NCBI RefSeq assembly: GCF_027532185.1
Contig: NZ_JAPZSV010000007.1
Coordinates: forward strand, 62,001-126,000
Direction: 5' to 3'
Source: Hylemonella sp.
GTDB taxonomy: Bacteria > Pseudomonadota > Gammaproteobacteria > Burkholderiales > Burkholderiaceae_C
DNA length: 64,000 nt
Below, one piece after another: positions 1 to 64,000 of this stretch. A model generated the notes under the pieces. That model saw nothing but the letters and a program-made list of their open reading frames with translations, was not told where the DNA came from and searched no databases. The translations under genes were made by a program, and so were the position numbers. The stretch's first letter is position 1. Every line of letters starts with the position of its first letter.

Positions 1-77
1 CGGGCCACGCCCTGCTGGGCGATGCGCACACGGGTCTGACGTGCACGGCGAAGACGCTGCTCTTTCTTGGTCATCAT
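1..77 (-). CDS. rplR: 50S ribosomal protein L18, N-terminal part only
   Basis: Only the first 25 or so codons are in the window; the rest lies beyond the left edge. The peptide begins MMTKKEQRLRRARQTR, the basic N-terminus typical of L18, a 5S rRNA-binding protein of the large subunit. The start is set by AAGGAG seven bases upstream of the first of two consecutive ATG codons. It follows rplF by 11 bases, the usual spc order (L6 then L18). Identity rests on position and the short basic peptide. Confidence 0.85.
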   Translation of the reverse strand, partial: MMTKKEQRLRRARQTRVRIAQQGVA

Positions 78-88
78 GGTGCAGCTCC

Positions 89-622
89 TTACTTCTTCTT
101 GGTCTCTTTGATCACGACCGTCTCATCCGAATAACGGATGCCCTTGCCCTTGTAGGGCTCTGGAGGACGGACGGCGCGGATTTCCGCGGCGATCTGGCCG
201 ACGCGCTGGCGGTCGGCACCCTTGATCACGATTTCGGTCGGGGCCGGGGTGGCCACCGTGATGCCGGCCGGCATCTCGATGTTCACCGGGTGGGAGTAAC
301 CCACGGCCAGGTTCAGCTTGGCACCGGCGGCCTGGGCCTTGAAGCCCACGCCCACCAGGCTCAGCTTCTTCTCGAAGCCCTTGCTGACGCCGACCACCAT
401 GTTGTTCACCAGCTGACGCATGGTGCCGCTCATGGCATTGGCTTCACGAGAATCATTGGCGGGGATGAAGCTCAGCTTGCCACCCTCGTTGCTGACCTTG
501 ACCAGAGCGGACTGGGCCAGCGACAGCGTGCCACCGGCACCCTTGACGCTGATCTGGTCGGCCTTGATCGACACATCCACCCCGTTCGGGATGGCAACAG
601 GCATTTTTCCTACGCGCGACAT
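89..622 (-). CDS. rplF: 50S ribosomal protein L6
   Basis: This 177-residue protein matches the usual L6 length. It starts [15 protein letters not shown] and carries the family C-terminal signature [12 protein letters not shown], followed by a lysine-rich tail. L6 binds 23S rRNA near the base of the L7/L12 stalk and the sarcin-ricin loop. GAGGAG lies nine bases before the ATG. It sits between rpsH and rplR in normal spc order and is surely co-transcribed with them. Nothing is odd about the sequence. Confidence 0.98.
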
Positions 623-643
623 TTCAGTGTTCTCCTCAATGCC

Positions 644-1039
644 TTAGGCCACGTAGCACAGCACTTCGCCGCCGACACCGGTGGCGCGCGCCTTGCGATC
701 GGTCATGACGCCCTTGGGGGTCGTCACGATGGCCACGCCCAGACCGTTCTGGACCTGGGGGATGGCGTCACGGCCCTTGTACACGCGCAGGCCGGGACGG
801 CTCACGCGCTCGATGCGCTCGATCACCGGGCGACCGGCGTAGTACTTCAGGGCAATTTCAAGTTCGGACTTGCCACCTTCGGTCTTCACCTGGAAGCCGT
901 CGATGTAGCCCTCGTCCTTCAGCACCTGGGCGATGGCGATCTTCACTTTGGAAGAGGGCACCGACACCGAGGTCTTGGCCACCATCTGCGCGTTACGGAT
1001 ACGCGTCAGCAGGTCGGCGATGGGATCACTCATGCTCAT
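644..1039 (-). CDS. rpsH: 30S ribosomal protein S8
   Basis: A 131-residue S8 starting [18 protein letters not shown] and ending GGEVLCYVA, both near-invariant family features. S8 binds the central domain of 16S rRNA and, in E. coli, also represses the spc operon by binding its mRNA near rplE. Whether that feedback site exists here cannot be judged by eye. AGGAG seven bases before the first ATG supports this start over the second ATG two codons later. It lies 15 bases after rpsN. Confidence 0.98.
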
Positions 1040-1053
1040 CTCTAATCTCCTGC

Positions 1054-1359
1054 TTACCAGCTGGCCTTGGTGACACCGGGGATGTCACCAGCAAATGCCA
1101 TCTCACGGATCTTGGCGCGGGCCAGGCCGAACTGGCGGAACGTGCCACGCGGACGACCGGTGATGGCGCAGCGGTTGCGCTGACGGGTCGGGTTGGCGTT
1201 GCGCGGGAGCTTCTGCAGGCCCAGGCGGGCAGCTGCGCGCTCTTCCTCGCTGCGCTTCATGTCGCTGGCGATGGCCTTGAGTTCCGCGTGTTTCTTCGCG
1301 TACTTGGCGACCAGTTTGTCTCGCTTGAGCTCGCGCTCGATCAAAGCTACTTTAGCCAC
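1054..1359 (-). CDS. rpsN: 30S ribosomal protein S14 (long, zinc-independent type)
   Basis: 101 residues, the long S14 form. The C-terminal core [20 protein letters not shown] and the ending PGVTKASW are typical. Only one cysteine is present in the region where zinc-type S14 has two CxxC pairs, so this is the zinc-free version. S14 belongs to the head of the small subunit. It lies between rplE and rpsH as in most proteobacterial spc operons. Confidence 0.98.
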
Positions 1360-1367
1360 AGGTCACC

Positions 1368-1907
1368 TCAGTTCTTGAAGGGGAATTTGAAGCCGGCGAG
1401 CAGTGCCTTGCACTCTTCGTCCGTCTTGGCCGTCGTCGTGATGCTGATGTTCAGACCACGCAGGGCATCCACCTTGTCGTATTCGATTTCGGGGAAGATG
1501 ATCTGCTCTTTGACGCCGATGTTGTAGTTGCCGCGGCCGTCGAAGGCGCGACCGGAAATGCCACGGAAGTCACGCACGCGCGGCAGGGCCACGGTCACGA
1601 AACGGTCCAGGAATTCGTACATCTGCACGCCGCGCAGGGTCACCATGCAGCCGATGGCCTGGCCTTCGCGGATCTTGAAGCCGGCGATGGCCTTCTTGGC
1701 CTTGGTCACCACGGGCTTCTGGCCGGCGATCTTGGTCAGGTCGCCCACAGCGTTGTCCATGACCTTCTTGTCGGCCACGGCCTCGCTCACACCCATGTTC
1801 AGGGTGATCTTGGTCAGGCGCGGCACCTGCATGGGCGACTTGTAGCCGAACTTGGCGGTCAACTCGGGGACCACCTTCTCACGATAGTGTTGTTGCAGAC
1901 GTGCCAT
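1368..1907 (-). CDS. rplE: 50S ribosomal protein L5
   Basis: 179 residues, the normal L5 length. It starts [20 protein letters not shown] and has the conserved block [16 protein letters not shown] and the late signature [19 protein letters not shown]5 binds 5S rRNA and forms a bridge with the small subunit. It sits two bases after the rplX stop, consistent with coupled translation in the spc operon. Confidence 0.98.
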
Positions 1908-1909
1908 GG

Positions 1910-2230
1910 TTATGCCACCTTGATTTCTTCGCCGCTGGACTTGTAGACGCGCACACGCTTGCCGTCCGCCAGGAGCTTGACGCCGACGCGGTCGGCCTTG
2001 CCGGTGGCGGCATTGAAAATCGCCACATTGGACTGGTGGATAGGCATGGACTTCTCCACGATGCCACCGGTCGTGCCCTTCATGGGGTTGGGCTTGGTGT
2101 GCTTCTTCACCAGGTTCACGCCCTCGACCACCACATGGGTCTCGTCCTTGCGCAGCGCAACCTTGCCGCGCTTGCCCTTGTCACGCCCAGTGAGGACGAT
2201 GACTTCGTCGCCTTTGCGAATCTTGTTCAT
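1910..2230 (-). CDS. rplX: 50S ribosomal protein L24
   Basis: 106 residues starting [20 protein letters not shown], the KOW-motif N-terminus of L24, with the family block [21 protein letters not shown]24 is an assembly-initiator protein of the large subunit near the exit tunnel. It is nine bases downstream of rplN and two bases upstream of rplE, in normal spc order. Confidence 0.98.
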
Positions 2231-2239
2231 GGCGTGTCC

Positions 2240-2608
2240 TTAGAGAACTTCAGGAGCCAGGGACACGATCTTCATGAACTTCTCGGTACGCAGTTCACGC
2301 GTGACCGGGCCGAAGATGCGGGTGCCGATGGGCTCCAGCTTGTTGTTGAGCAGCACGGCGGCATTGCCGTCGAACTTGACCAGGGAGCCATCACCGCGGC
2401 GGATGCCCTTGGCGGTGCGAACCACCACAGCGCTGTAGACCTCGCCCTTCTTGACGCGACCACGCGGAGCGGCTTCCTTGATGCTCACCTTGATGATGTC
2501 GCCAACACTGGCGTAGCGACGCTTGGAACCGCCGAGCACCTTGATGCACAAAACGGACTTCGCGCCGGTGTTGTCGGCGACTTCTAACCGAGATTCAGTC
2601 TGGATCAT
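2240..2608 (-). CDS. rplN: 50S ribosomal protein L14
   Basis: 122 residues from [17 protein letters not shown], the universal L14 N-terminus and length. An in-frame ATG seven codons upstream exists, but the family start and the GGGAA upstream favour 2608. L14 lies at the intersubunit face next to L19. This is the first gene of the cluster visible here. The S10-operon genes that normally end in rpsQ just upstream are absent, and glpD lies there instead. No convincing sigma-70 promoter was recognised in the 159 bases between glpD and rplN. Confidence 0.97.
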
Positions 2609-2713
2609 TTCAATATTCCCAACTTGCACCGGATGACGCCTGGGGCAAGCAACCGGTCAGTCTTGGGCCCGTCGTCCACGGCGCGAACCACTCGCACCGC
2701 TTTTGCTGGGCAG

Positions 2714-2736
2714 AAACTTCGCCTTTTCAAGCGAAG
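2714..2736 (-). terminator. Possible terminator after glpD
   Basis: On the minus strand an 8-base stem (CTTCGCTT / AGGCGAAG, one G-T pair) closes a GAAA tetraloop and is followed by TTTCTG. It lies about 30 bases beyond the glpD stop and upstream of rplN. It would separate glycerol genes from the ribosomal genes. The T-run is short, so termination may be partial. Confidence 0.45.
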
Positions 2737-2767
2737 CCCGCAATTGTGCCAAAGATTCAGGGGAGCG

Positions 2768-4384
2768 TCAAGCGTCTTGTTCGGACGGCCAGCGCAGGTA
2801 GTCCTGGGCCAGGGCCAGAAAGGCCGCCAGCGCCGGTTCCCGGCCCGTTTCCTCTTCCAGAATGCGGGCCACGGCAGGGGCCACATCGGCCGCCAGCGCC
2901 GCATCCAGAAAGAGCAGACGGGATCGCCGGGCAAGGACGTCTTCGACAGTCAGCGCATACTCATGTCTGGCCGCAAAGCGCACCATGGCCTCCGTCAGGC
3001 CTGGGGCCAGCTCCTCCCCGGCACCGGACAGATCGGCCAGGGCGGGAGCGTCGGCACCATATAAATGGGGGCCAGGTGCTGCCGCGATGCCGGGGCCGGC
3101 CGGCGCCGGGTCTGCAGGCGCCCCCACCAGACGCAAGGCATCACTCACGCCGGCGGGACGCTGCGGCAGCAGGCCCGATTGCATGCAGCGCGCCAGCACA
3201 TCCTCGGCCATGGCACGGTAGGTCGTCCATTTGCCGCCCGTCACGGTCACCAGACCGCTGGCGCCCACCACCACGGTGTGCTCGCGGCTGATGCTGCCGG
3301 TGTCGGCATCCTCTCCGGATGGGCGCACCAGGGGGCGCAGACCCACCCAGATGCTCAGCACATCGGCCGGCCCGGGCGCACGCGCCAGGTAGCGGCCCGC
3401 CTCACCAAATATGAAATCGAGCTCGGCGCGCAGCGGCCGCGGCTCGCGCGGCAGGTCGCTGCGTGGCGTGTCCGTGGTGCCCAGCACCAGCTTGCCCAGC
3501 CAGGGCACGGCAAACAGCACCCGGCCGTCGGCCGTCTTGGGCACCAGCAGTGCGTGCTCACCCGGCAGGAAGGAGCGGTCCACCACCACGTGCACGCCCT
3601 GGCTCGGCGCCACCATGGGCTCCACCGTTTTGCCTTGGCCTGCCCCATCCATCTGGCGCAGGCCATCCACCCAGACGCCTGTGGCGTTGACCACGCAGCG
3701 GGCGCGCACTTCATGGCTCTGCCCGCTCACGGCGTCGCGGCAACGCAGGCCGACCAGGCGGGTGTGCTCATGCAGCAGTTCGGTGACCGGGCAGTAGTTC
3801 AGCAGCAGCGCGCCTTCACGCGCCGCCGTGCGTGCCAGCGCGATGGCCAGGCGCGCATCGTCGAACTGGCCGTCCCAGTATTGAACACCGCCGCTCAGGC
3901 CCTCGGCCTGCAGGCGTGGCAGGGCCGCCAAGGCCTGGGCGCGGTTGAGAAAGCGCGTATCGCCCAGGCCCGCGCGGCCAGCCAGCAGGTCATAGAGCTT
4001 GAGGCCGATGCCATAGAAAGGTGTCTGCCACCAGGCGTATGACGGCATGATGAAGGACAGACGCGACGCTAGGTGCGGCGCATTGGCCAGCACCGTGCTG
4101 CGCTCGTGCAGCGCCTCGCGCACCAGCGCAATATTGCCCTGGGCCAGGTAGCGCACGCCCCCATGCAGCAGCTTGGTGGAGCGCGAGGAGGTACCGCCAG
4201 CGAAGTCGTGCGACTCAAGCAGGACCACCGAATAACCGCGGGCCGCGGCATCGAGGGCCACCCCCAGTCCGGTCGCACCGCCGCCGACCACGGCCAGATC
4301 CCAGGTGTGCGGTTCGGCCAGGCGAGCCAGCAGGTGGGCCCGGGAGGTAGGCAAAGGTGCGTTCATATCAGTGAGAGTTTTCAA
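2768..4384 (-). CDS. glpD: Glycerol-3-phosphate dehydrogenase, FAD-dependent
   Basis: 538 residues. It oxidises glycerol 3-phosphate to dihydroxyacetone phosphate at the inner membrane and passes electrons to quinone. The FAD dinucleotide motif [19 protein letters not shown] is near residues 32-50, followed by the GlpD signature [18 protein letters not shown]. The C-terminal part has the helical GlpD cap. The start overlaps the glpK stop by four bases (4381-4384), so translation is coupled to glpK. Another ATG at codon 7 is possible. A glycerol facilitator gene and glpR are not in the window. Confidence 0.95.
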
Positions 4385-5874
4385 CGGGCCCAGCTGCGTG
4401 CACGCAGGACGGCTTCGCGCCAGCGCGCCAGCTTGGCGCGGCGGCCGGCTTCAGGTAAACGAGGTTCAAAACGACGTTGCAGACGCCAGAGCGAGGACAA
4501 CTCATCGGCGCCCGACCACAGGCCACTGGCCAGACCCGCCAGGCCGGCGGCGCCAAAGGCCGTGGTTTCGGTCAGGGCCGGGCGCAGCACGGGCACGCCC
4601 AGATAGTCAGCCTGCAGCTGCATCAGCAGATCATTGCGGCTGGCACCGCCGTCGACCCGCAGTTCGCGCAGCGGCACGCCTGCGTCCTGCCCCATGGCCT
4701 CGAAAACATCGGCCGTCTGCAGGGCGATGGCCTCCAGCGCCGCACGGGCGATGTGGGCCCGAGTCGTGCCGCGGGTCATGCCCACCAGGGTGCCTCGCGC
4801 GTGGCCATCCCAGTCCGGCGCGCCCAGGCCTGCGAAGGCCGGCACCAGATAGACGTCCTGGGTGTCGGGCACGGTGGCCGCCAAAGCTTCGATTTCACTG
4901 GCCGACTGGATGATCTGCAAGCCATCACGCAACCACTGCACGGTGGCTCCGGCCATGAAAACCGAGCCCTCGAGCGCGTAGCAGGCCGGCGTTTGCGGCC
5001 CCAGCCAGGCCACGGTGCCCAGCAGCTGGTGCCGGCTGGTGATGGCCGCGTCCCCGGTGTTCATCAGCATGAAGCAGCCCGTGCCATAGGTGTTCTTGGC
5101 CATGCCCGGCGCAAAGCAGGCCTGGCCGAAGGTGGCGGCCTGCTGATCGCCTGCGATGCCGGCCACGGGCACGGCCGCGCCCAGCAGGCTGGCCTCGATC
5201 TCGCCGAAGACGCCGCTGGAGGAATGCACATGGGGCAGCACGGCGTGCGGGATCTGGAACAGGTTCAGCAACTCCTCGTCCCACTGCAGGGTGTGGATGT
5301 TGAAGAGCATGGTGCGCGCGGCATTGCTGGCGTCGGTCGCATGCACCGCCCCACCCGTGAGGTTCCAGAGCAGCCAGCTGTCGACGGTGCCGAAGGCGAG
5401 CTCGCCGGCTTCGGCGCGCGCGCGTGCACCCGGTACATGGTCCAGCAGCCACTGCAGTTTGGTGGCCGAAAAATAGGCGTCGAGCACCAGGCCCGTCTTG
5501 CGCTGGATGCGTGTGGCCCAGCGCGGGCGCAGGCTGTCGCAGAGTGCCGCCGTGCGTCGGTCCTGCCAGACGATGGCCGGTGCAACGGGCTCGCCGGTGC
5601 GCCGATCCCAGAGCACCGTGGTCTCGCGCTGATTGGTGATGGCCAGGGCCCGCAGCTGCCGGGCCTCCAGCCCCGCGCGCTGCAGGGCCTGGCGCGCCAC
5701 GGCCAGCTGGCTGCTCCAGATCTCGGCCGCGTCGTGCTCGACCCAGCCGGCCTGCGGGAAATGCTGGGCAAATTCCTGCTGCGCCATGGCCACGACCTGA
5801 CCCCGCCGGTCGAAGACGATGGCGCGCGAGCTGGTGGTGCCCTGGTCCAGGGCGAGGATATGGTCCGTCGACAT
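4381..5874 (-). CDS. glpK: Glycerol kinase
   Basis: 497 residues, the standard GlpK length. It phosphorylates glycerol to glycerol 3-phosphate with ATP. The N-terminal FGGY phosphate motif [15 protein letters not shown] is at residues 8-22. IVWQDRRT and the late signature [20 protein letters not shown] are also present. The reading frame is open further upstream, but the family start [14 protein letters not shown] is at 5874; the extension is antisense to proC. No clear Shine-Dalgarno sequence precedes this ATG. It heads the glpK-glpD pair and is divergent from proC. Confidence 0.95.
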
Positions 5875-5967
5875 GGGCAGAGAGCCTAACGCAAACTGCG
5901 ACAATGGGCACAGGACTATCCCCAACTTCTCCGGAGACGGCGGCCTGCGAGCCCCGCGCACCACAAG

Positions 5968-6783
5968 ATGAACGAACGCATCGCCATCATCGGCGGCGGC
6001 AACATGGCCAGCGCCATCATCGGCGGCCTGATCAAGAAAGGCCTGCCCGTCGCCCGCATCGAGGTCATCGACACCAACCCCGAAGCACGCCAGCGCCTCA
6101 AGGACAACTACGGCCTCGTGGCCCACGCCGAGCCCGGTGCTTTCCTGAAAGACTTCCCCATCGTGATCTGGGCCGTCAAGCCCCAGACCTTCAGGGACGC
6201 TGCCCAGCCCGCCGCGCCGCATGTGAAAGAGGCCCTGCACATGAGCGTGGCCGCCGGCATCCCCACCGACAGCATCAAGCGCTGGCTGGGTGTGGAACGC
6301 ATCGTGCGCAGCATGCCCAACACCCCGGCCCTGATCGGCAAGGGCGTCACCGGCCTGTATGCCCGCGACGGCGTCACCGGGCAGGACCGCAAGCACATCG
6401 AGCACATCGCCTCGGTCATGGGCGAATTCGTCTGGGTCGAGCGCGAAGACCTGCTCAACGCCGTCACCGCCCTCTCGGGCTCGGGCCCGGCCTACGTTTT
6501 CTATTTCCTCGAAGCCATGACGACAGCCGGCGTGGAGATGGGCCTCACGGCCGAACAGGCCTACCAGCTTGCCGTGGAGACCTTCCGCGGCGCCGGTGAG
6601 CTCGCGAAGTTTTCCGACGAGCCGCCCGAGGTACTACGTCAGCGCGTCACGTCCAAGGGCGGCACCACGCATGCGGCCATCACGAGCATGGATGCCAGCA
6701 ACGTCAAGGCCCTGTTTGCTCAGGCCCTGCACGCGGCCGAGCGGCGCTCCGAGGAACTCGGTGCCGAGTTCGGCAAGGACTGA
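5968..6783 (+). CDS. proC: Pyrroline-5-carboxylate reductase
   Basis: 271 residues, normal for ProC. It makes proline from pyrroline-5-carboxylate with NAD(P)H. The Rossmann motif [17 protein letters not shown] is at residues 5-21. The C-terminal dimer domain carries the family block [17 protein letters not shown] and later [19 protein letters not shown] hexamer around 5900 could be its -10 box, given the divergent glpK start only 93 bases away. Confidence 0.96.
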
Positions 6784-6790
6784 GTCCGGC

Positions 6791-6988
6791 ATGCACGAAC
6801 GGCGCGGTTACCTGATTTCCATCGTCTGCGTGGCACTGTTCTTCGGCATCGCCATCGCCGGCGAAGCCGTACTCGGTAGCCCCCTAACCACAATCCTGCT
6901 TTGGATCGTGGGCATCGTTGGGTTCCTGGCCCAGCTCGATGCCATGCAGATCCTGAATCTGGGACGGCTCCTGAAACGTCGTCGCTGA
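6791..6988 (+). CDS. Small two-helix membrane protein of unknown function
   Basis: 65 residues starting MHERRGYLISIVCVALFFG. It has two hydrophobic segments, about residues 8-26 and 30-48, and ends in the basic tail LLKRRR. It begins seven bases after the proC stop on the same strand, so it is probably co-transcribed with proC. It ends 12 bases before the convergent ubiA stop. No family was recognised. The coding call rests on tight spacing after proC and a clean hydrophobic pattern. Confidence 0.65.
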   Translation: MHERRGYLISIVCVALFFGIAIAGEAVLGSPLTTILLWIVGIVGFLAQLDAMQILNLGRLLKRRR

Positions 6989-7000
6989 CGGCGCCCCGAA

Positions 7001-7858
7001 CTACTTCAGCGCGTAGCCGGCCACCACGCCGACGAACACCGTGCAGCCGAACCAGTGGTTGACGCGGAAGGCCTGGAAGCAGCCCTCGCGCGTGCGCCCG
7101 CGGATCAGCCGGTGGTGCCAGACGATCTGGGCCACGGTCGCTACCAGGGAGAGGAACCAGACCCAGGGTGCGAGCCGCTCGACCAGCAGCACGGTCCAGA
7201 CGATCAGGTGGATGACATAGAAGGACGTCACCGCCGCCACGTCCCAGGAGCCCAGCGTGATGGCCGAGGTCTTCATGCCGATGCGCAGATCGTCGTCGCG
7301 GTCCACCATGGCGTACTCGGTGTCGTAGGCCAGCACCCAGAACAGATTGCCGATCAGCAGGCCCCAGGCCAGCGGCGGCACCTGCTGCTGCACGGCGGCA
7401 AAAGCCATGGGAATGCCGAAGCTGAAGGCCACGCCCAGCACCGCCTGAGGCATGGCAAAGAAGCGCTTGGCAAAGGGATAGACGATGGCCACGGCCAGCG
7501 CGGCGAAGGACCAGGCCACGGCCACGCGGTTGGTCGTGAGCACCAGGCCGAAAGCCAGCAGGGCCAGCACCGCACCGAGGACCAGCGCCTCGCGCACCGA
7601 GACCTTGCCCGCCGTCACCGGCCGCTGCGCCGTGCGCTTCACATGCTTGTCGAAGTCGCGGTCCGCCACGTCGTTGAGGCAGCAGCCCGCGCTGCGCATG
7701 AGGATGGTGCCGAGCACGAAGACGATGAGCAGATGCCAGCCCGGCCAGCCCCCGGCCGCCACCCACAAGGCGCTGAGCGAAGGCCATAGCAGCAGCAGCC
7801 AGCCCGCCGGGCGGTCCCAGCGGATCAGGTCGAGGTACAAAGCCAGACGCGACGGCAT
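7001..7858 (-). CDS. ubiA: 4-hydroxybenzoate polyprenyltransferase
   Basis: 285 residues with about eight membrane helices. It attaches the polyprenyl tail to 4-hydroxybenzoate, the first membrane step of ubiquinone synthesis. The two Mg-diphosphate motifs are visible: NDVADRDFD at residues 62-70 and [12 protein letters not shown] at 179-190. Between them lies the conserved basic stretch [14 protein letters not shown]. The start codon faces a repeat-rich intergenic segment, so the promoter region probably lies at or beyond that repeat. Confidence 0.96.
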
Positions 7859-7862
7859 AGCA

Positions 7863-7910
7863 AAGATGGAGGGATCAGAAGATGGAGGGATCAGAAGCTG
7901 GAGGGGTGAG
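7863..7910. repeat. Three tandem 16-base repeats
   Basis: Unit AAGATGGAGGGATCAG occurs twice without change (7863-7878 and 7879-7894). A third diverged copy, AAGCTGGAGGGGTGAG, is at 7895-7910. The array begins five bases upstream of the ubiA start codon (minus strand), so it lies in the ubiA leader, where the copies would read as CTTCTGATCCCTCCAT-type units. It is likely a slippage-prone microsatellite-like tract. Confidence 0.9.
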
Positions 7911-7950
7911 AAACCGTACCGAGCGGCCCGAGGTTGTGCCGAGCATCGCA

Positions 7951-7969
7951 GCCGTACTGAGAGTACGGC
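7951..7969. repeat. Perfect 8-base inverted repeat, possible REP-type element
   Basis: GCCGTACT and AGTACGGC form a perfect 8-base-pair stem around the loop GAG. The element sits in the 151-base gap between dps and ubiA and is flanked by CGAGCATCGCA and GAGAAGCGCAGGCGC. There is no T-run on either strand, so it is not an ordinary terminator. The compact GC-rich hairpin with conserved-looking flanks suggests a dispersed extragenic palindrome. That needs other copies in the genome to confirm. Confidence 0.75.
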
Positions 7970-8009
7970 GAGAAGCGCAGGCGCAAGATCGGGTCGCGCA
8001 GTAGGTTTA

Positions 8010-8501
8010 TCACTCCTCCAGGAGGGAACGCAGCATCCACGCGGTCTGCTCGTGCACCGTCAAACGCTGGGTCAGCAGGTCGGCCGTGGGCTCGTCGCCG
8101 GCCTTGTCGGCCAGCGGAAACAGGCTGCGCGCGGTGCGTGCCACGGCCTCGTGGCCCGTGACGAGGATGCGCACCATCTCCAGCGCCTTGGGCGGCTTGG
8201 CCGGTGCGTCGGGCACGGAGGCCAGCTTGCCGAACTGCGCGTAGGAGCCCGGCGCCGCATGGCCCAGCGAGCGGATGCGCTCGGCGATCGGGTCCACCGC
8301 GTTCCACAGCTCGGTGTACTGCGTCATGAACATGGTGTGCAGGGTGTTGAACATCGGCCCCGTCACGTTCCAGTGGAAGTTGTGCGTGGTCAGGTAGAGC
8401 GTGTAGGTGTCGGCCAGCAGGTGGCTCAGGCCCTTGGCAATGGCGGCGCGGTCCTTCTCGCTGATGCCGATGTTGATGGCGGGGGCGGCGTTCTTGGCCA
8501 T
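8010..8501 (-). CDS. dps: Dps-family DNA-protecting ferritin-like protein
   Basis: 163 residues from [12 protein letters not shown]. Dps proteins form 12-mers that oxidise and store iron with peroxide and can bind DNA. The intersubunit ferroxidase ligands are visible in [14 protein letters not shown] (His) and [13 protein letters not shown] (Asp, Glu). The frame extends three codons upstream to a GTG, but AGGAG abuts that GTG and stands eight bases before the ATG at 8501, so the ATG is preferred. It lies 31 bases downstream of oxyR on the same strand. OxyR is a known activator of dps in E. coli, so the pairing makes sense. Confidence 0.95.
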
Positions 8502-8532
8502 GGCACTCACTCCTGATCGGGAAACGGAAAAC

Positions 8533-9492
8533 TCACTCGGACAGGCGCTTCACGCCGGGTAGCTCGCAGGCGTAGATCGCGTTGCGCAGCGCGGCGATGG
8601 CCTCGTAGCGCGGGAAGCTGCGGCGCCAGACCAGCACCACGCGGCGCGTGGGTGCTTCGCCGCTGAAGGGCAGGTAGCGCACAAAGCCCTCGTCGGTGTT
8701 GGGCTTGAGCTTGCCCCTGGGCCCCAGGGCCGACTTGGGCACACTCAGGCGCGGCACCAGGGTCACGCCCATGCCTGCGGCCACCATGTGCTTGATGGTC
8801 TCCAGCGAGGAGCCTTCGAAGCTCTTGCGGATGCCCTCGGCATTGCTGGAGAAACGTGCGAACTCGGGGCAGACCTCGAGCACGTGGTCGCGGAAGCAGT
8901 GGCCCGTGCCCAGCAGCAGCATGGTCTCGGCCTTGAGCGCCTCGCTGCTGATGGTGTCATTCGCCGCCAGCGCATGGTTGTGTGGCACCGCGGCGTAGAA
9001 GGGCTCGTCGTAGAGCGGCGCGATGGCCAGGCCGGCATCCGGGAAAGGCTCGGCCAGGATGGCTGCGTCTATCTCGCCCGTGCGCAGCATCTCCAGCAGC
9101 TTGACCGTGAAGTTCTCCTGCAGCACCAGCGGCATCTGCGGCGTGTGCTCGATCATCTGGCGCACCAGGTCGGGCAGCAGGTAGGGGCCGATGGTGTAGA
9201 TCACGCCGAGCTTGAGCGGACCGCTCAGCGGGTCCTTGCCACGCTTGGCAATCTCCTTGATCGCCGCGGCCTGCTCCAGCACGGCCTGCGCCTGGCGCAC
9301 GATCTCTTCGCCCAGCGGCGTGACCGTGACCTCGTTGGCGCTGCGCTCGAAGAGCTTGACGTCAAGCTCCTCCTCGATCTTCTTCACCGCCACCGACAGC
9401 GTGGGCTGCGAGACGTAGCAGGCCTCGGCCGCGCGGCCAAAATGCTTTTCACGCGCGACGGCAACGATGTATTTGAGTTCGGTGAGCGTCAT
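8533..9492 (-). CDS. oxyR: Hydrogen peroxide sensor and regulator OxyR
   Basis: 319 residues, LysR family. The winged HTH is at the N-terminus ([18 protein letters not shown]). The regulatory domain has [14 protein letters not shown], placing the two redox cysteines at residues 199 and 208, the same numbers as in E. coli OxyR. Peroxide forms the C199-C208 disulfide and switches on antioxidant genes. It directly precedes dps. The minus-strand gene at 9588-10154 lies upstream; 95 bases separate them, so oxyR may have its own promoter there. Confidence 0.96.
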
Positions 9493-9587
9493 GATGGGGG
9501 CCTGCCCGCACGGGAAAAATCAGTGCGGACCGCCTACGGATTGTGCCATCGAGTCGTCCCAGGCGATAGTCAACGTCTTGCGCTGCA

Positions 9588-10154
9588 TCAAGGCACCGTC
9601 ACCCGCAGCTGCAAAAGCCGCGGGCGCTGCGTGGCCGCGTTGCTGCTGTAAACGCCCGGCTGCGGCGCGTTGCCGCTGCGCGCCAGCGTGACCCACTGGC
9701 CCAGCGGCGCGCTGATTGTGGTGCTGAGCTCGCCACGCTCCTGCGTGGGCAATTCCTTGCCGGGTTGCTGCCGCACGTTCTGCGTCTGCACCTCGACCTC
9801 CACCGTGGCGGGCTTCTGGCCCCCGGGCCAGCGCGGCTTGAACTGCAGGCTCTGCCCAGCCTGCAGCCAGATCAGGCCCTGCTTCACGCCCGCGCCCGAG
9901 AGCGCGCCCTGCGCCTGCACGGACTGCACCCACTGGATGGGTGTGGTCTGCGAAAAACTCAGCCGCGCCGCGCCACCATTGCGCACCTGCAGCTGCTGCG
10001 GTGCCATCATCGGCACCTGCGGCCGCGTGCCCACCACATAGCCCCCGCCGCCCTCGTCGATCTCGCGCAGCTGCAGCACCAGGTCACGCTCGGGCAGCTG
10101 CGCGGCCACCGGCCAGACCAGCAGCAGGGAGAACAGGGTGAGGAGCAGTCGCAT
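9588..10154 (-). CDS. Secreted protein of unknown function
   Basis: 188 residues. The start MRLLLTLFSLLLVWPVAAQ is a clear signal peptide with probable cleavage after VAA, and GGAGG lies eight bases before the ATG. The frame is open upstream, but the SD and signal sequence fix this start. The mature part is rich in beta-prone stretches and Gln, with two similar hydrophobic blocks (PMMAPQQLQVRNGGAARLSF and QGLIWLQAGQSLQF). No family was recognised. It is probably periplasmic and is divergent from the flavin reductase at 10271. Confidence 0.75.
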   Translation of the reverse strand: MRLLLTLFSLLLVWPVAAQLPERDLVLQLREIDEGGGGYVVGTRPQVPMMAPQQLQVRNGGAARLSFSQTTPIQWVQSVQAQGALSGAGVKQGLIWLQAGQSLQFKPRWPGGQKPATVEVEVQTQNVRQQPGKELPTQERGELSTTISAPLGQWVTLARSGNAPQPGVYSSNAATQRPRLLQLRVTVP

Positions 10155-10270
10155 GAGGGGAACCTCCGCAGTGGGCGTCTTGATTGTGCCAAAGGGAGCA
10201 TACGCTGCGGCAGAAAAGAGCACATGCCAGAATTTGTGCGCGCCCTTCTCCAACACACACGGGAACCATC

Positions 10271-11392
10271 TTGAGTCTGCTCTTCACCCCCTACGAACTC
10301 CCCGCCCCGCGCGGCCCGCTGGCCCTGGCCAACCGCATCGTCGTCGCGCCCATGTGCCAATACTCGGCCGTGGACGGCGCGGCCACCGACTGGCACCTCG
10401 CGCACTGGAGCAGCCTGCTCAACAGCGGCGCGGGCCTGCTCACGATCGAAGCCACGGGCGTCACGCCTGAGGGCCGCATCACGCCGCACTGCCTGGGCCT
10501 GTGGGACGAACGGACTGAGGCCGCGCTGGCCGACACCCTGCAACGGGCGCGCCGCAACGCCCCGGCCATGCCCGTCTGCATCCAGCTCGCGCACGCCGGC
10601 CGCAAGGCCTCGAGCGCCGCGCCCTGGCATGGCGGCGGCCTGCTCAGCGCCGACCAGGGCGGCTGGCAGCCGCTCGCGCCCTCGGCCCTGCCGCAGCTGC
10701 CGGGCGAGGCGCCGCCCACGGCCATGAGCCTGGAGCAGATCGCGCAGACGCGTGCGGCCTTCGTCGCCGCGGCGCAGCGCGCCAAGCGCATCGGCATTGA
10801 GGCCATCGAGCTGCACGCCGCCCACGGCTACCTGCTGCACCAGTTCCTCTCACCGCTGGCCAACCAGCGCACCGACGACTATGGCGGCTCGCTGGAGAAC
10901 CGCATGCGCCTGGTTCTGGAAGTGTTTGCCGATGTGCGCGCCGTCTTCGACGGCCCGCTGGGCGTGCGCGTCTCGGCCACCGACTGGGTCGAGGGCGGCT
11001 GGGACACGGCCCAGACCTGCGAGCTGTCCCTGCGCCTCAAGGCCCTGGGCTGCAACTTCATGCATGTGTCCACGGCCGGCGTCTCGCCGCAACAGAAGAT
11101 TGCGCTCGGTCCTGGCTACCAGGTGCCCTATGCGCGCGAGGTGCGCCGCGCCTGCGGCCTGCCCACCACCGCCGTGGGCCTGATCACCGAGCCGCAGCAG
11201 GCCGAAGACATCCTGCAGGCGGGCGACGCCGACCTCATCGCCCTGGCCCGCGCCCTGCTCTACAAGCCGCGCTGGCCCTGGGAAGCCGCCGTGGCCCTGC
11301 GCGGCCAGGTGCAGGCCAGCCCGCCCTACTGGCGCTGCCTGCCGCGCGAGGCGCAGGGGATCTTCGGAGAGGTGCGCATCGGCATGCGCTGA
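10271..11392 (+). CDS. Old-yellow-enzyme family NADH:flavin oxidoreductase (YqjM/XenA type)
   Basis: 373 residues from an inferred TTG start. The first ATG in frame lies far upstream in non-family sequence, while MSLLFTPYELP aligns with the usual N-terminus. FMN enzymes of this class reduce activated C=C bonds and some nitro or xenobiotic compounds. Class markers are APMCQYSA, with the redox-tuning Cys at residue 29, ELHAAHGYLLHQFLSP with the substrate-binding histidines, and RTDDYGGSLENR. No partner gene hints at a substrate. Confidence 0.9.
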   Translation: MSLLFTPYELPAPRGPLALANRIVVAPMCQYSAVDGAATDWHLAHWSSLLNSGAGLLTIEATGVTPEGRITPHCLGLWDERTEAALADTLQRARRNAPAMPVCIQLAHAGRKASSAAPWHGGGLLSADQGGWQPLAPSALPQLPGEAPPTAMSLEQIAQTRAAFVAAAQRAKRIGIEAIELHAAHGYLLHQFLSPLANQRTDDYGGSLENRMRLVLEVFADVRAVFDGPLGVRVSATDWVEGGWDTAQTCELSLRLKALGCNFMHVSTAGVSPQQKIALGPGYQVPYAREVRRACGLPTTAVGLITEPQQAEDILQAGDADLIALARALLYKPRWPWEAAVALRGQVQASPPYWRCLPREAQGIFGEVRIGMR

Positions 11393-11423
11393 GAGAAACA
11401 TGCCAGCGTAGAACTTGTGAAGA

Positions 11424-11452
11424 AATCGTCGCGATCGGGTCGCGAGTCGATT
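11424..11452. repeat. Inverted repeat between convergent genes
   Basis: AATCG-TCGCGA pairs with TCGCGA-(GT)-CGATT around the loop TCGGG, an 11-base-pair stem with a two-base bulge. It lies between the convergent flavin reductase and SPOR genes. No strong T-run follows on either strand, so it may be a weak bidirectional terminator or an mRNA 3'-end stabiliser. Confidence 0.6.
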
Positions 11453-11465
11453 GATTTACAGGTTC

Positions 11466-12644
11466 TCAGGGGCGCTGACGGATCACCAAGGCTGGCAGGT
11501 CCAGCGACTTGATGCGCAGCGCCGCTCGCTCGGCCTCGTCCTGGCGCGTGAAGGGCCCCACACGCACACGCGTGAGCGGCTGCGAGCCGAAGGTCTCGGC
11601 ACCGGCCTCCAACCCCAGGGACTGCACCTGGGCCAGGGCCTTGCGCGCGTTCTCCTCCTGCGCGTAGGCACCGACCTGCACCACCCAGACATAGGTTTGC
11701 GGCGCGGGCTTGCGTGTCGCAGGCGCCGGGCGCGGGGGGGTGGGGGCCGCGGGCGTCTGGACCGCGGGCGCAGGCGCGGCCGCTGGTGTAGGCGTAGGGG
11801 CAGCCGGCTCGGCACGGGCCGGGCGGTCGGCGGCCTGAACCATGGTCGGGGCAGAGGCAGGCGGGGCTGCGGGCTTGGCCGTAGCGGTAACGGGGGGCGT
11901 GGGCGCGGGCGTGGCCGGTGCGGGGACCGGCGTCGCGGCAGGCTCGGCCGGCGCCGGGCTGGCCTGCGCCACGGGGGCCGCGGGCTCGGGCGCCGGGGCG
12001 CTGGCGGTCACAGCAGGAGCAGGTGCAGAGACGGACGCGGGCGCAGACGGCGCGGCGGGCTGCAGCGGGCCCGACTGCTCGCGCGCCAGCTGGGGCAACG
12101 CGCTCTCGCTGGTCTGGAACCAGTTCAGTATCGACAGGGCCAGCGCCAGCACCGCCGCGTTGCCCAGCGCCAGCACCCAGAGTCGGCGCGACTGCGGCGC
12201 ATCGGCCGCCAGCAGCGCAGCGGCCTGCTTGATCTCGGGCGCCTTGTTCAGCGCGGCCGTGATCTTCTCGTTGCAATGCGTGTAGAACCAGGCATTGGCG
12301 TAGAGGCCCGGCACCACGAAGGCAGCGGTCAGCAGCAGCAGCGAGAGCAGGATGGCGCTGGTGTCCGAGTAGTTGAGCACCAGCTTGCCCACGCCGAAGA
12401 CCAGCAAGGCCAGACCGATCAGCGCGGCCACATAGGCCAGGGCCCAGCCCCACATGCGGCGGTAGACCAGCCAATTGAAGGTGGTCCAGTAGGCGGCCCA
12501 GTTCCAGCTCGTGCCTGTCTTGCCCTCGCCGTCGAAACGCGCGAAGTGGCGCAGGTAATAGTCCTGGCTGCGCTCACCGATGGCGGCGCGGTAGAGGTAG
12601 GCGGTGTCGCCCGAGGCGAGGGGGTTGGGTGCGGCAGTGGCCAT
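11466..12644 (-). CDS. Inner-membrane protein with C-terminal SPOR domain
   Basis: 392 residues. The N-terminal half resembles the DUF2628 type: WNWAAYWTTFNWLVYRRMWGW followed by hydrophobic segments at about 66-85, 97-120 and 154-174. A long Pro/Ala/Val linker spans about 185-310. The end (about 315-390) is a SPOR domain with WVVQVGAYAQEENARKAL and TRVRVGPFTRQDEAE. SPOR domains bind denuded peptidoglycan at division sites. The layout suggests a cytoplasmic N-terminal domain and a periplasm-spanning linker. The role in division or envelope sensing is inference. Confidence 0.8.
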   Translation of the reverse strand: MATAAPNPLASGDTAYLYRAAIGERSQDYYLRHFARFDGEGKTGTSWNWAAYWTTFNWLVYRRMWGWALAYVAALIGLALLVFGVGKLVLNYSDTSAILLSLLLLTAAFVVPGLYANAWFYTHCNEKITAALNKAPEIKQAAALLAADAPQSRRLWVLALGNAAVLALALSILNWFQTSESALPQLAREQSGPLQPAAPSAPASVSAPAPAVTASAPAPEPAAPVAQASPAPAEPAATPVPAPATPAPTPPVTATAKPAAPPASAPTMVQAADRPARAEPAAPTPTPAAAPAPAVQTPAAPTPPRPAPATRKPAPQTYVWVVQVGAYAQEENARKALAQVQSLGLEAGAETFGSQPLTRVRVGPFTRQDEAERAALRIKSLDLPALVIRQRP

Positions 12645-12740
12645 GCGGGTTGCCCTGTGGTTGGCCCGAGTCTAATTCAGACGCGCCCGTATGCCACGCG
12701 CTTTCTTGCGGCTGTGCTACTAATTTGCAACTGGGCCTGG

Positions 12741-14846
12741 CTACGCCTTCAGGTAGTCGGTGCGGCTGCCCAGCCAGCGCGCCACATGGCGCTCGGCCAG
12801 CGCGGGATGGCGGTCCAGCATCAGGGGCGCGGCCTCGCGGGCCCAGGCCAGCAGGTGGCTGTCTTCGGTCAGGTCGGCAAAGCGCAACAGGGCCGCGCCC
12901 GACTGGCGCGCGCCCAGGAACTCGCCCGGCCCGCGGATGTCCAGGTCGCGCCGCGCGATCTCGAAGCCGTCGCTGGTCTCGGCCATGGCCTTGAGACGCT
13001 CGCGGGCCGTCTCGCCCAGGCGCGGCGCATCGCCTGTGGAATACAGCAGCACACAGGCCGAGGCCGCGGCCCCGCGCCCCACGCGCCCGCGCAGCTGGTG
13101 CAGCTGCGAAAGGCCGAAGCGCTCCGCATGCTCGATCACCATCAGCGTGGCATTGGGCACGTCCACCCCCACCTCGATCACCGTGGTGCTGACGAGCACG
13201 CCCATCTGGCCCCCGACAAAAAGCGACATCACCGCCTTCTTCTCGGCCACGGGCATGCGCGAATGCAGCAGGCCCACGAGCACGCCGGGCAGGGCGGCGC
13301 TGAGTTCGGCGTGCGTCTCGGTGGCGTTGGTGAGGTCCAGCGCCTCGCTCTCTTCGATCAGCGGGCAGACCCAGTAGACCTGCCGTCCCTGCTCCAGCTG
13401 GCCGCGAATGCGCTGGATCACCTCGTCACGCCGCTGTTCCGACACCACCTTGGTCACGATGGGGCTGCGCCCGGGCGGCAGTTCGTCGATGGTGGAGACG
13501 TCGAGGTCCGCGTAGTAGCTCATCGCCAAGGTCCGCGGAATCGGCGTGGCCGTCATCATCAACATGTGCGGTTCCACCGCCTCGTCCTGGGTCTTGCTCC
13601 GCAGCGCCAGCCGCTGAGCAACGCCGAAACGATGTTGCTCATCGATGATGGCCAGCGCCAGGTTCCGGAACTGGACCTGTTCCTGGATCACGGCGTGCGT
13701 GCCCACCACCAGGCCGGCCTCGCCGCGCGCGATCAGCTCGAGCATGGCCGTGCGTTCCTTCTTTTTCTGGCTGCCCGTGAGCCAGGCCACGCGCACGCCC
13801 AGCGGCTCCAGCCAGCCCACGAGCTTGCGGAAATGCTGGTCGGCCAGGATCTCGGTGGGTGCCATCAGCGCGCACTGCCAGCCTGCGTCCATGCAGATCG
13901 TTGCAGCCAGCGCGGCCACCACGGTCTTGCCCGAGCCCACATCGCCCTGCAGCAAACGGTGCATGGGCTTGCTCTGCGCCAGGTCACTCGCAATCTCGCT
14001 GCACACGCGTCGCTGCGCCGCCGTGAGCTCAAAAGGCAGCGCGGCCAGCAAGCGTTCATGCAGCGAGCCTGTGCCGTTGACACGCAGCACGGGCGCGCGC
14101 AGGTGCTCGCGTTCGCGGCGTGACTGCAGTTGCGAGAGCTGCTGCGCCAGCAGTTCCTCGGCCTTGAGGCGCTGCCAGGCCGGGTGCGTGTGGTCTTCCA
14201 GATGGGCCAGCGACACATCGGGCGTGGGGTGGTGGAGGAACTCCAGCGCCTGCTTGAGCGTCCACAAGGGCCGCAGCTTGAGCGTGGCCGCCACCTCGGG
14301 CGGCAAGGTGTCCGACAGCTCGGCGCGTTTCAGGCCGGCCAGCACCGCCTTGCGCAGATAGGCCTGGGGCAGCGCGGCCGTCGTGGGGTAGACGGGGGTG
14401 AGCGCCGTGGGCAGCTCGCCGCTGGCTGAGCGCGTGTGCGGGTGCATCATGGTCCAGCCCAGGAAGCCGCCGCGCAATTCGCCGCGTGCCCGCACGCGCG
14501 TGCCCACGGCCAGGGCCTTCTGCTGCGAGGGATAGAAGTTGAAGAAGCGCAGCACGCAGCTGTCCGTGCCATCGTTCAGCGTCACCAGCAGCTGGCGGCG
14601 CGGCCGGTAGGCCACCTCCTGTGCCGTGACCTCGCCCTCGATCTGCGCCGTGTCACCCTCGCGGGCCTCGGCCAGCTTGACGATGCGCGTCTCGTCCTCG
14701 TAGCGCAGTGGCAGGTGCAGGGCCAGGTCGATGTCGCGCCGCAGGTTGAGCTTCTCCAGCGCCTTCTGCGGCGCGCTCTTGGCGGCCGGGGCTGCCTTCT
14801 TGTCGGCAGCGGCAGGCGTCTGGACGGCTTTCGGGGCGCGGGGCAT
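12741..14846 (-). CDS. recG: ATP-dependent DNA helicase RecG
   Basis: 701 residues, the normal RecG size. RecG remodels stalled replication forks and branch-migrates Holliday junctions. The N-terminal OB wedge domain is followed by the SF2 motor with Walker A (LLQGDVGSGKTVVAALAA), the DEQH box (AIIDEQHRFGVAQR), motif III TATPIPRTLAMSYY and the RecG ending in the TRG region QLRGRVGRG. The first 30 residues are a Lys/Ala-rich extension. It is divergent from the photolyase gene, 85 bases apart. Confidence 0.96.
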   Translation of the reverse strand: MPRAPKAVQTPAAADKKAAPAAKSAPQKALEKLNLRRDIDLALHLPLRYEDETRIVKLAEAREGDTAQIEGEVTAQEVAYRPRRQLLVTLNDGTDSCVLRFFNFYPSQQKALAVGTRVRARGELRGGFLGWTMMHPHTRSASGELPTALTPVYPTTAALPQAYLRKAVLAGLKRAELSDTLPPEVAATLKLRPLWTLKQALEFLHHPTPDVSLAHLEDHTHPAWQRLKAEELLAQQLSQLQSRREREHLRAPVLRVNGTGSLHERLLAALPFELTAAQRRVCSEIASDLAQSKPMHRLLQGDVGSGKTVVAALAATICMDAGWQCALMAPTEILADQHFRKLVGWLEPLGVRVAWLTGSQKKKERTAMLELIARGEAGLVVGTHAVIQEQVQFRNLALAIIDEQHRFGVAQRLALRSKTQDEAVEPHMLMMTATPIPRTLAMSYYADLDVSTIDELPPGRSPIVTKVVSEQRRDEVIQRIRGQLEQGRQVYWVCPLIEESEALDLTNATETHAELSAALPGVLVGLLHSRMPVAEKKAVMSLFVGGQMGVLVSTTVIEVGVDVPNATLMVIEHAERFGLSQLHQLRGRVGRGAAASACVLLYSTGDAPRLGETARERLKAMAETSDGFEIARRDLDIRGPGEFLGARQSGAALLRFADLTEDSHLLAWAREAAPLMLDRHPALAERHVARWLGSRTDYLKA

Positions 14847-14931
14847 GGGGGCCTATTGTGCGGCAGCGCGCCGGGTTATCGGGCCGCGTCCAGCGGCCCA
14901 GCGACAGCTCCCGTAAGCTGCGGCCCCACCC

Positions 14932-16455
14932 ATGAGCTACCACCTCGTCTGGTTCAAGCGCGACCTGCGCCTGCACGACCACGCCGCCCTTTACGCCGCC
15001 AGCCGGCGCGGGCCTGTGGTCTGCCTCTACATCGTCGAGCCTGGGCTCTGGCAGCAGCCGGACGCCGCGCGCCAGCACTACGAGTTCGTGCGCGAAAGCC
15101 TGGCTGACCTGCAGCGCGAGCTGCAGCACCACGGCGGACAGCTGCTCGTGCTGCAGGGCGAGGCCACCGAGGTACTCACACGCCTGTGGCAGACCGCACC
15201 CTTCGCCAGCCTGCACAGCCACGAGGAAACGGGCAATGGCTGGACCTACGCACGCGACCAGGCCGTGGCGCGCTGGTGCCGCGCCCAAGGTGTGCCCTGG
15301 CAGGAGCTGCCGCAGTTCGGCGTGGTGCGTGCCCTGCGCAACCGCGACCACTGGCAGGGCGCCTGGGAGGAACTCATGGCCGCGCCCGTGCTGGAGACAC
15401 CGGCGCTGCGCTTCGCCCCCCTGCCCTGCGCCAGCGAGCCCTGGCCTCCCTACAGCGCGCTGGGCCTGGGCCTGCACGACCCGCCGCGGCGCCAGCGCGG
15501 CGGCCGCGCGCGTGGCCTGGCCGTGCTGCGCTCCTTCCTGGACGAGCGCGCCCGCCATTACCGCGGCGGCATCTCCTCGCCCCTGAGCGCGCCGACGGCC
15601 TGCTCGCGTCTCTCGGCCTACCTGGCCTGGGGCTGCCTGAGCCTGCGTGAGGTGGTGCAGGCCACGCGCGAGCGCACGGCCTTCAGCGAGGATGCGCGCC
15701 TGAACGCCGGCCTGCACGCCTTCCACAGCCGGCTCTACTGGCACTGCCACTTCATCCAAAAGCTGGAGAGCGAGCCGGCCATCGAGTTCGAAAACATGCA
15801 CCGCGGCTACGACGGCCTGCGCGAAGGCGACTTCAATGCGGCGCACTTCGAGGCCCTCACCACGGGCCGCACCGGCTGGCCGCTGGTGGACGCCTGCGTG
15901 GCCATGCTGCGCGAGACCGGCTGGCTCAACTTCCGCATGCGCGCCATGCTGGTCTCGGTGGCCGCCTACCCGCTGTGGCTGCACTGGCGCCCGGTAGGCG
16001 AGTGGCTGGCCACGCAGTTCCTCGACTACGAACCCGGCATCCACTGGAGCCAGCTGCAGATGCAGTCCGGCACCACAGGCATCAACACCACCCGCGTCTA
16101 CAACCCCGTCAAGCAGGCGCTGGACCACGACCCCCAGGGCCGCTTCGTGCGCCAGTGGCTGCCCGCGCTGCGCCGCGTGCCCGACAGCTGGCTGCTGGAA
16201 CCCTGGCGCATGCCCGTCTCGGTGCAGCAGGCCTGCGGCGTGCGCATCGGCCAGGAATGGCCCGCGCCCCTGGTGGAGCTTGAGGCCGCCACGCGCGCGG
16301 CCAAGCAGCGTCTCTACGAGCGGCGTGGCCAGGCCAGCGTACGCGCCGCCAAGGCCGGCATCGTGCAGAAGCACGGCTCGCGGCGCCGGCCCGAGGGCAC
16401 GGCCAGCCGTTCGGCGCCCAAGGCACCGGACCGGCAACTGAGTCTGGACTGGTAA
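14932..16455 (+). CDS. Cryptochrome/DNA photolyase family protein
   Basis: 507 residues. The N-terminal photolyase alpha/beta domain starts [18 protein letters not shown]. The C-terminal FAD domain carries [20 protein letters not shown] and a tryptophan-containing stretch, [20 protein letters not shown]. The family repairs UV-induced pyrimidine dimers using blue light or acts as a light sensor. The sequence differs from the classical E. coli type in the NNGGWQW-like region, so it may belong to a cryptochrome-like group. A basic tail of about 50 residues follows. Substrate class is undecided. It is divergent from recG. Confidence 0.88.
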
Positions 16456-16540
16456 AGCCCCAAGTCCGGCCCCCGCCCCGGTCATCTGGGACAATCGCGG
16501 CTTTCCAACTTGGAACGGGTCCGTCCGGCCCTCAAGACTC

Positions 16541-17590
16541 ATGAGCCACGCCTCCGACGCCGCGCGCGTATACACCCTCAGCGACTTCGACTTCGAGCTC
16601 CCGCCCGAACTCATCGCCCAGCACCCCGCGGCCGAACGCAGCGCCTCGCGCCTGCTCGACGGGCGGAGCGCTACCCCGGTGGACCGCATCTTCCGCGAGT
16701 TACCCAGCCTCCTGCAGCCGGGCGACCTGCTGGTCTTCAACGACACCCAGGTGGTGAAAGCCCGCCTGTTTGGCGAGAAGCCCAGCGGCGGCAAGCTGGA
16801 GTTGCTGGTGGAGCGCGTGCTGCCCGGCCACGAGGTGGTAGCGCACATGAAGGTCAGCAAGAAGCCGGCCGTGGGCACGGTGCTCTTGATGACCGGCGGC
16901 TACACCGCCGAACTGCTGGGCCGCTGGCCCGACGAGGAAGGGCAACTGTTCCGCCTGCGCTTCAGCGAGGAGCCGCACCTCATGATGGAGCAGCACGGCC
17001 ACGTGCCGCTGCCGCCCTATATTGAACACGGCGACAGTGCCGAGGACGTGGCCCGTTACCAGACCGTCTTCGCCGCCAAACCCGGCGCCGCCGCCGCGCC
17101 CACCGCCGCCCTGCACTTCGACGAAGGCGTGCTGGCCGCGCTCGAAGCGCGTGGCGTGCAGCGCGCCAACGTCACCCTGCATGTGGGCGCCGGCACCTTC
17201 TCACCCGTGAAGACCGAGAACCTGGCCGAACATCGCATGCACCGCGAGTGGTACGAGGTGCCCACCGCCACGCGGCAGGCCATTGCCGAGACCAAGGCGC
17301 GCGGCGGCCGCATCGTCGCTGTGGGCACCACGACGATCCGCACCCTCGAATCCTGGGCCAAGACGGGACTGGCCAGCGGCGACACCGAGATCTTCATCAC
17401 CCCGGGCTTCGAGTTCCAGGTGGTCGACCTGCTGATCACCAACTTCCATCTGCCCAAGTCCACGCTGATGATGCTCGTCAGCGCCTTTGCGGGTTACGAG
17501 CACATCATGGGGCTGTACCGGCATGCAATTGCGCAGCAGTATCGGTTCTTTAGTTATGGAGATGCGATGCTGCTGGAGCGGACGGACTGA
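16541..17590 (+). CDS. queA: S-adenosylmethionine:tRNA ribosyltransferase-isomerase
   Basis: 349 residues. QueA transfers the ribosyl part of SAM onto preQ1 in tRNA to make epoxyqueuosine at wobble position 34. Family blocks include [20 protein letters not shown] near the N-terminus, [26 protein letters not shown] and the C-terminal [26 protein letters not shown] hexamer lies about 45 bases upstream. It precedes tgt by 5 kb on the same strand but not in one operon. Confidence 0.96.
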
Positions 17591-17644
17591 CACGATACGC
17601 CGCAAGGCTGTGGATTCGGGCAACTTGCAGACAGGAGTACCACG

Positions 17645-18442
17645 ATGAAACGACTGGAAGGAAAGCATGCGCTGGTGACGGGCGCAGCGCGCGGCATCGG
17701 CGCGGCCATCGCCCGTGCCTTTGTCGACGAGGGCGCATTCGTCTACGTGACCGACATCGATGACGATGCCGGCACGGCAATGGCGGGCCTGCTGGGGGAC
17801 GCAGCCGCCTACTTGCATCTGGACGTGCGCGAGGAATCGGACTGGATCGCCGCCATGAAACACATCGAACAAAGGAGCGGGCCGCTCGATATCGTCGTGA
17901 ACAACGCCGGCATCACGGGCTTCGAACAGGGCAACTACACCCATGACCCGGAGCACGCCAGTCTGGAAAGCTGGCGCGAGGTGCACCGTACCAATCTGGA
18001 TGGTGTATTTCTGGGCTGCAAGTACGCCATCCGGTCGATGCGCGCCCCGAAGTCCGGGTCCATCATCAACATCTCGTCCCGCTCCGGCCTGGTCGGAATC
18101 CCCGGGGCCGCAGCCTACGCCTCGTCGAAAGCCGCGGTGCGTAATCACACCAAGACGGTCGCGCTGTATTGCGCAGAACAAGGCTTGAACGTGCGCTGCA
18201 ACTCCATCCATCCCGCGGCGATCCTGACCCCGATGTGGGAGCCCATGCTGGGCACGGGCCCGGAACGCGAACAGCGCATGGCCGAGTTCGTCAGCGACAC
18301 CCCGCTGCGCCGCTTCGGGATGCCGGAAGAGGTCGCGGCAGTGGCGGTCCTGCTCGCCTCGGACGAGGCGGCCTACATGACGGGCGCCGAACTGAACATC
18401 GACGGCGGCATACTCGCCGGCGCTGCCGCCAGCCCGAAGTGA
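17645..18442 (+). CDS. Short-chain dehydrogenase/reductase
   Basis: 265 residues, classical SDR. The cofactor motif TGAARGIG is at residues 12-19, NNAG follows in the middle, and the catalytic set is Ser in NISSRSG plus YASSK. An acidic residue in VTDIDD after beta-2 favours NAD(H) over NADP(H). CAGGAG lies seven bases before the ATG. The substrate cannot be told from sequence. FabG-like 3-oxoacyl reductase or a sugar/cyclic alcohol dehydrogenase are both possible. Confidence 0.9.
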
Positions 18443-18473
18443 GGCGCAGCAAGAAACACGCGGCCCGACCGGT

Positions 18474-19247
18474 TCAGAAGGAGCGACGCACGCCGAGCGT
18501 CAGCCACTCGATGCGTGCGAAGTTGTACAGCGTGTCGTTGTCGGCCCCGCCATCCAGCATGCGGTAACCCGCGCTGACGGCCCAGCGCGTGTCGAGGACG
18601 TACTGCGCGCGCAGCGACAGATCGACCGCGTAGCCCTGGCCCGAGCCCAGTGCATCCACATCGCCAATCAGGCTGATCCGTGAGCCCAGGCGTCGCTCCA
18701 GCGAGCCGTGCAGCAGCGGCACCAGACCGGTGTTGGAGCGGCTGGCCGACACACCGGCTTGCGAGAGGCTGATGGCCGCATCGCGTACCAGACCGGTCAC
18801 GCCCAGACGCACCGTGGTCTCGGCACTCTGGATGACCGCTCGGCGCCAGGTGAGGCGGTAGGTATCGAAACGGTAGCTGGCGCGGGTCTCGGGCGCTCCC
18901 GCAAACGTACGGCCCTCGTAGACGACCGTCTGATCCAGCGTCGCCGAGCCTTCGAACGTCAGCGGCGCGTAGACCGCCAGCCACTCATCACCACCCGCGG
19001 CGGGGATTCTCACGGTCACCCGGCCCGTGCCCTGGGTGCTATCGGTGCCCAGGACACGCGCCAGATCGAAGCGCGTCGCGCTGGCGTCATTCGGCGACTG
19101 GAGTTCGTTCTTCTGCAACTGAGCAGCACCCAGCTCCAGCTCAAGTGATACACGCTCGGCCGGATCCGCGGCACCCGCGGTGGGGGAGACCATCATGAGA
19201 AGGCCGGCTAGGCCGACCAGGCGACAACTCAGGGCAAGCTTTTGCAT
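18474..19247 (-). CDS. Probable outer-membrane beta-barrel protein
   Basis: 257 residues from MQKLALSCRLVGLAGLLMMV, a signal peptide with probable cleavage after AGA. The mature protein has repeated alternating strands (RASYRFDTYRLTWRRAV, YAVDLSLRAQYVLDTRWAV, FARIEWLTLGVRRSF). It ends in phenylalanine, as outer-membrane barrels do for BAM recognition. No specific family was recognised. The start lacks a good SD, so an earlier ATG is possible. It is convergent with the SDR gene. Confidence 0.7.
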   Translation of the reverse strand: MQKLALSCRLVGLAGLLMMVSPTAGAADPAERVSLELELGAAQLQKNELQSPNDASATRFDLARVLGTDSTQGTGRVTVRIPAAGGDEWLAVYAPLTFEGSATLDQTVVYEGRTFAGAPETRASYRFDTYRLTWRRAVIQSAETTVRLGVTGLVRDAAISLSQAGVSASRSNTGLVPLLHGSLERRLGSRISLIGDVDALGSGQGYAVDLSLRAQYVLDTRWAVSAGYRMLDGGADNDTLYNFARIEWLTLGVRRSF

Positions 19248-19381
19248 GGACAGACGAAGACAACAACGACAGAGGCCGTCATTGAAGCTCATCCGGCAAG
19301 TCCCACGCAGCACTTGGGACTCTCGGCTACGACAGACGCAAGAGCCGCCTTCCATCGGCGCGTACCGCAGGCGCGGATGCT

Positions 19382-20218
19382 CTAGGCCGCCCGCAGCCCC
19401 AGCCCATGATGCGCAAAGTGATCCGCCATGAAACTCGCGATGAAGTAATAGCTGTGGTCGTAGCCCGCGTGGCGGCGCAGCGTCAGCGGGTGGCCCACCG
19501 CAGCACAGGCGGCCTCCAGCAGCTCGGGCCGCAGCTGCTTGCGCAGGAACTCATCGGTCTCGCCCTGGTCCACGAGGATGGGCAGGCGCTCGGTGGCCGT
19601 GGCCACCAGCTCCACCGCATCCCATTCCTTCCAAGCTGAAACGTCGGCCCCCAGATAAGCCGTGAAGGCCTTCTGGCCCCAGGGCACTTGCGTGGGTGCC
19701 ACCACAGGCGCGAAGGCCGAGATGCTGCGGTAGCGGCCGGGGTTGCGCAGGGCGGTGACGAGCGCGCCGTGGCCGCCCATGCTGTGGCCGAAGATGCCAC
19801 GCGCGTCGGTGGCGGGGAAGTTCTGTTCGATCAGCGCGGGCAGTTCCTGGGCCACGTAGTCGGCCATGCGGTAGTGCTGGGACCAGGGGGCCTGCGTGGC
19901 GTTCAGATAAAAGCCCGCGCCTTCGCCGAGGTCGTAGCTGTCCTCGTTGGGCACGCCGGGGCCGCGCGGGCTGGTGTCCGGGGCGACGAGGATGAAACCG
20001 TGGCGGGCCGCGTGTTCCTGCGCGCCTGCCTTGGTGATGAAGGTCTGCTCGTTGCAGGTCAGGCCAGCCAGGTAATAGAGCACGGGGCATTTCTGCCCGT
20101 CCACAGCGGCCGGCGGCAGGTAGACGCCGAATTTCATTTCACAGCCCAGGGTGGTGGACTGGTGTTTCCAGACTTCCTGGCGGCCGCCAAAGCTGGCATG
20201 GCGCTCGACGCGGTTCAT
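19382..20218 (-). CDS. fghA: S-formylglutathione hydrolase
   Basis: 278 residues, esterase-D family. It hydrolyses S-formylglutathione to formate and glutathione, the last step of glutathione-dependent formaldehyde detoxification. The nucleophile elbow GHSMGGHGA puts Ser at residue 146; GYDHSYYFIASF near the C-terminus carries the catalytic His. It lies 20 bases downstream of the class III alcohol dehydrogenase gene on the same strand, the usual operon partner. Confidence 0.96.
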   Translation of the reverse strand: MNRVERHASFGGRQEVWKHQSTTLGCEMKFGVYLPPAAVDGQKCPVLYYLAGLTCNEQTFITKAGAQEHAARHGFILVAPDTSPRGPGVPNEDSYDLGEGAGFYLNATQAPWSQHYRMADYVAQELPALIEQNFPATDARGIFGHSMGGHGALVTALRNPGRYRSISAFAPVVAPTQVPWGQKAFTAYLGADVSAWKEWDAVELVATATERLPILVDQGETDEFLRKQLRPELLEAACAAVGHPLTLRRHAGYDHSYYFIASFMADHFAHHGLGLRAA

Positions 20219-20238
20219 TCTTTTCTTCTCCTCGTGCT

Positions 20239-21501
<1,263 letters not shown>

Positions 21502-21515
21502 CTACAGGGAGGGAT

Positions 21516-23901
<2,386 letters not shown>

Positions 23902-23908
23902 CCCCCGG

Positions 23909-23935
23909 TGTAAGAAACCGGCGCCCCGCGCCGAC
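23909..23935 (+). promoter_or_regulatory. Candidate ECF-sigma promoter of the thioredoxin-ccdA-sigma operon
   Basis: TGTAAG (23909-23914) and CGAC (23932-23935) are 17 bases apart, and the -10 side reads GCGCCGAC. The same two elements, 16 bases apart, precede the Met-rich peptide gene at 26239-26264. The layout resembles ECF promoters with a GTAA-type -35 and a CG-type -10. The start codon is about 53 bases downstream. This is a pattern seen at two loci, not an experimentally known site. Confidence 0.5.
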
Positions 23936-23988
23936 CCATGGACAGGCGGGGCCGGTGGTCGGCCCCGCATCTCAACGGAGACCCGTCC

Positions 23989-24372
23989 ATGAATTCCCTG
24001 CGCCATGTCCTGGCCATGCTGGCCCTGCTGCTGAGTTTCGGCAGCGCCCAGGCCCTCAACATCCAGCCCTACAGCCCCGCCGCGCTGCAGGCCGCACAAC
24101 AGGCCGGCCAGCCCGTGGCCCTGCACTTCCATGCCGACTGGTGCCCCACCTGCCGCGCGCAGGAAAAAGTGTTCCAGTCCCTCAAGGGTAATGCCAGCCT
24201 GCCGCTGACCCTGCTGGTGGTGAATTACGACAAGGAGCGCGAGCTCAAGCGCGCGCTCAAGGTGCGCGCCCAGTCCACGCTCATCGTCTACCGCGGCAGC
24301 CAGGAGACGCGCCGCTCGGGCGGCGAGACCGAAGCCGCCGCGCTGCGTGATGCGCTGAAGTCCGCCCTCTGA
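23989..24372 (+). CDS. Periplasmic thioredoxin-like protein
   Basis: 127 residues. A signal peptide (residues 1-22, cleavage after AQA) precedes a thioredoxin fold with the redox motif WCPTC, Cys 52 and Cys 55. GGAG lies eight bases before the ATG. It is the first of four tightly linked genes; the next encodes a CcdA-like membrane electron carrier, which probably keeps this protein reduced. A small GGGGCCG/CGGCCCC hairpin sits in its leader at 23948-23966. The target is unknown; reduction of a periplasmic oxidised protein is the likely role. Confidence 0.85.
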   Translation: MNSLRHVLAMLALLLSFGSAQALNIQPYSPAALQAAQQAGQPVALHFHADWCPTCRAQEKVFQSLKGNASLPLTLLVVNYDKERELKRALKVRAQSTLIVYRGSQETRRSGGETEAAALRDALKSAL

Positions 24373-24385
24373 GCCGGAGCCCGCG

Positions 24386-25117
24386 ATGACCGACATCACC
24401 CTCTCCCATCTCGGCCTCAGCATGGTGGCCGGCAGCCTGACCACGCTTTCGCCCTGTGTCTTTCCGCTGCTGCCCCTGGTGCTGGGCGGCGCCGTGCAGT
24501 CCAACCCGCTTGCGCCGCTGGCCATGGGCGCGGGCATGACGGCCTCGTTCGCGGGCATCGGCCTGCTGCTGGGGGCACTGGGCCCCGCGCTGGGTGTGGA
24601 CGCCGACAGCGTGCGCACCCTGGGCGCGGCCATGCTGATCGCCTTCGGCCTGGTGATGCTGGTGCCCGTGCTTAATGAACGCTTCACGCAGGCGGTGATG
24701 CCCATTGCCAGCAGCGCGCAGGCCGCGAGCAGCCGGCTCAACGCCGGCTCGCTGCTGGGCGCGCTGGCGCTCGGTGGTCTGCTGGGCCTGGTGTGGAGTC
24801 CCTGCTCGGGCCCCTTGCTGGCCTCGGCCATGACGCTGGTGGCCAGCGAGGGTGGGGCCGGGCGCGGCGCCTTCATCCTGGGCTTGTTCGGCCTGGGCGC
24901 GGCCGTGCCGCTGATGGTGGCGGCCTATGCCTCGCGCAGCGGCTTCGTGCGCGCACGTGGCTGGGTGCTGACCCATGCGGAGACGCTGAAGAAGGTCTTC
25001 GGCGGACTGATCGTGGCCGCCGGTGTGGCCATCCTCACCGGTGCCGACAAGTGGCTTGAAGCGCAGGTGCTCGACGTGCTGCCCGACTCATGGGTGCGGC
25101 TCACGACTCTGTTCTAA
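24386..25117 (+). CDS. CcdA/DsbD-type transmembrane thiol-electron carrier
   Basis: 243 residues with about six membrane helices. The two CcdA half-repeats each carry a Ser-Pro-Cys motif: TLSPCVFPLLPLVLGG near residue 20 and VWSPCSGPLLAS near residue 135. CcdA proteins move electrons from cytoplasmic thioredoxin across the membrane to periplasmic thiol proteins. It is 13 bases after the periplasmic thioredoxin gene and seven bases before the sigma factor gene. A cytochrome c maturation role is less likely because no ccm gene is near. Confidence 0.88.
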   Translation: MTDITLSHLGLSMVAGSLTTLSPCVFPLLPLVLGGAVQSNPLAPLAMGAGMTASFAGIGLLLGALGPALGVDADSVRTLGAAMLIAFGLVMLVPVLNERFTQAVMPIASSAQAASSRLNAGSLLGALALGGLLGLVWSPCSGPLLASAMTLVASEGGAGRGAFILGLFGLGAAVPLMVAAYASRSGFVRARGWVLTHAETLKKVFGGLIVAAGVAILTGADKWLEAQVLDVLPDSWVRLTTLF

Positions 25118-25124
25118 TGATTCG

Positions 25125-25703
25125 ATGCCCGACGCCGACGCCCTGGCCGCCCTGCGCCCCGACTTGCTGCGCTTTGCACGCCTGCAGCTGCGCGATGCCG
25201 CCGCAGCCGAAGACGTGGTGCAGGAAGCGCTGCTGGCCGCGCTCAACAACGCGCAGCAGTTCGCCGGACGCGCGGCCATGAAGACCTGGGTCTTCGGCAT
25301 CCTCAAGCACAAGATCGTGGACCTGATCCGCCTGCAGAGCCGCAGCACCAATGTCTCGGCACTCTCGGCCGAGGAGGAAAGCATGGACCAGACCTTCGAG
25401 ACCCTGTTCCGCGAGAGCGGCCACTGGACCCCGACGGCACGCCCGCAAAGCTGGGGCGACCCCGAGGCCTGCCTGCGCCAGCAGCATTTCTGGGACGTGT
25501 TCGACGCTTGCCTTCATCACCTGCCCGAGAACACCGCGCGCGTCTTCATGATGCGCGAGTTCCTGGACTTCGAAACACCCGAGGTCTGCCAGACCCTGGG
25601 CATCACCGTGAGCAACTGCAACGTCATCCTGCACCGCGCGCGCAATGCGCTGCGCCTGTGCCTGCAGCGGGGCTGGTTTGCCGGGGAGACCGCACCATGC
25701 TGA
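25125..25703 (+). CDS. ECF-type sigma factor
   Basis: 192 residues. Region 2 (residues about 10-75) has the sigma-70 helix pattern LLRFARLQLRDAAAAEDVVQ and KTWVFGILKHKIVDLIR. Region 4 (about 130-185) has LPENTARVFMMREF, then an HTH ending in NVILHRARNALRLCLQ. It starts seven bases after the ccdA-like stop, and the anti-sigma gene overlaps its last seven bases. It probably directs transcription of its own operon and of the Met-rich peptide gene, judged from shared promoter-like elements. Confidence 0.9.
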   Translation: MPDADALAALRPDLLRFARLQLRDAAAAEDVVQEALLAALNNAQQFAGRAAMKTWVFGILKHKIVDLIRLQSRSTNVSALSAEEESMDQTFETLFRESGHWTPTARPQSWGDPEACLRQQHFWDVFDACLHHLPENTARVFMMREFLDFETPEVCQTLGITVSNCNVILHRARNALRLCLQRGWFAGETAPC

Positions 25704-25885
25704 GCTGCAAGGAAGTCAACCGCCTGCTCTCCGAGGCGCAGGACCGCCCGCTGGCGCTGCGCGAACGCCTGCCGCTGCGCCTGCACCTGGCCATGTGCCA
25801 GGGCTGCCGCAACTTCGAGAAGCAGCTCGATTTTCTGCGCCAGGCCAGCCGCGGCTATTTCCGCCGCGACGACGATCCATCATGA
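25697..25885 (+). CDS. Small zinc-finger anti-sigma factor (zf-HC2 type)
   Basis: 62 residues starting MLSCKEVNRLLSEAQDRPL. The zinc-binding anti-sigma motif is H30-x3-C34-x2-C37, with C4 as the likely fourth ligand. There is no membrane segment, so it acts in the cytoplasm. Zinc anti-sigmas of this type release their sigma factor when thiols are oxidised. It overlaps the sigma gene by seven bases, showing translational coupling. A cytoplasmic anti-sigma of this size is known as MseR in Neisseria meningitidis, whose regulon includes methionine sulfoxide reductase (from memory). Confidence 0.85.
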   Translation: MLSCKEVNRLLSEAQDRPLALRERLPLRLHLAMCQGCRNFEKQLDFLRQASRGYFRRDDDPS

Positions 25886-25917
25886 AAAACGGCGCCGGGG
25901 CAGGGCCTCGGCGCCGT
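25885..25917 (-). terminator. Rho-independent terminator for the Met-rich peptide gene
   Basis: Stem ACGGCGCCG (25889-25897) pairs perfectly with CGGCGCCGT (25909-25917) around an 11-base loop. On the minus strand the hairpin is followed by TTTTTC. It starts at the end of the convergent anti-sigma gene and may also end that transcript, though without a T-run on that side. Confidence 0.85.
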
Positions 25918-25934
25918 GGTCCCGGGTACGGGAC

Positions 25935-26165
25935 TTACTTCATCATCTTGTCGGACTTCATTTTGTCGTCCTTCATCATGCCGTCTTTCTTATCGGACTT
26001 CATCATCTTGTCGTCCTTCATCATGCTGTCCTTCTTGTCGGACTTCATGGCCTTCTCGCCCGCCATCTTGTCGTCCTTCATCATCTTGTCGGACTTCATC
26101 TCGGCCTGGGCGGCACCTAGACCCAGGGCCATGGCGGCCAGCACCAGCAAAGACTTCAGCTTCAT
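25935..26165 (-). CDS. Secreted Met/Lys/Asp-rich MxKDx repeat peptide
   Basis: 76 residues. A signal peptide (1-21, cleavage after AQA) precedes a 55-residue mature part built of KSDKMMKDDKM-like units, with 14 methionines, many Lys and Asp, and no aromatic residues or Cys. It matches the described pentapeptide MxKDx repeat type. AGGAG six bases before the ATG at 26165 favours this start over the ATG two codons earlier. It is convergent with the sigma/anti-sigma operon. Surface methionines could consume hypochlorous acid or bind soft metals; this role is inferred. Confidence 0.9.
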   Translation of the reverse strand: MKLKSLLVLAAMALGLGAAQAEMKSDKMMKDDKMAGEKAMKSDKKDSMMKDDKMMKSDKKDGMMKDDKMKSDKMMK

Positions 26166-26238
26166 CGTCATCTCCTGATCAGGTGGTGCCTGACAAGATA
26201 GCCAGGCACAGACCGCGCGTACGCCGGCCTGAACATCA

Positions 26239-26264
26239 GTCGGCGCAAGAGCGAAAAGCTTACA
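26239..26264 (-). promoter_or_regulatory. Candidate ECF-sigma promoter of the Met-rich peptide gene
   Basis: On the minus strand TGTAAG (26264-26259) is followed after 16 bases by CGAC, within GCGCCGAC (26246-26239). The same pair occurs upstream of the thioredoxin-ccdA-sigma operon at 23909-23935. It lies about 75 bases before the peptide start codon. Shared elements at the two transcription units suggest one regulon driven by the adjacent ECF sigma factor. Confidence 0.55.
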
Positions 26265-26292
26265 GCCCATACCGGGTCGCGATAGCCCGGCC

Positions 26293-27078
26293 TCAGCCCA
26301 GCCGCTGGAGCTCGAACACTTCGGCGTAGGGCTGGGCGGCTTGAACCGCGGCGGCGGACTGCTGGTTGATGCGCAGCACGCGCGCATCGAAGCCGTGCCC
26401 GCGCGTGTTGAGATTGCGCTGCTGCTGTGAGGCGTGAAAGCGCAAGAGCTCGGCCTTCCAGCGCGCCGCGTCTTCATCGAAGGGCGTGTACAGATCGTGG
26501 TGCATGGCCAGCGTCTTGGCGTCCTGGTTGAGCCAGGCCCAGAGCGGGTAGTGCATCTGCCGCGCCACGGCATCGATCAGCGCATAGATGCGCTGGTGGG
26601 TCACGTTGCTGTCGTTGCCGTGGGGCAGGAAGACGCAGTGCGGCTGGTGCTCGACCAGCAGACGCTGGATGGTGGCGTGGTTGGCCGCATCGAGGCGCGG
26701 GTTGCCGCCCGCGTCGTTCGGCAGACGCAGAAACGCCAGCTGCGCCGCCGGCAGGCCGAAGAAGGCGCAACTCGCCAGCTGCTCCTGCTCACGCAGCGCA
26801 GCCCTGGCCTCGTCGGTCTGCGCGCCGGCATAGCCGGGCTCCACCCCGCTGGCGCCCGTGGTGCACACCGCGATGTGCAGGTGCATGCCCTGCCCGTGCA
26901 GGCGCTGCAGCGTGATGCCGATGGCGTCGAAGTCATCCGGGTGGGGCGCGAGGACCAGGCCCGACAGACCGCGGGACAGGACCAAGGTGTCAAAGGACAC
27001 CGCGCCGGCACCCCGGGCCCGGGTCTGCGCATGCACCGCCTCCAGCGCGGCGTCCAGCGCGCGCAAGCCTGCGCTCAT
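26293..27078 (-). CDS. PIG-L/LmbE-family deacetylase
   Basis: 261 residues from MSAGLRALDAALEAVH. The zinc motif APHPDDFDAIG is near residue 45 and a third ligand His is in NVTHQRIY. The family removes acetyl groups from N-acetylglucosamine-type compounds, including cell-surface sugars and thiol cofactors. The frame opens 16 codons earlier, but that part overlaps the upstream gene. It starts seven bases after that gene's stop and is probably co-transcribed with it. The substrate is unknown. Confidence 0.85.
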   Translation of the reverse strand: MSAGLRALDAALEAVHAQTRARGAGAVSFDTLVLSRGLSGLVLAPHPDDFDAIGITLQRLHGQGMHLHIAVCTTGASGVEPGYAGAQTDEARAALREQEQLASCAFFGLPAAQLAFLRLPNDAGGNPRLDAANHATIQRLLVEHQPHCVFLPHGNDSNVTHQRIYALIDAVARQMHYPLWAWLNQDAKTLAMHHDLYTPFDEDAARWKAELLRFHASQQQRNLNTRGHGFDARVLRINQQSAAAVQAAQPYAEVFELQRLG

Positions 27079-27085
27079 CGCGTAC

Positions 27086-28963
27086 TCACCGGAACAGGTT
27101 GTCGCGCGCCACCCAGACGAAAGCACCGAGCAAAGCCGCGGCGACGAGTACCAGGTACAGCCCCCAGGGCTTTTTCTTTTCGGCGTAGGGATCGGTGAGC
27201 GCGCGCTCGGCGTTGGGCGGCAGCTGGGCCATCTGGGTGAGCGAGGTGCCGAAGGGGATGTTGATCTTGGCGCGCGCGTTGATGGCCCAGCCGTTGGCGT
27301 CGAGGATGGGGCCCAGGTTGCGGCTGCGCAGCTTGAACCAGGCCAGGATGACGGCCGGCCCCGAGATCACGAGCACCAGGCCGGCGATGGCGATCGGCCA
27401 CTGCCACCAGACCAGCGAGAAGAAGCCGGAGAGCACCGCGGCCAGGGCCGAGCCGATGGCGCCCAGGGCCAGGCCGATGGCCGCGAAGATACCGGCGAAC
27501 TTGGCCACGTCAAAGGGCGCGGGCGGCGGTGGGGGCGTGGCAGGCGCAGCAGCCACCGAGCCCACCTTCTTGCCGCTGTCGACGACGGCGGTCGTGAGCT
27601 TGTCGTCCGAGGCCTTGGCCTTGCTGGCCGCCAGCTTCTGCAGCTGTTCGCCGACGAAGCGCGCCAGGCGCTTGTAGGGCGACCAGAAGGCCTGGCGCAG
27701 GCTGATGGGGTGCTCGACGATCTTGGCGATGGTGGCATCCCAGTCGCGGCCCAGGCGGTCGTAGAACACGCCGTTGCGGCCCACCATGAGCTGGTCCGAA
27801 TCTCCGGCGGTGAAGGCCGCGGCAATGCTGAGTTTTTCGCCGCCGCGCACGCAGTCGCAGTAGACCAGGCACATGCGCGAGAGCGTGGCCAGCGCGGCGT
27901 GGCGCGCGGGGTCGTTGACCGCTACGCAGAGCTCGGCCGAACGGCCGTCCAGGTAGAGCGTGCCGATCTGGAAGGTGGCCTTGCCCTGGCGCGTGTAGAA
28001 GTCGCGGAAGGCCACGAAGTTGTTGGCCAGGGCCAGCAGGTCGCGCACGTAGTGGGCCAGACGCTCGAGCTGGCGCACGGCGTCGGCCTCGACGGCTGCG
28101 TCCGGCTTGGCGGCCAGCCAGGCGGCATAAGGCGCGAGCTTGTCCTTGAGGGCGGCCCAGTCGGCCTCGCTCAGCGTGTCACGCGCACCCAGCAGGGGCG
28201 TGACCGTAGCTGCGCGCAGGGTCTGCATGCGATCCGCCCAGGCCGGGTTCAGCCCGTTGGTCAGCGGCAGCGCGACGCCGGACTGCACATGCGCCAGCGG
28301 CAGCGCAGCGATGCCCTCGGCGTCGGTCTTGAGCGTCACGCTGCCCAGGGCGGCGAGCGCGGCATCGGCCGCGTTGAGGGCCGCGCCGGCGCGCGCATCG
28401 TAGGCAGCCAGGCGGCAGCGCACGAACCAGTCTTCCACCTTCTCGGCCACGGCCACCAGGGCGTCGTGGGCGGCGGCGGTCGCGTCGCCCAGGGGACGCG
28501 CCGACTGGCCGGCCGCTTCCCAGGCCGCCAGCGCGCGCTGTGCGTGGCGGGTCTGCGCGGCATTGGCGGCGGCGACCGTCACCATGCCATCCCCACTGCC
28601 GATGTCGGCCAGCAGCTCGCGCGCGGCGGTCGCGATGGCGCGCCCTTCCTCGTCATCGTCACGGATGGCGGCCAGCGGCACGCCGGGCAGCTTCTGGGCG
28701 AGCACCGCCGGGTCCTTGAGCCGCGCGGCGGCCCACTGCACCGCGGCGATCAGCTCGGGGGCGCGCACCTGGCCATCGCCATCGCCGTCGACGAAGGCCA
28801 GCGTGCGGGCGTCAAACTCGATGCCCTTGACGGGGCAGGACAGGGCGACCCAGAGCTTCTGATCGAGGTCGCCGATGTGCAGCAGTTCGGCCGCGGTGTC
28901 CAGGCGCACCTGGTCGAAGCCGCCGGCACGAAAGAAACGCCAATGGGGCAGGTCTGGGGTCAT
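27086..28963 (-). CDS. Large protein with EF-hand-like loop and C-terminal membrane helices
   Basis: 625 residues. Near residue 58 the loop FVDGDGDGQVRAPEL matches an EF-hand calcium loop (D-x-D-x-D-G). A long helical region follows, with no recognised domain, and then a Pro-rich hinge (TPPPPPAPFD, about 465-480). Three hydrophobic segments near the end (about 485-515, 520-545 and 600-618) suggest C-terminal anchoring with most of the protein in the cytoplasm. No signal peptide is present. Function is unknown. Confidence 0.7.
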   Translation of the reverse strand: MTPDLPHWRFFRAGGFDQVRLDTAAELLHIGDLDQKLWVALSCPVKGIEFDARTLAFVDGDGDGQVRAPELIAAVQWAAARLKDPAVLAQKLPGVPLAAIRDDDEEGRAIATAARELLADIGSGDGMVTVAAANAAQTRHAQRALAAWEAAGQSARPLGDATAAAHDALVAVAEKVEDWFVRCRLAAYDARAGAALNAADAALAALGSVTLKTDAEGIAALPLAHVQSGVALPLTNGLNPAWADRMQTLRAATVTPLLGARDTLSEADWAALKDKLAPYAAWLAAKPDAAVEADAVRQLERLAHYVRDLLALANNFVAFRDFYTRQGKATFQIGTLYLDGRSAELCVAVNDPARHAALATLSRMCLVYCDCVRGGEKLSIAAAFTAGDSDQLMVGRNGVFYDRLGRDWDATIAKIVEHPISLRQAFWSPYKRLARFVGEQLQKLAASKAKASDDKLTTAVVDSGKKVGSVAAAPATPPPPPAPFDVAKFAGIFAAIGLALGAIGSALAAVLSGFFSLVWWQWPIAIAGLVLVISGPAVILAWFKLRSRNLGPILDANGWAINARAKINIPFGTSLTQMAQLPPNAERALTDPYAEKKKPWGLYLVLVAAALLGAFVWVARDNLFR

Positions 28964-29037
28964 GGATGCGCTCCCGCTGTAGTTGTGGCGGCCATCTTAA
29001 CCAGAGCGGATGACGCGAGCCAGCCGGGGGGCACCAC

Positions 29038-30741
29038 TCAATGCGGCTGCAGGTCCTGCAGCACGTGCCTGACCATGCCGCGGGCCAACTCGTGTTCGCC
29101 CAGCACCACGGCGCAGCCGCTGTCGGACTGCAGCAGCGCGGCCTCTTCTTCGCTGTGGCTGCGCACCACGACCTTGAGCTCGGGATTGAGCGTGCGGCCG
29201 ATCTCGACCATCCTGCGCACATCCAGGGTATGGGAGATGGCCACCACCAGCACGGCCGCGCGGGCGATATGTGCCTGGATCAGGACCTCGGGGGTCTGCG
29301 CATCACCGTACACCGCTGGCACGCCTTCCTTACGCAGCGCGTCCACGACCTCGCGGTTCTGCTCGGCCACCACGAAGGGGATCTGCTGCGCCCGCAGAGA
29401 GTCGGCGATACGGCGGCCCACCCGCCCGTAGCCCACCAGCACCACCTGCTTGCTCAGCAGCTTGGCATCGGTACTCATGGGCAACTCGGCCAGCGGGTCG
29501 TCGCGCTGCTCGAGTCGGCGCGCCAGCGACGAGCGCGCCAGGATCCAGCGCCGTGCCGGCTCGACGGCGGCAAACAGCGCGGCGTTCAGCGCGATCGATA
29601 TCAGGGCTCCGGCCAGCACCAGACTCTGGCCTTCGGCGGGCATGAGATTCAAGGCCACACCCATGCCGGCCAGGATGAAAGAAAACTCGCCGATCTGCGC
29701 CAGGCTGGCACCCACAATGAGCGCGGTGTTCAGCGGGTAGCGCAGCAGCAGCACCAGCGCCACGGCGGCCAGCGTCTTGCCCACCAGGATGATGGCCACC
29801 ACGGCCAGCAGCTTGACGGGCTGCTGCCAGATCACGGCCGGGTCGAACAGCATGCCGACCGAGACGAAGAAGAGCACCGCGAAGGCATCGCGCAGGGGCA
29901 GGGACTCGTCCGCCGCGCGGTGGCTGAACTCGGACTCGCGCATCATCATGCCGGCGAAGAAGGCGCCCAGCGCGAACGACACGTCGAAGAGCTTGGCAGC
30001 GCCGAAGGCTACGCCCACCGCCACGGCCACGATGCTCAGGGTAAAGAGTTCCTGCGAGCCGGTGCGCGCCACCCACCAAAGGGCCTTGGGCAGCAGGCGG
30101 CGGCCCACCACCAGCATGAGCACGATGAAGGCCGTGACCTTGGCCAGGGTCAGGCCCACGGTCTCCCAGATGTCCGAAGTGCTGGTCAACTCGGCCGAGG
30201 CTTGCCCGGTGGCGCCCAGCAGCCCGGACAGCGCGGGCAGCAGCACCAGCACCATGACCATCACGAGGTCCTCCACCACCAGCCAGCCCACGGCGATCTG
30301 GCCGTTGATGGACTGCAGCAGGCCCTTGGCCTCGAGTGCACGCAGCAGCACCACGGTGCTGGCAACCGACAGGCACAAGCCGAAGACCAGCGCCCCGCCC
30401 AGCCCCCAGCCCCAGAACAGGGCCAGACCCAGACCCAGTGCCGTGGCCACCGCGATCTGCACGATGGCACCGGGCACCGCGATACGTCGCACGGCCATCA
30501 GGTCCGACAGGGAGAAATGCAGACCCACGCCGAACATCAGCAGCATGACGCCGATCTCGGCCAGCTGACCGGCCAGGCCCACATCCGCCACGAAGCCCGG
30601 CGTGAACGGCCCGATCACGATCCCGGCCATGAGATAACCCACCAGCGGCGGCATGCGCAGGTTGGTGGCCAGCAGGCCGAAAATCATGGCCAGGCCGAAA
30701 CCGGCTGCGATGGTGGCAATCAGGTTGACGTCGTGGGGCAT
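29038..30741 (-). CDS. KefB/YbaL-type cation:proton antiporter with RCK domain
   Basis: 567 residues. An N-terminal CPA2 membrane domain of 12-13 helices begins about residue 8 (NLIATIAAGFGLAMIFGLLA) and includes the conserved AVGWLVVEDLVMV block. A C-terminal RCK/TrkA-N domain has the nucleotide motif VGYGRVGRRIADSL. These proteins exchange K+ or Na+ for protons. The layout matches E. coli YbaL. The start is chosen at MPHDVNLIATIAAG; the upstream open frame is unlike the family. No KefF/G-type ancillary gene is adjacent. Confidence 0.88.
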   Translation of the reverse strand: MPHDVNLIATIAAGFGLAMIFGLLATNLRMPPLVGYLMAGIVIGPFTPGFVADVGLAGQLAEIGVMLLMFGVGLHFSLSDLMAVRRIAVPGAIVQIAVATALGLGLALFWGWGLGGALVFGLCLSVASTVVLLRALEAKGLLQSINGQIAVGWLVVEDLVMVMVLVLLPALSGLLGATGQASAELTSTSDIWETVGLTLAKVTAFIVLMLVVGRRLLPKALWWVARTGSQELFTLSIVAVAVGVAFGAAKLFDVSFALGAFFAGMMMRESEFSHRAADESLPLRDAFAVLFFVSVGMLFDPAVIWQQPVKLLAVVAIILVGKTLAAVALVLLLRYPLNTALIVGASLAQIGEFSFILAGMGVALNLMPAEGQSLVLAGALISIALNAALFAAVEPARRWILARSSLARRLEQRDDPLAELPMSTDAKLLSKQVVLVGYGRVGRRIADSLRAQQIPFVVAEQNREVVDALRKEGVPAVYGDAQTPEVLIQAHIARAAVLVVAISHTLDVRRMVEIGRTLNPELKVVVRSHSEEEAALLQSDSGCAVVLGEHELARGMVRHVLQDLQPH

Positions 30742-30934
30742 GGTTTGAAGATAACCCAATTTCCCGCCCGCGCCCGGTGCTTGAGGCGTATTTCCACATG
30801 TGCGGTCCGGGACAGTAGCCCCAGAGTCTCTGCGACTGATCGCCACTGAATGTTGCGCTGCGTCAGGTTGGGTTCAAGCGCCTGGAGTAAGCTCGGTTTT
30901 CCTCTACAGCACGGGCCGCGCCCGACCAGGAATC

Positions 30935-31780
30935 ATGCCTTACCTGCGCCAAGTGTTGGCCTTCGCGGCCCTGTTGTTCATGAGCCTGGCGGGCGCACAG
31001 ACGCCCGAGGCCGGCTACCGCTTCTCGCCCGTCAATCAGTACGACATCCAGCTGATGGCGGCGTACTGGAACCCCATCGTCCAGTACGTCTCGCACAGAA
31101 GCGGCGTGAAGCTCTCGCTCAAGATTGCACGCACGTCGGCCGACACCACGGCCTACGTGCTGGCGCAGGAAGTCGAGTTCGTTTTCAGCAACCACCTCTT
31201 CAGCCCCGAGCGTGAGCAGCTCGGCTGGAAGGTCTTTGGCCGACGCCAGCTGCCCCCCATCACAGGCCAGATCGTCGTGCCCGCCGACTCGCCCATCACC
31301 GATCTGCGGCAACTTCAGGGTCAGGAAGTGGCCTTCGCCGGACCTGAGGCCTTTGTGATCTACAAGGTGCCGTACGCCCACCTGCTCAACAGCGGCATCG
31401 ACATCAAGGTCGTTTTCGGCGGCAACCAGAATGGTGCACTGGCCCAGCTGTTTGCCGGCAAGGTCAAGGCCGCCGGCGGTAACTCTCAGCTGCTTGAGGG
31501 CTACAGCAAGCGCGAAGGCAAGAAGTTCCGCGTGCTCTGGAGTTCCGAGCCTTTCAACGATCTGGCGCTGATGGTGTCCAGCAAGGTCCCCGAGAAGGAC
31601 GCTCAGGCCGTCGCCGACGCCTTTCTCAATATGCACAAGGATCCGGCGGGGCGCGAGATCCTGCATCAGACCTCGCAGAAAGTGGGCCTGCCGGTGGACG
31701 CCTATTTCATCCCCGCCACGCTGGCCGACTATGCAGCCTACCGCCGCTTCTATCAGAGCGCCCCGCCCCAGCTGCGCTGA
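30935..31780 (+). CDS. PhnD-like periplasmic substrate-binding protein
   Basis: 281 residues. The signal peptide MPYLRQVLAFAALLFMSL is followed by a type 2 periplasmic binding fold of the phosphate/phosphonate PhnD type. Supporting stretches are ADTTAYVLAQEVEFVFSNH, LRQLQGQEVAFAGPEAF and KVKAAGGNSQLLEGY. No ABC permease or ATPase gene is near. Instead the hybrid histidine kinase gene follows after only six bases, so the protein probably presents a ligand to that kinase. The ligand is unknown. Confidence 0.85.
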   Translation: MPYLRQVLAFAALLFMSLAGAQTPEAGYRFSPVNQYDIQLMAAYWNPIVQYVSHRSGVKLSLKIARTSADTTAYVLAQEVEFVFSNHLFSPEREQLGWKVFGRRQLPPITGQIVVPADSPITDLRQLQGQEVAFAGPEAFVIYKVPYAHLLNSGIDIKVVFGGNQNGALAQLFAGKVKAAGGNSQLLEGYSKREGKKFRVLWSSEPFNDLALMVSSKVPEKDAQAVADAFLNMHKDPAGREILHQTSQKVGLPVDAYFIPATLADYAAYRRFYQSAPPQLR

Positions 31781-31786
31781 ACTGCC

Positions 31787-34201
31787 GTGCTGACGCCGCT
31801 GATCCGCCTGCTGCCCAACTCGCTGGTCAAGCGGGTTTTCGCCTTGTATGTCGGCACGCTGATGCTGTTCTTCGGCACCGGTCTCTGGTTGTTCTACAAC
31901 TACGAGTTCCGCGAGGAGATCGAAAAGGTCCAGGAGACGGCGGCCATGCTGGTGGAGGCCACCGCCCAGACCATCACCGAGAGCGCGGTGATCGGTGACT
32001 ACGACACCATCCAGCGCACGCTGACAAGCAACGTACTGCGATCTCCTTTTTCCTCCGCGACATTCATCGACTTGCGGGGCGGCGTCGTTCGCGGCGTACA
32101 CCCCCCTCCGACGACGAGCGAGTACGCTCCTGACTGGATGCGCCAGCGCGTCGATGAGCTGCTGTACGACGTCAATCGCCCCATCACGGTCGGCGGCAAG
32201 GATTACGGCGTGCTGCGCCTGCAATTTGCCGTCGACACCGTCGCGCACGACCTCTGGATGCTGCTGCTCACGGTCATCGCGCTCATGGGCGCCAGCCTGC
32301 TGGGCGGGCTGCTCGTCATCTGGTACTCGATGCGCCACTGGCTGATGTCCTTCCAGCGCTTCGACCGCAGCCTGTCTGCCGGGAGCCCACAGTTCGAGCA
32401 GCTCACCAAGCAAGTGGCTCAGGCCGTACCGGAAGAGTTCCGTCCGACCTTCGAGATGATGCAGCGCATCTCCGGCGATCTGCACCTGGAACTGCAGCAA
32501 CGAGAGCTGGCCTTGACCGCGCTGCGGCGGGCGCTGTCCAAGCTGTTGCCCGATGCGCCGCAGACCCCTGTCACCCAGCGCATGGACATCACGGCGCTGG
32601 CCCGTCTGGTGCTGCAGGTCGTCCAGGAACGCGAGGCCGACCGCACCGCGCTGCAGGAAGCCAAACAGGCCGCCGAGGCCGCGAACCGGGCCAAGAGCGA
32701 ATTTCTCGCGGTGATGAGTCACGAGATCCGTACACCCATGAACGGCATCATCGGCATGACCGGACTGGCGCTGGAAACCCCTCTCACCCCCGATCAGCGC
32801 GAATACCTGACCATGGTGCGTCGTTCGGCCGATGCGCTGCTAGCCATCATCAACGACATCCTGGATTTCTCCAAGATCGAAGCCGGCCAGCTTACGCTGG
32901 ACCCGCGCCCATTCCGCATCCACTCCCTGGTGCGCGGCACGCTCAACAGCCTGGACAGTCAGGCCCGGGAGAAAGGTCTGAAGCTGGCCTACGAACCCGC
33001 GGACGATGTGCCTACCCATCTGGTCGGCGACCCCGGCCGCCTGCGCCAGGTGTTGATCAATCTGGTGGGCAATGCGGTCAAGTTCAGCAAACAGGGCGCC
33101 GTGACCGTACGCGTGCAGCCCCGGCAGTTCAGGGCAGGTCAGATCGTACTGGGCTTTGAAGTGCAGGACCAAGGCATTGGTATCGACCCGGCCAAACTGA
33201 GAACGATCTTCAACCCTTTCACCCAGGCTGACGCCTCCATCACGCGCCATTTTGGCGGCACAGGTCTGGGCTTGGCCATCTGCAGCAAGCTGGTCCAGGC
33301 CATGGACGGCGAGATCGGCGTGCACAGCGCACCCGGCAGGGGCAGCACCTTCCACTTCTCTGCCACCTTCGGCATCGACGAGGAGGCGACCGACAGCGAC
33401 ATCATGCCCATGACGGCCCCGATCCCCGTCAAAGCGGAGAACGCGCTGAACATCCTGCTCGCCGAAGACAACGAGGTCAACCAGAAGCTCATGCTTGAAC
33501 TGCTGCGACGTGAGGGTCACGACGTGGACCTTGCACATAACGGGGAACAGGCGGTGTTCATGGCCACCCACGCCGACCCCCCCTATGACCTGATCCTCAT
33601 GGACATGCAGATGCCCGTGCTCGACGGGTTGCAGGCCACACGGCGCATCCGCGAACACGAGCAGTCCAGCGGCTATCGCGCGCGTATCGTTGCCCTGACC
33701 GCCAACGTGCTCCCCGAGGACCGGGCGCGCTGCCTGAGCGCGGGCATGGACGGTCATCTGGGCAAGCCCATCAACCAGCGCGAGCTGCGGGCCGTGCTAC
33801 AAGGCGATGCGACGCCCGTGCCAGAAGACACCCCCGTCCGCCCCGTAGCGACCGAAGCCGCGTCAGCCTTCGACTACCAACTGGCACTGGATAGCGCCGA
33901 TGCCATGGTGGTGCGCATCATCGCCGAGTCCTACCGCAGCAACTGGCCAGGACAACTGCGGGCCATCGGCGAAGCGGTGCAACGCACGGACGCCGCCCAG
34001 CTGCAGCGTAGTGCCCATGCGCTGCGGGGTGTGCTGGGGAACTTCGGGGTCACCCCGGCAGAAGCGCTGACCCGGCGCATCGAGCTGCTGGGCACGCAGG
34101 GGGCCGCAGACCAGGCCGCCCCGCTGCTCCCCAAGCTGGCGGGCGAGCTGCAGGCCCTGGACCGGGCCCTGGTGATCTGGCTGGCCCGTACGCCAGCCTG
34201 A
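31787..34201 (+). CDS. Hybrid sensor histidine kinase (HisKA-HATPase-REC-HPt)
   Basis: 804 residues with a GTG start six bases after the binding-protein gene. Membrane helices are at about 17-37 and 155-180, enclosing a periplasmic sensor of about 120 residues. The H-box [12 protein letters not shown] puts the phosphorylated His at 312; the N-box has N429; the G-boxes are at 461-499. The receiver has the phospho-Asp at 606 (LILMDMQMP), and the C-terminal HPt has His 744 ([14 protein letters not shown]). This is a full four-step phosphorelay within one chain. The output partner is probably the regulator at 35717. Confidence 0.92.
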
Positions 34202-34259
34202 ACACACGCCGTCGCGTTAACATGGGAACCAGCCCAGCTGACCAGGATCCGCCCCGCCC

Positions 34260-35720
34260 ATGAGCCAGCCAACACGCTCCGGTGCCCGCATACTTGTCGT
34301 TGAAGACACGCCCGAGATCCGGCTGCTGGCCACTGTGTTACTGGAAAGTCAGGGCCACACCGTCTATAGCGCCGACGACGGCGAAATCGGTCTGGCCAAG
34401 GCCTTGGAGCTGAGACCCGACCTGATCCTGCTCGATGTGGTGATGCCGGGCCCGGACGGTTATGAAGTCTGCCGCCGTCTGAAGAAGGACGCAGCGCTGC
34501 GGGATGTGCCTGTCATCTTCATGAGCGCCCAGGACGACGTTCAGGCCCAGACCCTGGGATTCGAGGTGGGCGGGGCGGACTATGTCACCAAGCCGCTGTC
34601 AGTACCGGTGCTGCTCGCCCGCGTCCGCACACACCTCGCGCTGCACGCGCAGCGCCGCAGCCTCGAAGGCATGTTCCGCGATGCACTGGAATATGCGCCT
34701 GATGCCATCATCCTGGCCGATCCCCAGTGGCGCATCGTGCAGGTCAACGCACGGACCCTGGCCATGTTTGGCTACCAGCGCGAGCAGTTGACGGGGCAAC
34801 CGGTCGAGATGCTCATCCCCCAGCGACTGCAGACCGAGCATTTCCAGCGTCGAATGACCGACGCCGACCGCCAGCCGGGGGACCTGGCGCTCGGCGTGGA
34901 CACCGGGTGCCTGCGCAGCGACGGCAGCGAGTTCTTTGGGGATCTCAGCGTCGGGGTGCTGCACACCAGCCGGGGTCCCCTGCTGATGGCAGTGGTGCGC
35001 GACGTCACGGAGAGCCGTCGCATCCAGCAGGAGATGGCGGAGTCACGGCAGCGCCTGCGGGATTTGGCCGCACAGGGCGATGCCCTGCGCGAATACGAGC
35101 GCAAGAACATCGCTCGCGAGGTCCATGACGAACTGGGCCAGGTGCTGACGGCCCTTCGTATGGACCTGACCCACGCGGACATGACCTTTGGCGCCACGAA
35201 TGCCGACCTTAAGGACCGGCTCCAGGGCATGCGTGTGCTGGTGGACCGCGCCATCCAGGGGGTGCGCAATGTGGCCACCCATCTGCGGCCGTCAGCGCTG
35301 GACATGGGCGTGGTGCCGGCGCTCGAATGGCTCGGCGGCGAGTTCCAACGCCATGCCGGCATCCCCTGCCACATCGATGTCGACACACCTGCCATCGAGA
35401 TACCCGAGCATCGTGCCATCGCTCTCTTTCGCATCGTGCAGGAGTCCCTGACGAACGTGAGCCGCTACGCCCAAGCGAGTTCGGTGCAGATCAGTCTGCG
35501 GCAGGCCGACGGTCAACTCGTGCTGAAAGTGCGCGATGACGGCCAGGGCTTTGATGCCGCAGCTGGCGCGAAGGGCGGCTCTTTCGGTCTGCTGGGCATG
35601 CAAGAGCGGGCACTGGCTCTCGGCGGCGAGTTGACCTTGGAAAGCGCCATCGGTAGTGGCACCACCGTCACAGCCAGGGTGCCGCTGCATCAAGAGCCCC
35701 TGCGGCAGGAGACCCCATGA
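34260..35720 (+). CDS. Receiver-PAS-histidine kinase (NarX-like HisKA_3)
   Basis: 486 residues with no membrane segment. The order is REC (residues 10-125, phospho-Asp 59 in LLDVVMP), PAS (about 137-250, with FGYQREQLTGQPVEMLIPQR), a coiled linker, and a HisKA_3 dimerisation domain with His 289 (REVHDELGQVLTALRMDL). The HATPase has DDGQGFD and GGSFGLLGMQERA. It is a soluble kinase that can itself be phosphorylated, an arrangement suited to relaying from the upstream hybrid kinase. Its end overlaps the next regulator's start by four bases. Confidence 0.92.
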   Translation: MSQPTRSGARILVVEDTPEIRLLATVLLESQGHTVYSADDGEIGLAKALELRPDLILLDVVMPGPDGYEVCRRLKKDAALRDVPVIFMSAQDDVQAQTLGFEVGGADYVTKPLSVPVLLARVRTHLALHAQRRSLEGMFRDALEYAPDAIILADPQWRIVQVNARTLAMFGYQREQLTGQPVEMLIPQRLQTEHFQRRMTDADRQPGDLALGVDTGCLRSDGSEFFGDLSVGVLHTSRGPLLMAVVRDVTESRRIQQEMAESRQRLRDLAAQGDALREYERKNIAREVHDELGQVLTALRMDLTHADMTFGATNADLKDRLQGMRVLVDRAIQGVRNVATHLRPSALDMGVVPALEWLGGEFQRHAGIPCHIDVDTPAIEIPEHRAIALFRIVQESLTNVSRYAQASSVQISLRQADGQLVLKVRDDGQGFDAAAGAKGGSFGLLGMQERALALGGELTLESAIGSGTTVTARVPLHQEPLRQETP

Positions 35721-36349
35721 TCCGATTGATGATTGCCGACGACCACGCCATCGTCCGCAGTGGCCTGCGTCAGCTGCTGTCCCTGGCGCCAGACATCAGC
35801 GTCGCGTCCGAGGCGGTAGATGGCGCCCAAGTGCTTGAAGGCTTGCGCCGTGAGCTGCCTGATCTGCTGCTGCTCGACATCAACATGCCCGGCCTGAGCG
35901 GCCCCGACCTGATCGTCCGCATCAAATCCCACTGGCCTGCACTACCCATCCTCGTCCTGAGCATGCACAACGAGGGGCAAGTCGCTGCACGCGTGCTCAA
36001 GGCCGGCGCCAGCGGCTACGTGACCAAGGACAGCGAGATGGAGGTGCTGCTTGGCGCGATCCGCAGGGTTGCCAGCGGAGGCAAGTTCATCGTGCCCGAG
36101 CTGGCCGAGAAATTGGTGTTTGACATATCTCTCGGTAGCGACCAACAGCCACACCAGGCCCTCTCTGACCGCGAACTGGAAGTGTTCCGCCTGCTGGTGG
36201 CAGGTCAGGGTGTCAACGACATCGCCGAGCAGCTGTGCATCAGCAACAAGACCGTCAGCACGCACAAGACGCGGCTCATGGAGAAGCTCAACATCAGCAG
36301 CACGGCTGAGCTCGTGCGCTATGCCATGCAACACGGCCTGCTGAACTGA
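35717..36349 (+). CDS. NarL/FixJ-type response regulator
   Basis: 210 residues. REC at 1-120 has acidic residues D8-D9, phospho-Asp 54 (LLLDINMPG) and the later Lys in TKDSE. The LuxR-type HTH is at about 147-205 (LSDRELEVFRLLVAGQGVND, ISNKTVSTHKTRLMEKLN). It overlaps the HisKA_3 kinase gene by four bases, so that kinase is its most likely partner. A perfect palindrome 18 bases after its stop may be its binding site upstream of the next operon. Confidence 0.93.
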   Translation: MIRLMIADDHAIVRSGLRQLLSLAPDISVASEAVDGAQVLEGLRRELPDLLLLDINMPGLSGPDLIVRIKSHWPALPILVLSMHNEGQVAARVLKAGASGYVTKDSEMEVLLGAIRRVASGGKFIVPELAEKLVFDISLGSDQQPHQALSDRELEVFRLLVAGQGVNDIAEQLCISNKTVSTHKTRLMEKLNISSTAELVRYAMQHGLLN

Positions 36350-36366
36350 GTCCGCGGGCGACCGCC

Positions 36367-36386
36367 GTGTAGGAATCGTCCTACAC
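36367..36386. promoter_or_regulatory. Palindrome GTGTAGGA-N4-TCCTACAC, candidate regulator site
   Basis: A perfect 8-base inverted repeat with the centre ATCG lies between the NarL-type regulator and the REC-cheW-chemoreceptor genes. Size and symmetry fit LuxR/NarL-family DNA sites. A terminator reading is weaker, because the nearest T-stretch starts about ten bases later. The next gene starts 75 bases downstream. Confidence 0.6.
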
Positions 36387-36461
36387 ACACCATCTTTTCC
36401 TGACATCCGAACCGGCCGAGTCCGATGGTACATGCCGACATGCGCCGGCACCATCTCGGTC

Positions 36462-36845
36462 ATGAAGATTCTGGTCGTCGACGATTCTGAACTGATCCGC
36501 TTCCGGCTCGTACGGCAGATCATGGCCATCCCCGGCGTCAGGCAGGTGATGGCCGCATCAAGCCGTCAGCAAGCCGAGTACCTGTTCGCGGCCATGCGCC
36601 CTGGGCTGCTGGTACTGGACCTGAACCTGCCCGACGGTGACCCTGTCCACCTGATTCCGAATTTCAAGAACGAGCGCAAGGATCTGAAGGTGGCCGTGCT
36701 GACGAACGACGCGACGGACTACAACCGCCAGCGTTGCCTGCAGGCCGGGGCCGACTGGTTCTTCGACAAGTCCACCGAGTTCGAGCAGCTGCTGGAGCAG
36801 CTACGCCTACTTCCTGAACCTGCAACCTTCCGGAGATCGCCATGA
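36462..36845 (+). CDS. Single-domain response regulator
   Basis: 127 residues, a stand-alone receiver. It starts MKILVVDDSELIRFRLV, with phospho-Asp at residue 53 (LVLDLNLPDGD), Thr in TNDATD and Lys in FDKSTEF. No output domain follows. Its stop overlaps the cheW start (ATGA), so it is part of the chemosensory operon and may act like CheY or as a phosphate sink. An in-frame ATG ten codons upstream is less likely, though the chosen start lacks a clear SD. Confidence 0.88.
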   Translation: MKILVVDDSELIRFRLVRQIMAIPGVRQVMAASSRQQAEYLFAAMRPGLLVLDLNLPDGDPVHLIPNFKNERKDLKVAVLTNDATDYNRQRCLQAGADWFFDKSTEFEQLLEQLRLLPEPATFRRSP

Positions 36846-37351
36846 ATACCGCCCTGAATCCGGCGCCCCCAAGCGCCAACACCGACGCGCCAACCTCCAT
36901 CCGTGAGTTCCTGGCTTTCAAGCTGGGCGACGAGGAGTATGGCGTCGACATCCTGCGCGTGCAGGAGATTCGCTCCTACGAACAGCCTACGCATATGGTG
37001 AATACGCCAGACCATATTCTGGGAGTCGTGAATCTGCGCGGCGTGATCGTGCCCATCATCGACATGCGCATCAAGTTCGGACTGAGCAACCCGAACTACG
37101 ACAAGTTCACGGTGACCATCGTGCTCACCATTGGCCGCCAGGTCATCGGCATGGTCGTGGATGCAGTTTCTGACGTCATCACGCTCACGCCCGAGCAGAT
37201 GCGCCCGGTTCCGGAATTCTCTGGCGCCATCGATTCGAAATCCGTACTAGCGTTGGGCTCGGTGGGCGATCGCATGCTGATTTTGCTGGACATCAATGCC
37301 GTGCTCAATACCTCGTCGCTGCAACAAGCGCTGACGTACGAGAGCAACTGA
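36842..37351 (+). CDS. cheW: Chemotaxis coupling protein CheW
   Basis: 169 residues. The CheW fold covers about 15-160 with [35 protein letters not shown] and [18 protein letters not shown]. CheW links chemoreceptors to the kinase CheA. It overlaps the single REC gene and precedes two chemoreceptor genes. No cheA, cheR or cheB is in the window, so this is a satellite set feeding a kinase encoded elsewhere. Confidence 0.95.
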
Positions 37352-37365
37352 ACTGGAGAAACACA

Positions 37366-39093
37366 ATGAAACTCATGAGCAATCTTTCTGTCGGCAGTCG
37401 CCTGGGCTGGTCTTTTGGTCTTGTTCTGTTGCTGCTGGCTCTTTCTGCGTCGATTGGTGTTTGGCGCCTGCAGGAGCTTGCGCATACCGCGCATGCAATG
37501 GGGACCACGGACAACGAACGTCTGCGTGCCGTTGCCACTTGGCGCAGTGCGATCGAGTTGAACTGGACGCGGACGCGGGCCGCTTTGCTGGAATCTGACC
37601 CTGCTCGTATCAAGGCGTGGCAAGTCGAGATGGATAAAACATCAGCGCTCGTCACCGAGATCAGCAAGAAGGCCACGGCGATGATCGTTTCCGACGAGGG
37701 CAAAGCCATGGTGGAAGAGGTCGCGAAAGCCCGCGAGAACTACCGAGGACCTCGTGCGGAAGCCCTTAAGAGACGGCTGGCCGGCGAGGATGTCTCGACC
37801 ATGCTGGAACGCGATATTCAGCCCCTGTCGATTGCCTATATCGATGCACTGACTCGTCTCGAACAACGCCAGCAGTATCTCTACGACAAGGAGTTGGAGA
37901 AGGCGGAGCATGAGTCCGTGACGGGTCGTTGGTTCATCGCTGGCAGTGCGTTCGCTGGGTTGATCGTGGGCATCGTCGCCGTCATCTTCCTTACCCGTTC
38001 AATCGTGCCGCCACTGCGTCAGGCTGTACAAGACGCGCAAGCCATCGCCCAAGGCGATCTGACGCGCCCCATCCGATCCGAAGGCAAGGACGAGATCGCG
38101 CAGATGCTCGACGCCCTGGCCCAGATGCAGACCAGTCTCTCCGGTATCGTCGGCCGCGTGCTCCAGGGCAGCGAGTCTGTCTCGACAGCCAGCGCCGAGA
38201 TTGCCCAAGGTAACCTGGACCTCAGCGCGCGCACCGAAAGCCAGGCCAGCGCGCTGGAAGAGACAGCGGCTTCCATGGAAGAGCTGACCTCCACCGTCAA
38301 ACAGAATGCCGACAACGCCCGCCAGGCCAACCAGCTGGCCCAGAGCGCCAGCGGCGTGGCTCAGCAGGGCGGCCAGGTCGTCTCCCAGGTCGTGGACACG
38401 ATGAAGGGCATCAGCGACAGCAGCAAGAAGATCGCCGACATCATCAACGTCATCGACGGCATCGCCTTCCAGACCAACATCCTGGCGCTCAACGCCGCCG
38501 TGGAAGCGGCCCGCGCTGGCGAGCAGGGCCGCGGCTTTGCCGTGGTGGCTGGTGAAGTGCGCACCCTGGCCAGCCGCAGCGCCGAGGCCGCCAAGGAAAT
38601 CAAGGCCCTGATCACCGAGAGCGTCAGCCGCGTCGACGAGGGCACGGCGCTGGTGGATCAGGCCGGCAGTACCATGAACGAGGTGGTGGCCAGCATCAAG
38701 CGCGTGACCGACATCATGGGCGAGATCAGCGCGGCCAGCACTGAACAGAGCCAGGGCGTGGCGCAGATTGGCGAGGCGGTGACGCAGATGGACCAGGTCA
38801 CGCAGCAAAACGCTGCGCTGGTGGAAGAAATGTCCGCCGCTGCCAACAGCCTCAAGAGCCAGGCCCAGGATCTGGTGCAAGCCGTCGCGGTTTTCAAGCT
38901 GGATGCCAGCAGTCAGAAGGCGACGGTCGTCGCAAGCACACCTGCGCGCACGAACGCCGCCGGCAATGTTGAGCGCCGCTCACCGAGCCGTACGACCAAC
39001 GTCACACGTCTTCAGCCGCAGGGGGCACACAAGCCGGTTGAGTCTCTCGCCGCACCTGCCAAAACGGGTGCCGACGACTGGGAAAGCTTTTGA
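37366..39093 (+). CDS. Methyl-accepting chemotaxis protein with C-terminal CheR tether
   Basis: 575 residues. TM1 is about 14-32 and TM2 about 190-210, enclosing a helical (four-helix-bundle type) periplasmic sensor; HAMP is about 211-265. The signalling hairpin has [20 protein letters not shown] and the mirror methylation helices. The chain ends DDWESF, matching the xWxxF pentapeptide that recruits CheR/CheB in enteric receptors. The first third has lower GC and different codon use than the conserved part. It lies 14 bases after cheW. Confidence 0.94.
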
Positions 39094-39143
39094 TCCCGCC
39101 GGCTGGTCCTACCCTGCTGGCCATAGTCCATAAGGAGCTGAAT

Positions 39144-40919
39144 ATGTCACAACGGTCACCGGTCCGGCGAGGCCTGGGCATTGCCCACCGACTCTACCTC
39201 CTGGGTTTCATTGTGGCCCTGGCCCTGGCTGCGCTCGCAACTTACGCCTACGTGCGCCTGCATGACGTGAGCGCCCGGGCCGAAAGGACCGAGGCCGTGC
39301 GCGTGCCGCAGCTGACCGCAATGGCCGACTTGGAACTTGCCATCGCCCGCGCGTCGCTGCAGCTGCGACACGCCATGCTCGCCCGCAACCCGCAGGAGCG
39401 CGACGCGGCTCTTGCGGACATCGGTGCCAAGCGCCAGCTGATCGCGCAAACGATGCAGAGCTATGAGAAGGCGCTCTATACGACCAAGGGCAAGGCGCAG
39501 TTTGCACGCCTGCCACCGCTGATGGAGAGGTTCTGGGAGATAGCCCAGAGGAACGTGGCGCTGATCCAGGCCGGGCAACGCGAGCAGGCTTTTGCCTACC
39601 TGGTGGATGTCACGATCCCAGCACGCGACCAGCTGCTGGAGGTGCTGGACGAAGGCGTCCGGTATCAGGAAGAGGCGCTCAAGCAGGACATCCATCTGAT
39701 CGTTACCAGTGTCCAGACCACGTCAACGGCGCTGGTGACGACCGCCTGTACCATCGCCGTGGCCCTGCTTGCCTTCGCGACCTGGGTCGCCGCCCAGCTG
39801 CGCCGTCGCCTGAGCCTGTCGCAGAGTGTGGCGGAGCGCGTACGCGACGGTGACCTGACTCGTCCTGTGCGTGACGACGGTCGCGACGAGTTCTCCCCAC
39901 TGCTCAGCGCCCTCGCGGACATGCAGACAGCACTGCTGCGGATCGTGTCAGAGGTACGACAGAGCTCCGATGTCGTATCAGATGCCTGCGCCGAGATCGC
40001 GCGGGGCAATCAGGATCTGAGCGCACGCACCGAGCACCAGGCTGGCGCCCTGCAGCAGACTGCTGCCAGCATGGAGGAGCTGTCGACCACCGTCGGCCAG
40101 AACGCCGACAACGCCAGCCAGGCCAACCTGCTGGCGCGCGAGGCCAGCACCGTTGCGGTGCACGGCGGGGAAGCAGTGGACCAGGTGGTGCAAACCATGA
40201 AGAGCATCAGCGACAGCAGCAGCCGGATCGCCGACATCATCGGTGTGATTGATGGCATCGCCTTTCAGACCAACATCCTCGCGCTCAACGCTGCCGTCGA
40301 GGCGGCCCGCGCCGGTGAGCAGGGCCGAGGCTTTGCCGTGGTCGCTGGCGAGGTACGTAGCCTGGCCAGCCGTTCGGCCGAGGCCGCCAGGGAGATCCGG
40401 CAACTTATCCATGAAAGCGTGGGCCGGGTCGAGCAGGGCAGTGCGCAGGTGGCCAAGGCTGGCCAAACCATGGACGACGTGGTCGCCAGCATCAAGCGCG
40501 TGACCGACATCATGGGCGAGATCAGCGCGGCCAGTGCCGAGCAGAGCCGGGGCGTGGGCCAGATTCGCGATGCCGTCACCCAGATGGATCAGGTCACGCA
40601 GCAGAACGCCGCGCTGGTGGAAGAGATGGCCGCCGCGACGGGCAGCTTGGAGGGCCAAGCCAAGGAGCTGGTGCAGGCCGTCGCCTTCTTTCACGTGGAT
40701 GCCACGCAGCAAGGCGCCTTGATCGAGGCTGCGTCTTCGACACCTGCAGCAGAGTCGACGACGACAACGCCTGCCAGCATCAGCGTTCCCGGCTACCAGG
40801 GCCCTGAGCGCCGTTCACCGAACCGCGCCACCAACATCGCACGTCTCAAGCCACAGGTGGCCCACAAGATGGTTGAATCTGTAGCGGCGCCCGCCAAGAC
40901 CGGCACCGACGACCGTTAG
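39144..40919 (+). CDS. Methyl-accepting chemotaxis protein lacking the CheR tether
   Basis: 591 residues from [20 protein letters not shown], with AAGGAG seven bases before the ATG. TM1 is about 17-36 and TM2 about 192-215, with a helical periplasmic sensor between them, then HAMP and the signalling domain [20 protein letters not shown]. The signalling half and the tail are clearly duplicated from or with the preceding receptor. The tail stops at GTDDR, where the neighbour has GADDWESF. The next in-frame codons after the stop read Ser-Phe-stop, so the tether was lost by mutation. Confidence 0.93.
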
Positions 40920-40956
40920 AGTTTCTGATCTGGTCCGCCCTGGCGTTTCACGTGCG

Positions 40957-40985
40957 CCATCCCCCAGGGACGATGGTATTTTTTT
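40957..40985 (+). terminator. Probable terminator of the chemoreceptor operon
   Basis: CCATC (40957-40961) pairs with GATGG (40972-40976), with CCC/GGG able to pair inside. TATTTTTTT follows directly. It lies between the second receptor gene and the convergent HD-GYP gene. The stem is short but the T-run is the longest in the area. Confidence 0.55.
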
Positions 40986-41005
40986 CTCTGGCGCTAACTG
41001 AGTCG

Positions 41006-42046
41006 TCAGTGATCGGCCTTGAAGCGCTCTCGCACAGTCAGCACCTCATCCCAAGCACCCAGAAAGACGTCCACGCACGCCGGATCGAAGTGCTTGCCAC
41101 GTTGCTCACGCATGAAGCTCTTGGCGCGGTCCAGCTCCCATGCGGGTTTATAGGGGCGGGCGGAGGTCAGCGCGTCGAATACATCGGCCACGGCGACGAT
41201 GCGCCCCACCAGCGGAATCGTCTCGCCTCTCAGGCCCAGCGGGTAGCCGCTGCCGTCGAATTTCTCGTGATGACTCAGCGAGATGACCGCCGCCATCTGC
41301 AGCAGCGGTGACCCGCTGTCGGACAGAATCTGATGGCCGATCACCGGGTGCTGTTTCATGATGCCAAATTCTGCCTCGTCCAACTTGCCGGGCTTGAGCA
41401 GGATGTGGTCGGGAATGCCGACCTTGCCGACGTCGTGCATGGGCGCGGCCTCGAGGATCAGCTGCTGCTGCTCCGGCGGTAGACCCATACGCACCGCAAT
41501 CATCCAGGAATAGTGCGCCATGCGCTGGATATGGTCGCCGGTCTCCGGATCGCGGAACTCGGCGGCACGAGACAGGCGCAGTATCGTCTCGCGCTCGCGC
41601 CGCCGGATCTCGTCGGTCGCTTTCAGCACCTCCTCAGCCAGCCAGCTGGCGCGATCCTGCAGTTTGCGCTGGCTCGCACGCAGTGCCAGCATGTTGCGCA
41701 TACGCGCCCGGAACTCGACCTTGTCCAGGGGCTTGGTAAGGAAATCGTTAGCCCCCGCGTCAAGAGCCCGATGCCGCACCTCCAGTTCGTCATTCGCTGT
41801 CACCATCAGCACAGGCACATCAGCGCGTCCGGGCGTCGCCCGCAGCTGCCGCACCAGTTCGATGCCATCGAGCTCCGGCATCATGTAATCTGCGATCAGC
41901 AGGTCCGGCTCTTCTTGCTGACAGTGCGCCAGGGCCTGGCGCGAATCTGCAAAAGCCCGCACCTTGATCCCGCCGTCGAGCTGTCCGATGAAATGCTGCA
42001 ATAGAAGCAGATTGGCTTCCACATCGTCAACGATCACGATCTGCAT
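41006..42046 (-). CDS. Response regulator with HD-GYP cyclic-di-GMP phosphodiesterase domain
   Basis: 346 residues from MQIVIVDDVEANLLLL. REC has phospho-Asp 53 (LLIADYMMPELDG) and Lys in TKPLDKVEF. The HD-GYP domain (about 155-335) carries the metal His-Asp in APMHDVGKVGIPDHIL, HPVIGH, HHEKFDGSGYPLGL and DVFDALTSARPYK. All key catalytic residues are present, so it should hydrolyse c-di-GMP, as RpfG does. It is convergent with the chemoreceptor operon. The ATG ten codons upstream is also possible. Confidence 0.93.
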   Translation of the reverse strand: MQIVIVDDVEANLLLLQHFIGQLDGGIKVRAFADSRQALAHCQQEEPDLLIADYMMPELDGIELVRQLRATPGRADVPVLMVTANDELEVRHRALDAGANDFLTKPLDKVEFRARMRNMLALRASQRKLQDRASWLAEEVLKATDEIRRRERETILRLSRAAEFRDPETGDHIQRMAHYSWMIAVRMGLPPEQQQLILEAAPMHDVGKVGIPDHILLKPGKLDEAEFGIMKQHPVIGHQILSDSGSPLLQMAAVISLSHHEKFDGSGYPLGLRGETIPLVGRIVAVADVFDALTSARPYKPAWELDRAKSFMREQRGKHFDPACVDVFLGAWDEVLTVRERFKADH

Positions 42047-42274
42047 GGTGGACACCCAGAAATTCCGGATGCCCATCTTAGTCCGCTTCGCCTTCCGTTT
42101 CCTGACAGCGCTGCACTGATCAGGCTGAACCGAGTTCCGACAGCGTTCTGTCTTGGACGAGCCTGGTCACCCCAACAGCCTTAGCCAGCCCCTGATCTTG
42201 ACCGGATTTGCACTTGGGCCTGCGCCCTCCTGCTTCTGGAAGCATTCTGCAGGCCCCATGCTGACGCTGTGTGA

Positions 42275-44440
42275 TCAGAAGTGCAGCGTGGCGCTCACGC
42301 TGAGCGTGCGCGGATCGCCGGCCTTGATGTAGTCCGCGTACTGGTACATCCAGTACTTGCGGTCGGTCAGGTTGTTGATGTTGGCACGGAGGGTGGTGGC
42401 GTAGCCCTGGACCGTGGTGTCGTAGGTGGCCCCCAGGCTGAACAGCGTGTAGCTGTCGACCGTGACCTTGTTTGAGGCCCGCAGCGGCGTCTCACCCGTG
42501 TGCTTGGCGCCCAGGCGCACCTGCAGGCCCTGCACCTGCGGCACGCGGTAGGCCACCTGGGCGGTCAACACCTGCTCCGGCGCGCCGGCCACGCGGTTGC
42601 CGTTGTTGGTGCCGCTGCCCTCGACGTATTCGGCGTCCAGCAGCATCAGGCTGCTGCCCACGCTCCACTGCTTGTTCACGCGCGCGGTGCCGCCCAGCTC
42701 CACGCCCTGGTAGATAGACTTGCCGTCCTGCACGTACACGTTGGAGGCGTTGGCGTACTCGGTCGCCTTCTCCACCTTGAACAGGGCGGCCGTCCCCGAC
42801 CACATGGCGCTGTCCTTCTTCAGGCCCAGCTCCCACTGCTTGCTGACCAAGGGGTCGAGTACTGCGCCCGCGTTGACGTAGCTGATGCCCACGATCGCGC
42901 CCTGCTGCAGCGATTCGACGTAGCTGGCATAGGCCATGGTGTCGGGCGTGAGCTTGTTCATCAGGGCCACGGTCGGGGTCAGCACGCCCTTCTTCTCATA
43001 GCTCGATGTGACAGCGCCCGAAGCCGCGAGGCTGTTCTGCTCGTAGTTCGTCCAGCGCAGGCCGCCCAGTACCGACCAGGTCTTGTTCAGTTCGAGGCGG
43101 TCGCTCACGAAGGCGCTGCGCTGCAGGATCTCCGAGGCACGTCGCACCCTCAGGGCGTCGAAGGAACCCACGCTGTTGTAGGCCACGGTGTTCTGCTCGT
43201 AGATGTTGCCCGTGCCGTAGTTGGTGCTGTAGATGCTGGCATCGCTCCAGTCGTTCATCTGCTTCTGCCAGGACACCCCGGCCACGATGTTGTGGCGCAG
43301 GGCGCCGGTCTGCACCTTACCGGTGACCAGGGCGTCCGCATACTGGAACTGGTAGCGCTCGCCCGAGTCGGCGCGCGTCACGTTGTAATCGCCGGCCGAG
43401 TTCTCCAGGTGCAGCACCTGCTCGTTGCGGCGTGTCTTGCTGTAGCTGCGGCTGAAGTTGGTCTGGGCCTGCCAGTCGGGGCTGAGCTCGTACTTGAGCC
43501 CGGTCGCGACATGGGCGAACTTGTTGTCGGTGTAGGTCCCCGGGCCGACCAGGGTCTGGTCGTTTTTGATAGGGGTGGGCAAGGCGCTGCCGTCCGGAAA
43601 GACCGATTGGTAGGCCGAGCCGTCCCACCAGCCGGCGGTACGGATCGAGGGCTCGGTGTCCTTGGCCAGACGGTCCTGGTACAGCGTCTGCAGATCCCAG
43701 GTCAGCCGGTCGCTGAGCTTGGCGTCCAGGGCCAGCAGCATGGAGTTGCGTTCCAGCTTGCCGCCGTTGGCTGGCTTGCCGTCTTCGCGCGTGACGTTCA
43801 GGCGATAGCCCAGCGCACCCTCACCCGCACGGCCGCCCAGATCCACGTTGGCACGCATCAGGCTGCTGCTGGCATAACCCAGGCTGACGCTGCGCGTTGG
43901 CGTGTCGGTGGGTTTCTTGGTCACATAGTTCACGATCGCGCCTGGCGCGCCGAAGCCATGCATGAAACCCGAGGCCCCCTTGAAGAGCTCGATCTGCTCG
44001 AAGTGTTCGTAGGGCAAGGTCGTGGAGTAGGCGAGGAAGGGCTTGCCGTCCATGCGCCAGGAGGTCTGCCAGTCCAGGTCCATGCCGCGCACCGACAGAT
44101 AGGTGCTCCACGCGGTGTTGGCGCCCGTGTTGTCCGAGACGGAAGCGTCCTGGATGAACAGATCACCGAGCTTCTGCGAACCCTGTTCCAGAATCTGCTC
44201 GCTCGTCACCACGGTGCTGGAGAAGGGCGTGTCCTTCTGGGCCACATGACCCAGCGCGCCCGCGCCCACCTTGGCCCCCAGGTTCTGCGTCACGCCGAAC
44301 ACGGCCGGCGCCACCACCTCCACGCTGCCCAGCGTGGCTTCCTGCTGCTGGGCCTGCGCCAGACCGGCACACAGCACGGTCAGTGCGACCGCCACTTGAT
44401 GCTTTCTGAAACCCTGAACCTTCTTGTATCGACCCAACAT
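42275..44440 (-). CDS. TonB-dependent siderophore-type outer-membrane receptor
   Basis: 721 residues from MLGRYKKVQGFRKHQ, with GGAGG about nine bases upstream. A signal peptide ends near AQAQQQ. The plug domain has DASVSDNTGANTAWSTYLSV and IELFKGASGFMHGFGAPG. The 22-strand barrel ends in LSVSATLHF. The plug style is that of ferric-siderophore receptors. A probable Fur box lies upstream. No siderophore synthesis or ABC uptake genes are adjacent, so the ligand may be a foreign siderophore. Confidence 0.92.
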   Translation of the reverse strand: MLGRYKKVQGFRKHQVAVALTVLCAGLAQAQQQEATLGSVEVVAPAVFGVTQNLGAKVGAGALGHVAQKDTPFSSTVVTSEQILEQGSQKLGDLFIQDASVSDNTGANTAWSTYLSVRGMDLDWQTSWRMDGKPFLAYSTTLPYEHFEQIELFKGASGFMHGFGAPGAIVNYVTKKPTDTPTRSVSLGYASSSLMRANVDLGGRAGEGALGYRLNVTREDGKPANGGKLERNSMLLALDAKLSDRLTWDLQTLYQDRLAKDTEPSIRTAGWWDGSAYQSVFPDGSALPTPIKNDQTLVGPGTYTDNKFAHVATGLKYELSPDWQAQTNFSRSYSKTRRNEQVLHLENSAGDYNVTRADSGERYQFQYADALVTGKVQTGALRHNIVAGVSWQKQMNDWSDASIYSTNYGTGNIYEQNTVAYNSVGSFDALRVRRASEILQRSAFVSDRLELNKTWSVLGGLRWTNYEQNSLAASGAVTSSYEKKGVLTPTVALMNKLTPDTMAYASYVESLQQGAIVGISYVNAGAVLDPLVSKQWELGLKKDSAMWSGTAALFKVEKATEYANASNVYVQDGKSIYQGVELGGTARVNKQWSVGSSLMLLDAEYVEGSGTNNGNRVAGAPEQVLTAQVAYRVPQVQGLQVRLGAKHTGETPLRASNKVTVDSYTLFSLGATYDTTVQGYATTLRANINNLTDRKYWMYQYADYIKAGDPRTLSVSATLHF

Positions 44441-44477
44441 CGTGATCCCCTCCAAATGAAAGGAAAGGATCATACTC

Positions 44478-44500
44478 TAAATGAGAACGATTTCTACTTA
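44478..44500 (-). promoter_or_regulatory. Probable Fur box before the TonB receptor
   Basis: On the minus strand the segment reads TAAGTAGAAATCGTTCTCATTT, an imperfect dyad of the Fur type with the common half ATCGTTCTCATTT. It lies about 38-60 bases upstream of the receptor start codon, where Fur with iron would block RNA polymerase. The AT-rich composition differs from its surroundings, as expected for a promoter. Confidence 0.6.
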
Positions 44501-44547
44501 GATACAAAAGAGCCATCCCAGCCGCACCGGGCCCCACACCCGGCACG

Positions 44548-46278
44548 TCAGGGCTGAACCTGCACCCGCAGCCTTTGCCCCTGGATCTCCAGATCCTTCC
44601 ACTGTGGCGGCACGATCTGCGCCCGGTCCAGCTCGGCAGCTTCGAAGCGACCCTTGGCACCCGGCACGGTGAAGTTGCCCGCACGGCGCCAGCCCTCGTG
44701 GGTCTGCCCGGTCTGCGCGAAGACCGCGCCGTTCCATCCGTTGGCGAAGACGAGCAACTCGTCGCGCGCGTCACCGTCCAGATCGCCCAGCCACACGGGA
44801 CAGCCCGTTGGCATCTGCAGGCAATGGCGCAGCTCCCAGCTCTTGTCCTGCTGGAGGAAGCGCACAAAGCCCTCGGGCAGCACGCGCCCCTGGGGATACA
44901 CACGGAATTTCTGGGCCAGCTCCTCGGCGTTCATCTGCTGTTGGGGCTGCGGGTTGTAGCGGTTGCTCTCGGCCAGCAGACGCTCGGCCTTGCGCTCCCA
45001 GCCCTGGCCCACCGGCACGCCCTGCCCTGCGACCATGGCCTGCAAGGCCTCGCGGCCGTAGCGGCCGGACTGCCAGCGCAGGTAGTCCCAGTCCGGCTCG
45101 ATGGCCTGGCCGTCTGCGCCGGCCTTCTGCTGCTGCACATGCGCCAGATGCGCGGCGACGGCCAGCTTGCGCACATGTGTGGGCGGTGCCACATAGATCA
45201 GCAGGCCGATGCAGAGCAGCAGCGCCGCGACGATGTTGGTCGCTCCCATGGTCGCCATCCAGCGCTCGCGCCTCAACCATGAGAGGGCATAGCCCAGGGC
45301 ATAGACAGCAGCCAGCACGGCCACGAGCGCAGCCCAGAGCCGGTCCTCGGACCAGCCGTATTGCTCCACGCGCAGGCCCAGGGCCCACCCGGCCACGCCC
45401 ACCACCACCAGCAGGGCCAGCCAGGCACCCTGCAGCGCACGCGCAAGCGTCTCGGGGTAAGCCTCGTGCTCGCCGTCCTGGTAGGCGCAGTTGGCAAACA
45501 GCACAGCCAGGGCCGTGAAAGCCAGCATGAGCCGCGCGGCATAACGGGTGCTGAACAGCGGGTCCAGTCCCGTGAACGGCAGGGCCACGGTCCAGAGCAC
45601 CGCGAAGAACAGCACCAGGGGCAGCAACCAGGCCGCGATGGACAACGCGTAGCGGCGGATAGTTTCCGTCATGCCCGCGCGCACCAGGCCCAGGCCCACC
45701 GAAGCCGCCACCACCAGACCCGTGACCGTGAAGACAAAGATGGACTGGGTGATCAACTCCCGCACGAACTTCACGCCGATCAGCGACATCAGCCCCGCGC
45801 CCGCCAGCAGCACGCCCCAGAAGATGCCGGTCATCACCGCTGCGGTCACGAGCAGGATGCCGTTGCGCCAGGCGTAATAGAAGAGCCGCTCGTAGCGCCA
45901 GCGCCGCGCTTCAAAGTCAAAGCCGCAGAACAGGCCCAGCAGCACGAAGCCCAGCACTCCCATCACCAGCGTGTCCTGGAAACGCACACCCAGGCCACGC
46001 ACATCCACCCCGGCCGACCAGGCCGTGGCCGCACCTAGGGCGGCAAACAGCAGCGCAAAAGCCAGTACAGCCAGTTGCCGCGCCCGGCGCGGCAGATCGT
46101 CCACGTTCTGCGTGCAGTAGATCACCAGGGGCACGGCCAGCGCTGCAAACAGCAGGCCCGTGTACAAAATGGGCTCGGTGGCGGGCCAGGCCTTGCTCTC
46201 CCAGGATTTCCACAAGCCCCAGAGCGCCCAGCCCTGCACTGCACCCGTGAGGGCAAACATCCAGGTGAACGGCATCAT
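44548..46278 (-). CDS. DUF4153-like polytopic membrane protein
   Basis: 576 residues. About eleven hydrophobic segments occupy residues 1-375, including LFYYAWRNGILLVTAAVMTG and RYALSIAAWLLPLVLFF. A soluble C-terminal part of about 190 residues contains LDGDARDELLVFANGW, an FG-GAP-like calcium loop. The membrane part resembles DUF4153 proteins, whose function is unknown. It lies 54 bases after the DUF2145-like gene on the same strand and probably belongs to that operon. Two adjacent ATG codons make the start uncertain by one residue. Confidence 0.7.
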   Translation of the reverse strand: MMPFTWMFALTGAVQGWALWGLWKSWESKAWPATEPILYTGLLFAALAVPLVIYCTQNVDDLPRRARQLAVLAFALLFAALGAATAWSAGVDVRGLGVRFQDTLVMGVLGFVLLGLFCGFDFEARRWRYERLFYYAWRNGILLVTAAVMTGIFWGVLLAGAGLMSLIGVKFVRELITQSIFVFTVTGLVVAASVGLGLVRAGMTETIRRYALSIAAWLLPLVLFFAVLWTVALPFTGLDPLFSTRYAARLMLAFTALAVLFANCAYQDGEHEAYPETLARALQGAWLALLVVVGVAGWALGLRVEQYGWSEDRLWAALVAVLAAVYALGYALSWLRRERWMATMGATNIVAALLLCIGLLIYVAPPTHVRKLAVAAHLAHVQQQKAGADGQAIEPDWDYLRWQSGRYGREALQAMVAGQGVPVGQGWERKAERLLAESNRYNPQPQQQMNAEELAQKFRVYPQGRVLPEGFVRFLQQDKSWELRHCLQMPTGCPVWLGDLDGDARDELLVFANGWNGAVFAQTGQTHEGWRRAGNFTVPGAKGRFEAAELDRAQIVPPQWKDLEIQGQRLRVQVQP

Positions 46279-46332
46279 CGACTCCCTGTGTGATTCAAGT
46301 GCTGCGCATTCTGCATGAGCCTCTCCTGCGCA

Positions 46333-47160
46333 TCAGTAACGCAAGGTGACAGGCGAACCCGCCAGCCCCGCACGCTGCAGCCAGGCGAAGACCGAGTCCA
46401 CCGTCACGGTCTCGATGCGGTCGCTGTAGCGCTTCTCGCCCGGGTGGTCGTCGAAGGCCACGTTGGCCGCGCTCACGCGTGCGCCCAGGCGCGTGAAGGC
46501 CCCCAGGCGCAGCACCGTGGGCTCGTAGCCCTGGAAGCGCAGCCACTCCTGCGCGCGTTCGCGCGAATACACGCTGGGCTCCATCGCCGCGGCCAGCGTC
46601 TCGATGGCCCACTGGTTGCTCTGCTGGTACTTGCGGCTCCAGGGGTAGCTCACCAGGTTGTAGGGCGCGTGATGCAGCGCCTGGGCCTTGCGCCCATCGA
46701 GCAGCAGCGCATGCAGTTTGAGCTGCACCTCGCGCGTGGGCACCACCCAGGCCGCTTCGAGGCGCCAGAGGTCGTCCAGGAAAAAGTCGCCCAGGCCCTG
46801 GCGGTAGAGCGCGGCCTCCTGCGTGCCGCAGTGGTTGAGCTTGTGCAGCACACGCCAGACATAGCCGCGCTCGTTGGCCTCGGCGCCCACGGCCGGCGCC
46901 TTGTAGGCCAGGCCCAGATGCGACCAGCGCAGGCCGTACTTCGTCAGGTCCTGCCCCGCACGCGCCAGCAGCACCACCTGCGCGCCGCTGGCGTCCAGTG
47001 CGTTCATCGTGCGCTCGGCCAGCACGAGGCTGCGCTCCAGCGTCCAGACCTGCAGCGGCCGACTTTCGCAGCTGCGGCCCGCGTGGGCCGGGGCCAGCAG
47101 CGCGGCCGTGAGACAGAGCGCGCCGAGCGCACAGCGCCAGAGTTTTGCGAAGTGCTTCAT
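46333..47160 (-). CDS. DUF2145-like secreted protein
   Basis: 275 residues. Signal peptide MKHFAKLWRCALGALCL, cleaved after AHA. The mature protein has WSHLGLAYKAP, WRVLHKLNHCG, HAPYNLVSYPWSRKYQQSNQ and the C-terminal RYSDRIETVTVDSVFAWLQ. These resemble the DUF2145 family, assigned from memory. Conserved His, Cys and Asn hint at a papain-like or NlpC-like fold, but this is not proven. Its start overlaps the stop of the preceding 149-residue gene by four bases. Confidence 0.7.
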   Translation of the reverse strand: MKHFAKLWRCALGALCLTAALLAPAHAGRSCESRPLQVWTLERSLVLAERTMNALDASGAQVVLLARAGQDLTKYGLRWSHLGLAYKAPAVGAEANERGYVWRVLHKLNHCGTQEAALYRQGLGDFFLDDLWRLEAAWVVPTREVQLKLHALLLDGRKAQALHHAPYNLVSYPWSRKYQQSNQWAIETLAAAMEPSVYSRERAQEWLRFQGYEPTVLRLGAFTRLGARVSAANVAFDDHPGEKRYSDRIETVTVDSVFAWLQRAGLAGSPVTLRY

Positions 47161-47606
47161 GGCGTCACCCTTTCGTTGTGCAGCAGCGCGCGGCCCAGGG
47201 CGTTAGGGATGAAGGCGATGGCCTCACCCGCCGCCGAGAGCACCACCCCCGCGCCGATCACGCTGACCGTCAGCACCGTGCCCACCCCCACCACCGAGGC
47301 GCCCAGGCCGCGGCCCGAAAGCTCGATGCTGGCCGTGGCGCCATCCGAGGCGCGCTCCAGCACATAGACCGTGCCGCGCGCCGAGACCTCCACGGTCTTG
47401 ACGACCAGCACCGCGCCGGCTGTGGACAGGGCCACGGGGATCACGACCACGGTGGCCGCCACCGCGCTGCCCGCCACCACCACAGAGGCGATGGGCAGGG
47501 CCGAGAGGGTGCTGAGTGCTGAGGCCTCGGTGTGAGCTCGAGCCGGCAGCACCGCCCCCAGCGCCAGAGAAACGGCCAGCGTCAAAGAAGCAATGCGTTG
47601 TTTCAT
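47157..47606 (-). CDS. Secreted Ala/Val-rich protein of unknown function
   Basis: 149 residues from MKQRIASLTLAVSLALGAVL, a signal peptide cleaved after ARA. The mature part is strongly Ala/Val/Ser-rich with two hydrophobic runs (about 44-70 and 108-130) around a short beta-prone stretch (RGTVYVLERASDGATASIEL). It is coupled by a four-base overlap to the DUF2145-like gene and follows the YiaA-like gene by 26 bases. An ATG ten codons upstream is also in frame. No family was recognised. Confidence 0.7.
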   Translation of the reverse strand: MKQRIASLTLAVSLALGAVLPARAHTEASALSTLSALPIASVVVAGSAVAATVVVIPVALSTAGAVLVVKTVEVSARGTVYVLERASDGATASIELSGRGLGASVVGVGTVLTVSVIGAGVVLSAAGEAIAFIPNALGRALLHNERVTP

Positions 47607-47632
47607 GATGACTCCTGAGTCTGTTGACTCAT

Positions 47633-48094
47633 TCATTCGCCACGCGCCGCAGCACGGCGGGCTTCGAGGCGGGCCTCGGCCAGGTCGGCTTCGTGGGCAT
47701 CACGCAGGGTCTTGGCCAGCGTGAAGGTGGTGGTGATCAGGTAGAGCCAGCTCACACCCAGGAAGGCCTTGTAGGTCTCGCTGATCTCCATGCGCAGCAG
47801 GCCCCAGCCCGTGAGCGCCATGGCCAGGAAGAAACCGATCCAGACCACAAACTTGAACATCGGCGAATCGGCGACCTTGCCCTCGGTGCGCGCCTTCTCG
47901 TTGTCACGCACAAACTTGGCCAGCACAAAGGCCGCGGACAGACAGAAGAAGTAACCCATGACCATGAAGGCCCGGTCCAGGTCCTTGCCCGGCAACCAGG
48001 CCAGGCCCACGCCGCAGAGGAAGACGGCGATCAGGAAAGACACCCAGACCTGCATGGACCAGGCTTTGGAATCACGGTGGATGAGCACTTGCAT
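47633..48094 (-). CDS. YiaA/YiaB-like inner-membrane protein
   Basis: 153 residues from MQVLIHRDSKAWSMQVWVSF. Two YiaAB-type two-helix units are visible: WSMQVWVSFLIAVFLCGVGL with FMVMGYFFCLSAAFVLAKFV, and FKFVVWIGFFLAMALTGWGL with FLGVSWLYLITTTFTLAKTL. The first unit ends in RDNEKAR. AAGGGG upstream supports this start over an ATG nine codons earlier. It is the first gene of a four-gene envelope operon and has a GTATC-N7-GATAC dyad about 100 bases upstream. Confidence 0.85.
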   Translation of the reverse strand: MQVLIHRDSKAWSMQVWVSFLIAVFLCGVGLAWLPGKDLDRAFMVMGYFFCLSAAFVLAKFVRDNEKARTEGKVADSPMFKFVVWIGFFLAMALTGWGLLRMEISETYKAFLGVSWLYLITTTFTLAKTLRDAHEADLAEARLEARRAAARGE

Positions 48095-48193
48095 ATCAGA
48101 CCCCTTGGGGTTGTTGAACATGGCGCGCAGTGTGCGCGGCGGTGTTCAAACCGGGGGCCGAATTCGATACAAGTGGCGAGGCTTAGGATTTCT

Positions 48194-48212
48194 GGTATCT
48201 GATTTCGATACT
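48194..48212. promoter_or_regulatory. GTATC-N7-GATAC dyad upstream of the YiaA operon
   Basis: GGTATCTGATTTCGATACT has the same half-sites and same 7-base spacing as the perfect palindrome at 53157-53175 in front of the XRE regulator gene. A further half-site, CGATAC, lies at 48165-48170. The dyad is 100 bases upstream of the YiaA-like start. It is a good candidate operator for the XRE protein. Confidence 0.55.
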
Positions 48213-48246
48213 TTCTGCCTCACCCGGGCCTGGCCAGGGGCGCGCC

Positions 48247-48669
48247 CTACATCAGCCGCGCCGCCATGACGGCCACGAACCAGGGCAGCACCAGCGCGAC
48301 CAAGGCCCAGAGCCAGACCGCCAGCGTGACGGCCGGCGCGGGCGGGCCCCAGGCGTTGTCTCCCGGCTGCCCGCTCTTGAACAGGAGGTAGCCCAGGTAC
48401 AGCAGGATCAGGGGCCCCAGGCCGGCGCTGAGCACGAGCCCCGCAAGCGAGCCCCAGGTCTTCCACCCCAGGTCACGGCCGCGCCGGACCACCGCCACGC
48501 AGAGCGCCAGCCCACCTGCAGCGGCCAGCACCAGCAGTAACGGCACGGCCCGCTCCGTGCCGCCCGAGCCGCTGGTGGCCAGGTGCAGGCCGTAGAGCAG
48601 CAGGGCGAGCGCGTTCAGCGCCGGGATCACGCCCAGCAGGAGGAAGTGCAGACGGCTTGAGCGCAACAT
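48247..48669 (-). CDS. Small polytopic membrane protein of unknown function
   Basis: 140 residues from MLRSSRLHFLLLGVIPALNA. Four hydrophobic segments lie at about 8-28, 42-62, 73-95 and 112-138, with a positive cluster VVRRGRDLGWKTW between the second and third. GAGGT lies seven bases before the ATG. It starts 41 bases after the flavin-reductase-like gene and is probably co-transcribed with it. No family was recognised. Confidence 0.7.
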   Translation of the reverse strand: MLRSSRLHFLLLGVIPALNALALLLYGLHLATSGSGGTERAVPLLLVLAAAGGLALCVAVVRRGRDLGWKTWGSLAGLVLSAGLGPLILLYLGYLLFKSGQPGDNAWGPPAPAVTLAVWLWALVALVLPWFVAVMAARLM

Positions 48670-48710
48670 GGTGATGACCTCGGCGTTGTTGTTGGAAGTG
48701 GGCGCAGCGT

Positions 48711-49253
48711 TCAGACCCCGGCAGGCAGCTTGGAACGCATGGCCTGGCGCCGGTCCAGCTTGCGGCCGTCGGCGATGAAGCTGCCGTCGCCCACGGCGTG
48801 CAGCGTGCGCCGTTCCTTGCGCGTGGCGTCCACCCAGGCCGCCACGCCCTGCAGGAAGACGACGCTGTGCTTGCGGTTGTAGTCGATGACCTTGCACTCG
48901 ATATTGGCCAGGCATTCCGCGATCAGCGGCGCCTTCACCTTGCTGGCCTTGACGAGCGTGAGCCTGAATTTCTCGAACTTGTCCGTGTCGGCGCCCGAGC
49001 AGGTGCCGATGCCGACCACCTGGTCCAGCAGGTCCACCGTGGGGATGGCGATCACGCACTCCTTCGTTTTGCGCAGCGCGGCAAAGGAATGGTTCCAGGG
49101 CCCGGTGGTGAGGGCGAACACCGGCGTGAAGTCCACGACCATCGTCCAGGAGATGGTCATGATGTTGGGCTGCTTCCCGTCATGCGTGGTGACGAGCATC
49201 ACGGGGCCGGGTTCGAGCAGGGTGAAGGCTTTGTTGAGGGGAAGTGTTTTCAT
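48711..49253 (-). CDS. Flavin reductase-like FMN-binding protein
   Basis: 180 residues from MKTLPLNKAFTLLEPGPVML. The split-barrel flavin-reductase fold is indicated by VMLVTTHDGKQPNIMTISWT, TTGPWNHSFAALRKTKECVI and VGIGTCSGADTDKF. Such proteins bind FMN and act as flavin or metal-chelate reductases. AGGAGG eight bases before the ATG at 49253 overrides an in-frame GTG three codons earlier. The partner oxygenase, if any, is not in the window. Confidence 0.85.
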   Translation of the reverse strand: MKTLPLNKAFTLLEPGPVMLVTTHDGKQPNIMTISWTMVVDFTPVFALTTGPWNHSFAALRKTKECVIAIPTVDLLDQVVGIGTCSGADTDKFEKFRLTLVKASKVKAPLIAECLANIECKVIDYNRKHSVVFLQGVAAWVDATRKERRTLHAVGDGSFIADGRKLDRRQAMRSKLPAGV

Positions 49254-49300
49254 AGGACCCACCTCCTCGCTTGCTAGTGACCACCCGCGATGGCGTCAAC

Positions 49301-50134
49301 TCACTTAGCCTTAGAAAAAATATCGCTTTTAGAAATATCGGCTATTTCCCCTGTGCACGTGTTGATCTTCAACACTTTTCGTCGAATTTCTTGCAGCTGC
49401 CAACATGTAGCCGATTGTCCCGCGACTCTCGCGCTGGCCTTTTGCTCATCCTCGCCAAATCCAGCGGCAAGCCCATCTTTCGTCAGATAAGCGGTGTAGC
49501 CCCCGATACTGAGCAGCATTGTCAGCGCCGCAACCCCTGCGTACAAGGAAACCCTTTTTGTACGCACGTAAATCGGCTCACCTTTCTTGACTCTTTCCCA
49601 CTCTAACTTGAGTATCTCTCGACTCTTTTCGACGAGCTCTTGGGTCAGACGCTCGTTCTCCTCTCTAATCTGCTCTCGCTCTTCAGTGTTTCCTGATTTG
49701 TTGATTTTTCTGCACCCGGCTATGACTGCATCAATCAATTTTGCGATTGGTTCAAAGAGTGGCTCATTGGGTTTGAAGTGAAGCTTGCACAACGCAGATG
49801 ACCGATACAAATCGTCGCGGGTGATTCGAATGTTTTCGCCAACTTTCACCCACGCAGTACGGATCATTTCCAGGCGTTTTTGGTGAATCTCTGACTTCTT
49901 AGCTGCGAGCGCACGATCTAAGTCGGATAGCCGCTTTTGATACTCTGCATATGCTGTCATGCTCGTTAGCTTTGCCGCCAAGTCAGAAAAGCTCGCGCGC
50001 GCCGAATTTGTCCAATCCTGTCGAAATTCGCTGATCTTGTTCTCTTTTTCATTCACCAGTTTCACGATACTCAAGACTGCGGCGAAGAAGCCAGCCAATG
50101 CCGAAAGGTAAGCACCAAGCAATAGTTTTTCCAT
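49301..50134 (-). CDS. AT-rich coiled-coil membrane protein of unknown function
   Basis: 277 residues. A hydrophobic N-terminal segment (about 5-26) is followed by a long charged helical stretch (28-115 and 145-190, Lys/Glu-rich, coiled-coil-like). A second membrane segment (about 200-222) precedes a short C-terminal part with TCWQLQEIRRKVLKINTCTG, whose two Cys may pair. Two sampled 60-base lines are each 40 percent GC, against more than 65 percent around it, so it was probably acquired by transfer. No family was recognised. Confidence 0.75.
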   Translation of the reverse strand: MEKLLLGAYLSALAGFFAAVLSIVKLVNEKENKISEFRQDWTNSARASFSDLAAKLTSMTAYAEYQKRLSDLDRALAAKKSEIHQKRLEMIRTAWVKVGENIRITRDDLYRSSALCKLHFKPNEPLFEPIAKLIDAVIAGCRKINKSGNTEEREQIREENERLTQELVEKSREILKLEWERVKKGEPIYVRTKRVSLYAGVAALTMLLSIGGYTAYLTKDGLAAGFGEDEQKASARVAGQSATCWQLQEIRRKVLKINTCTGEIADISKSDIFSKAK

Positions 50135-50340
50135 CGAGTTTCATCTCCGGTTCTGGCTAAGCATAGTCATACAGCCCGAGGGAATAGGCCAGAAGGCAAC
50201 CATCCTAGAGTAAATAGCGCCAATTTGGCAGCCCACGAGGCGTAGAGAGACCAGCGCGACGCCGAGCGATCGCTCCTTACTCCCGCGTGTGTCGCTTCCA
50301 CAAACTTACGCCAGAACCCAGCTTCGGCCTCGCGGTACGA

Positions 50341-52281
50341 CTAGCCAGCCAACAATGCAACCTGCTCCCGCAGCCCCTCCAGCTGCACCTCTTCCGCCGC
50401 CATCGACGCCCCCACATTCAACCCCACCCGATTGAACAGCCCGCGCCGAAACGGCTTGCTCATCGCCGTCGGCTTGCCGCCCACGAGCTCGACGCGGCTG
50501 AAGTAGGAGCCCCAGAGGTTGGTGAGCGCCATGGGGATCACGGGCACGGGCTGCTGTTCCAGGATCTTCATGATGCCGCCCTTGAATTCCTGCAGCGTGC
50601 CGTCGCGGGTGATGCCGCCTTCCGGGAAGATGGCGAGCAGCTCGCCGTCTCTCAGCACTTCGACGGCAGCCTTCAGCGCGGCCTCGTAGGCCTGCGGGTC
50701 TTCGCTCTTGGGGGCGATGGGGATGGCCTTGGCCAGCTTGAAGAGCCAGCCCAGCACCGGCAGCTTGAAGATGCGGTGGTCCATGATGAAACGGATGGGG
50801 CGCGGGCTGGCGGCCATGAGCAGCACCGGGTCGATGAAGCTCACGTGGTTGCAGGCCAGGATGGCGGGGCCCTGGGTGGGGATGTGCTCGTCGCCCTGGA
50901 TCTTGAAGCGGTAGATGAAGTGCGTGAGCACCCAGGCGATGAAGCGCAGCAGGTATTCGGGCACGAGCAGGAAGATGTAGGCCCCCACCACGGCATTGGC
51001 CAGGCCCACGGCCAGGAAGACCTGGGGCACGCTGAAGCCCAGGGCCAGCATGGCGCCCGCCAGGATGGAACTGACCACCATGAAGATGGCGTTGAGGATG
51101 TTGTTGGCGGCGATGATGCGCGCGCGGTGCGTGGCCGGGCTGCGCAGCTGGATGAGCGCGTACATGGGCACGCTGTAGAGGCCGGCGAAGAGGCTGAGCA
51201 GCAGCAGGTCGGCCATGATGCGCCAGTGCGCACTCTGCGCCAGGAAGGCGGCCAGGCCCATGAGCTCGGCGTCGGGCAGGCTGCGCGAGGCGAAGTAGAG
51301 ATCGATGGCGAACACGCTCATGCCGATGGCGCCCAGCGGCACCAGGCCGATCTCCACATGCCGGCGGCTCATGAGCTCGCACAGCAGCGAGCCGGTGCCG
51401 ATGCCGATGGAGAACACCACCAGCAGGAAAGAGGCCACCTGCTCGTTGCCGTGCAGCACCTCCTTGGCGAAGCTGGGGAACTGGCTCAGGAAGACGGCGC
51501 CGAAGAACCACATCCAGCTGATGCCCAGCAATGAGCGGAAGACGACGATGTTGCCGTGCGCGAGCTTGAGGTTGCGCCAGGTTTCTGTGAAGGGGTTCCA
51601 GTTGATCTTGAGCGTGGGATCGGCCGCGGGCACCATGGGGATGCGCGCCGCGGTGACCCGGCCCACGATGGCCAGGGCCACGCAGGCGATGGCCACGTTC
51701 TGGTGGCCCACCTCGGGCATGGCCACCACCAGGCCGCCCACCACATTGCCCAGCAGGATGGCCACGAAGGTGCCCATCTCGATCATGCCGTTGCCGCCGG
51801 TGAGCTCACGCTCGCCCAGCACCTCGGGCAGGTAGGCGTACTTCACCGGGCCGAAGATGGTGGACTGCAGGCCCATGAGGAAGATGCAGCCCAGCAGCAC
51901 GGCCACCTGCCCCATGACGAAGCCCCAGGCCGCGATCAGCATGATGGCGATCTCCAGGTCCTTGGTGAAGCGCATCAGCCGCGTCTTGTTGTACTTGTCG
52001 CTCAGCTGCCCGCTGGTGGCGCTGAAGAGCACGAAGGGCAGGATGAAGAGCGCACCGATCACCAGGCCCGCCAGCGCGGGCGGCAGCCAGCCCACGCTGA
52101 GCTGGTAGGTGACCATCACCGTGAAGGCGAACTTGAAGAGGTTGTCGTTGGCCGCGCCGGCGAACTGCGTCCAGAAGAAGGGTGCGAAACGGCGCTGCCT
52201 GAGCAGGGCGAACTGGTTGGGGTGGGCGTCGGCCGCCGGTGCTTGCTGGCCTTCGGGCCAGGCTTGGTCAAAATCGCGCAA
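50341..52281 (-). CDS. Fused lysophospholipid transporter (MFS) and acyltransferase (PlsC)
   Basis: 646 residues from an inferred TTG start with AGGAGG seven bases upstream. The frame has no suitable ATG near the family N-terminus. Residues 25-415 are a 12-helix MFS domain like LplT (AGAANDNLFKFAFTVMVTYQ). Residues about 430-640 are an acyltransferase with the H-x4-D motif NHVSFID and FPEGGITRDG. The fusion would flip lysophospholipids inward and re-acylate them. E. coli has LplT beside the separate acyltransferase Aas. It starts 14 bases before the end of the upstream membrane hydrolase gene. Confidence 0.9.
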   Translation of the reverse strand: MRDFDQAWPEGQQAPAADAHPNQFALLRQRRFAPFFWTQFAGAANDNLFKFAFTVMVTYQLSVGWLPPALAGLVIGALFILPFVLFSATSGQLSDKYNKTRLMRFTKDLEIAIMLIAAWGFVMGQVAVLLGCIFLMGLQSTIFGPVKYAYLPEVLGERELTGGNGMIEMGTFVAILLGNVVGGLVVAMPEVGHQNVAIACVALAIVGRVTAARIPMVPAADPTLKINWNPFTETWRNLKLAHGNIVVFRSLLGISWMWFFGAVFLSQFPSFAKEVLHGNEQVASFLLVVFSIGIGTGSLLCELMSRRHVEIGLVPLGAIGMSVFAIDLYFASRSLPDAELMGLAAFLAQSAHWRIMADLLLLSLFAGLYSVPMYALIQLRSPATHRARIIAANNILNAIFMVVSSILAGAMLALGFSVPQVFLAVGLANAVVGAYIFLLVPEYLLRFIAWVLTHFIYRFKIQGDEHIPTQGPAILACNHVSFIDPVLLMAASPRPIRFIMDHRIFKLPVLGWLFKLAKAIPIAPKSEDPQAYEAALKAAVEVLRDGELLAIFPEGGITRDGTLQEFKGGIMKILEQQPVPVIPMALTNLWGSYFSRVELVGGKPTAMSKPFRRGLFNRVGLNVGASMAAEEVQLEGLREQVALLAG

Positions 52282-52295
52282 GATGTCTCCTCCTC

Positions 52296-53063
52296 TTATT
52301 GGCGGGCATTCTGCCCGACTTGTTGCAGCGTGCGGACGACAGGCCAGGCGGCGAGCGCCGCGACGAGGTGCTTGAGGCTGTGGCCCGAGATGAGCTGGCC
52401 CGTGGCCTCGTAGATCACGTGGTCCGCCAGCTCGCAGAGCTTGGCCGCGGCATAGATGGCGATGATGAGCCACCAGCGCACGGCCAGCCCGCGCACCGGC
52501 AGGGTCGACAGCACCAGCAGCAGCGCCAGCCCGGCGCCCTGCAGCACGGCCCAGGGCAAGAGGTTGCCGCTGCGCCAGCAGACCCAGGCGCCGAGCACAC
52601 CCCAGAGCAGCACCGCAGACGCCGTCCATTGGCCGGCGCGCGCCGTGATGCGGCTGGCCACGGCCAGGCCGAGCAGGCCGGCAAAGGCGAAGCTCATGCC
52701 CAGGCGGTCGATGAACAGACCCGCATCGTCGGCGCGCCCGTGGTACCAGCCCGAGGCGAAAGCCGTGAGCACCAGCCCGGCGAAAAAGAGCGCGGCCAGG
52801 GCACGCTGCGTGCCGTCCAGCGCCGCAACGGGGACGCGGCCCAGCACGCGCAGGCCCCAGAGACCGAAGAGTGCGAAAGGCAGGTTGCTCAGCACATCAA
52901 GTGCGCAAGGCAGGCCCAGCCAGGCGCGCTGGTCCGCGTAGTCGTGGATATGCGGGGCCTGGGCGACATGCAGCCCGAAGAGCGGCCCGAGACCGGCCCA
53001 CAGGGCCAGGAGGACGAGGGCACCGAGCAGCAGCGCTTCGGCGCGGGAGAGTGTGAGTGGCAT
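52296..53063 (-). CDS. CREST/ceramidase-like membrane hydrolase
   Basis: 255 residues with about seven hydrophobic segments. Metal-dependent CREST-superfamily residues are visible: Ser 104 and His 108 in ASGWYHGRADD, Asp 119 in FIDRLGMSF, and the C-terminal pair in SGHSLKHLVAALA. Relatives include alkaline ceramidases and Per1. The real substrate here is unknown, but a lipid amide or ester is likely, and the downstream LplT/PlsC fusion (14 bases away) supports lipid work. GGAG lies six bases before the ATG at 53063. Confidence 0.75.
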   Translation of the reverse strand: MPLTLSRAEALLLGALVLLALWAGLGPLFGLHVAQAPHIHDYADQRAWLGLPCALDVLSNLPFALFGLWGLRVLGRVPVAALDGTQRALAALFFAGLVLTAFASGWYHGRADDAGLFIDRLGMSFAFAGLLGLAVASRITARAGQWTASAVLLWGVLGAWVCWRSGNLLPWAVLQGAGLALLLVLSTLPVRGLAVRWWLIIAIYAAAKLCELADHVIYEATGQLISGHSLKHLVAALAAWPVVRTLQQVGQNARQ

Positions 53064-53156
53064 GAGGACTCCGTGAGTGGGGTTGCGGCGCAGTGTGGGG
53101 CGCACGCATCGCCCACGGGGTCATTTCATGCGACTTCTATGCCCTTGTCTACCGGG

Positions 53157-53175
53157 GGTATCGATAATCGATACC
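53157..53175. promoter_or_regulatory. Perfect 19-base palindrome, candidate operator of the XRE regulator
   Basis: GGTATCGAT and ATCGATACC are exact inverted repeats around one A. It lies 20 bases upstream of the XRE start codon and 93 bases from the divergent membrane-hydrolase gene. It would suit autoregulation of the regulator and control of the divergent gene. The same GTATC-N7-GATAC layout is found at 48194-48212. Confidence 0.7.
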
Positions 53176-53195
53176 AGAACCTCAAGGAGAGCTGC

Positions 53196-53927
53196 GTGAG
53201 CACCACTGCCGATCTCGTGCTGGCCCTGAAAAAAGAACTCAAGGCCGCGCACATGACCTATGCCGATCTGGCCCAGAAGCTGGACATGGCCGAGAGCAGC
53301 GTCAAGCGCATGCTGGCCAAGGGCGACATGGCGCTCTCACGCATCGACGCCATCTGCCGCGCGCTCAAGCTGGACTTCGCCGAGCTCGCGCGCCGTGTGG
53401 CCGACGCCCAGCCCCTGCTGGCCGAGCTCACGCAGGCGCAGGAGAAGGCCGTGGTAGCCGACAAAAAGCTGCTGCTCGTGGCCATCTGCGTGCTGAGCCA
53501 ATGGACGCTGGAGCAGATCACCACGGCTTACCGGCTGACGGAGGCCGAGGGCGTGAAGTACCTGGCGCAGCTCGACCGCATTGGCATCATTGAGCTGCGC
53601 CCGCTGAACCGCTACCGCCTCAAGCTCGCCAAGACCTTCCGCTGGCGCCCGCACGGGCCGGTGATGGATTTCTTCCGCGAGCATGCGCTGCTGGACTATT
53701 ACAGCGGCGGCTTCGACGGCCACGGCGAAGGCCTGCTGCTGGTGCACGGCAGCATCGCGCGCAGCCTGGCGCCGTCTTTCGTGGAGCGCCTGCAGCGTGT
53801 GGCGCAGGACTTTGCGCAACAGCACCAGACCGACCAGAAGCTGCCCGAGAAGGACCGCGAGGGCTACACGCTGGTGCTGGCGATGCGCAGCTGGGAGTTC
53901 GAGGCGTTTTCTGCGTTGAGGCGGTGA
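53196..53927 (+). CDS. XRE-family transcriptional regulator
   Basis: 243 residues from a GTG start with AAGGAG six bases before it. The N-terminal HTH is at about 20-58 (MTYADLAQKLDMAESSVKRM, then a Cro-like recognition helix and ALSRIDAICRAL). The C-terminal 170 residues show no recognised ligand domain; LLLVAICVLSQWTLEQITTA and VMDFFREHALLDYYSGGF are characteristic-looking. The open frame extends upstream, but that part is antisense to the divergent gene. A perfect palindrome lies directly upstream. Confidence 0.85.
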   Translation: MSTTADLVLALKKELKAAHMTYADLAQKLDMAESSVKRMLAKGDMALSRIDAICRALKLDFAELARRVADAQPLLAELTQAQEKAVVADKKLLLVAICVLSQWTLEQITTAYRLTEAEGVKYLAQLDRIGIIELRPLNRYRLKLAKTFRWRPHGPVMDFFREHALLDYYSGGFDGHGEGLLLVHGSIARSLAPSFVERLQRVAQDFAQQHQTDQKLPEKDREGYTLVLAMRSWEFEAFSALRR

Positions 53928-54007
53928 ATTGATCTCAGTGTCGGGTACCGACCTCGAGCTTATGTCAGACGATACTCCGGCGTCTGTCCACATCCATCGT
54001 TAAAACT

Positions 54008-54511
54008 ATGCGAAACATACTGCCGCTGGTACTCCCTAGCGCTGCCGCAATACTCGCGCCCACCGTAGTTGTCACCCTGTTCTTCTCAGTTCTTGCCGCA
54101 TTCAGCAACGGGAATAGCGAGGCCGAATTTAAAGTCATCACACTGACTTTCATATCCGCCTTGGCTATTTCCACTGTGCATGTGCTGGCATTGGGGTTGC
54201 CTTTCATTTGGATTCTGAAAAGAGTTAACCGCCTAAATGTTTGGTCAGCTACAGCTACTGGCTTTCTTCTTGGCTGTATTCCTATGGGTATCTGGTCTTG
54301 GCCTTATGACAACTACAAATCGTCTTATCGCTACTGGAATGGCCACGCTATGGTGGACGCCAAGATTGATGGCGTCCCGACACTAATCGGTTGGATTGAT
54401 TACTTGCAGGGCGTCACTTTCATGGGTGCATTTGGTGTGATTGCTGCTCTGGCGTTTTGGTGGGCGCTCAAATGCTTTGACTCGGCCACGATGGTCAAGC
54501 AGGACAAGTAA
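54008..54511 (+). CDS. AT-rich four-helix membrane protein of unknown function
   Basis: 167 residues from MRNILPLVLPSAAAILAPTV. Membrane segments are at about 8-32, 44-70, 78-97 and 132-152. Between the third and fourth is a hydrophilic loop, WPYDNYKSSYRYWNGHAMVD. One sampled 60-base line is 43 percent GC, well below its neighbours, suggesting transfer. No family was recognised and no SD is obvious. It is flanked by the XRE regulator and the convergent FIST gene. Confidence 0.7.
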   Translation: MRNILPLVLPSAAAILAPTVVVTLFFSVLAAFSNGNSEAEFKVITLTFISALAISTVHVLALGLPFIWILKRVNRLNVWSATATGFLLGCIPMGIWSWPYDNYKSSYRYWNGHAMVDAKIDGVPTLIGWIDYLQGVTFMGAFGVIAALAFWWALKCFDSATMVKQDK

Positions 54512-54537
54512 AACCTGCTAGCGCAAAGCTATGCCCG

Positions 54538-55809
54538 TTACTCCGCCAGAAACACCGTCAGCACCCCTGTGTAGCCATACACATGGTGTCTTGCGATCTC
54601 CCCGCCCGCGAAGTAGCCGATCAAGGGCACATCACCCAGCGCATGGCGCACGATCTGCAGCTCAGCGCTGGGCGCACCGAAGTGCGGGCCGCCGCGGCCT
54701 GAGCAGCTGACGTAGATGGCGCCGGCGATCTGGCGCACGCCGGCTGCGGGCTCGGGCTCCAGCGCAGACGGTGCCGTGGCGGAAGTCAGCGGCAGTTCCT
54801 CGGGCTCCAGTTCCTCGCGGATCTCGGCGCAGATGCGCATGAGGTCGGCGCGTGCGGCCTGCACGTTGCGCTGGCAGAAGGCGAGCTGCATGCCCTCCTC
54901 CACCATGTCGGCCAGGGCCACGCCGCCGCGCTGCGGATCCAGGCCGATGATGTGGCGCACGCGCACGTCGCTGCCGAAATTGCCGGTGCGGCGGATGCCG
55001 CCGGCCGCGGCGTCGCGCGCGGCGTCCTCGGGCTGCACCAGGCCGGCCAGCGTGGCGCGCACGGCGGCCAGCGCGGACTCGGGTTCGTCGAGCGAGACCT
55101 TGAGTTCGCGCAGCAGCACCTGCAGCGCGGGCTCGCCGTCGAGCTGGTAGACGACGTTGCGCTCCGCCTCGGTGACGCGGTGGCTGCCCGCGATGGGCAG
55201 CGCACCCTGGGTGACGCGCGAGACGATGGCCACGCCCGCGCCGAAGGCCACGCCGCTCAATCCGCCATGGAAGACACCGCTGCTGCGACCCTGACCGCGG
55301 ATGTAGCCGTCACCGCCTTGGGCAAACTGTACGGTCTCGCCGCGGCTGGCGGCCAGGCCGCCGAAGAGGTAGCCGCTGTCGGTGCGTGCGGCCATCTCGT
55401 GGATGAGTTCGGCCAGATCAGGTGTGCGGCCATCGGCGTGCACCAGCGCGGTCTGTGCCTCGAAGCCCAGGCCCAGCGGCGCAACGCCGGAGTAGACGCG
55501 GTACTGATCGGCCGGGATGTCGCAGAGCATGACGGCCAGCGCGGGTTCATCGAAGTACTCGACACCCGTGACAGCGACCCCCACGCCCACGGTGCCGGCC
55601 CAGTCGGTCACCTCGGGCAGCTCGGCGCTGAGGTGGGCGAGGATGGCCTCGGCCTCGGCGGCGTAGTGATCGGTGATGTAGAGCAGGGCCAGCGTGGGGC
55701 AGGCGCCGGCCGCGGGCAGGGCCAGCTGGGCGCGCAGCTGCGCGAGCACGAGGGCGGCCGCCATGCGCCATTGCGGATGGGTGGCGTGGGCCAGGGGGAA
55801 ACGCTTCAT
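54538..55809 (-). CDS. FIST-domain protein
   Basis: 423 residues from MKRFPLAHATHPQWRMAAAL. The FIST N domain covers about 35-220 (LALLYITDHYAAEAEAILAH, GYLFGGLAASRG) and FIST C about 240-400. FIST modules are intracellular small-molecule sensors usually found with kinases or chemoreceptors. Here the protein stands alone, with no output domain. The gene starts seven bases after the phaM stop, so the two are co-transcribed. The odd Pro/Arg-rich open frame upstream is antisense noise. Confidence 0.85.
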   Translation of the reverse strand: MKRFPLAHATHPQWRMAAALVLAQLRAQLALPAAGACPTLALLYITDHYAAEAEAILAHLSAELPEVTDWAGTVGVGVAVTGVEYFDEPALAVMLCDIPADQYRVYSGVAPLGLGFEAQTALVHADGRTPDLAELIHEMAARTDSGYLFGGLAASRGETVQFAQGGDGYIRGQGRSSGVFHGGLSGVAFGAGVAIVSRVTQGALPIAGSHRVTEAERNVVYQLDGEPALQVLLRELKVSLDEPESALAAVRATLAGLVQPEDAARDAAAGGIRRTGNFGSDVRVRHIIGLDPQRGGVALADMVEEGMQLAFCQRNVQAARADLMRICAEIREELEPEELPLTSATAPSALEPEPAAGVRQIAGAIYVSCSGRGGPHFGAPSAELQIVRHALGDVPLIGYFAGGEIARHHVYGYTGVLTVFLAE

Positions 55810-55816
55810 GTCGGGG

Positions 55817-56314
55817 TCAGGGGGTCTTGCGGCGGCGGGGTGCGGCCTTCTTGGCCGGCGCGGCGTCGGCCGGTGCGCTGGCCGTGGCCTGGCGTGCCGT
55901 GGCGGACTGGGCGGCGGCGGCGCGTGCGGCCACATCCTGCATGGCGCTGGTGGCAATGGTCTGGAACTGCTGGGTCAGCGCGTTCCAGTACTGCAGGGGA
56001 TCGGGGGTGGCGGCCTTCTTGGCAGCGCCTGCGGCGGCCTTGCCAGGCATGGCGTTCATGCTCTGCAAGGTGGCCAGGGTCATTTTCTGCACTTCGAGCG
56101 CCTGCAGCGTGGCCTTGAGCGCAGCGGTGTTCTGTTCCAGCCAGAAATGCACAGCACGGAGTTCGCCGATACGCTTGTCCAGCGCCTCCGGGTCCATGGT
56201 GGGGGCGACCCACTGCTGGAAGGAGGCGTTGCCCCCCTGCGCCAGCTTCTGCAGGAAATCGAAGCCCGGCACAAAGGGGCCGAAGGCATTGGGTGGGGTC
56301 TGCTTGGGATCCAT
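55817..56314 (-). CDS. phaM: PHB granule-associated protein PhaM
   Basis: 165 residues from MDPKQTPPNAFGPFVPGFDF, with GAGGAG seven bases before the ATG. The middle block HFWLEQNTAALKATLQALEV and MTLATLQSMN is the PhaM signature. The tail is Ala/Lys-rich (ADAAPAKKAAPRRRKTP), a histone-H1-like DNA-binding end. In Ralstonia eutropha PhaM activates PHB synthase and tethers granules to the nucleoid. It implies that the organism stores polyhydroxybutyrate. The phaCAB genes are not in the window. Confidence 0.85.
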   Translation of the reverse strand: MDPKQTPPNAFGPFVPGFDFLQKLAQGGNASFQQWVAPTMDPEALDKRIGELRAVHFWLEQNTAALKATLQALEVQKMTLATLQSMNAMPGKAAAGAAKKAATPDPLQYWNALTQQFQTIATSAMQDVAARAAAAQSATARQATASAPADAAPAKKAAPRRRKTP

Positions 56315-56380
56315 GGGCCGCTCCTCAAAGACGGCTACCAGCTTAACGCAAGCGGCATGGGTCTGGTACAGGGACCGCAA

Positions 56381-56406
56381 AGAAAACGGCCCGCGTCGCG
56401 GGCCGT
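56381..56406 (-). terminator. Rho-independent terminator after the Bug receptor gene
   Basis: ACGGCCCGC (56386-56394) pairs perfectly with GCGGGCCGT (56398-56406) around a three-base loop. On the minus strand TTTTCTTT follows. It lies 25 bases beyond the stop of the minus-strand Bug receptor gene and upstream of phaM. Confidence 0.85.
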
Positions 56407-56430
56407 GCAAAGACAGGTGGTGCGCCGGGC

Positions 56431-57414
56431 TTATTCCACGCGTCCGATGCGCTGCACCAGCGCGGCCATGGCCTTGGCGTCGGCCTGCACGAAGCGCTCG
56501 AACTCGGGCATGTCCTGGTACATGAAGGAGGTTCCCGCGGCGGTCAGCGACTGGCGTGCGCGCGGATCTTCGCTGGCGGCCTTGGCGGCCGCACGCAGCT
56601 TGGCCACGGCGGCCTCGGGCGTGCCGGCGGGCACGAAGAGGCCGGACCACTGGGAGTAGGTCACAGGCACGCCGAGCTCCTTGAGGCTGGGCACTTCAGG
56701 CAGTGCGGCCAGGCGGCCTTCGCCCCAGTGGGCCAGCACGCGCAGCTTGCCGGCGCGCACATGTTGCATCACGCTGGACGGGCCGGTGGACAGCGCATCG
56801 ATCTGACCGCCGAGCAGGGCCATGACGGCCGGGCCGGCGCCGGTGTAGGGCACATGCAGCATGAAGGTGTTGGTGGCGGCCTTGAGCTGCTCCATGGGCA
56901 CGTGCATGGTGCCGTAGTTGCCCGAAGAACCAAAGGTCACGCTGCCCGGCTTGCTTTTCACGTGGGCGATGAACTCCTGGTAGGTCTTCCACGGGCTGTC
57001 GGCCCGCACGACCAGGGCCGTGGGATCAGCGGTGAAACGTGCGATGGGCTTGAGCTGGTCCAGCGTGTAGAGCGGGTTGCGCTTGAGCACCTTGTCGGCC
57101 TCGGGCAGCACGACGACGGACGAAAGCGACATCAGCACGGAGTAGCCGTCGGCCCTGGACTTGGCCACTTGCGCCATGCCGATGCCACCACCGGCACCGC
57201 CCTTGTTCTCCACCACCATGGGCTGGCCCAGGGCGCGCGCCATGGCCTCGGCCACGGGGCGGCCCACGGTGTCCGCCACGCCGCCCGGCGGGAAGGGCAC
57301 GAGCATGGTGACGGGCTTGCTGGGGTAGGCGTCCTGCGCGAAGGCGGGCAGGACAGCGGCCGCAGCGGTCAGCGCGGCGGCGCTCAGTTGCAGGAACAGA
57401 CGGCTCAGGGTCAT
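56431..57414 (-). CDS. Bug-family (TctC-type) periplasmic solute receptor
   Basis: 327 residues. The signal peptide ends near AFAQ. Bug signatures are YPSKPVTMLVPFPPGG, VVENKGGAGGGIGMAQVAKS and TFGSSGNYGTMHVPMEQLK. Bug proteins bind carboxylates, amides or other small acids for tripartite uptake or sensing. No TctA/TctB membrane genes are present, as is common for orphan Bug receptors in Burkholderiales. It follows the fumarylacetoacetase-family gene by 29 bases, so its ligand may be that enzyme's precursor. Confidence 0.92.
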   Translation of the reverse strand: MTLSRLFLQLSAAALTAAAAVLPAFAQDAYPSKPVTMLVPFPPGGVADTVGRPVAEAMARALGQPMVVENKGGAGGGIGMAQVAKSRADGYSVLMSLSSVVVLPEADKVLKRNPLYTLDQLKPIARFTADPTALVVRADSPWKTYQEFIAHVKSKPGSVTFGSSGNYGTMHVPMEQLKAATNTFMLHVPYTGAGPAVMALLGGQIDALSTGPSSVMQHVRAGKLRVLAHWGEGRLAALPEVPSLKELGVPVTYSQWSGLFVPAGTPEAAVAKLRAAAKAASEDPRARQSLTAAGTSFMYQDMPEFERFVQADAKAMAALVQRIGRVE

Positions 57415-57443
57415 GGTGTGGTCTCCTTGGGTTCGACTTGTGG

Positions 57444-58325
57444 TCAGATCGCTTCAACAGGGTTGTTGAGTTCGCCCAGGCCGGTGATGGCCACGCGGAC
57501 CCGGTCACCAGGCTTGAGGAATTTCGGCGGGGTGAAGCCGATGCCCACGCCCACCGAGGTGCCGGTGAGGATGAGGTCGCCGGGCAGCAGGGTCATGGCC
57601 GCGCTCATCTGTTCGATCAGCGTGGGGATGTCGAAGATGAGCTGCGAGATATGGGCGTTCTGGCGCTGCTCGCCATTGACCCAGGTCTGCATGCGCATGT
57701 CGGTGGGGGCTTCGTCCGTGGTGGTGATCCAGGGGCCCATGGGGCAGAAGCCGTCGAGCGACTTGCCCAGGAACCACTGGGCGTGGTTCTTCTGCAGGTC
57801 GCGCGCGGTGACGTCGTTGGTGGCCACGAAGCCCCAGACGTAGTTCATGGCGTCGGCCTTCTTGACGTTGCGCGCGGTCTTGCCGATCACCACGCCGATT
57901 TCACCCTCGTAGTCCACCGACTGGGTATGGGCCGGGTTGTAGCGGATGGGGTCGGTGGGGCCGTTGAGCGTGAGCGTGGCCTTGGTGAAGATCTGCGGCC
58001 AGGCGGGAATGGCCGAGTCCTTGCCCGAGGTGGCGTTGAAGCCGCTCTTGTCGAACTCCATGGCGTGATCGTGGTAGTTCTTGCCCACGGCGAAGGGGTT
58101 GCGCAGGAAGGCCGAGAAGGGCGCGAGGAACTTCACCTGGGCCGCGGGCACGCGCGCGGTCACGGCGGCCTGCAGCTGAGCGGGCGTGATGCCCTGCTCG
58201 ATCACGGCCAGGACAGGGTTGGGGTGACGGCCCATCTCCCCACCCACCAGGGCAACTTCCTGCTTGGCTTCGTCGACCAGGGCCAGGTGGACCTGGCCGT
58301 CTTTTTGCACACGTGCGATCTTCAT
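57444..58325 (-). CDS. Fumarylacetoacetate hydrolase family protein
   Basis: 293 residues from MKIARVQKDGQVHLALVDEA; AGGAG lies six bases before the ATG at 58325. The catalytic and metal regions are visible: NPFAVGKNYHDHAMEF, VDYEGEIGVVIGKTARNV, NDVTARDLQ and DLILTGTSVGVGIGF. Members hydrolyse or decarboxylate 2-oxo acids from aromatic ring-cleavage pathways. It heads an operon with the Bug receptor and is divergent from a GntR regulator, so it probably belongs to catabolism of an acid controlled by that regulator. Confidence 0.92.
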   Translation of the reverse strand: MKIARVQKDGQVHLALVDEAKQEVALVGGEMGRHPNPVLAVIEQGITPAQLQAAVTARVPAAQVKFLAPFSAFLRNPFAVGKNYHDHAMEFDKSGFNATSGKDSAIPAWPQIFTKATLTLNGPTDPIRYNPAHTQSVDYEGEIGVVIGKTARNVKKADAMNYVWGFVATNDVTARDLQKNHAQWFLGKSLDGFCPMGPWITTTDEAPTDMRMQTWVNGEQRQNAHISQLIFDIPTLIEQMSAAMTLLPGDLILTGTSVGVGIGFTPPKFLKPGDRVRVAITGLGELNNPVEAI

Positions 58326-58367
58326 GCGGACTCCTGTAGGGCAACCCTCAATGGTTGCGTTTGGTTT

Positions 58368-58395
58368 ATCTTGGTGCAAATTATAAAACCAAGAT
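58368..58395. promoter_or_regulatory. ATCTTGGT-N12-ACCAAGAT dyad, candidate GntR operator
   Basis: Perfect 8-base inverted repeats (58368-58375 and 58388-58395) lie in the AT-rich divergent region between the hydrolase and GntR genes. More TTGGT words occur at 58362-58366, and twice more near 58438-58452. GntR/FadR regulators often bind TGGT...ACCA dyads. On the right side, TGCTATGAT near 58460 is a likely extended -10 of the GntR gene. Confidence 0.6.
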
Positions 58396-58497
58396 TCCTA
58401 CGGAACGCCGTGGAAAACACCTATCGGGCCCCTCCATTGGTACGACTTGGTCAGCAGTTTGCTATGATCGTCACCACTTTATCTGTCGGCTCTCATC

Positions 58498-59169
58498 ATG
58501 GACCCCTCTGCCCTGCTGCGCGAAACCCTGCTGGACAAACTCAAATCCGGCATCTGGCGCGCTGGCCACCGCATCCCCACCGAACGGGCCCTGTGCGCCG
58601 AGTACGGCCTGGGCCGTTCCGCCGTGCGCCGTGTGCTGGGGCAGCTCAAGGACGCGGGCCTGATCACGCAGACCGTGGGCAGCGGCACCTACGTGAGCGA
58701 GCGCATCGCCAGCCTGCTGCCGGCGCTGGAGCCGGCCACGGCGACCACGGGCGTGAGCCCGGCCGAGCTGATGGAGGCGCGCCACGCCATGGAGCCTGCC
58801 ATCGTGGAGATGGTGGTGCGCAACGCCACGCCGGCGGACTTCGCCCGCATGACGCAGTGCTGCGAACGCGCCGAGCAGGCCGGCAGCCTGGAAGACTTCG
58901 AGCACTGGGACGGCATGCTGCACGAGGTGATTGCCGAAGCCGCGCACAACACCTTCATCACCCAGGTCTTCAAGCTCATGAACCAGGCCCGCACCCAGGG
59001 CGAGTGGGGCATGCTCAAACGCCGCAGCGTCACGCCAGAACGCCGCGCGGCCTACCAGCGCGAGCACCGCGCCCTGGTGGCCGCGCTACGCGAGCGGGAT
59101 CTGGAGCGTGCGCTGGAATGCACGCGCGGGCATCTGGTGCACGTGCAGCGCAATCTGCTGGGACACTGA
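58498..59169 (+). CDS. GntR-family (FadR/FCD) transcriptional regulator
   Basis: 223 residues. The winged HTH covers about 5-66 (HRIPTERALCAEYGLGRSAV, then LKDAGLITQTVGSGTYV). The FCD effector domain covers about 88-215 with ELMEARHAMEPAIVEMVV, the metal-binding pattern around HWDGMLHEVIAEAAHN, and a late EHRALVAALRERD. FCD domains usually bind small carboxylic acids and a metal. It is divergent from the hydrolase-Bug operon and probably represses it. Confidence 0.92.
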   Translation: MDPSALLRETLLDKLKSGIWRAGHRIPTERALCAEYGLGRSAVRRVLGQLKDAGLITQTVGSGTYVSERIASLLPALEPATATTGVSPAELMEARHAMEPAIVEMVVRNATPADFARMTQCCERAEQAGSLEDFEHWDGMLHEVIAEAAHNTFITQVFKLMNQARTQGEWGMLKRRSVTPERRAAYQREHRALVAALRERDLERALECTRGHLVHVQRNLLGH

Positions 59170-59172
59170 GGC

Positions 59173-59643
59173 TCAGTGCTTGCCGTGTCCACCGTGGGCT
59201 GCAGGGCCGGGTGCCAGGGTGAGCACGGGCAGTGAGACCTCGACCTTGCTCTCCACGCCCTTGGCATCCTTGAAGACCAGCGTGAGCGGGATGCTGCTGT
59301 CCTTGCGCAGGGCGACCTTGAGGTCCAGCAGCATGACGTGGTAGCCGCCGGGCTTGAGTTCCACCGTCTTGCCGGCAGGCAGGTCCAGGCCGGCGATGGC
59401 ACGCATGCGCATCACGTCGCCTTCCATCTTCATCTCGTGCACTTCGGTCACCCCGGCCACGGGTGAAGACGCGCCGACCAGGCGCGTGCCCTCTTTGGCC
59501 GTGAGCTTCATGAAAGCGCCGCTGGCCTTCTGGCCTGGCACGGTGGTGCGGGCCCAGGCGTCCTTGACCTCGACGGTCTGGGCGTGAACAGCGGCCCCCG
59601 TGAGGCAGGCTGCAAGGAAAAGGGCGAGGGATTTGCGGGTCAT
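59173..59643 (-). CDS. PCu(A)C-type periplasmic copper chaperone
   Basis: 156 residues from MTRKSLALFLAACLTGAAVH, a signal peptide; AAGGAG lies seven bases before the ATG at 59643. The copper site H-M...M...H-x-M is visible in EVHEMKMEGDVMRM and GGYHVMLLDLK. The His-rich end HGGHGKH could add metal binding. PCuAC delivers Cu(I) to the CuA centre of cytochrome oxidase or scavenges copper. It is the last of four genes of a copper-related operon. Confidence 0.9.
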   Translation of the reverse strand: MTRKSLALFLAACLTGAAVHAQTVEVKDAWARTTVPGQKASGAFMKLTAKEGTRLVGASSPVAGVTEVHEMKMEGDVMRMRAIAGLDLPAGKTVELKPGGYHVMLLDLKVALRKDSSIPLTLVFKDAKGVESKVEVSLPVLTLAPGPAAHGGHGKH

Positions 59644-59684
59644 GGTGAACTCCTTGGGGAAAACTATAGGGAAGGACAAAGACA

Positions 59685-60227
59685 TCAGTGCGCGTGGGCC
59701 GATGCGCCGCCGCTGGGCAACACTTCAAGCAGGGCGGCCGGCGTCTTCATGCCGCGCGTGGACGTGCCTTGTGCGGGAATGTCAGCCCAGTCGAGCTGGC
59801 CGCTGGCGCAGGTCTGCAGCACGCGGAACCACAGCGCGCCAGCCTGGGCCGGCAAGGTGGCACGCAGCACGAACTCGTCGTACCAGTCGTCGGGCAGGGC
59901 CTGGGCCGGGTTCTGCACCGTCCAGCTGATCTCAACCACGTCCTCGCGCACGGTCTTGCCGTGGTTGTCATAGGGCTGAGCCAAGGGCGCGCGCTGCGTC
60001 GTGAGCGTCCAGCCGGCCTTGGGCATGGGCTTTGCGCCGCGCACGCCGGCCGGAATGAAGACCCGGATGCCCGTGGTGGGGCTGCCGGCGCAGCCGTGAC
60101 CCACGCGGAAGGCCGCGCGGTAGCTGCTGCCGGCCAGCGCGGCGGGTTCTTCGAGCACGACGTGGGCCTGGGCAGAGGCCAGGCTGAGACCGACGATCAG
60201 CGCGGTCAGTGGTTTCAATGCGTTCAT
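59685..60227 (-). CDS. YcnI-like (DUF1775) copper-binding protein
   Basis: 180 residues. The signal peptide ends at SAQA, leaving His as the first mature residue (AHVVLEEP), which suits a copper brace formed by the N-terminal amine. Other family stretches are AGSSYRAAFRVGHGCAGSPT, TGIRVFIPAGV and WYDEFVLRATLPA. It ends in HAH. YcnI homologues accompany PCuAC and CopCD-type genes. It starts 11 bases after the TonB receptor gene and is followed by PCuAC after 41 bases. Confidence 0.88.
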   Translation of the reverse strand: MNALKPLTALIVGLSLASAQAHVVLEEPAALAGSSYRAAFRVGHGCAGSPTTGIRVFIPAGVRGAKPMPKAGWTLTTQRAPLAQPYDNHGKTVREDVVEISWTVQNPAQALPDDWYDEFVLRATLPAQAGALWFRVLQTCASGQLDWADIPAQGTSTRGMKTPAALLEVLPSGGASAHAH

Positions 60228-60238
60228 CAGAGGTCCTT

Positions 60239-62551
60239 TCAGAAGCTGTGTTTGAGGTCTGCCACCCAGGTGCGTTGCGGATAGGGATGGAAGTTCCAGT
60301 AGGTGCGGTTGGTCAGGTTGTCCACCCCCAGCGAGGCCACGGTCTTGGGGGCGAGGCGGTAGCGGTAACGCGCGTCCAGCACCAGGTAGGGACTCGCGCC
60401 GGTGTAGGCATTGCCGTTGACGTCCGAGTTGGTCAGTTGGGAGAACTGCTGGCCGCTGTAACGCACGCCGAGCGAGCCGCTCTGCTGCTCGTCGAAGCGG
60501 TAGCTGGCCAGGGCCGTGGCACGCCAGACGGGCACGCGCGGCTGGTATTTGCCCTCGCTCGCGGGCAGCGCCGGGTTGCTGACGATGCGCGAATCGGCAT
60601 AGGTCAGGCTGCCTTGCAGGTCGAGCCGGCGCACGAACACGCCGCTGCCGCTGTAGGCCAGCTCGATGCCGTTCGTGCGCACCTCGTCGACGTTCTGCAC
60701 CCGGCTGGTCGTGGTGCTGCCCGGGATGAGCTGGCTGTACAGGGCATCGCGCGTGTTTTCGTGAAAGACGGTCGTGCGCAGCAGGCCGTGGCCCAGGTCC
60801 TGCTCCAGCGACAGCTCGGTGGTCACGGATTTCTCGGGCCGCAGGTTCGGATCATTGATGAAGGTGATCGCCTGGGTCGTGCTGGTGGCGCCGTAGAGTT
60901 CGGAGACCGTGGGCATGCGCACCGCGCGGCCGCTGGCGAGCTTGAGCACCTTGTCGGATGACCACTGGTAAGCCAGCGCGGCCTTGGGCGAGATGTAGTT
61001 CTCGTTGCGGCTGGCATAGTCCACCCGGGTCGCCGGCGCGGGTGTGGCGCTGTAGGTGTAGCCGCTGTTGGCATTCCAGTTCTCCAGGCGAGCGCCCAGC
61101 ACCGTCTTCCAGCGCGGCGCGAAGGTCCAGGTGTCCTGGGCGTAGAGCGCCTGGGTGCGGGTTTCGCCGCCCACATCACTGTTCACCGCGCCAGGGGCGT
61201 TGCTCAGCCAGTTGCCCGTGACGGCCGACGTCAGGATGCGCAGGCGGTAGATATCCTGCTGGACGCCGAAGTCCACAATGTGCGCACCCTTGACACCCTG
61301 CGGCCGCCAGGTGCCGCGCGCCACCAGTGTCATCCAGCCGGTGCCGCTCTGATCGGCGAGGGTCCCGTTACCTCCATTCAAGCTCGCGGCTGAGGTCACC
61401 GTGGTGCGGCGCTGCTGATCCTTGGCGTAGTCGTACAGGCTGGCCGCCACCTCCCAGTCCCACCTCCCTTGGGTATTACTCTTGAGCGAAAGACCGTGCA
61501 TGAGGTGCGTCAGCTGCTCACGTGTGGCATTGAACGGGCTTCCGATGTTGTAGCTCTGACCGTTGATCACGACGTTGTTGCCGCTGTAGACCGGGTTACC
61601 GGTCGTCGCATCCCGTAGATAGGTTTCAGGATTACCCTCCGCATTGTTCATCCACACGCCCAGTGTGTAGCTGGCGCGCAGCGTCGGTGAGATGTCATAG
61701 GCCATGCGGAACTTGGCCTGATCCTGACGCGTACGGTACTGGGTGGTCGTCCCGAGGATGTACGTGTTGGCATTGGTCGTGGTCAGTGCAGGCACAGCCC
61801 CCGTGACGTTCTGCGCGCCACCACTGGGCGCAGTGGATGAGGGCAAGGCAAACACCAGCGGCTGGCCCGTGCTGTCGGTGTGGCTCAGGCTCACGCGCCA
61901 CGACCAGTCGCCGCTGCGGCTGCCCAGCGAGGCGTTGGCCTGCTGGCCGCCATAGGACGCGTCGGTGCCGTAGAGCTTGAAGTCCTGCCGGAAGACCGAG
62001 ACGCCCGCCGTCCCTTCGAAAGACTTGGGCATCCGGGTCACATAGTCCACCACCGCGCCGACCGAGTTGCCGGGATAGGCGGCCGAGTAGGGGCCGTACA
62101 TCACGTCGACGCGCTCGATCTCCTCGGGGCTCACCATGCCCCAGCGCGGCGTGTAGGTCGCGCCGTTGCCCAGGTAGTTGGACAGCAGGATGCCGTCGGC
62201 ATAGACCGCCGAACGCGCACTGTTGCCTGTGCCCGAGGCACGACTGGAGAGCACGGCGTGGTTGTAGTCGCCGATGTAGCGCTTGCGTACGAGCAGGCTG
62301 GGGAAATATTTCAGCGCGTCCTGGGCATCGGTGGCGTTGATCGTCTCTTCGATCTGCTCGCGCGTCACGCCCTCGATGGTGGCGGGGATCTGCGTAGGCA
62401 GCGAGGTGGGCTGGCCGCTGTTGACGGTGACCACCCCGAGGGATTTGACAGGGGCCTCGGCTTTGTCTGCTTCAGACAAGGCCAGGGTTTGTGCCAGCAG
62501 GGGCACGGGAAAGGCCAGGGCGAGGGCCCAGGCCAGGCGGGTCTTCCGCAT
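60239..62551 (-). CDS. TonB-dependent receptor, probably for copper
   Basis: 770 residues. The signal peptide is MRKTRLAWALALAFPVPLLA. The plug has SLGVVTVNSGQPTS, TEAINATDAQDALKYFPSLL-like start (EETINATDAQDALKYFPSLL) and RVDVMYGPYSAAYPGNSVG. The barrel ends in TWVADLKHSF. Its operon partners (DUF2946, YcnI-like and PCuAC-like proteins) point to copper rather than iron; OprC/NosA-type copper receptors are precedents. No Fur-like box was seen nearby. Confidence 0.88.
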   Translation of the reverse strand: MRKTRLAWALALAFPVPLLAQTLALSEADKAEAPVKSLGVVTVNSGQPTSLPTQIPATIEGVTREQIEETINATDAQDALKYFPSLLVRKRYIGDYNHAVLSSRASGTGNSARSAVYADGILLSNYLGNGATYTPRWGMVSPEEIERVDVMYGPYSAAYPGNSVGAVVDYVTRMPKSFEGTAGVSVFRQDFKLYGTDASYGGQQANASLGSRSGDWSWRVSLSHTDSTGQPLVFALPSSTAPSGGAQNVTGAVPALTTTNANTYILGTTTQYRTRQDQAKFRMAYDISPTLRASYTLGVWMNNAEGNPETYLRDATTGNPVYSGNNVVINGQSYNIGSPFNATREQLTHLMHGLSLKSNTQGRWDWEVAASLYDYAKDQQRRTTVTSAASLNGGNGTLADQSGTGWMTLVARGTWRPQGVKGAHIVDFGVQQDIYRLRILTSAVTGNWLSNAPGAVNSDVGGETRTQALYAQDTWTFAPRWKTVLGARLENWNANSGYTYSATPAPATRVDYASRNENYISPKAALAYQWSSDKVLKLASGRAVRMPTVSELYGATSTTQAITFINDPNLRPEKSVTTELSLEQDLGHGLLRTTVFHENTRDALYSQLIPGSTTTSRVQNVDEVRTNGIELAYSGSGVFVRRLDLQGSLTYADSRIVSNPALPASEGKYQPRVPVWRATALASYRFDEQQSGSLGVRYSGQQFSQLTNSDVNGNAYTGASPYLVLDARYRYRLAPKTVASLGVDNLTNRTYWNFHPYPQRTWVADLKHSF

Positions 62552-62579
62552 GGAAACGCTCCAGAAACATCGAAACAGG

Positions 62580-62614
62580 CAGCCGGGCCTGCGCGCTGGC
62601 GCTCAGGCGGGCTG
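62580..62614 (-). other. Hairpin between DUF2946 and TonB receptor genes
   Basis: CAGCC and GCCTG (62580-62591) can pair with CAGGC and GGCTG (62604-62614), leaving a small bulge and a 12-base loop. No T-run follows, so it is more likely an RNA stability or processing hairpin inside the operon than a terminator. Confidence 0.4.
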
Positions 62615-62625
62615 TGCGGGATGGT

Positions 62626-62982
62626 TCAGGAGAGAGAAGGTGGGCCGCGTGGCGGCAGCGGCGCGGCCGTGCGCGCCGCGATGTGGGCCGCGGCCACGGG
62701 CTGTAGCGCGTGGGCCAGCGACGAGGGCGCCACGACCACCGTGGTGAGCACCGGTGGCGGTGCGGCCACCGTGGCGCACAGGGGGCAGTCCAGCGTGTGG
62801 CCGCGCTCCTGCGCCGTGCCGTCGGCGCTCTTGACGATGAGCTTCATCGCGCCACCCGTGGCACAGATCAGCTCCAGCGACTGCGGCTGCACCAGGGGCG
62901 TAGCGATGGCCACGCCGAGCGACAGCACGAACCAGGCCAGCACGAGGCGGGCGAGGAAACGGGCGTGACGCAGGGCTTGCAT
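62626..62982 (-). CDS. DUF2946-like secreted or membrane protein
   Basis: 118 residues from MQALRHARFLARLVLAWFVL. A hydrophobic N-terminal segment (about 10-30) is followed by a Cys-containing region with HTLDCPLCATV. The H-x3-CPLC pattern is typical of DUF2946 proteins found near copper genes. The tail is Ala/Pro-rich. An ATG three codons upstream is equally possible. It is the first gene of the copper operon, 74 bases before the TonB receptor. Confidence 0.7.
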   Translation of the reverse strand: MQALRHARFLARLVLAWFVLSLGVAIATPLVQPQSLELICATGGAMKLIVKSADGTAQERGHTLDCPLCATVAAPPPVLTTVVVAPSSLAHALQPVAAAHIAARTAAPLPPRGPPSLS

Positions 62983-63102
62983 GACCCGCATTATCGCCGA
63001 GCCCGCAGCCAGGACGCGATGCAGATCTGACCGCATGGCTTGACATGCATCAAAGACGCCCACGGCGCGCGGGCGCATGATGACCTCATCAGGAGACACG
63101 CC

Positions 63103-63471
63103 ATGAGCATTCGAGACACCACGTCGTACAAGCAGCAGTTGCTGGCGCAACGCGCCACGTTGCTCAGCCAACTCGCCACTCTGCGCGGCGGCCCGGTGGG
63201 GCGCGCCCAGGCCTCGGCCGCCCACTATGGCGACCGCGAGCCCGATTCCCGCGCGCAGATGGAAAGCGAGCGCGGGCTGGAGTTCACGCTCGACGCGCGC
63301 GAAAACGCCGAGCTCGACGCCATCGCCGCGGCGCTGCAGCGCATCGAAGCCGGCGTCTACGGCGTCTGCACCGACTGCGGTGCAGACATCGCCGAGGCAC
63401 GCCTGCACGCGGCCCCCGAGACAGTGCGCTGCCTCGCCTGCCAGGACCGGCTGGAACACGCGCGTCGCTAA
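63103..63471 (+). CDS. TraR/DksA-family zinc-finger protein
   Basis: 122 residues, shorter than DksA (about 150). An N-terminal helical part (YKQQLLAQRATLLSQLATLR) is followed by RQ-type linker sequence and a C4 zinc finger, CTDCGADI...CLAC. DksA-type proteins enter the RNA polymerase secondary channel. The acidic coiled-coil tip of DksA is not clearly present, so function may differ. AGGAG seven bases before the ATG sets the start. It is followed after 29 bases by the next gene. Confidence 0.88.
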   Translation: MSIRDTTSYKQQLLAQRATLLSQLATLRGGPVGRAQASAAHYGDREPDSRAQMESERGLEFTLDARENAELDAIAAALQRIEAGVYGVCTDCGADIAEARLHAAPETVRCLACQDRLEHARR

Positions 63472-63500
63472 CCCTTCACCCCCCACCAGGAGACCCCTGC

Positions 63501-63905
63501 ATGAGTACTTTTCACGCCATCGTCTGGCTCGACCGCAACGAAGCCCACGTGATCCTCTTCGATCGTGAACACATCGCGGCACAGAAAATCAAGTCACGCA
63601 GCACGCACAAGGCCGGCGGCGCGCCGGGCCGCGGCGATCTGCCCAAGACCCCGCACAGCGCGAAGAGTGGCGACGAGGCCTACTACCACGCGATCGCCGA
63701 GTCGCTCAAGGGCGTACACGAGATCCTGGTGACGGGACCGGCCCAGGCCAAGGACGAATTCAAGGCGCATTGCGCACGCCATGACAAGGACATCGACCAG
63801 GCCATCGTCGACGTGATCAGCAGTGACCACCCGAGCGACGGCCAGCTCGTAGCGATGGCCAAACAGTATTTTTTGAAGTACGACCGCATGCAAGGGCAGG
63901 CCTGA
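63501..63905 (+). CDS. Translational machinery (eRF1-like) protein
   Basis: 134 residues, starting MSTFHAIVWLDRNEAHVILF. Stretches HEILVTGPAQAKDEFKAHCA and HDKDIDQAIVDVISSDHPSD resemble small bacterial proteins annotated as translational machinery or archaeal-release-factor-like. No GGQ loop is present, so it is not a real release factor. It probably forms an operon with the DksA-like gene and is closed by a strong terminator. Confidence 0.75.
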   Translation: MSTFHAIVWLDRNEAHVILFDREHIAAQKIKSRSTHKAGGAPGRGDLPKTPHSAKSGDEAYYHAIAESLKGVHEILVTGPAQAKDEFKAHCARHDKDIDQAIVDVISSDHPSDGQLVAMAKQYFLKYDRMQGQA

Positions 63906-63921
63906 TGACCCAGGCCCATGA

Positions 63922-63947
63922 AAAAGGCGCTCCACGGAGCGCCTTTT
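63922..63947. terminator. Strong bidirectional terminator
   Basis: AAAAGGCGCTCC (63922-63933) and GGAGCGCCTTTT (63936-63947) are perfect inverted repeats with T-runs on both strands (TTTTCTT to the right, TTTTT to the left). It closes the plus-strand gene ending at 63905 and a convergent minus-strand gene that enters from the right edge. Confidence 0.93.
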
Positions 63948-63969
63948 CTTCTTGCCGCAGCGGCTCGGC

Positions 63970-64000
63970 TCAGCCCGCCAGCGGCGCGATCTTCTGCTCG
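63970..64000 (-). CDS. C-terminal end of a convergent gene cut by the window edge
   Basis: The last 31 bases read on the minus strand as EQKIAPLAG followed by TGA. Placement just beyond a bidirectional terminator supports a real 3' gene end. Nine residues are too few to name a family. Confidence 0.45.
   Translation of the reverse strand, partial: EQKIAPLAG

Follow-up and report, generated by a model that had tools for sequence, protein, structure and literature searches.

Sigma operon and convergent peptide gene

Within the window, the 64,000-nucleotide stretch of a Hylemonella sp. genome analysed here, genes for a thioredoxin-fold protein, a CcdA-like membrane protein, an ECF sigma factor and a small zinc anti-sigma factor occupy 23989-25885 on the plus strand and are faced by a convergent gene for a methionine-rich peptide (Table 1). 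All five genes lie where the first-pass annotation had placed them; the limits it gave to the module, 23909 and 26264, are the start of the thioredoxin promoter site and the end of the peptide promoter site, and neither is a gene end. Intergenic gaps of 13 and 7 nt followed by a 7-nt overlap fit a single trx-ccdA-sigma-anti-sigma operon.

Table 1 Features of the sigma locus (window coordinates)
Feature	Position	Strand	Basis
Predicted sigma-dependent promoter TGTAAG-N17-CGAC, trx-ccdA-sigma-anti-sigma operon	23909..23935	+	53 nt before trx ATG
Secreted thioredoxin-fold protein, WCPTC, 127 aa	23989..24372	+	PF00085
CcdA/DsbD-like membrane electron carrier, 243 aa, two Cys	24386..25117	+	PF02683
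ECF sigma factor, TIGR02943 family, 192 aa	25125..25703	+	TIGR02943
Zinc anti-sigma factor, 62 aa, MseR/HrsE type	25697..25885	+	NF052368
Strong hairpins between convergent genes	25886..25934	.	Shuffle test
Secreted Met-rich, Cys-free peptide, 76 aa	25935..26165	-	Composition, GC3 0.91, AGGAG ribosome-binding site 5' of start codon
Predicted sigma-dependent promoter TGTAAG-N16-CGAC, peptide gene	26239..26264	-	73 nt before peptide ATG

The sigma factor belongs to TIGR02943 (259.5 bits; curated cut-off 162.2) and its partner to NF052368 (82.1 bits; cut-off 50), which upholds the earlier proposal of an MseR-type sigma/anti-sigma pair. The partner carries the motif C4-X25-H30-X3-C34-X2-C37, in agreement with the definition C/H-X23-26-H-X3-C-X2-C given in PMC7907618, and its Cys4, Cys34 and Cys37 have the same numbering as in MseR (PMC2893595); by both score and Cys/His pattern it is of the MseR/HrsE type. 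In the 80 sigma loci retained from 119 relatives, each with flanks of up to 4 kb (shorter at contig ends), the sigma and anti-sigma genes adjoin each other without exception, so that their pairing exceeds chance, and a ZAS-pattern frame lies on the sigma strand in all 80.

The thioredoxin (PF00085, 44.7 bits; cut-off 23.5) has a signal peptide as judged by eye and bears the WCPTC cysteines at Cys52 and Cys55. The CcdA-like protein (PF02683, 58.6 bits; cut-off 27.1) has the two cysteines of a CcdA/DsbD carrier in the expected Pro-rich motifs, Cys24 within SPCVFP and Cys140 within SPCSGP, which we take to be the active pair. Both genes precede the sigma gene in five of the 13 sigma-bearing genomes of the genus. 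Among the 80 loci, thioredoxin was matched in four, CcdA in three and the peptide in none, and the five-gene block was accordingly rejected as a conserved module.

The predicted mature peptide, with signal sequence and cleavage site placed by eye, comprises 55 residues with 14 Met, 18 Lys, 12 Asp and neither Cys nor His. Hairpins between the convergent genes are more stable than all 200 shuffles on the minus strand (25875-25934, z -4.74) and on the plus strand (25886-25945, z -5.64); the longer hairpin followed by UUUUU on the minus strand may thus terminate the peptide transcript. A simple terminator scan did not return the intergenic hairpins at 25886-25934, and a promoter/terminator scan of the locus gave nothing of use.

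A promoter motif shared with msrPQ

The motif TGTAAG-N16/17-CGAC occurs three times in the 3.33-Mb genome: one site precedes the thioredoxin operon and a second the peptide gene, as the first-pass annotation had supposed in placing both behind one promoter type, and the third lies 50 nt before msrP on contig C7. The reversed control pattern gave seven matches against these three, so only the positions of the sites are telling; the link to msrP was noticed only after the motif search. MsrP (NF003767) scored 476.1 bits (cut-off 207), and the adjoining gene encodes MsrQ (171 bits; cut-off 130). The methionine sulfoxide reductase that had been missing from the locus, and was predicted to lie elsewhere under the same promoter, is thus identified by promoter site as msrPQ, the periplasmic reductase expected of a sigmaE/MseR-type regulon. 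The suggested search for msrA and msrB behind the same promoter had no such outcome: the single MsrA and single MsrB loci of the genome lack a TGTAAG-N16/17-CGAC site, no signal peptide is visible by eye in either protein, and both were rejected as the partner reductase of the peptide.

Comparison across the genus lends weight to these positions. All 13 genomes with sigma have the site ahead of the sigma operon, and an exact site precedes msrP in 12 of these 13 as against one of 12 in which sigma was not found (Fisher p 3.3e-5, uncorrected for the relatedness of these genomes); the genomes in which sigma was not found include incomplete ones, 6 of 13 being 70-86% complete. Copies with one or two mismatches occupy the same place before msrP in G001, G011 and G021. 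In the exception, G004, msrP adjoins sigma in divergent orientation, each gene is faced by a site, and a 32-codon Met-rich ORF lies between them before msrP. TGTAAG-N16/17-CGAC can serve as a promoter signature for spotting further members of the regulon in the genus.

Outside the genus, support for the promoter is mixed. Of 13 loci tried from the 80, nine contained MsrP; in five of these nine, the 320 nt upstream of msrP score 9 or more of 10 matches, a level attained by 12 of 900 mononucleotide shuffles, and the remaining four score 7 or 8. Among 320-nt segments drawn from those loci, true sites included, 8 of 208 reach 9. At the sigma gene itself the signal is weaker: an exact site on the sigma strand lies upstream in only 3 of 73 loci, none of the 320-nt regions before those sigma matches exceeds 8 of 10, and L008, L024 and L041 carry the site at msrP yet score at most 8 of 10 upstream of sigma. 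As judged from these sequences, the promoter would generalize only weakly to sigma genes beyond the genus.

The peptide and the bufferin slot

Homologues of the peptide were detected neither in the 25 other genomes of the genus nor in another 398 sampled from the family, by a search that is insensitive to low-complexity peptides and missed both an MXKDX peptide in G001 and the Met-rich ORF in G004. With detection confined to its own genome, selection for the peptide cannot be inferred. It scored 12.6 bits against the MXKDX/MrpX family TIGR02953, below the curated cut-off of 41, a search of the genome with this model at E 0.001 gave no match, and the likeness to MrpX drawn in the first-pass annotation consequently failed its family test. 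Nor is there an MXKDX-type operon with YedY/YedZ-like enzymes, since msrPQ and the peptide gene are on different contigs. Single ORFs passing the methionine threshold in L012, L059 and L064 were set aside, being by eye MAMAMA runs or otherwise unlike the peptide.

A connection with bufferins, absent from the first-pass annotation, emerged from the neighbouring genomes. In nine of the ten genus genomes with both sigma and MNIO, bufferin-type (MNIO) operons are preceded by the site. In the sister species (G017/L004), the slot held here by the peptide gene beside the sigma operon is taken by an operon for a Cys-rich MNIO-type peptide, and the region upstream of that precursor gene in L004 shares 86% identity over 43 nt with the peptide promoter region. 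The slot is variable, being empty in L002 and L003. MNIO (PF05114) is found in 13 of 26 genus genomes and has no match in the genome studied here, whose peptide, with no Cys in its predicted mature part, lacks the Cys core of bufferins.

Alignments of the peptide gene with the bufferin-type precursors of G017, G020, G008 and G023 were each compared with 500 shuffles. In that order, the shuffles aligning equally well numbered 0, 1, 0 and 1 for the promoter core, such that the alignment with G017 beats all 500; 2, 4, 8 and 83 for the leader; 24, 106, 81 and 17 for the signal part; and 0, 1, 6 and 9 for the coding core, although low-complexity Lys/Met/Asp codons make up these cores and leave homology of the coding part doubtful. 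The precursor of the sister species has Cys blocks flanking a MKGSGMKDKKMD stretch, and one in G033 fuses repeats of the MXKDX type with a Cys core like that of bufferins; such precursors hint that thioether and modified-thiol buffers may be interchangeable.

A candidate envelope regulon and its alternatives

Taken together, these observations make it reasonably probable that the MseR/HrsE-type sigma/zinc-anti-sigma pair governs a regulon against thiol and thioether damage in the envelope, to which the Met-rich peptide and msrPQ would belong. An oxidant or thiophilic metal would disrupt the Cys3His zinc site of the cytoplasmic 62-aa anti-sigma factor and free sigma. Sigma would then use TGTAAG-N16/17-CGAC, as the sites indicate, to transcribe three units: the operon of trx, ccdA and the sigma gene itself, the peptide gene and msrPQ. 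Each peptide molecule would expose 14 thioether sulfurs in the periplasm to oxidants of the hypochlorous acid kind and might bind Cu(I) as well, and MsrP, fed by MsrQ, would reduce the resulting sulfoxides and return the peptide to use. In a separate branch, thioredoxin and CcdA may relay electrons from thiols in the cytoplasm to cysteines oxidised in the periplasm. MsrQ is the membrane partner of MsrP, and the two are not known to need thioredoxin. The route from CcdA and thioredoxin to methionine repair, proposed at the outset, is thus unlikely for an MsrP with MsrQ beside it, and MsrQ is the more likely source of electrons. Of the original interpretation, the sigma pair, the shared promoter and the reductase stand, whereas membership of the MrpX family and the CcdA/thioredoxin route do not.

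This arrangement has counterparts in several bacteria. Neisseria sigmaE/MseR and Haemophilus RpoE2/HrsE likewise pair a sigma of the same kind with a small zinc anti-sigma factor, and their regulons include a periplasmic Msr, MsrAB there in contrast to MsrPQ, a molybdenum enzyme, here. Neisseria sigmaE promoters are given as GTMAGBWTT-N12/13-CGTCTAAH (PMC2893595); the GTAAG of the -35 element and the spacing resemble the promoter predicted here, whereas the -10 element is CGTC there and CGAC here. A point against the proposed regulon is that, according to the same report, oxidative stimuli leave sigmaE expression unaltered in meningococci. PMC7907618 describes Haemophilus RpoE2/HrsE as raised by HOCl and in control of msrAB and a DUF692-type/DUF2063/DoxX cluster. 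The Haemophilus regulon contains a bufferin-type cluster, as in relatives of our genome. Differences from both systems are the thioredoxin-CcdA pair in the sigma operon and the Met-rich peptide where the sister species has its bufferin-type cluster. In Brucella, one ECF sigma governs both a Met-rich peptide and MsrQP, and Azospira has a similar peptide (PMC8315932). Brucella BcrXQP (BcrS/AbcS) and Azospira MrpX (SigF/NrsF) share with our locus a secreted Met-rich peptide and an MsrPQ/YedYZ-type enzyme under one ECF sigma, but here the peptide falls below the MXKDX cut-off, its gene and msrPQ form separate operons, and the anti-sigma factor is a small zinc protein, unlike Brucella AbcS with its predicted transmembrane helices (PMC8315932). 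Caulobacter sigmaF is comparable in directing two DUF2282/DUF692 operons and YedY/MsrP (PMC3511200), and differs in its promoter (GTAACC-N16-CGAA) and DUF1109/NrsF-type negative regulator.

The most serious competing explanation, though in our judgement the less likely one, is that the peptide acts mainly as a periplasmic buffer for Cu(I) or soft metals, a Cys-free substitute for a bufferin, with MsrPQ co-regulated so as to keep metal-binding methionines reduced. The shared slot and related promoter region of the bufferin-type operon in G017/L004 and the want of an MNIO match in the genome speak for it, as do the copper chelation by bufferins described in PMC12452194, the co-regulation of E. 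coli msrPQ with a copper pump and the repair of CusF methionines by MsrP (both PMC9302797), and the combination in Caulobacter of two DUF2282/DUF692 operons and YedY/MsrP under sigmaF (PMC3511200). Against it, the peptide lacks Cys and His as ligands, HOCl and H2O2 are the stimuli of a related sigma that is paired with a zinc anti-sigma factor (PMC7907618), and the Azospira Met-rich peptide, in work cited in PMC8315932, reportedly scavenges hypochlorite through its own oxidation. Bufferin operons in the same slot or behind the same promoter type nevertheless give the metal-buffer alternative more weight, and oxidant scavenging, copper buffering or both would be compatible with the peptide as encoded.

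We consider it improbable that the locus is a genuine MrpX/MXKDX system whose peptide is repaired with electrons from CcdA and thioredoxin. A secreted Met-rich peptide and a periplasmic Msr do fall within one predicted regulon, and in all ten genomes of a 150-genome family sample with an above-cut-off MXKDX peptide, a YedY-like enzyme is encoded no more than 1.5 kb away; the low TIGR02953 score, the identity of the enzyme behind the promoter as MsrP with adjoining MsrQ, and the presence of the msrP site in 12 of 13 genus genomes when only five have thioredoxin and CcdA before sigma all count against such a system. Equally slight is the chance that the peptide gene is a recent arrival or a composition-driven ORF outside the sigma regulon. 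The failure to detect the peptide in the 25 other genus genomes or in the 80 sigma loci and the variability of the slot would suit this explanation, but the gene is preceded by one of only three promoter sites in 3.33 Mb, site and leader align with the same-slot gene of G017 (0 and 2 of 500 shuffles equally good), a ribosome-binding site, signal-like N-terminus and hairpin accompany it, and G004 carries a Met-rich ORF at its sigma/msrP junction.

Within the envelope-damage regulon that we favour, the peptide is probably bufferin-like without a modifying enzyme, given that the sister species has an operon for a Cys-rich bufferin-type peptide in this slot, behind a related promoter. Like bufferins, including the Buf_EGKCG (HvfA-like) class, it is secreted, Lys-rich and of low complexity; it differs in lacking Cys, an MNIO match in the genome and any adjoining partner gene. 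It is tempting to speculate, if only tentatively, that it is an enzyme-free replacement swapped into the slot and promoter of a bufferin and kept reduced by MsrPQ, in which case thioether buffers and modified-thiol buffers would stand in for each other downstream of a single sigma switch. Bacteria guard the periplasm with small peptides of two distinct chemistries, Cys-based bufferins and Met-rich peptides. In this genus the two seem to be alternative products of a single sigma factor, in one instance from a shared slot, and an enzyme for methionine repair lies behind a promoter of the same type. Whether both peptides serve one function, and whether oxidant, copper or the two together are sensed, thereby becomes open to direct test. 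Among the matches listed from titles and abstract openings of open-licence literature, no paper linked MsrPQ to a sigma of the MseR type or placed a Met-rich peptide in the slot of a bufferin. Antoine et al. observed that a few Buf_EGKCG clusters include oxidored_molybd and ferric-reductase genes (PMC12452194).

Locus architecture and promoter sites

The first-pass annotation was right about the five genes at this stress locus, in which the gene for a methionine-rich (Met-rich) peptide converges on the other four (see table). In this genome (3.33 Mb, 13 contigs), the row from thioredoxin to anti-sigma is compact, with gaps of 13 nt and 7 nt followed by a 7-nt overlap, and strong hairpins (z -4.7 and -5.6) separate its end from the peptide gene. 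The sigma factor matches TIGR02943 (259.5 bits, cut-off 162.2) and the anti-sigma NF052368 (82.1 bits, cut-off 50). Anti-sigma residues C4, H30, C34 and C37 make up the pattern of zinc anti-sigma proteins of the MseR/HrsE type, the three cysteines lying at the same positions as those reported to matter in meningococcal MseR (PMC2893595). All 80 sigma relatives kept from the 119 found have an anti-sigma match adjacent to sigma. The Met-rich peptide, detected in one genome only, has a predicted mature part of 55 residues containing 14 Met, 18 Lys and 12 Asp and neither Cys nor His.

Features of the stress locus and of loci in other genomes
Feature	Position	Description
Stress locus	window 23909-26264	
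Thioredoxin-to-anti-sigma row	behind tgt	secreted thioredoxin (WCPTC), CcdA-like carrier, ECF sigma factor, 62-aa zinc anti-sigma, in this order
Met-rich peptide gene	convergent to the row	secreted, 76 aa
Bufferin-type operon of the sister species	L004	precursor, AhpC/TSA-like protein, MNIO, DUF2063-like protein; all except MNIO named by eye
AhpC/TSA-like gene of that operon	L004:6371-6906, minus strand	named by eye; between precursor and MNIO
Chimeric precursor in another genus (G033)	L097, ~698-1963 of the reverse complement	MXKDX-type Met repeats fused to a DUF2282-like/bufferin-type Cys core (by eye)

The predicted sigma-dependent promoter, TGTAAG-N16/17-CGAC, precedes both transcription units, 53 nt from the trx ATG and 73 nt from the peptide ATG. 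Searching the whole genome for this pattern returned these two sites and a third, 50 nt before msrP (NF003767, 476 bits, cut-off 207), which is followed by msrQ (NF003831, 171 bits, cut-off 130). The boldest prediction made from the DNA, that a methionine sulfoxide reductase would be found elsewhere under the same promoter, is thus borne out by computation. Because the reversed pattern, used as a control, gave 7 sites in the genome against 3, the weight rests on the positions of the real sites and not on their count. By an estimate made after the fact, a random site would land on the correct strand and no more than 100 nt before any of three msr genes with a probability of ~4.5e-5.

Distribution of the site within and beyond the genus

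Sigma was found in 13 of the 26 genus genomes (8 of 15 among those at least 90% complete), and the site lies upstream of the sigma operon in all 13. MsrP occurs in 25 of 26. An exact site at -49 or -50 of msrP was found in 12 of the 13 genomes with sigma versus 1 of 12 where sigma was not found (Fisher p 3.3e-5, genomes being counted as independent though related); the single exception, G022, is 85% complete. At the usual place before msrP, three further genomes in which sigma was not found (G021, G001 and G011; loci L141, L145 and L146) hold copies with one or two mismatches, perhaps reflecting promoter decay after sigma loss. G004 is the only sigma genome lacking an exact site at -49/-50; here sigma and msrP are divergent neighbours with one site facing each. 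Between its msrP-facing site and msrP (L149) lies a 32-codon Met-rich ORF with no evident signal peptide, perhaps what is left of a gene for a Met-rich peptide. Taken together, these comparisons establish from sequence the parts and their common promoter site, which is conserved in the genus and has decayed in genomes for which no sigma was found.

Outside the genus, 13 genomes with sigma were tried out of 80 loci, and nine possess MsrP. Five of these nine carry a match of at least 9/10 to the site within 320 nt before the msrP match, exact in three (from L008, L024 and L041), against a background for score 9 of 12/900 mononucleotide shuffles and 8/208 windows drawn from these loci with the true sites left in. 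For L193, one of the nine, the msrP match starts inside the gene and hence the upstream window is partly coding. Of 73 loci outside the genus, only three (L011, L012 and L014) have an exact site upstream of sigma and on its strand, and across the loci the 320 nt before sigma score 8 at most. Given these mixed msrP sites and rare sigma-gene sites, the predicted regulon has good support within this genus, and beyond it is no more than suggested.

In L011, a Dechloromonas aromatica MAG, two exact sites lie upstream of sigma, one of them just in front of a thioredoxin gene (57% identical) with sigma as its immediate downstream neighbour and no CcdA, a thioredoxin-sigma link outside the genus.

Proposed mechanism and related systems

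In MsrPQ systems, electrons reach MsrP through MsrQ. Most likely, an oxidant or metal would open the anti-sigma, the Met-rich peptide would absorb oxidant and perhaps Cu(I) too (roles not separable by sequence), and MsrQ-fed MsrP would repair it; the cysteines would be served by thioredoxin/CcdA. Haemophilus RpoE2 is described as raised by HOCl and H2O2 and held by the 67-aa HrsE, with msrAB and a DUF692-type/DUF2063/DoxX cluster as targets (PMC7907618). BcrS is reported to control a Met-rich peptide with MsrQP in Brucella (PMC8315932), and MsrP to repair the copper chaperone CusF in E. coli (PMC9302797). Judged by its genes and predicted sites, the system is a new variation on MseR-type regulons. 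Its interest is chiefly that the Met-rich peptide occupies the place of a bufferin-type operon in the sister species.

The bufferin slot and Met-rich peptides elsewhere

Bufferins are Cys-containing copper-binding peptides whose operons encode an MNIO enzyme (PF05114). In the sister species' locus, L004 (the same contig as G017:C53), such an operon sits between the anti-sigma and PIG-L genes, the slot held by the Met-rich peptide in the window genome, where there is no MNIO match. The slot is empty in L002 and L003. The upstream regions of the peptide gene and of the L004 precursor gene share 86% identity over 43 nt, and the peptide may descend from a bufferin precursor.

Sigma and an MNIO gene occur together in ten genus genomes. 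In nine, a TGTAAG/CGAC site stands before the MNIO operon, and a gene between site and MNIO encodes a precursor, named by eye, that is rich in Cys and carries a signal sequence. At the MNIO operons of G004 and of two genomes in which sigma was not found, G002 and G003, the sites read TGTAACC...CGAA, the type reported for the Caulobacter sigmaF promoter, GTAACC-N16-CGAA (PMC3511200); neither kind is present at the MNIO locus of G021. In L123, L124 and L126 (G013, G014 and G007), the bufferin-type operon is closely preceded by a gene for a TlpA-like thioredoxin (by eye), in front of which lies a second TGTAAG/CGAC site; this gene adds a further thioredoxin-fold protein to the candidate regulon members.

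The precursor in L097, with a TlpA-like fragment before it and an MNIO gene after it, is a natural Met/Cys chimera. In a 150-genome family sample, all ten above-cut-off MXKDX peptides (TIGR02953 Met-rich repeats, as in MrpX; L087-L096) are encoded at most 1.5 kb from a YedY-like enzyme with 28-31% identity to MsrP. The four examined in detail (L087, L088, L090 and L093) share the gene order cytochrome b561-like, enzyme, MXKDX peptide; in L090 these are followed by an MsrA that looks exported.
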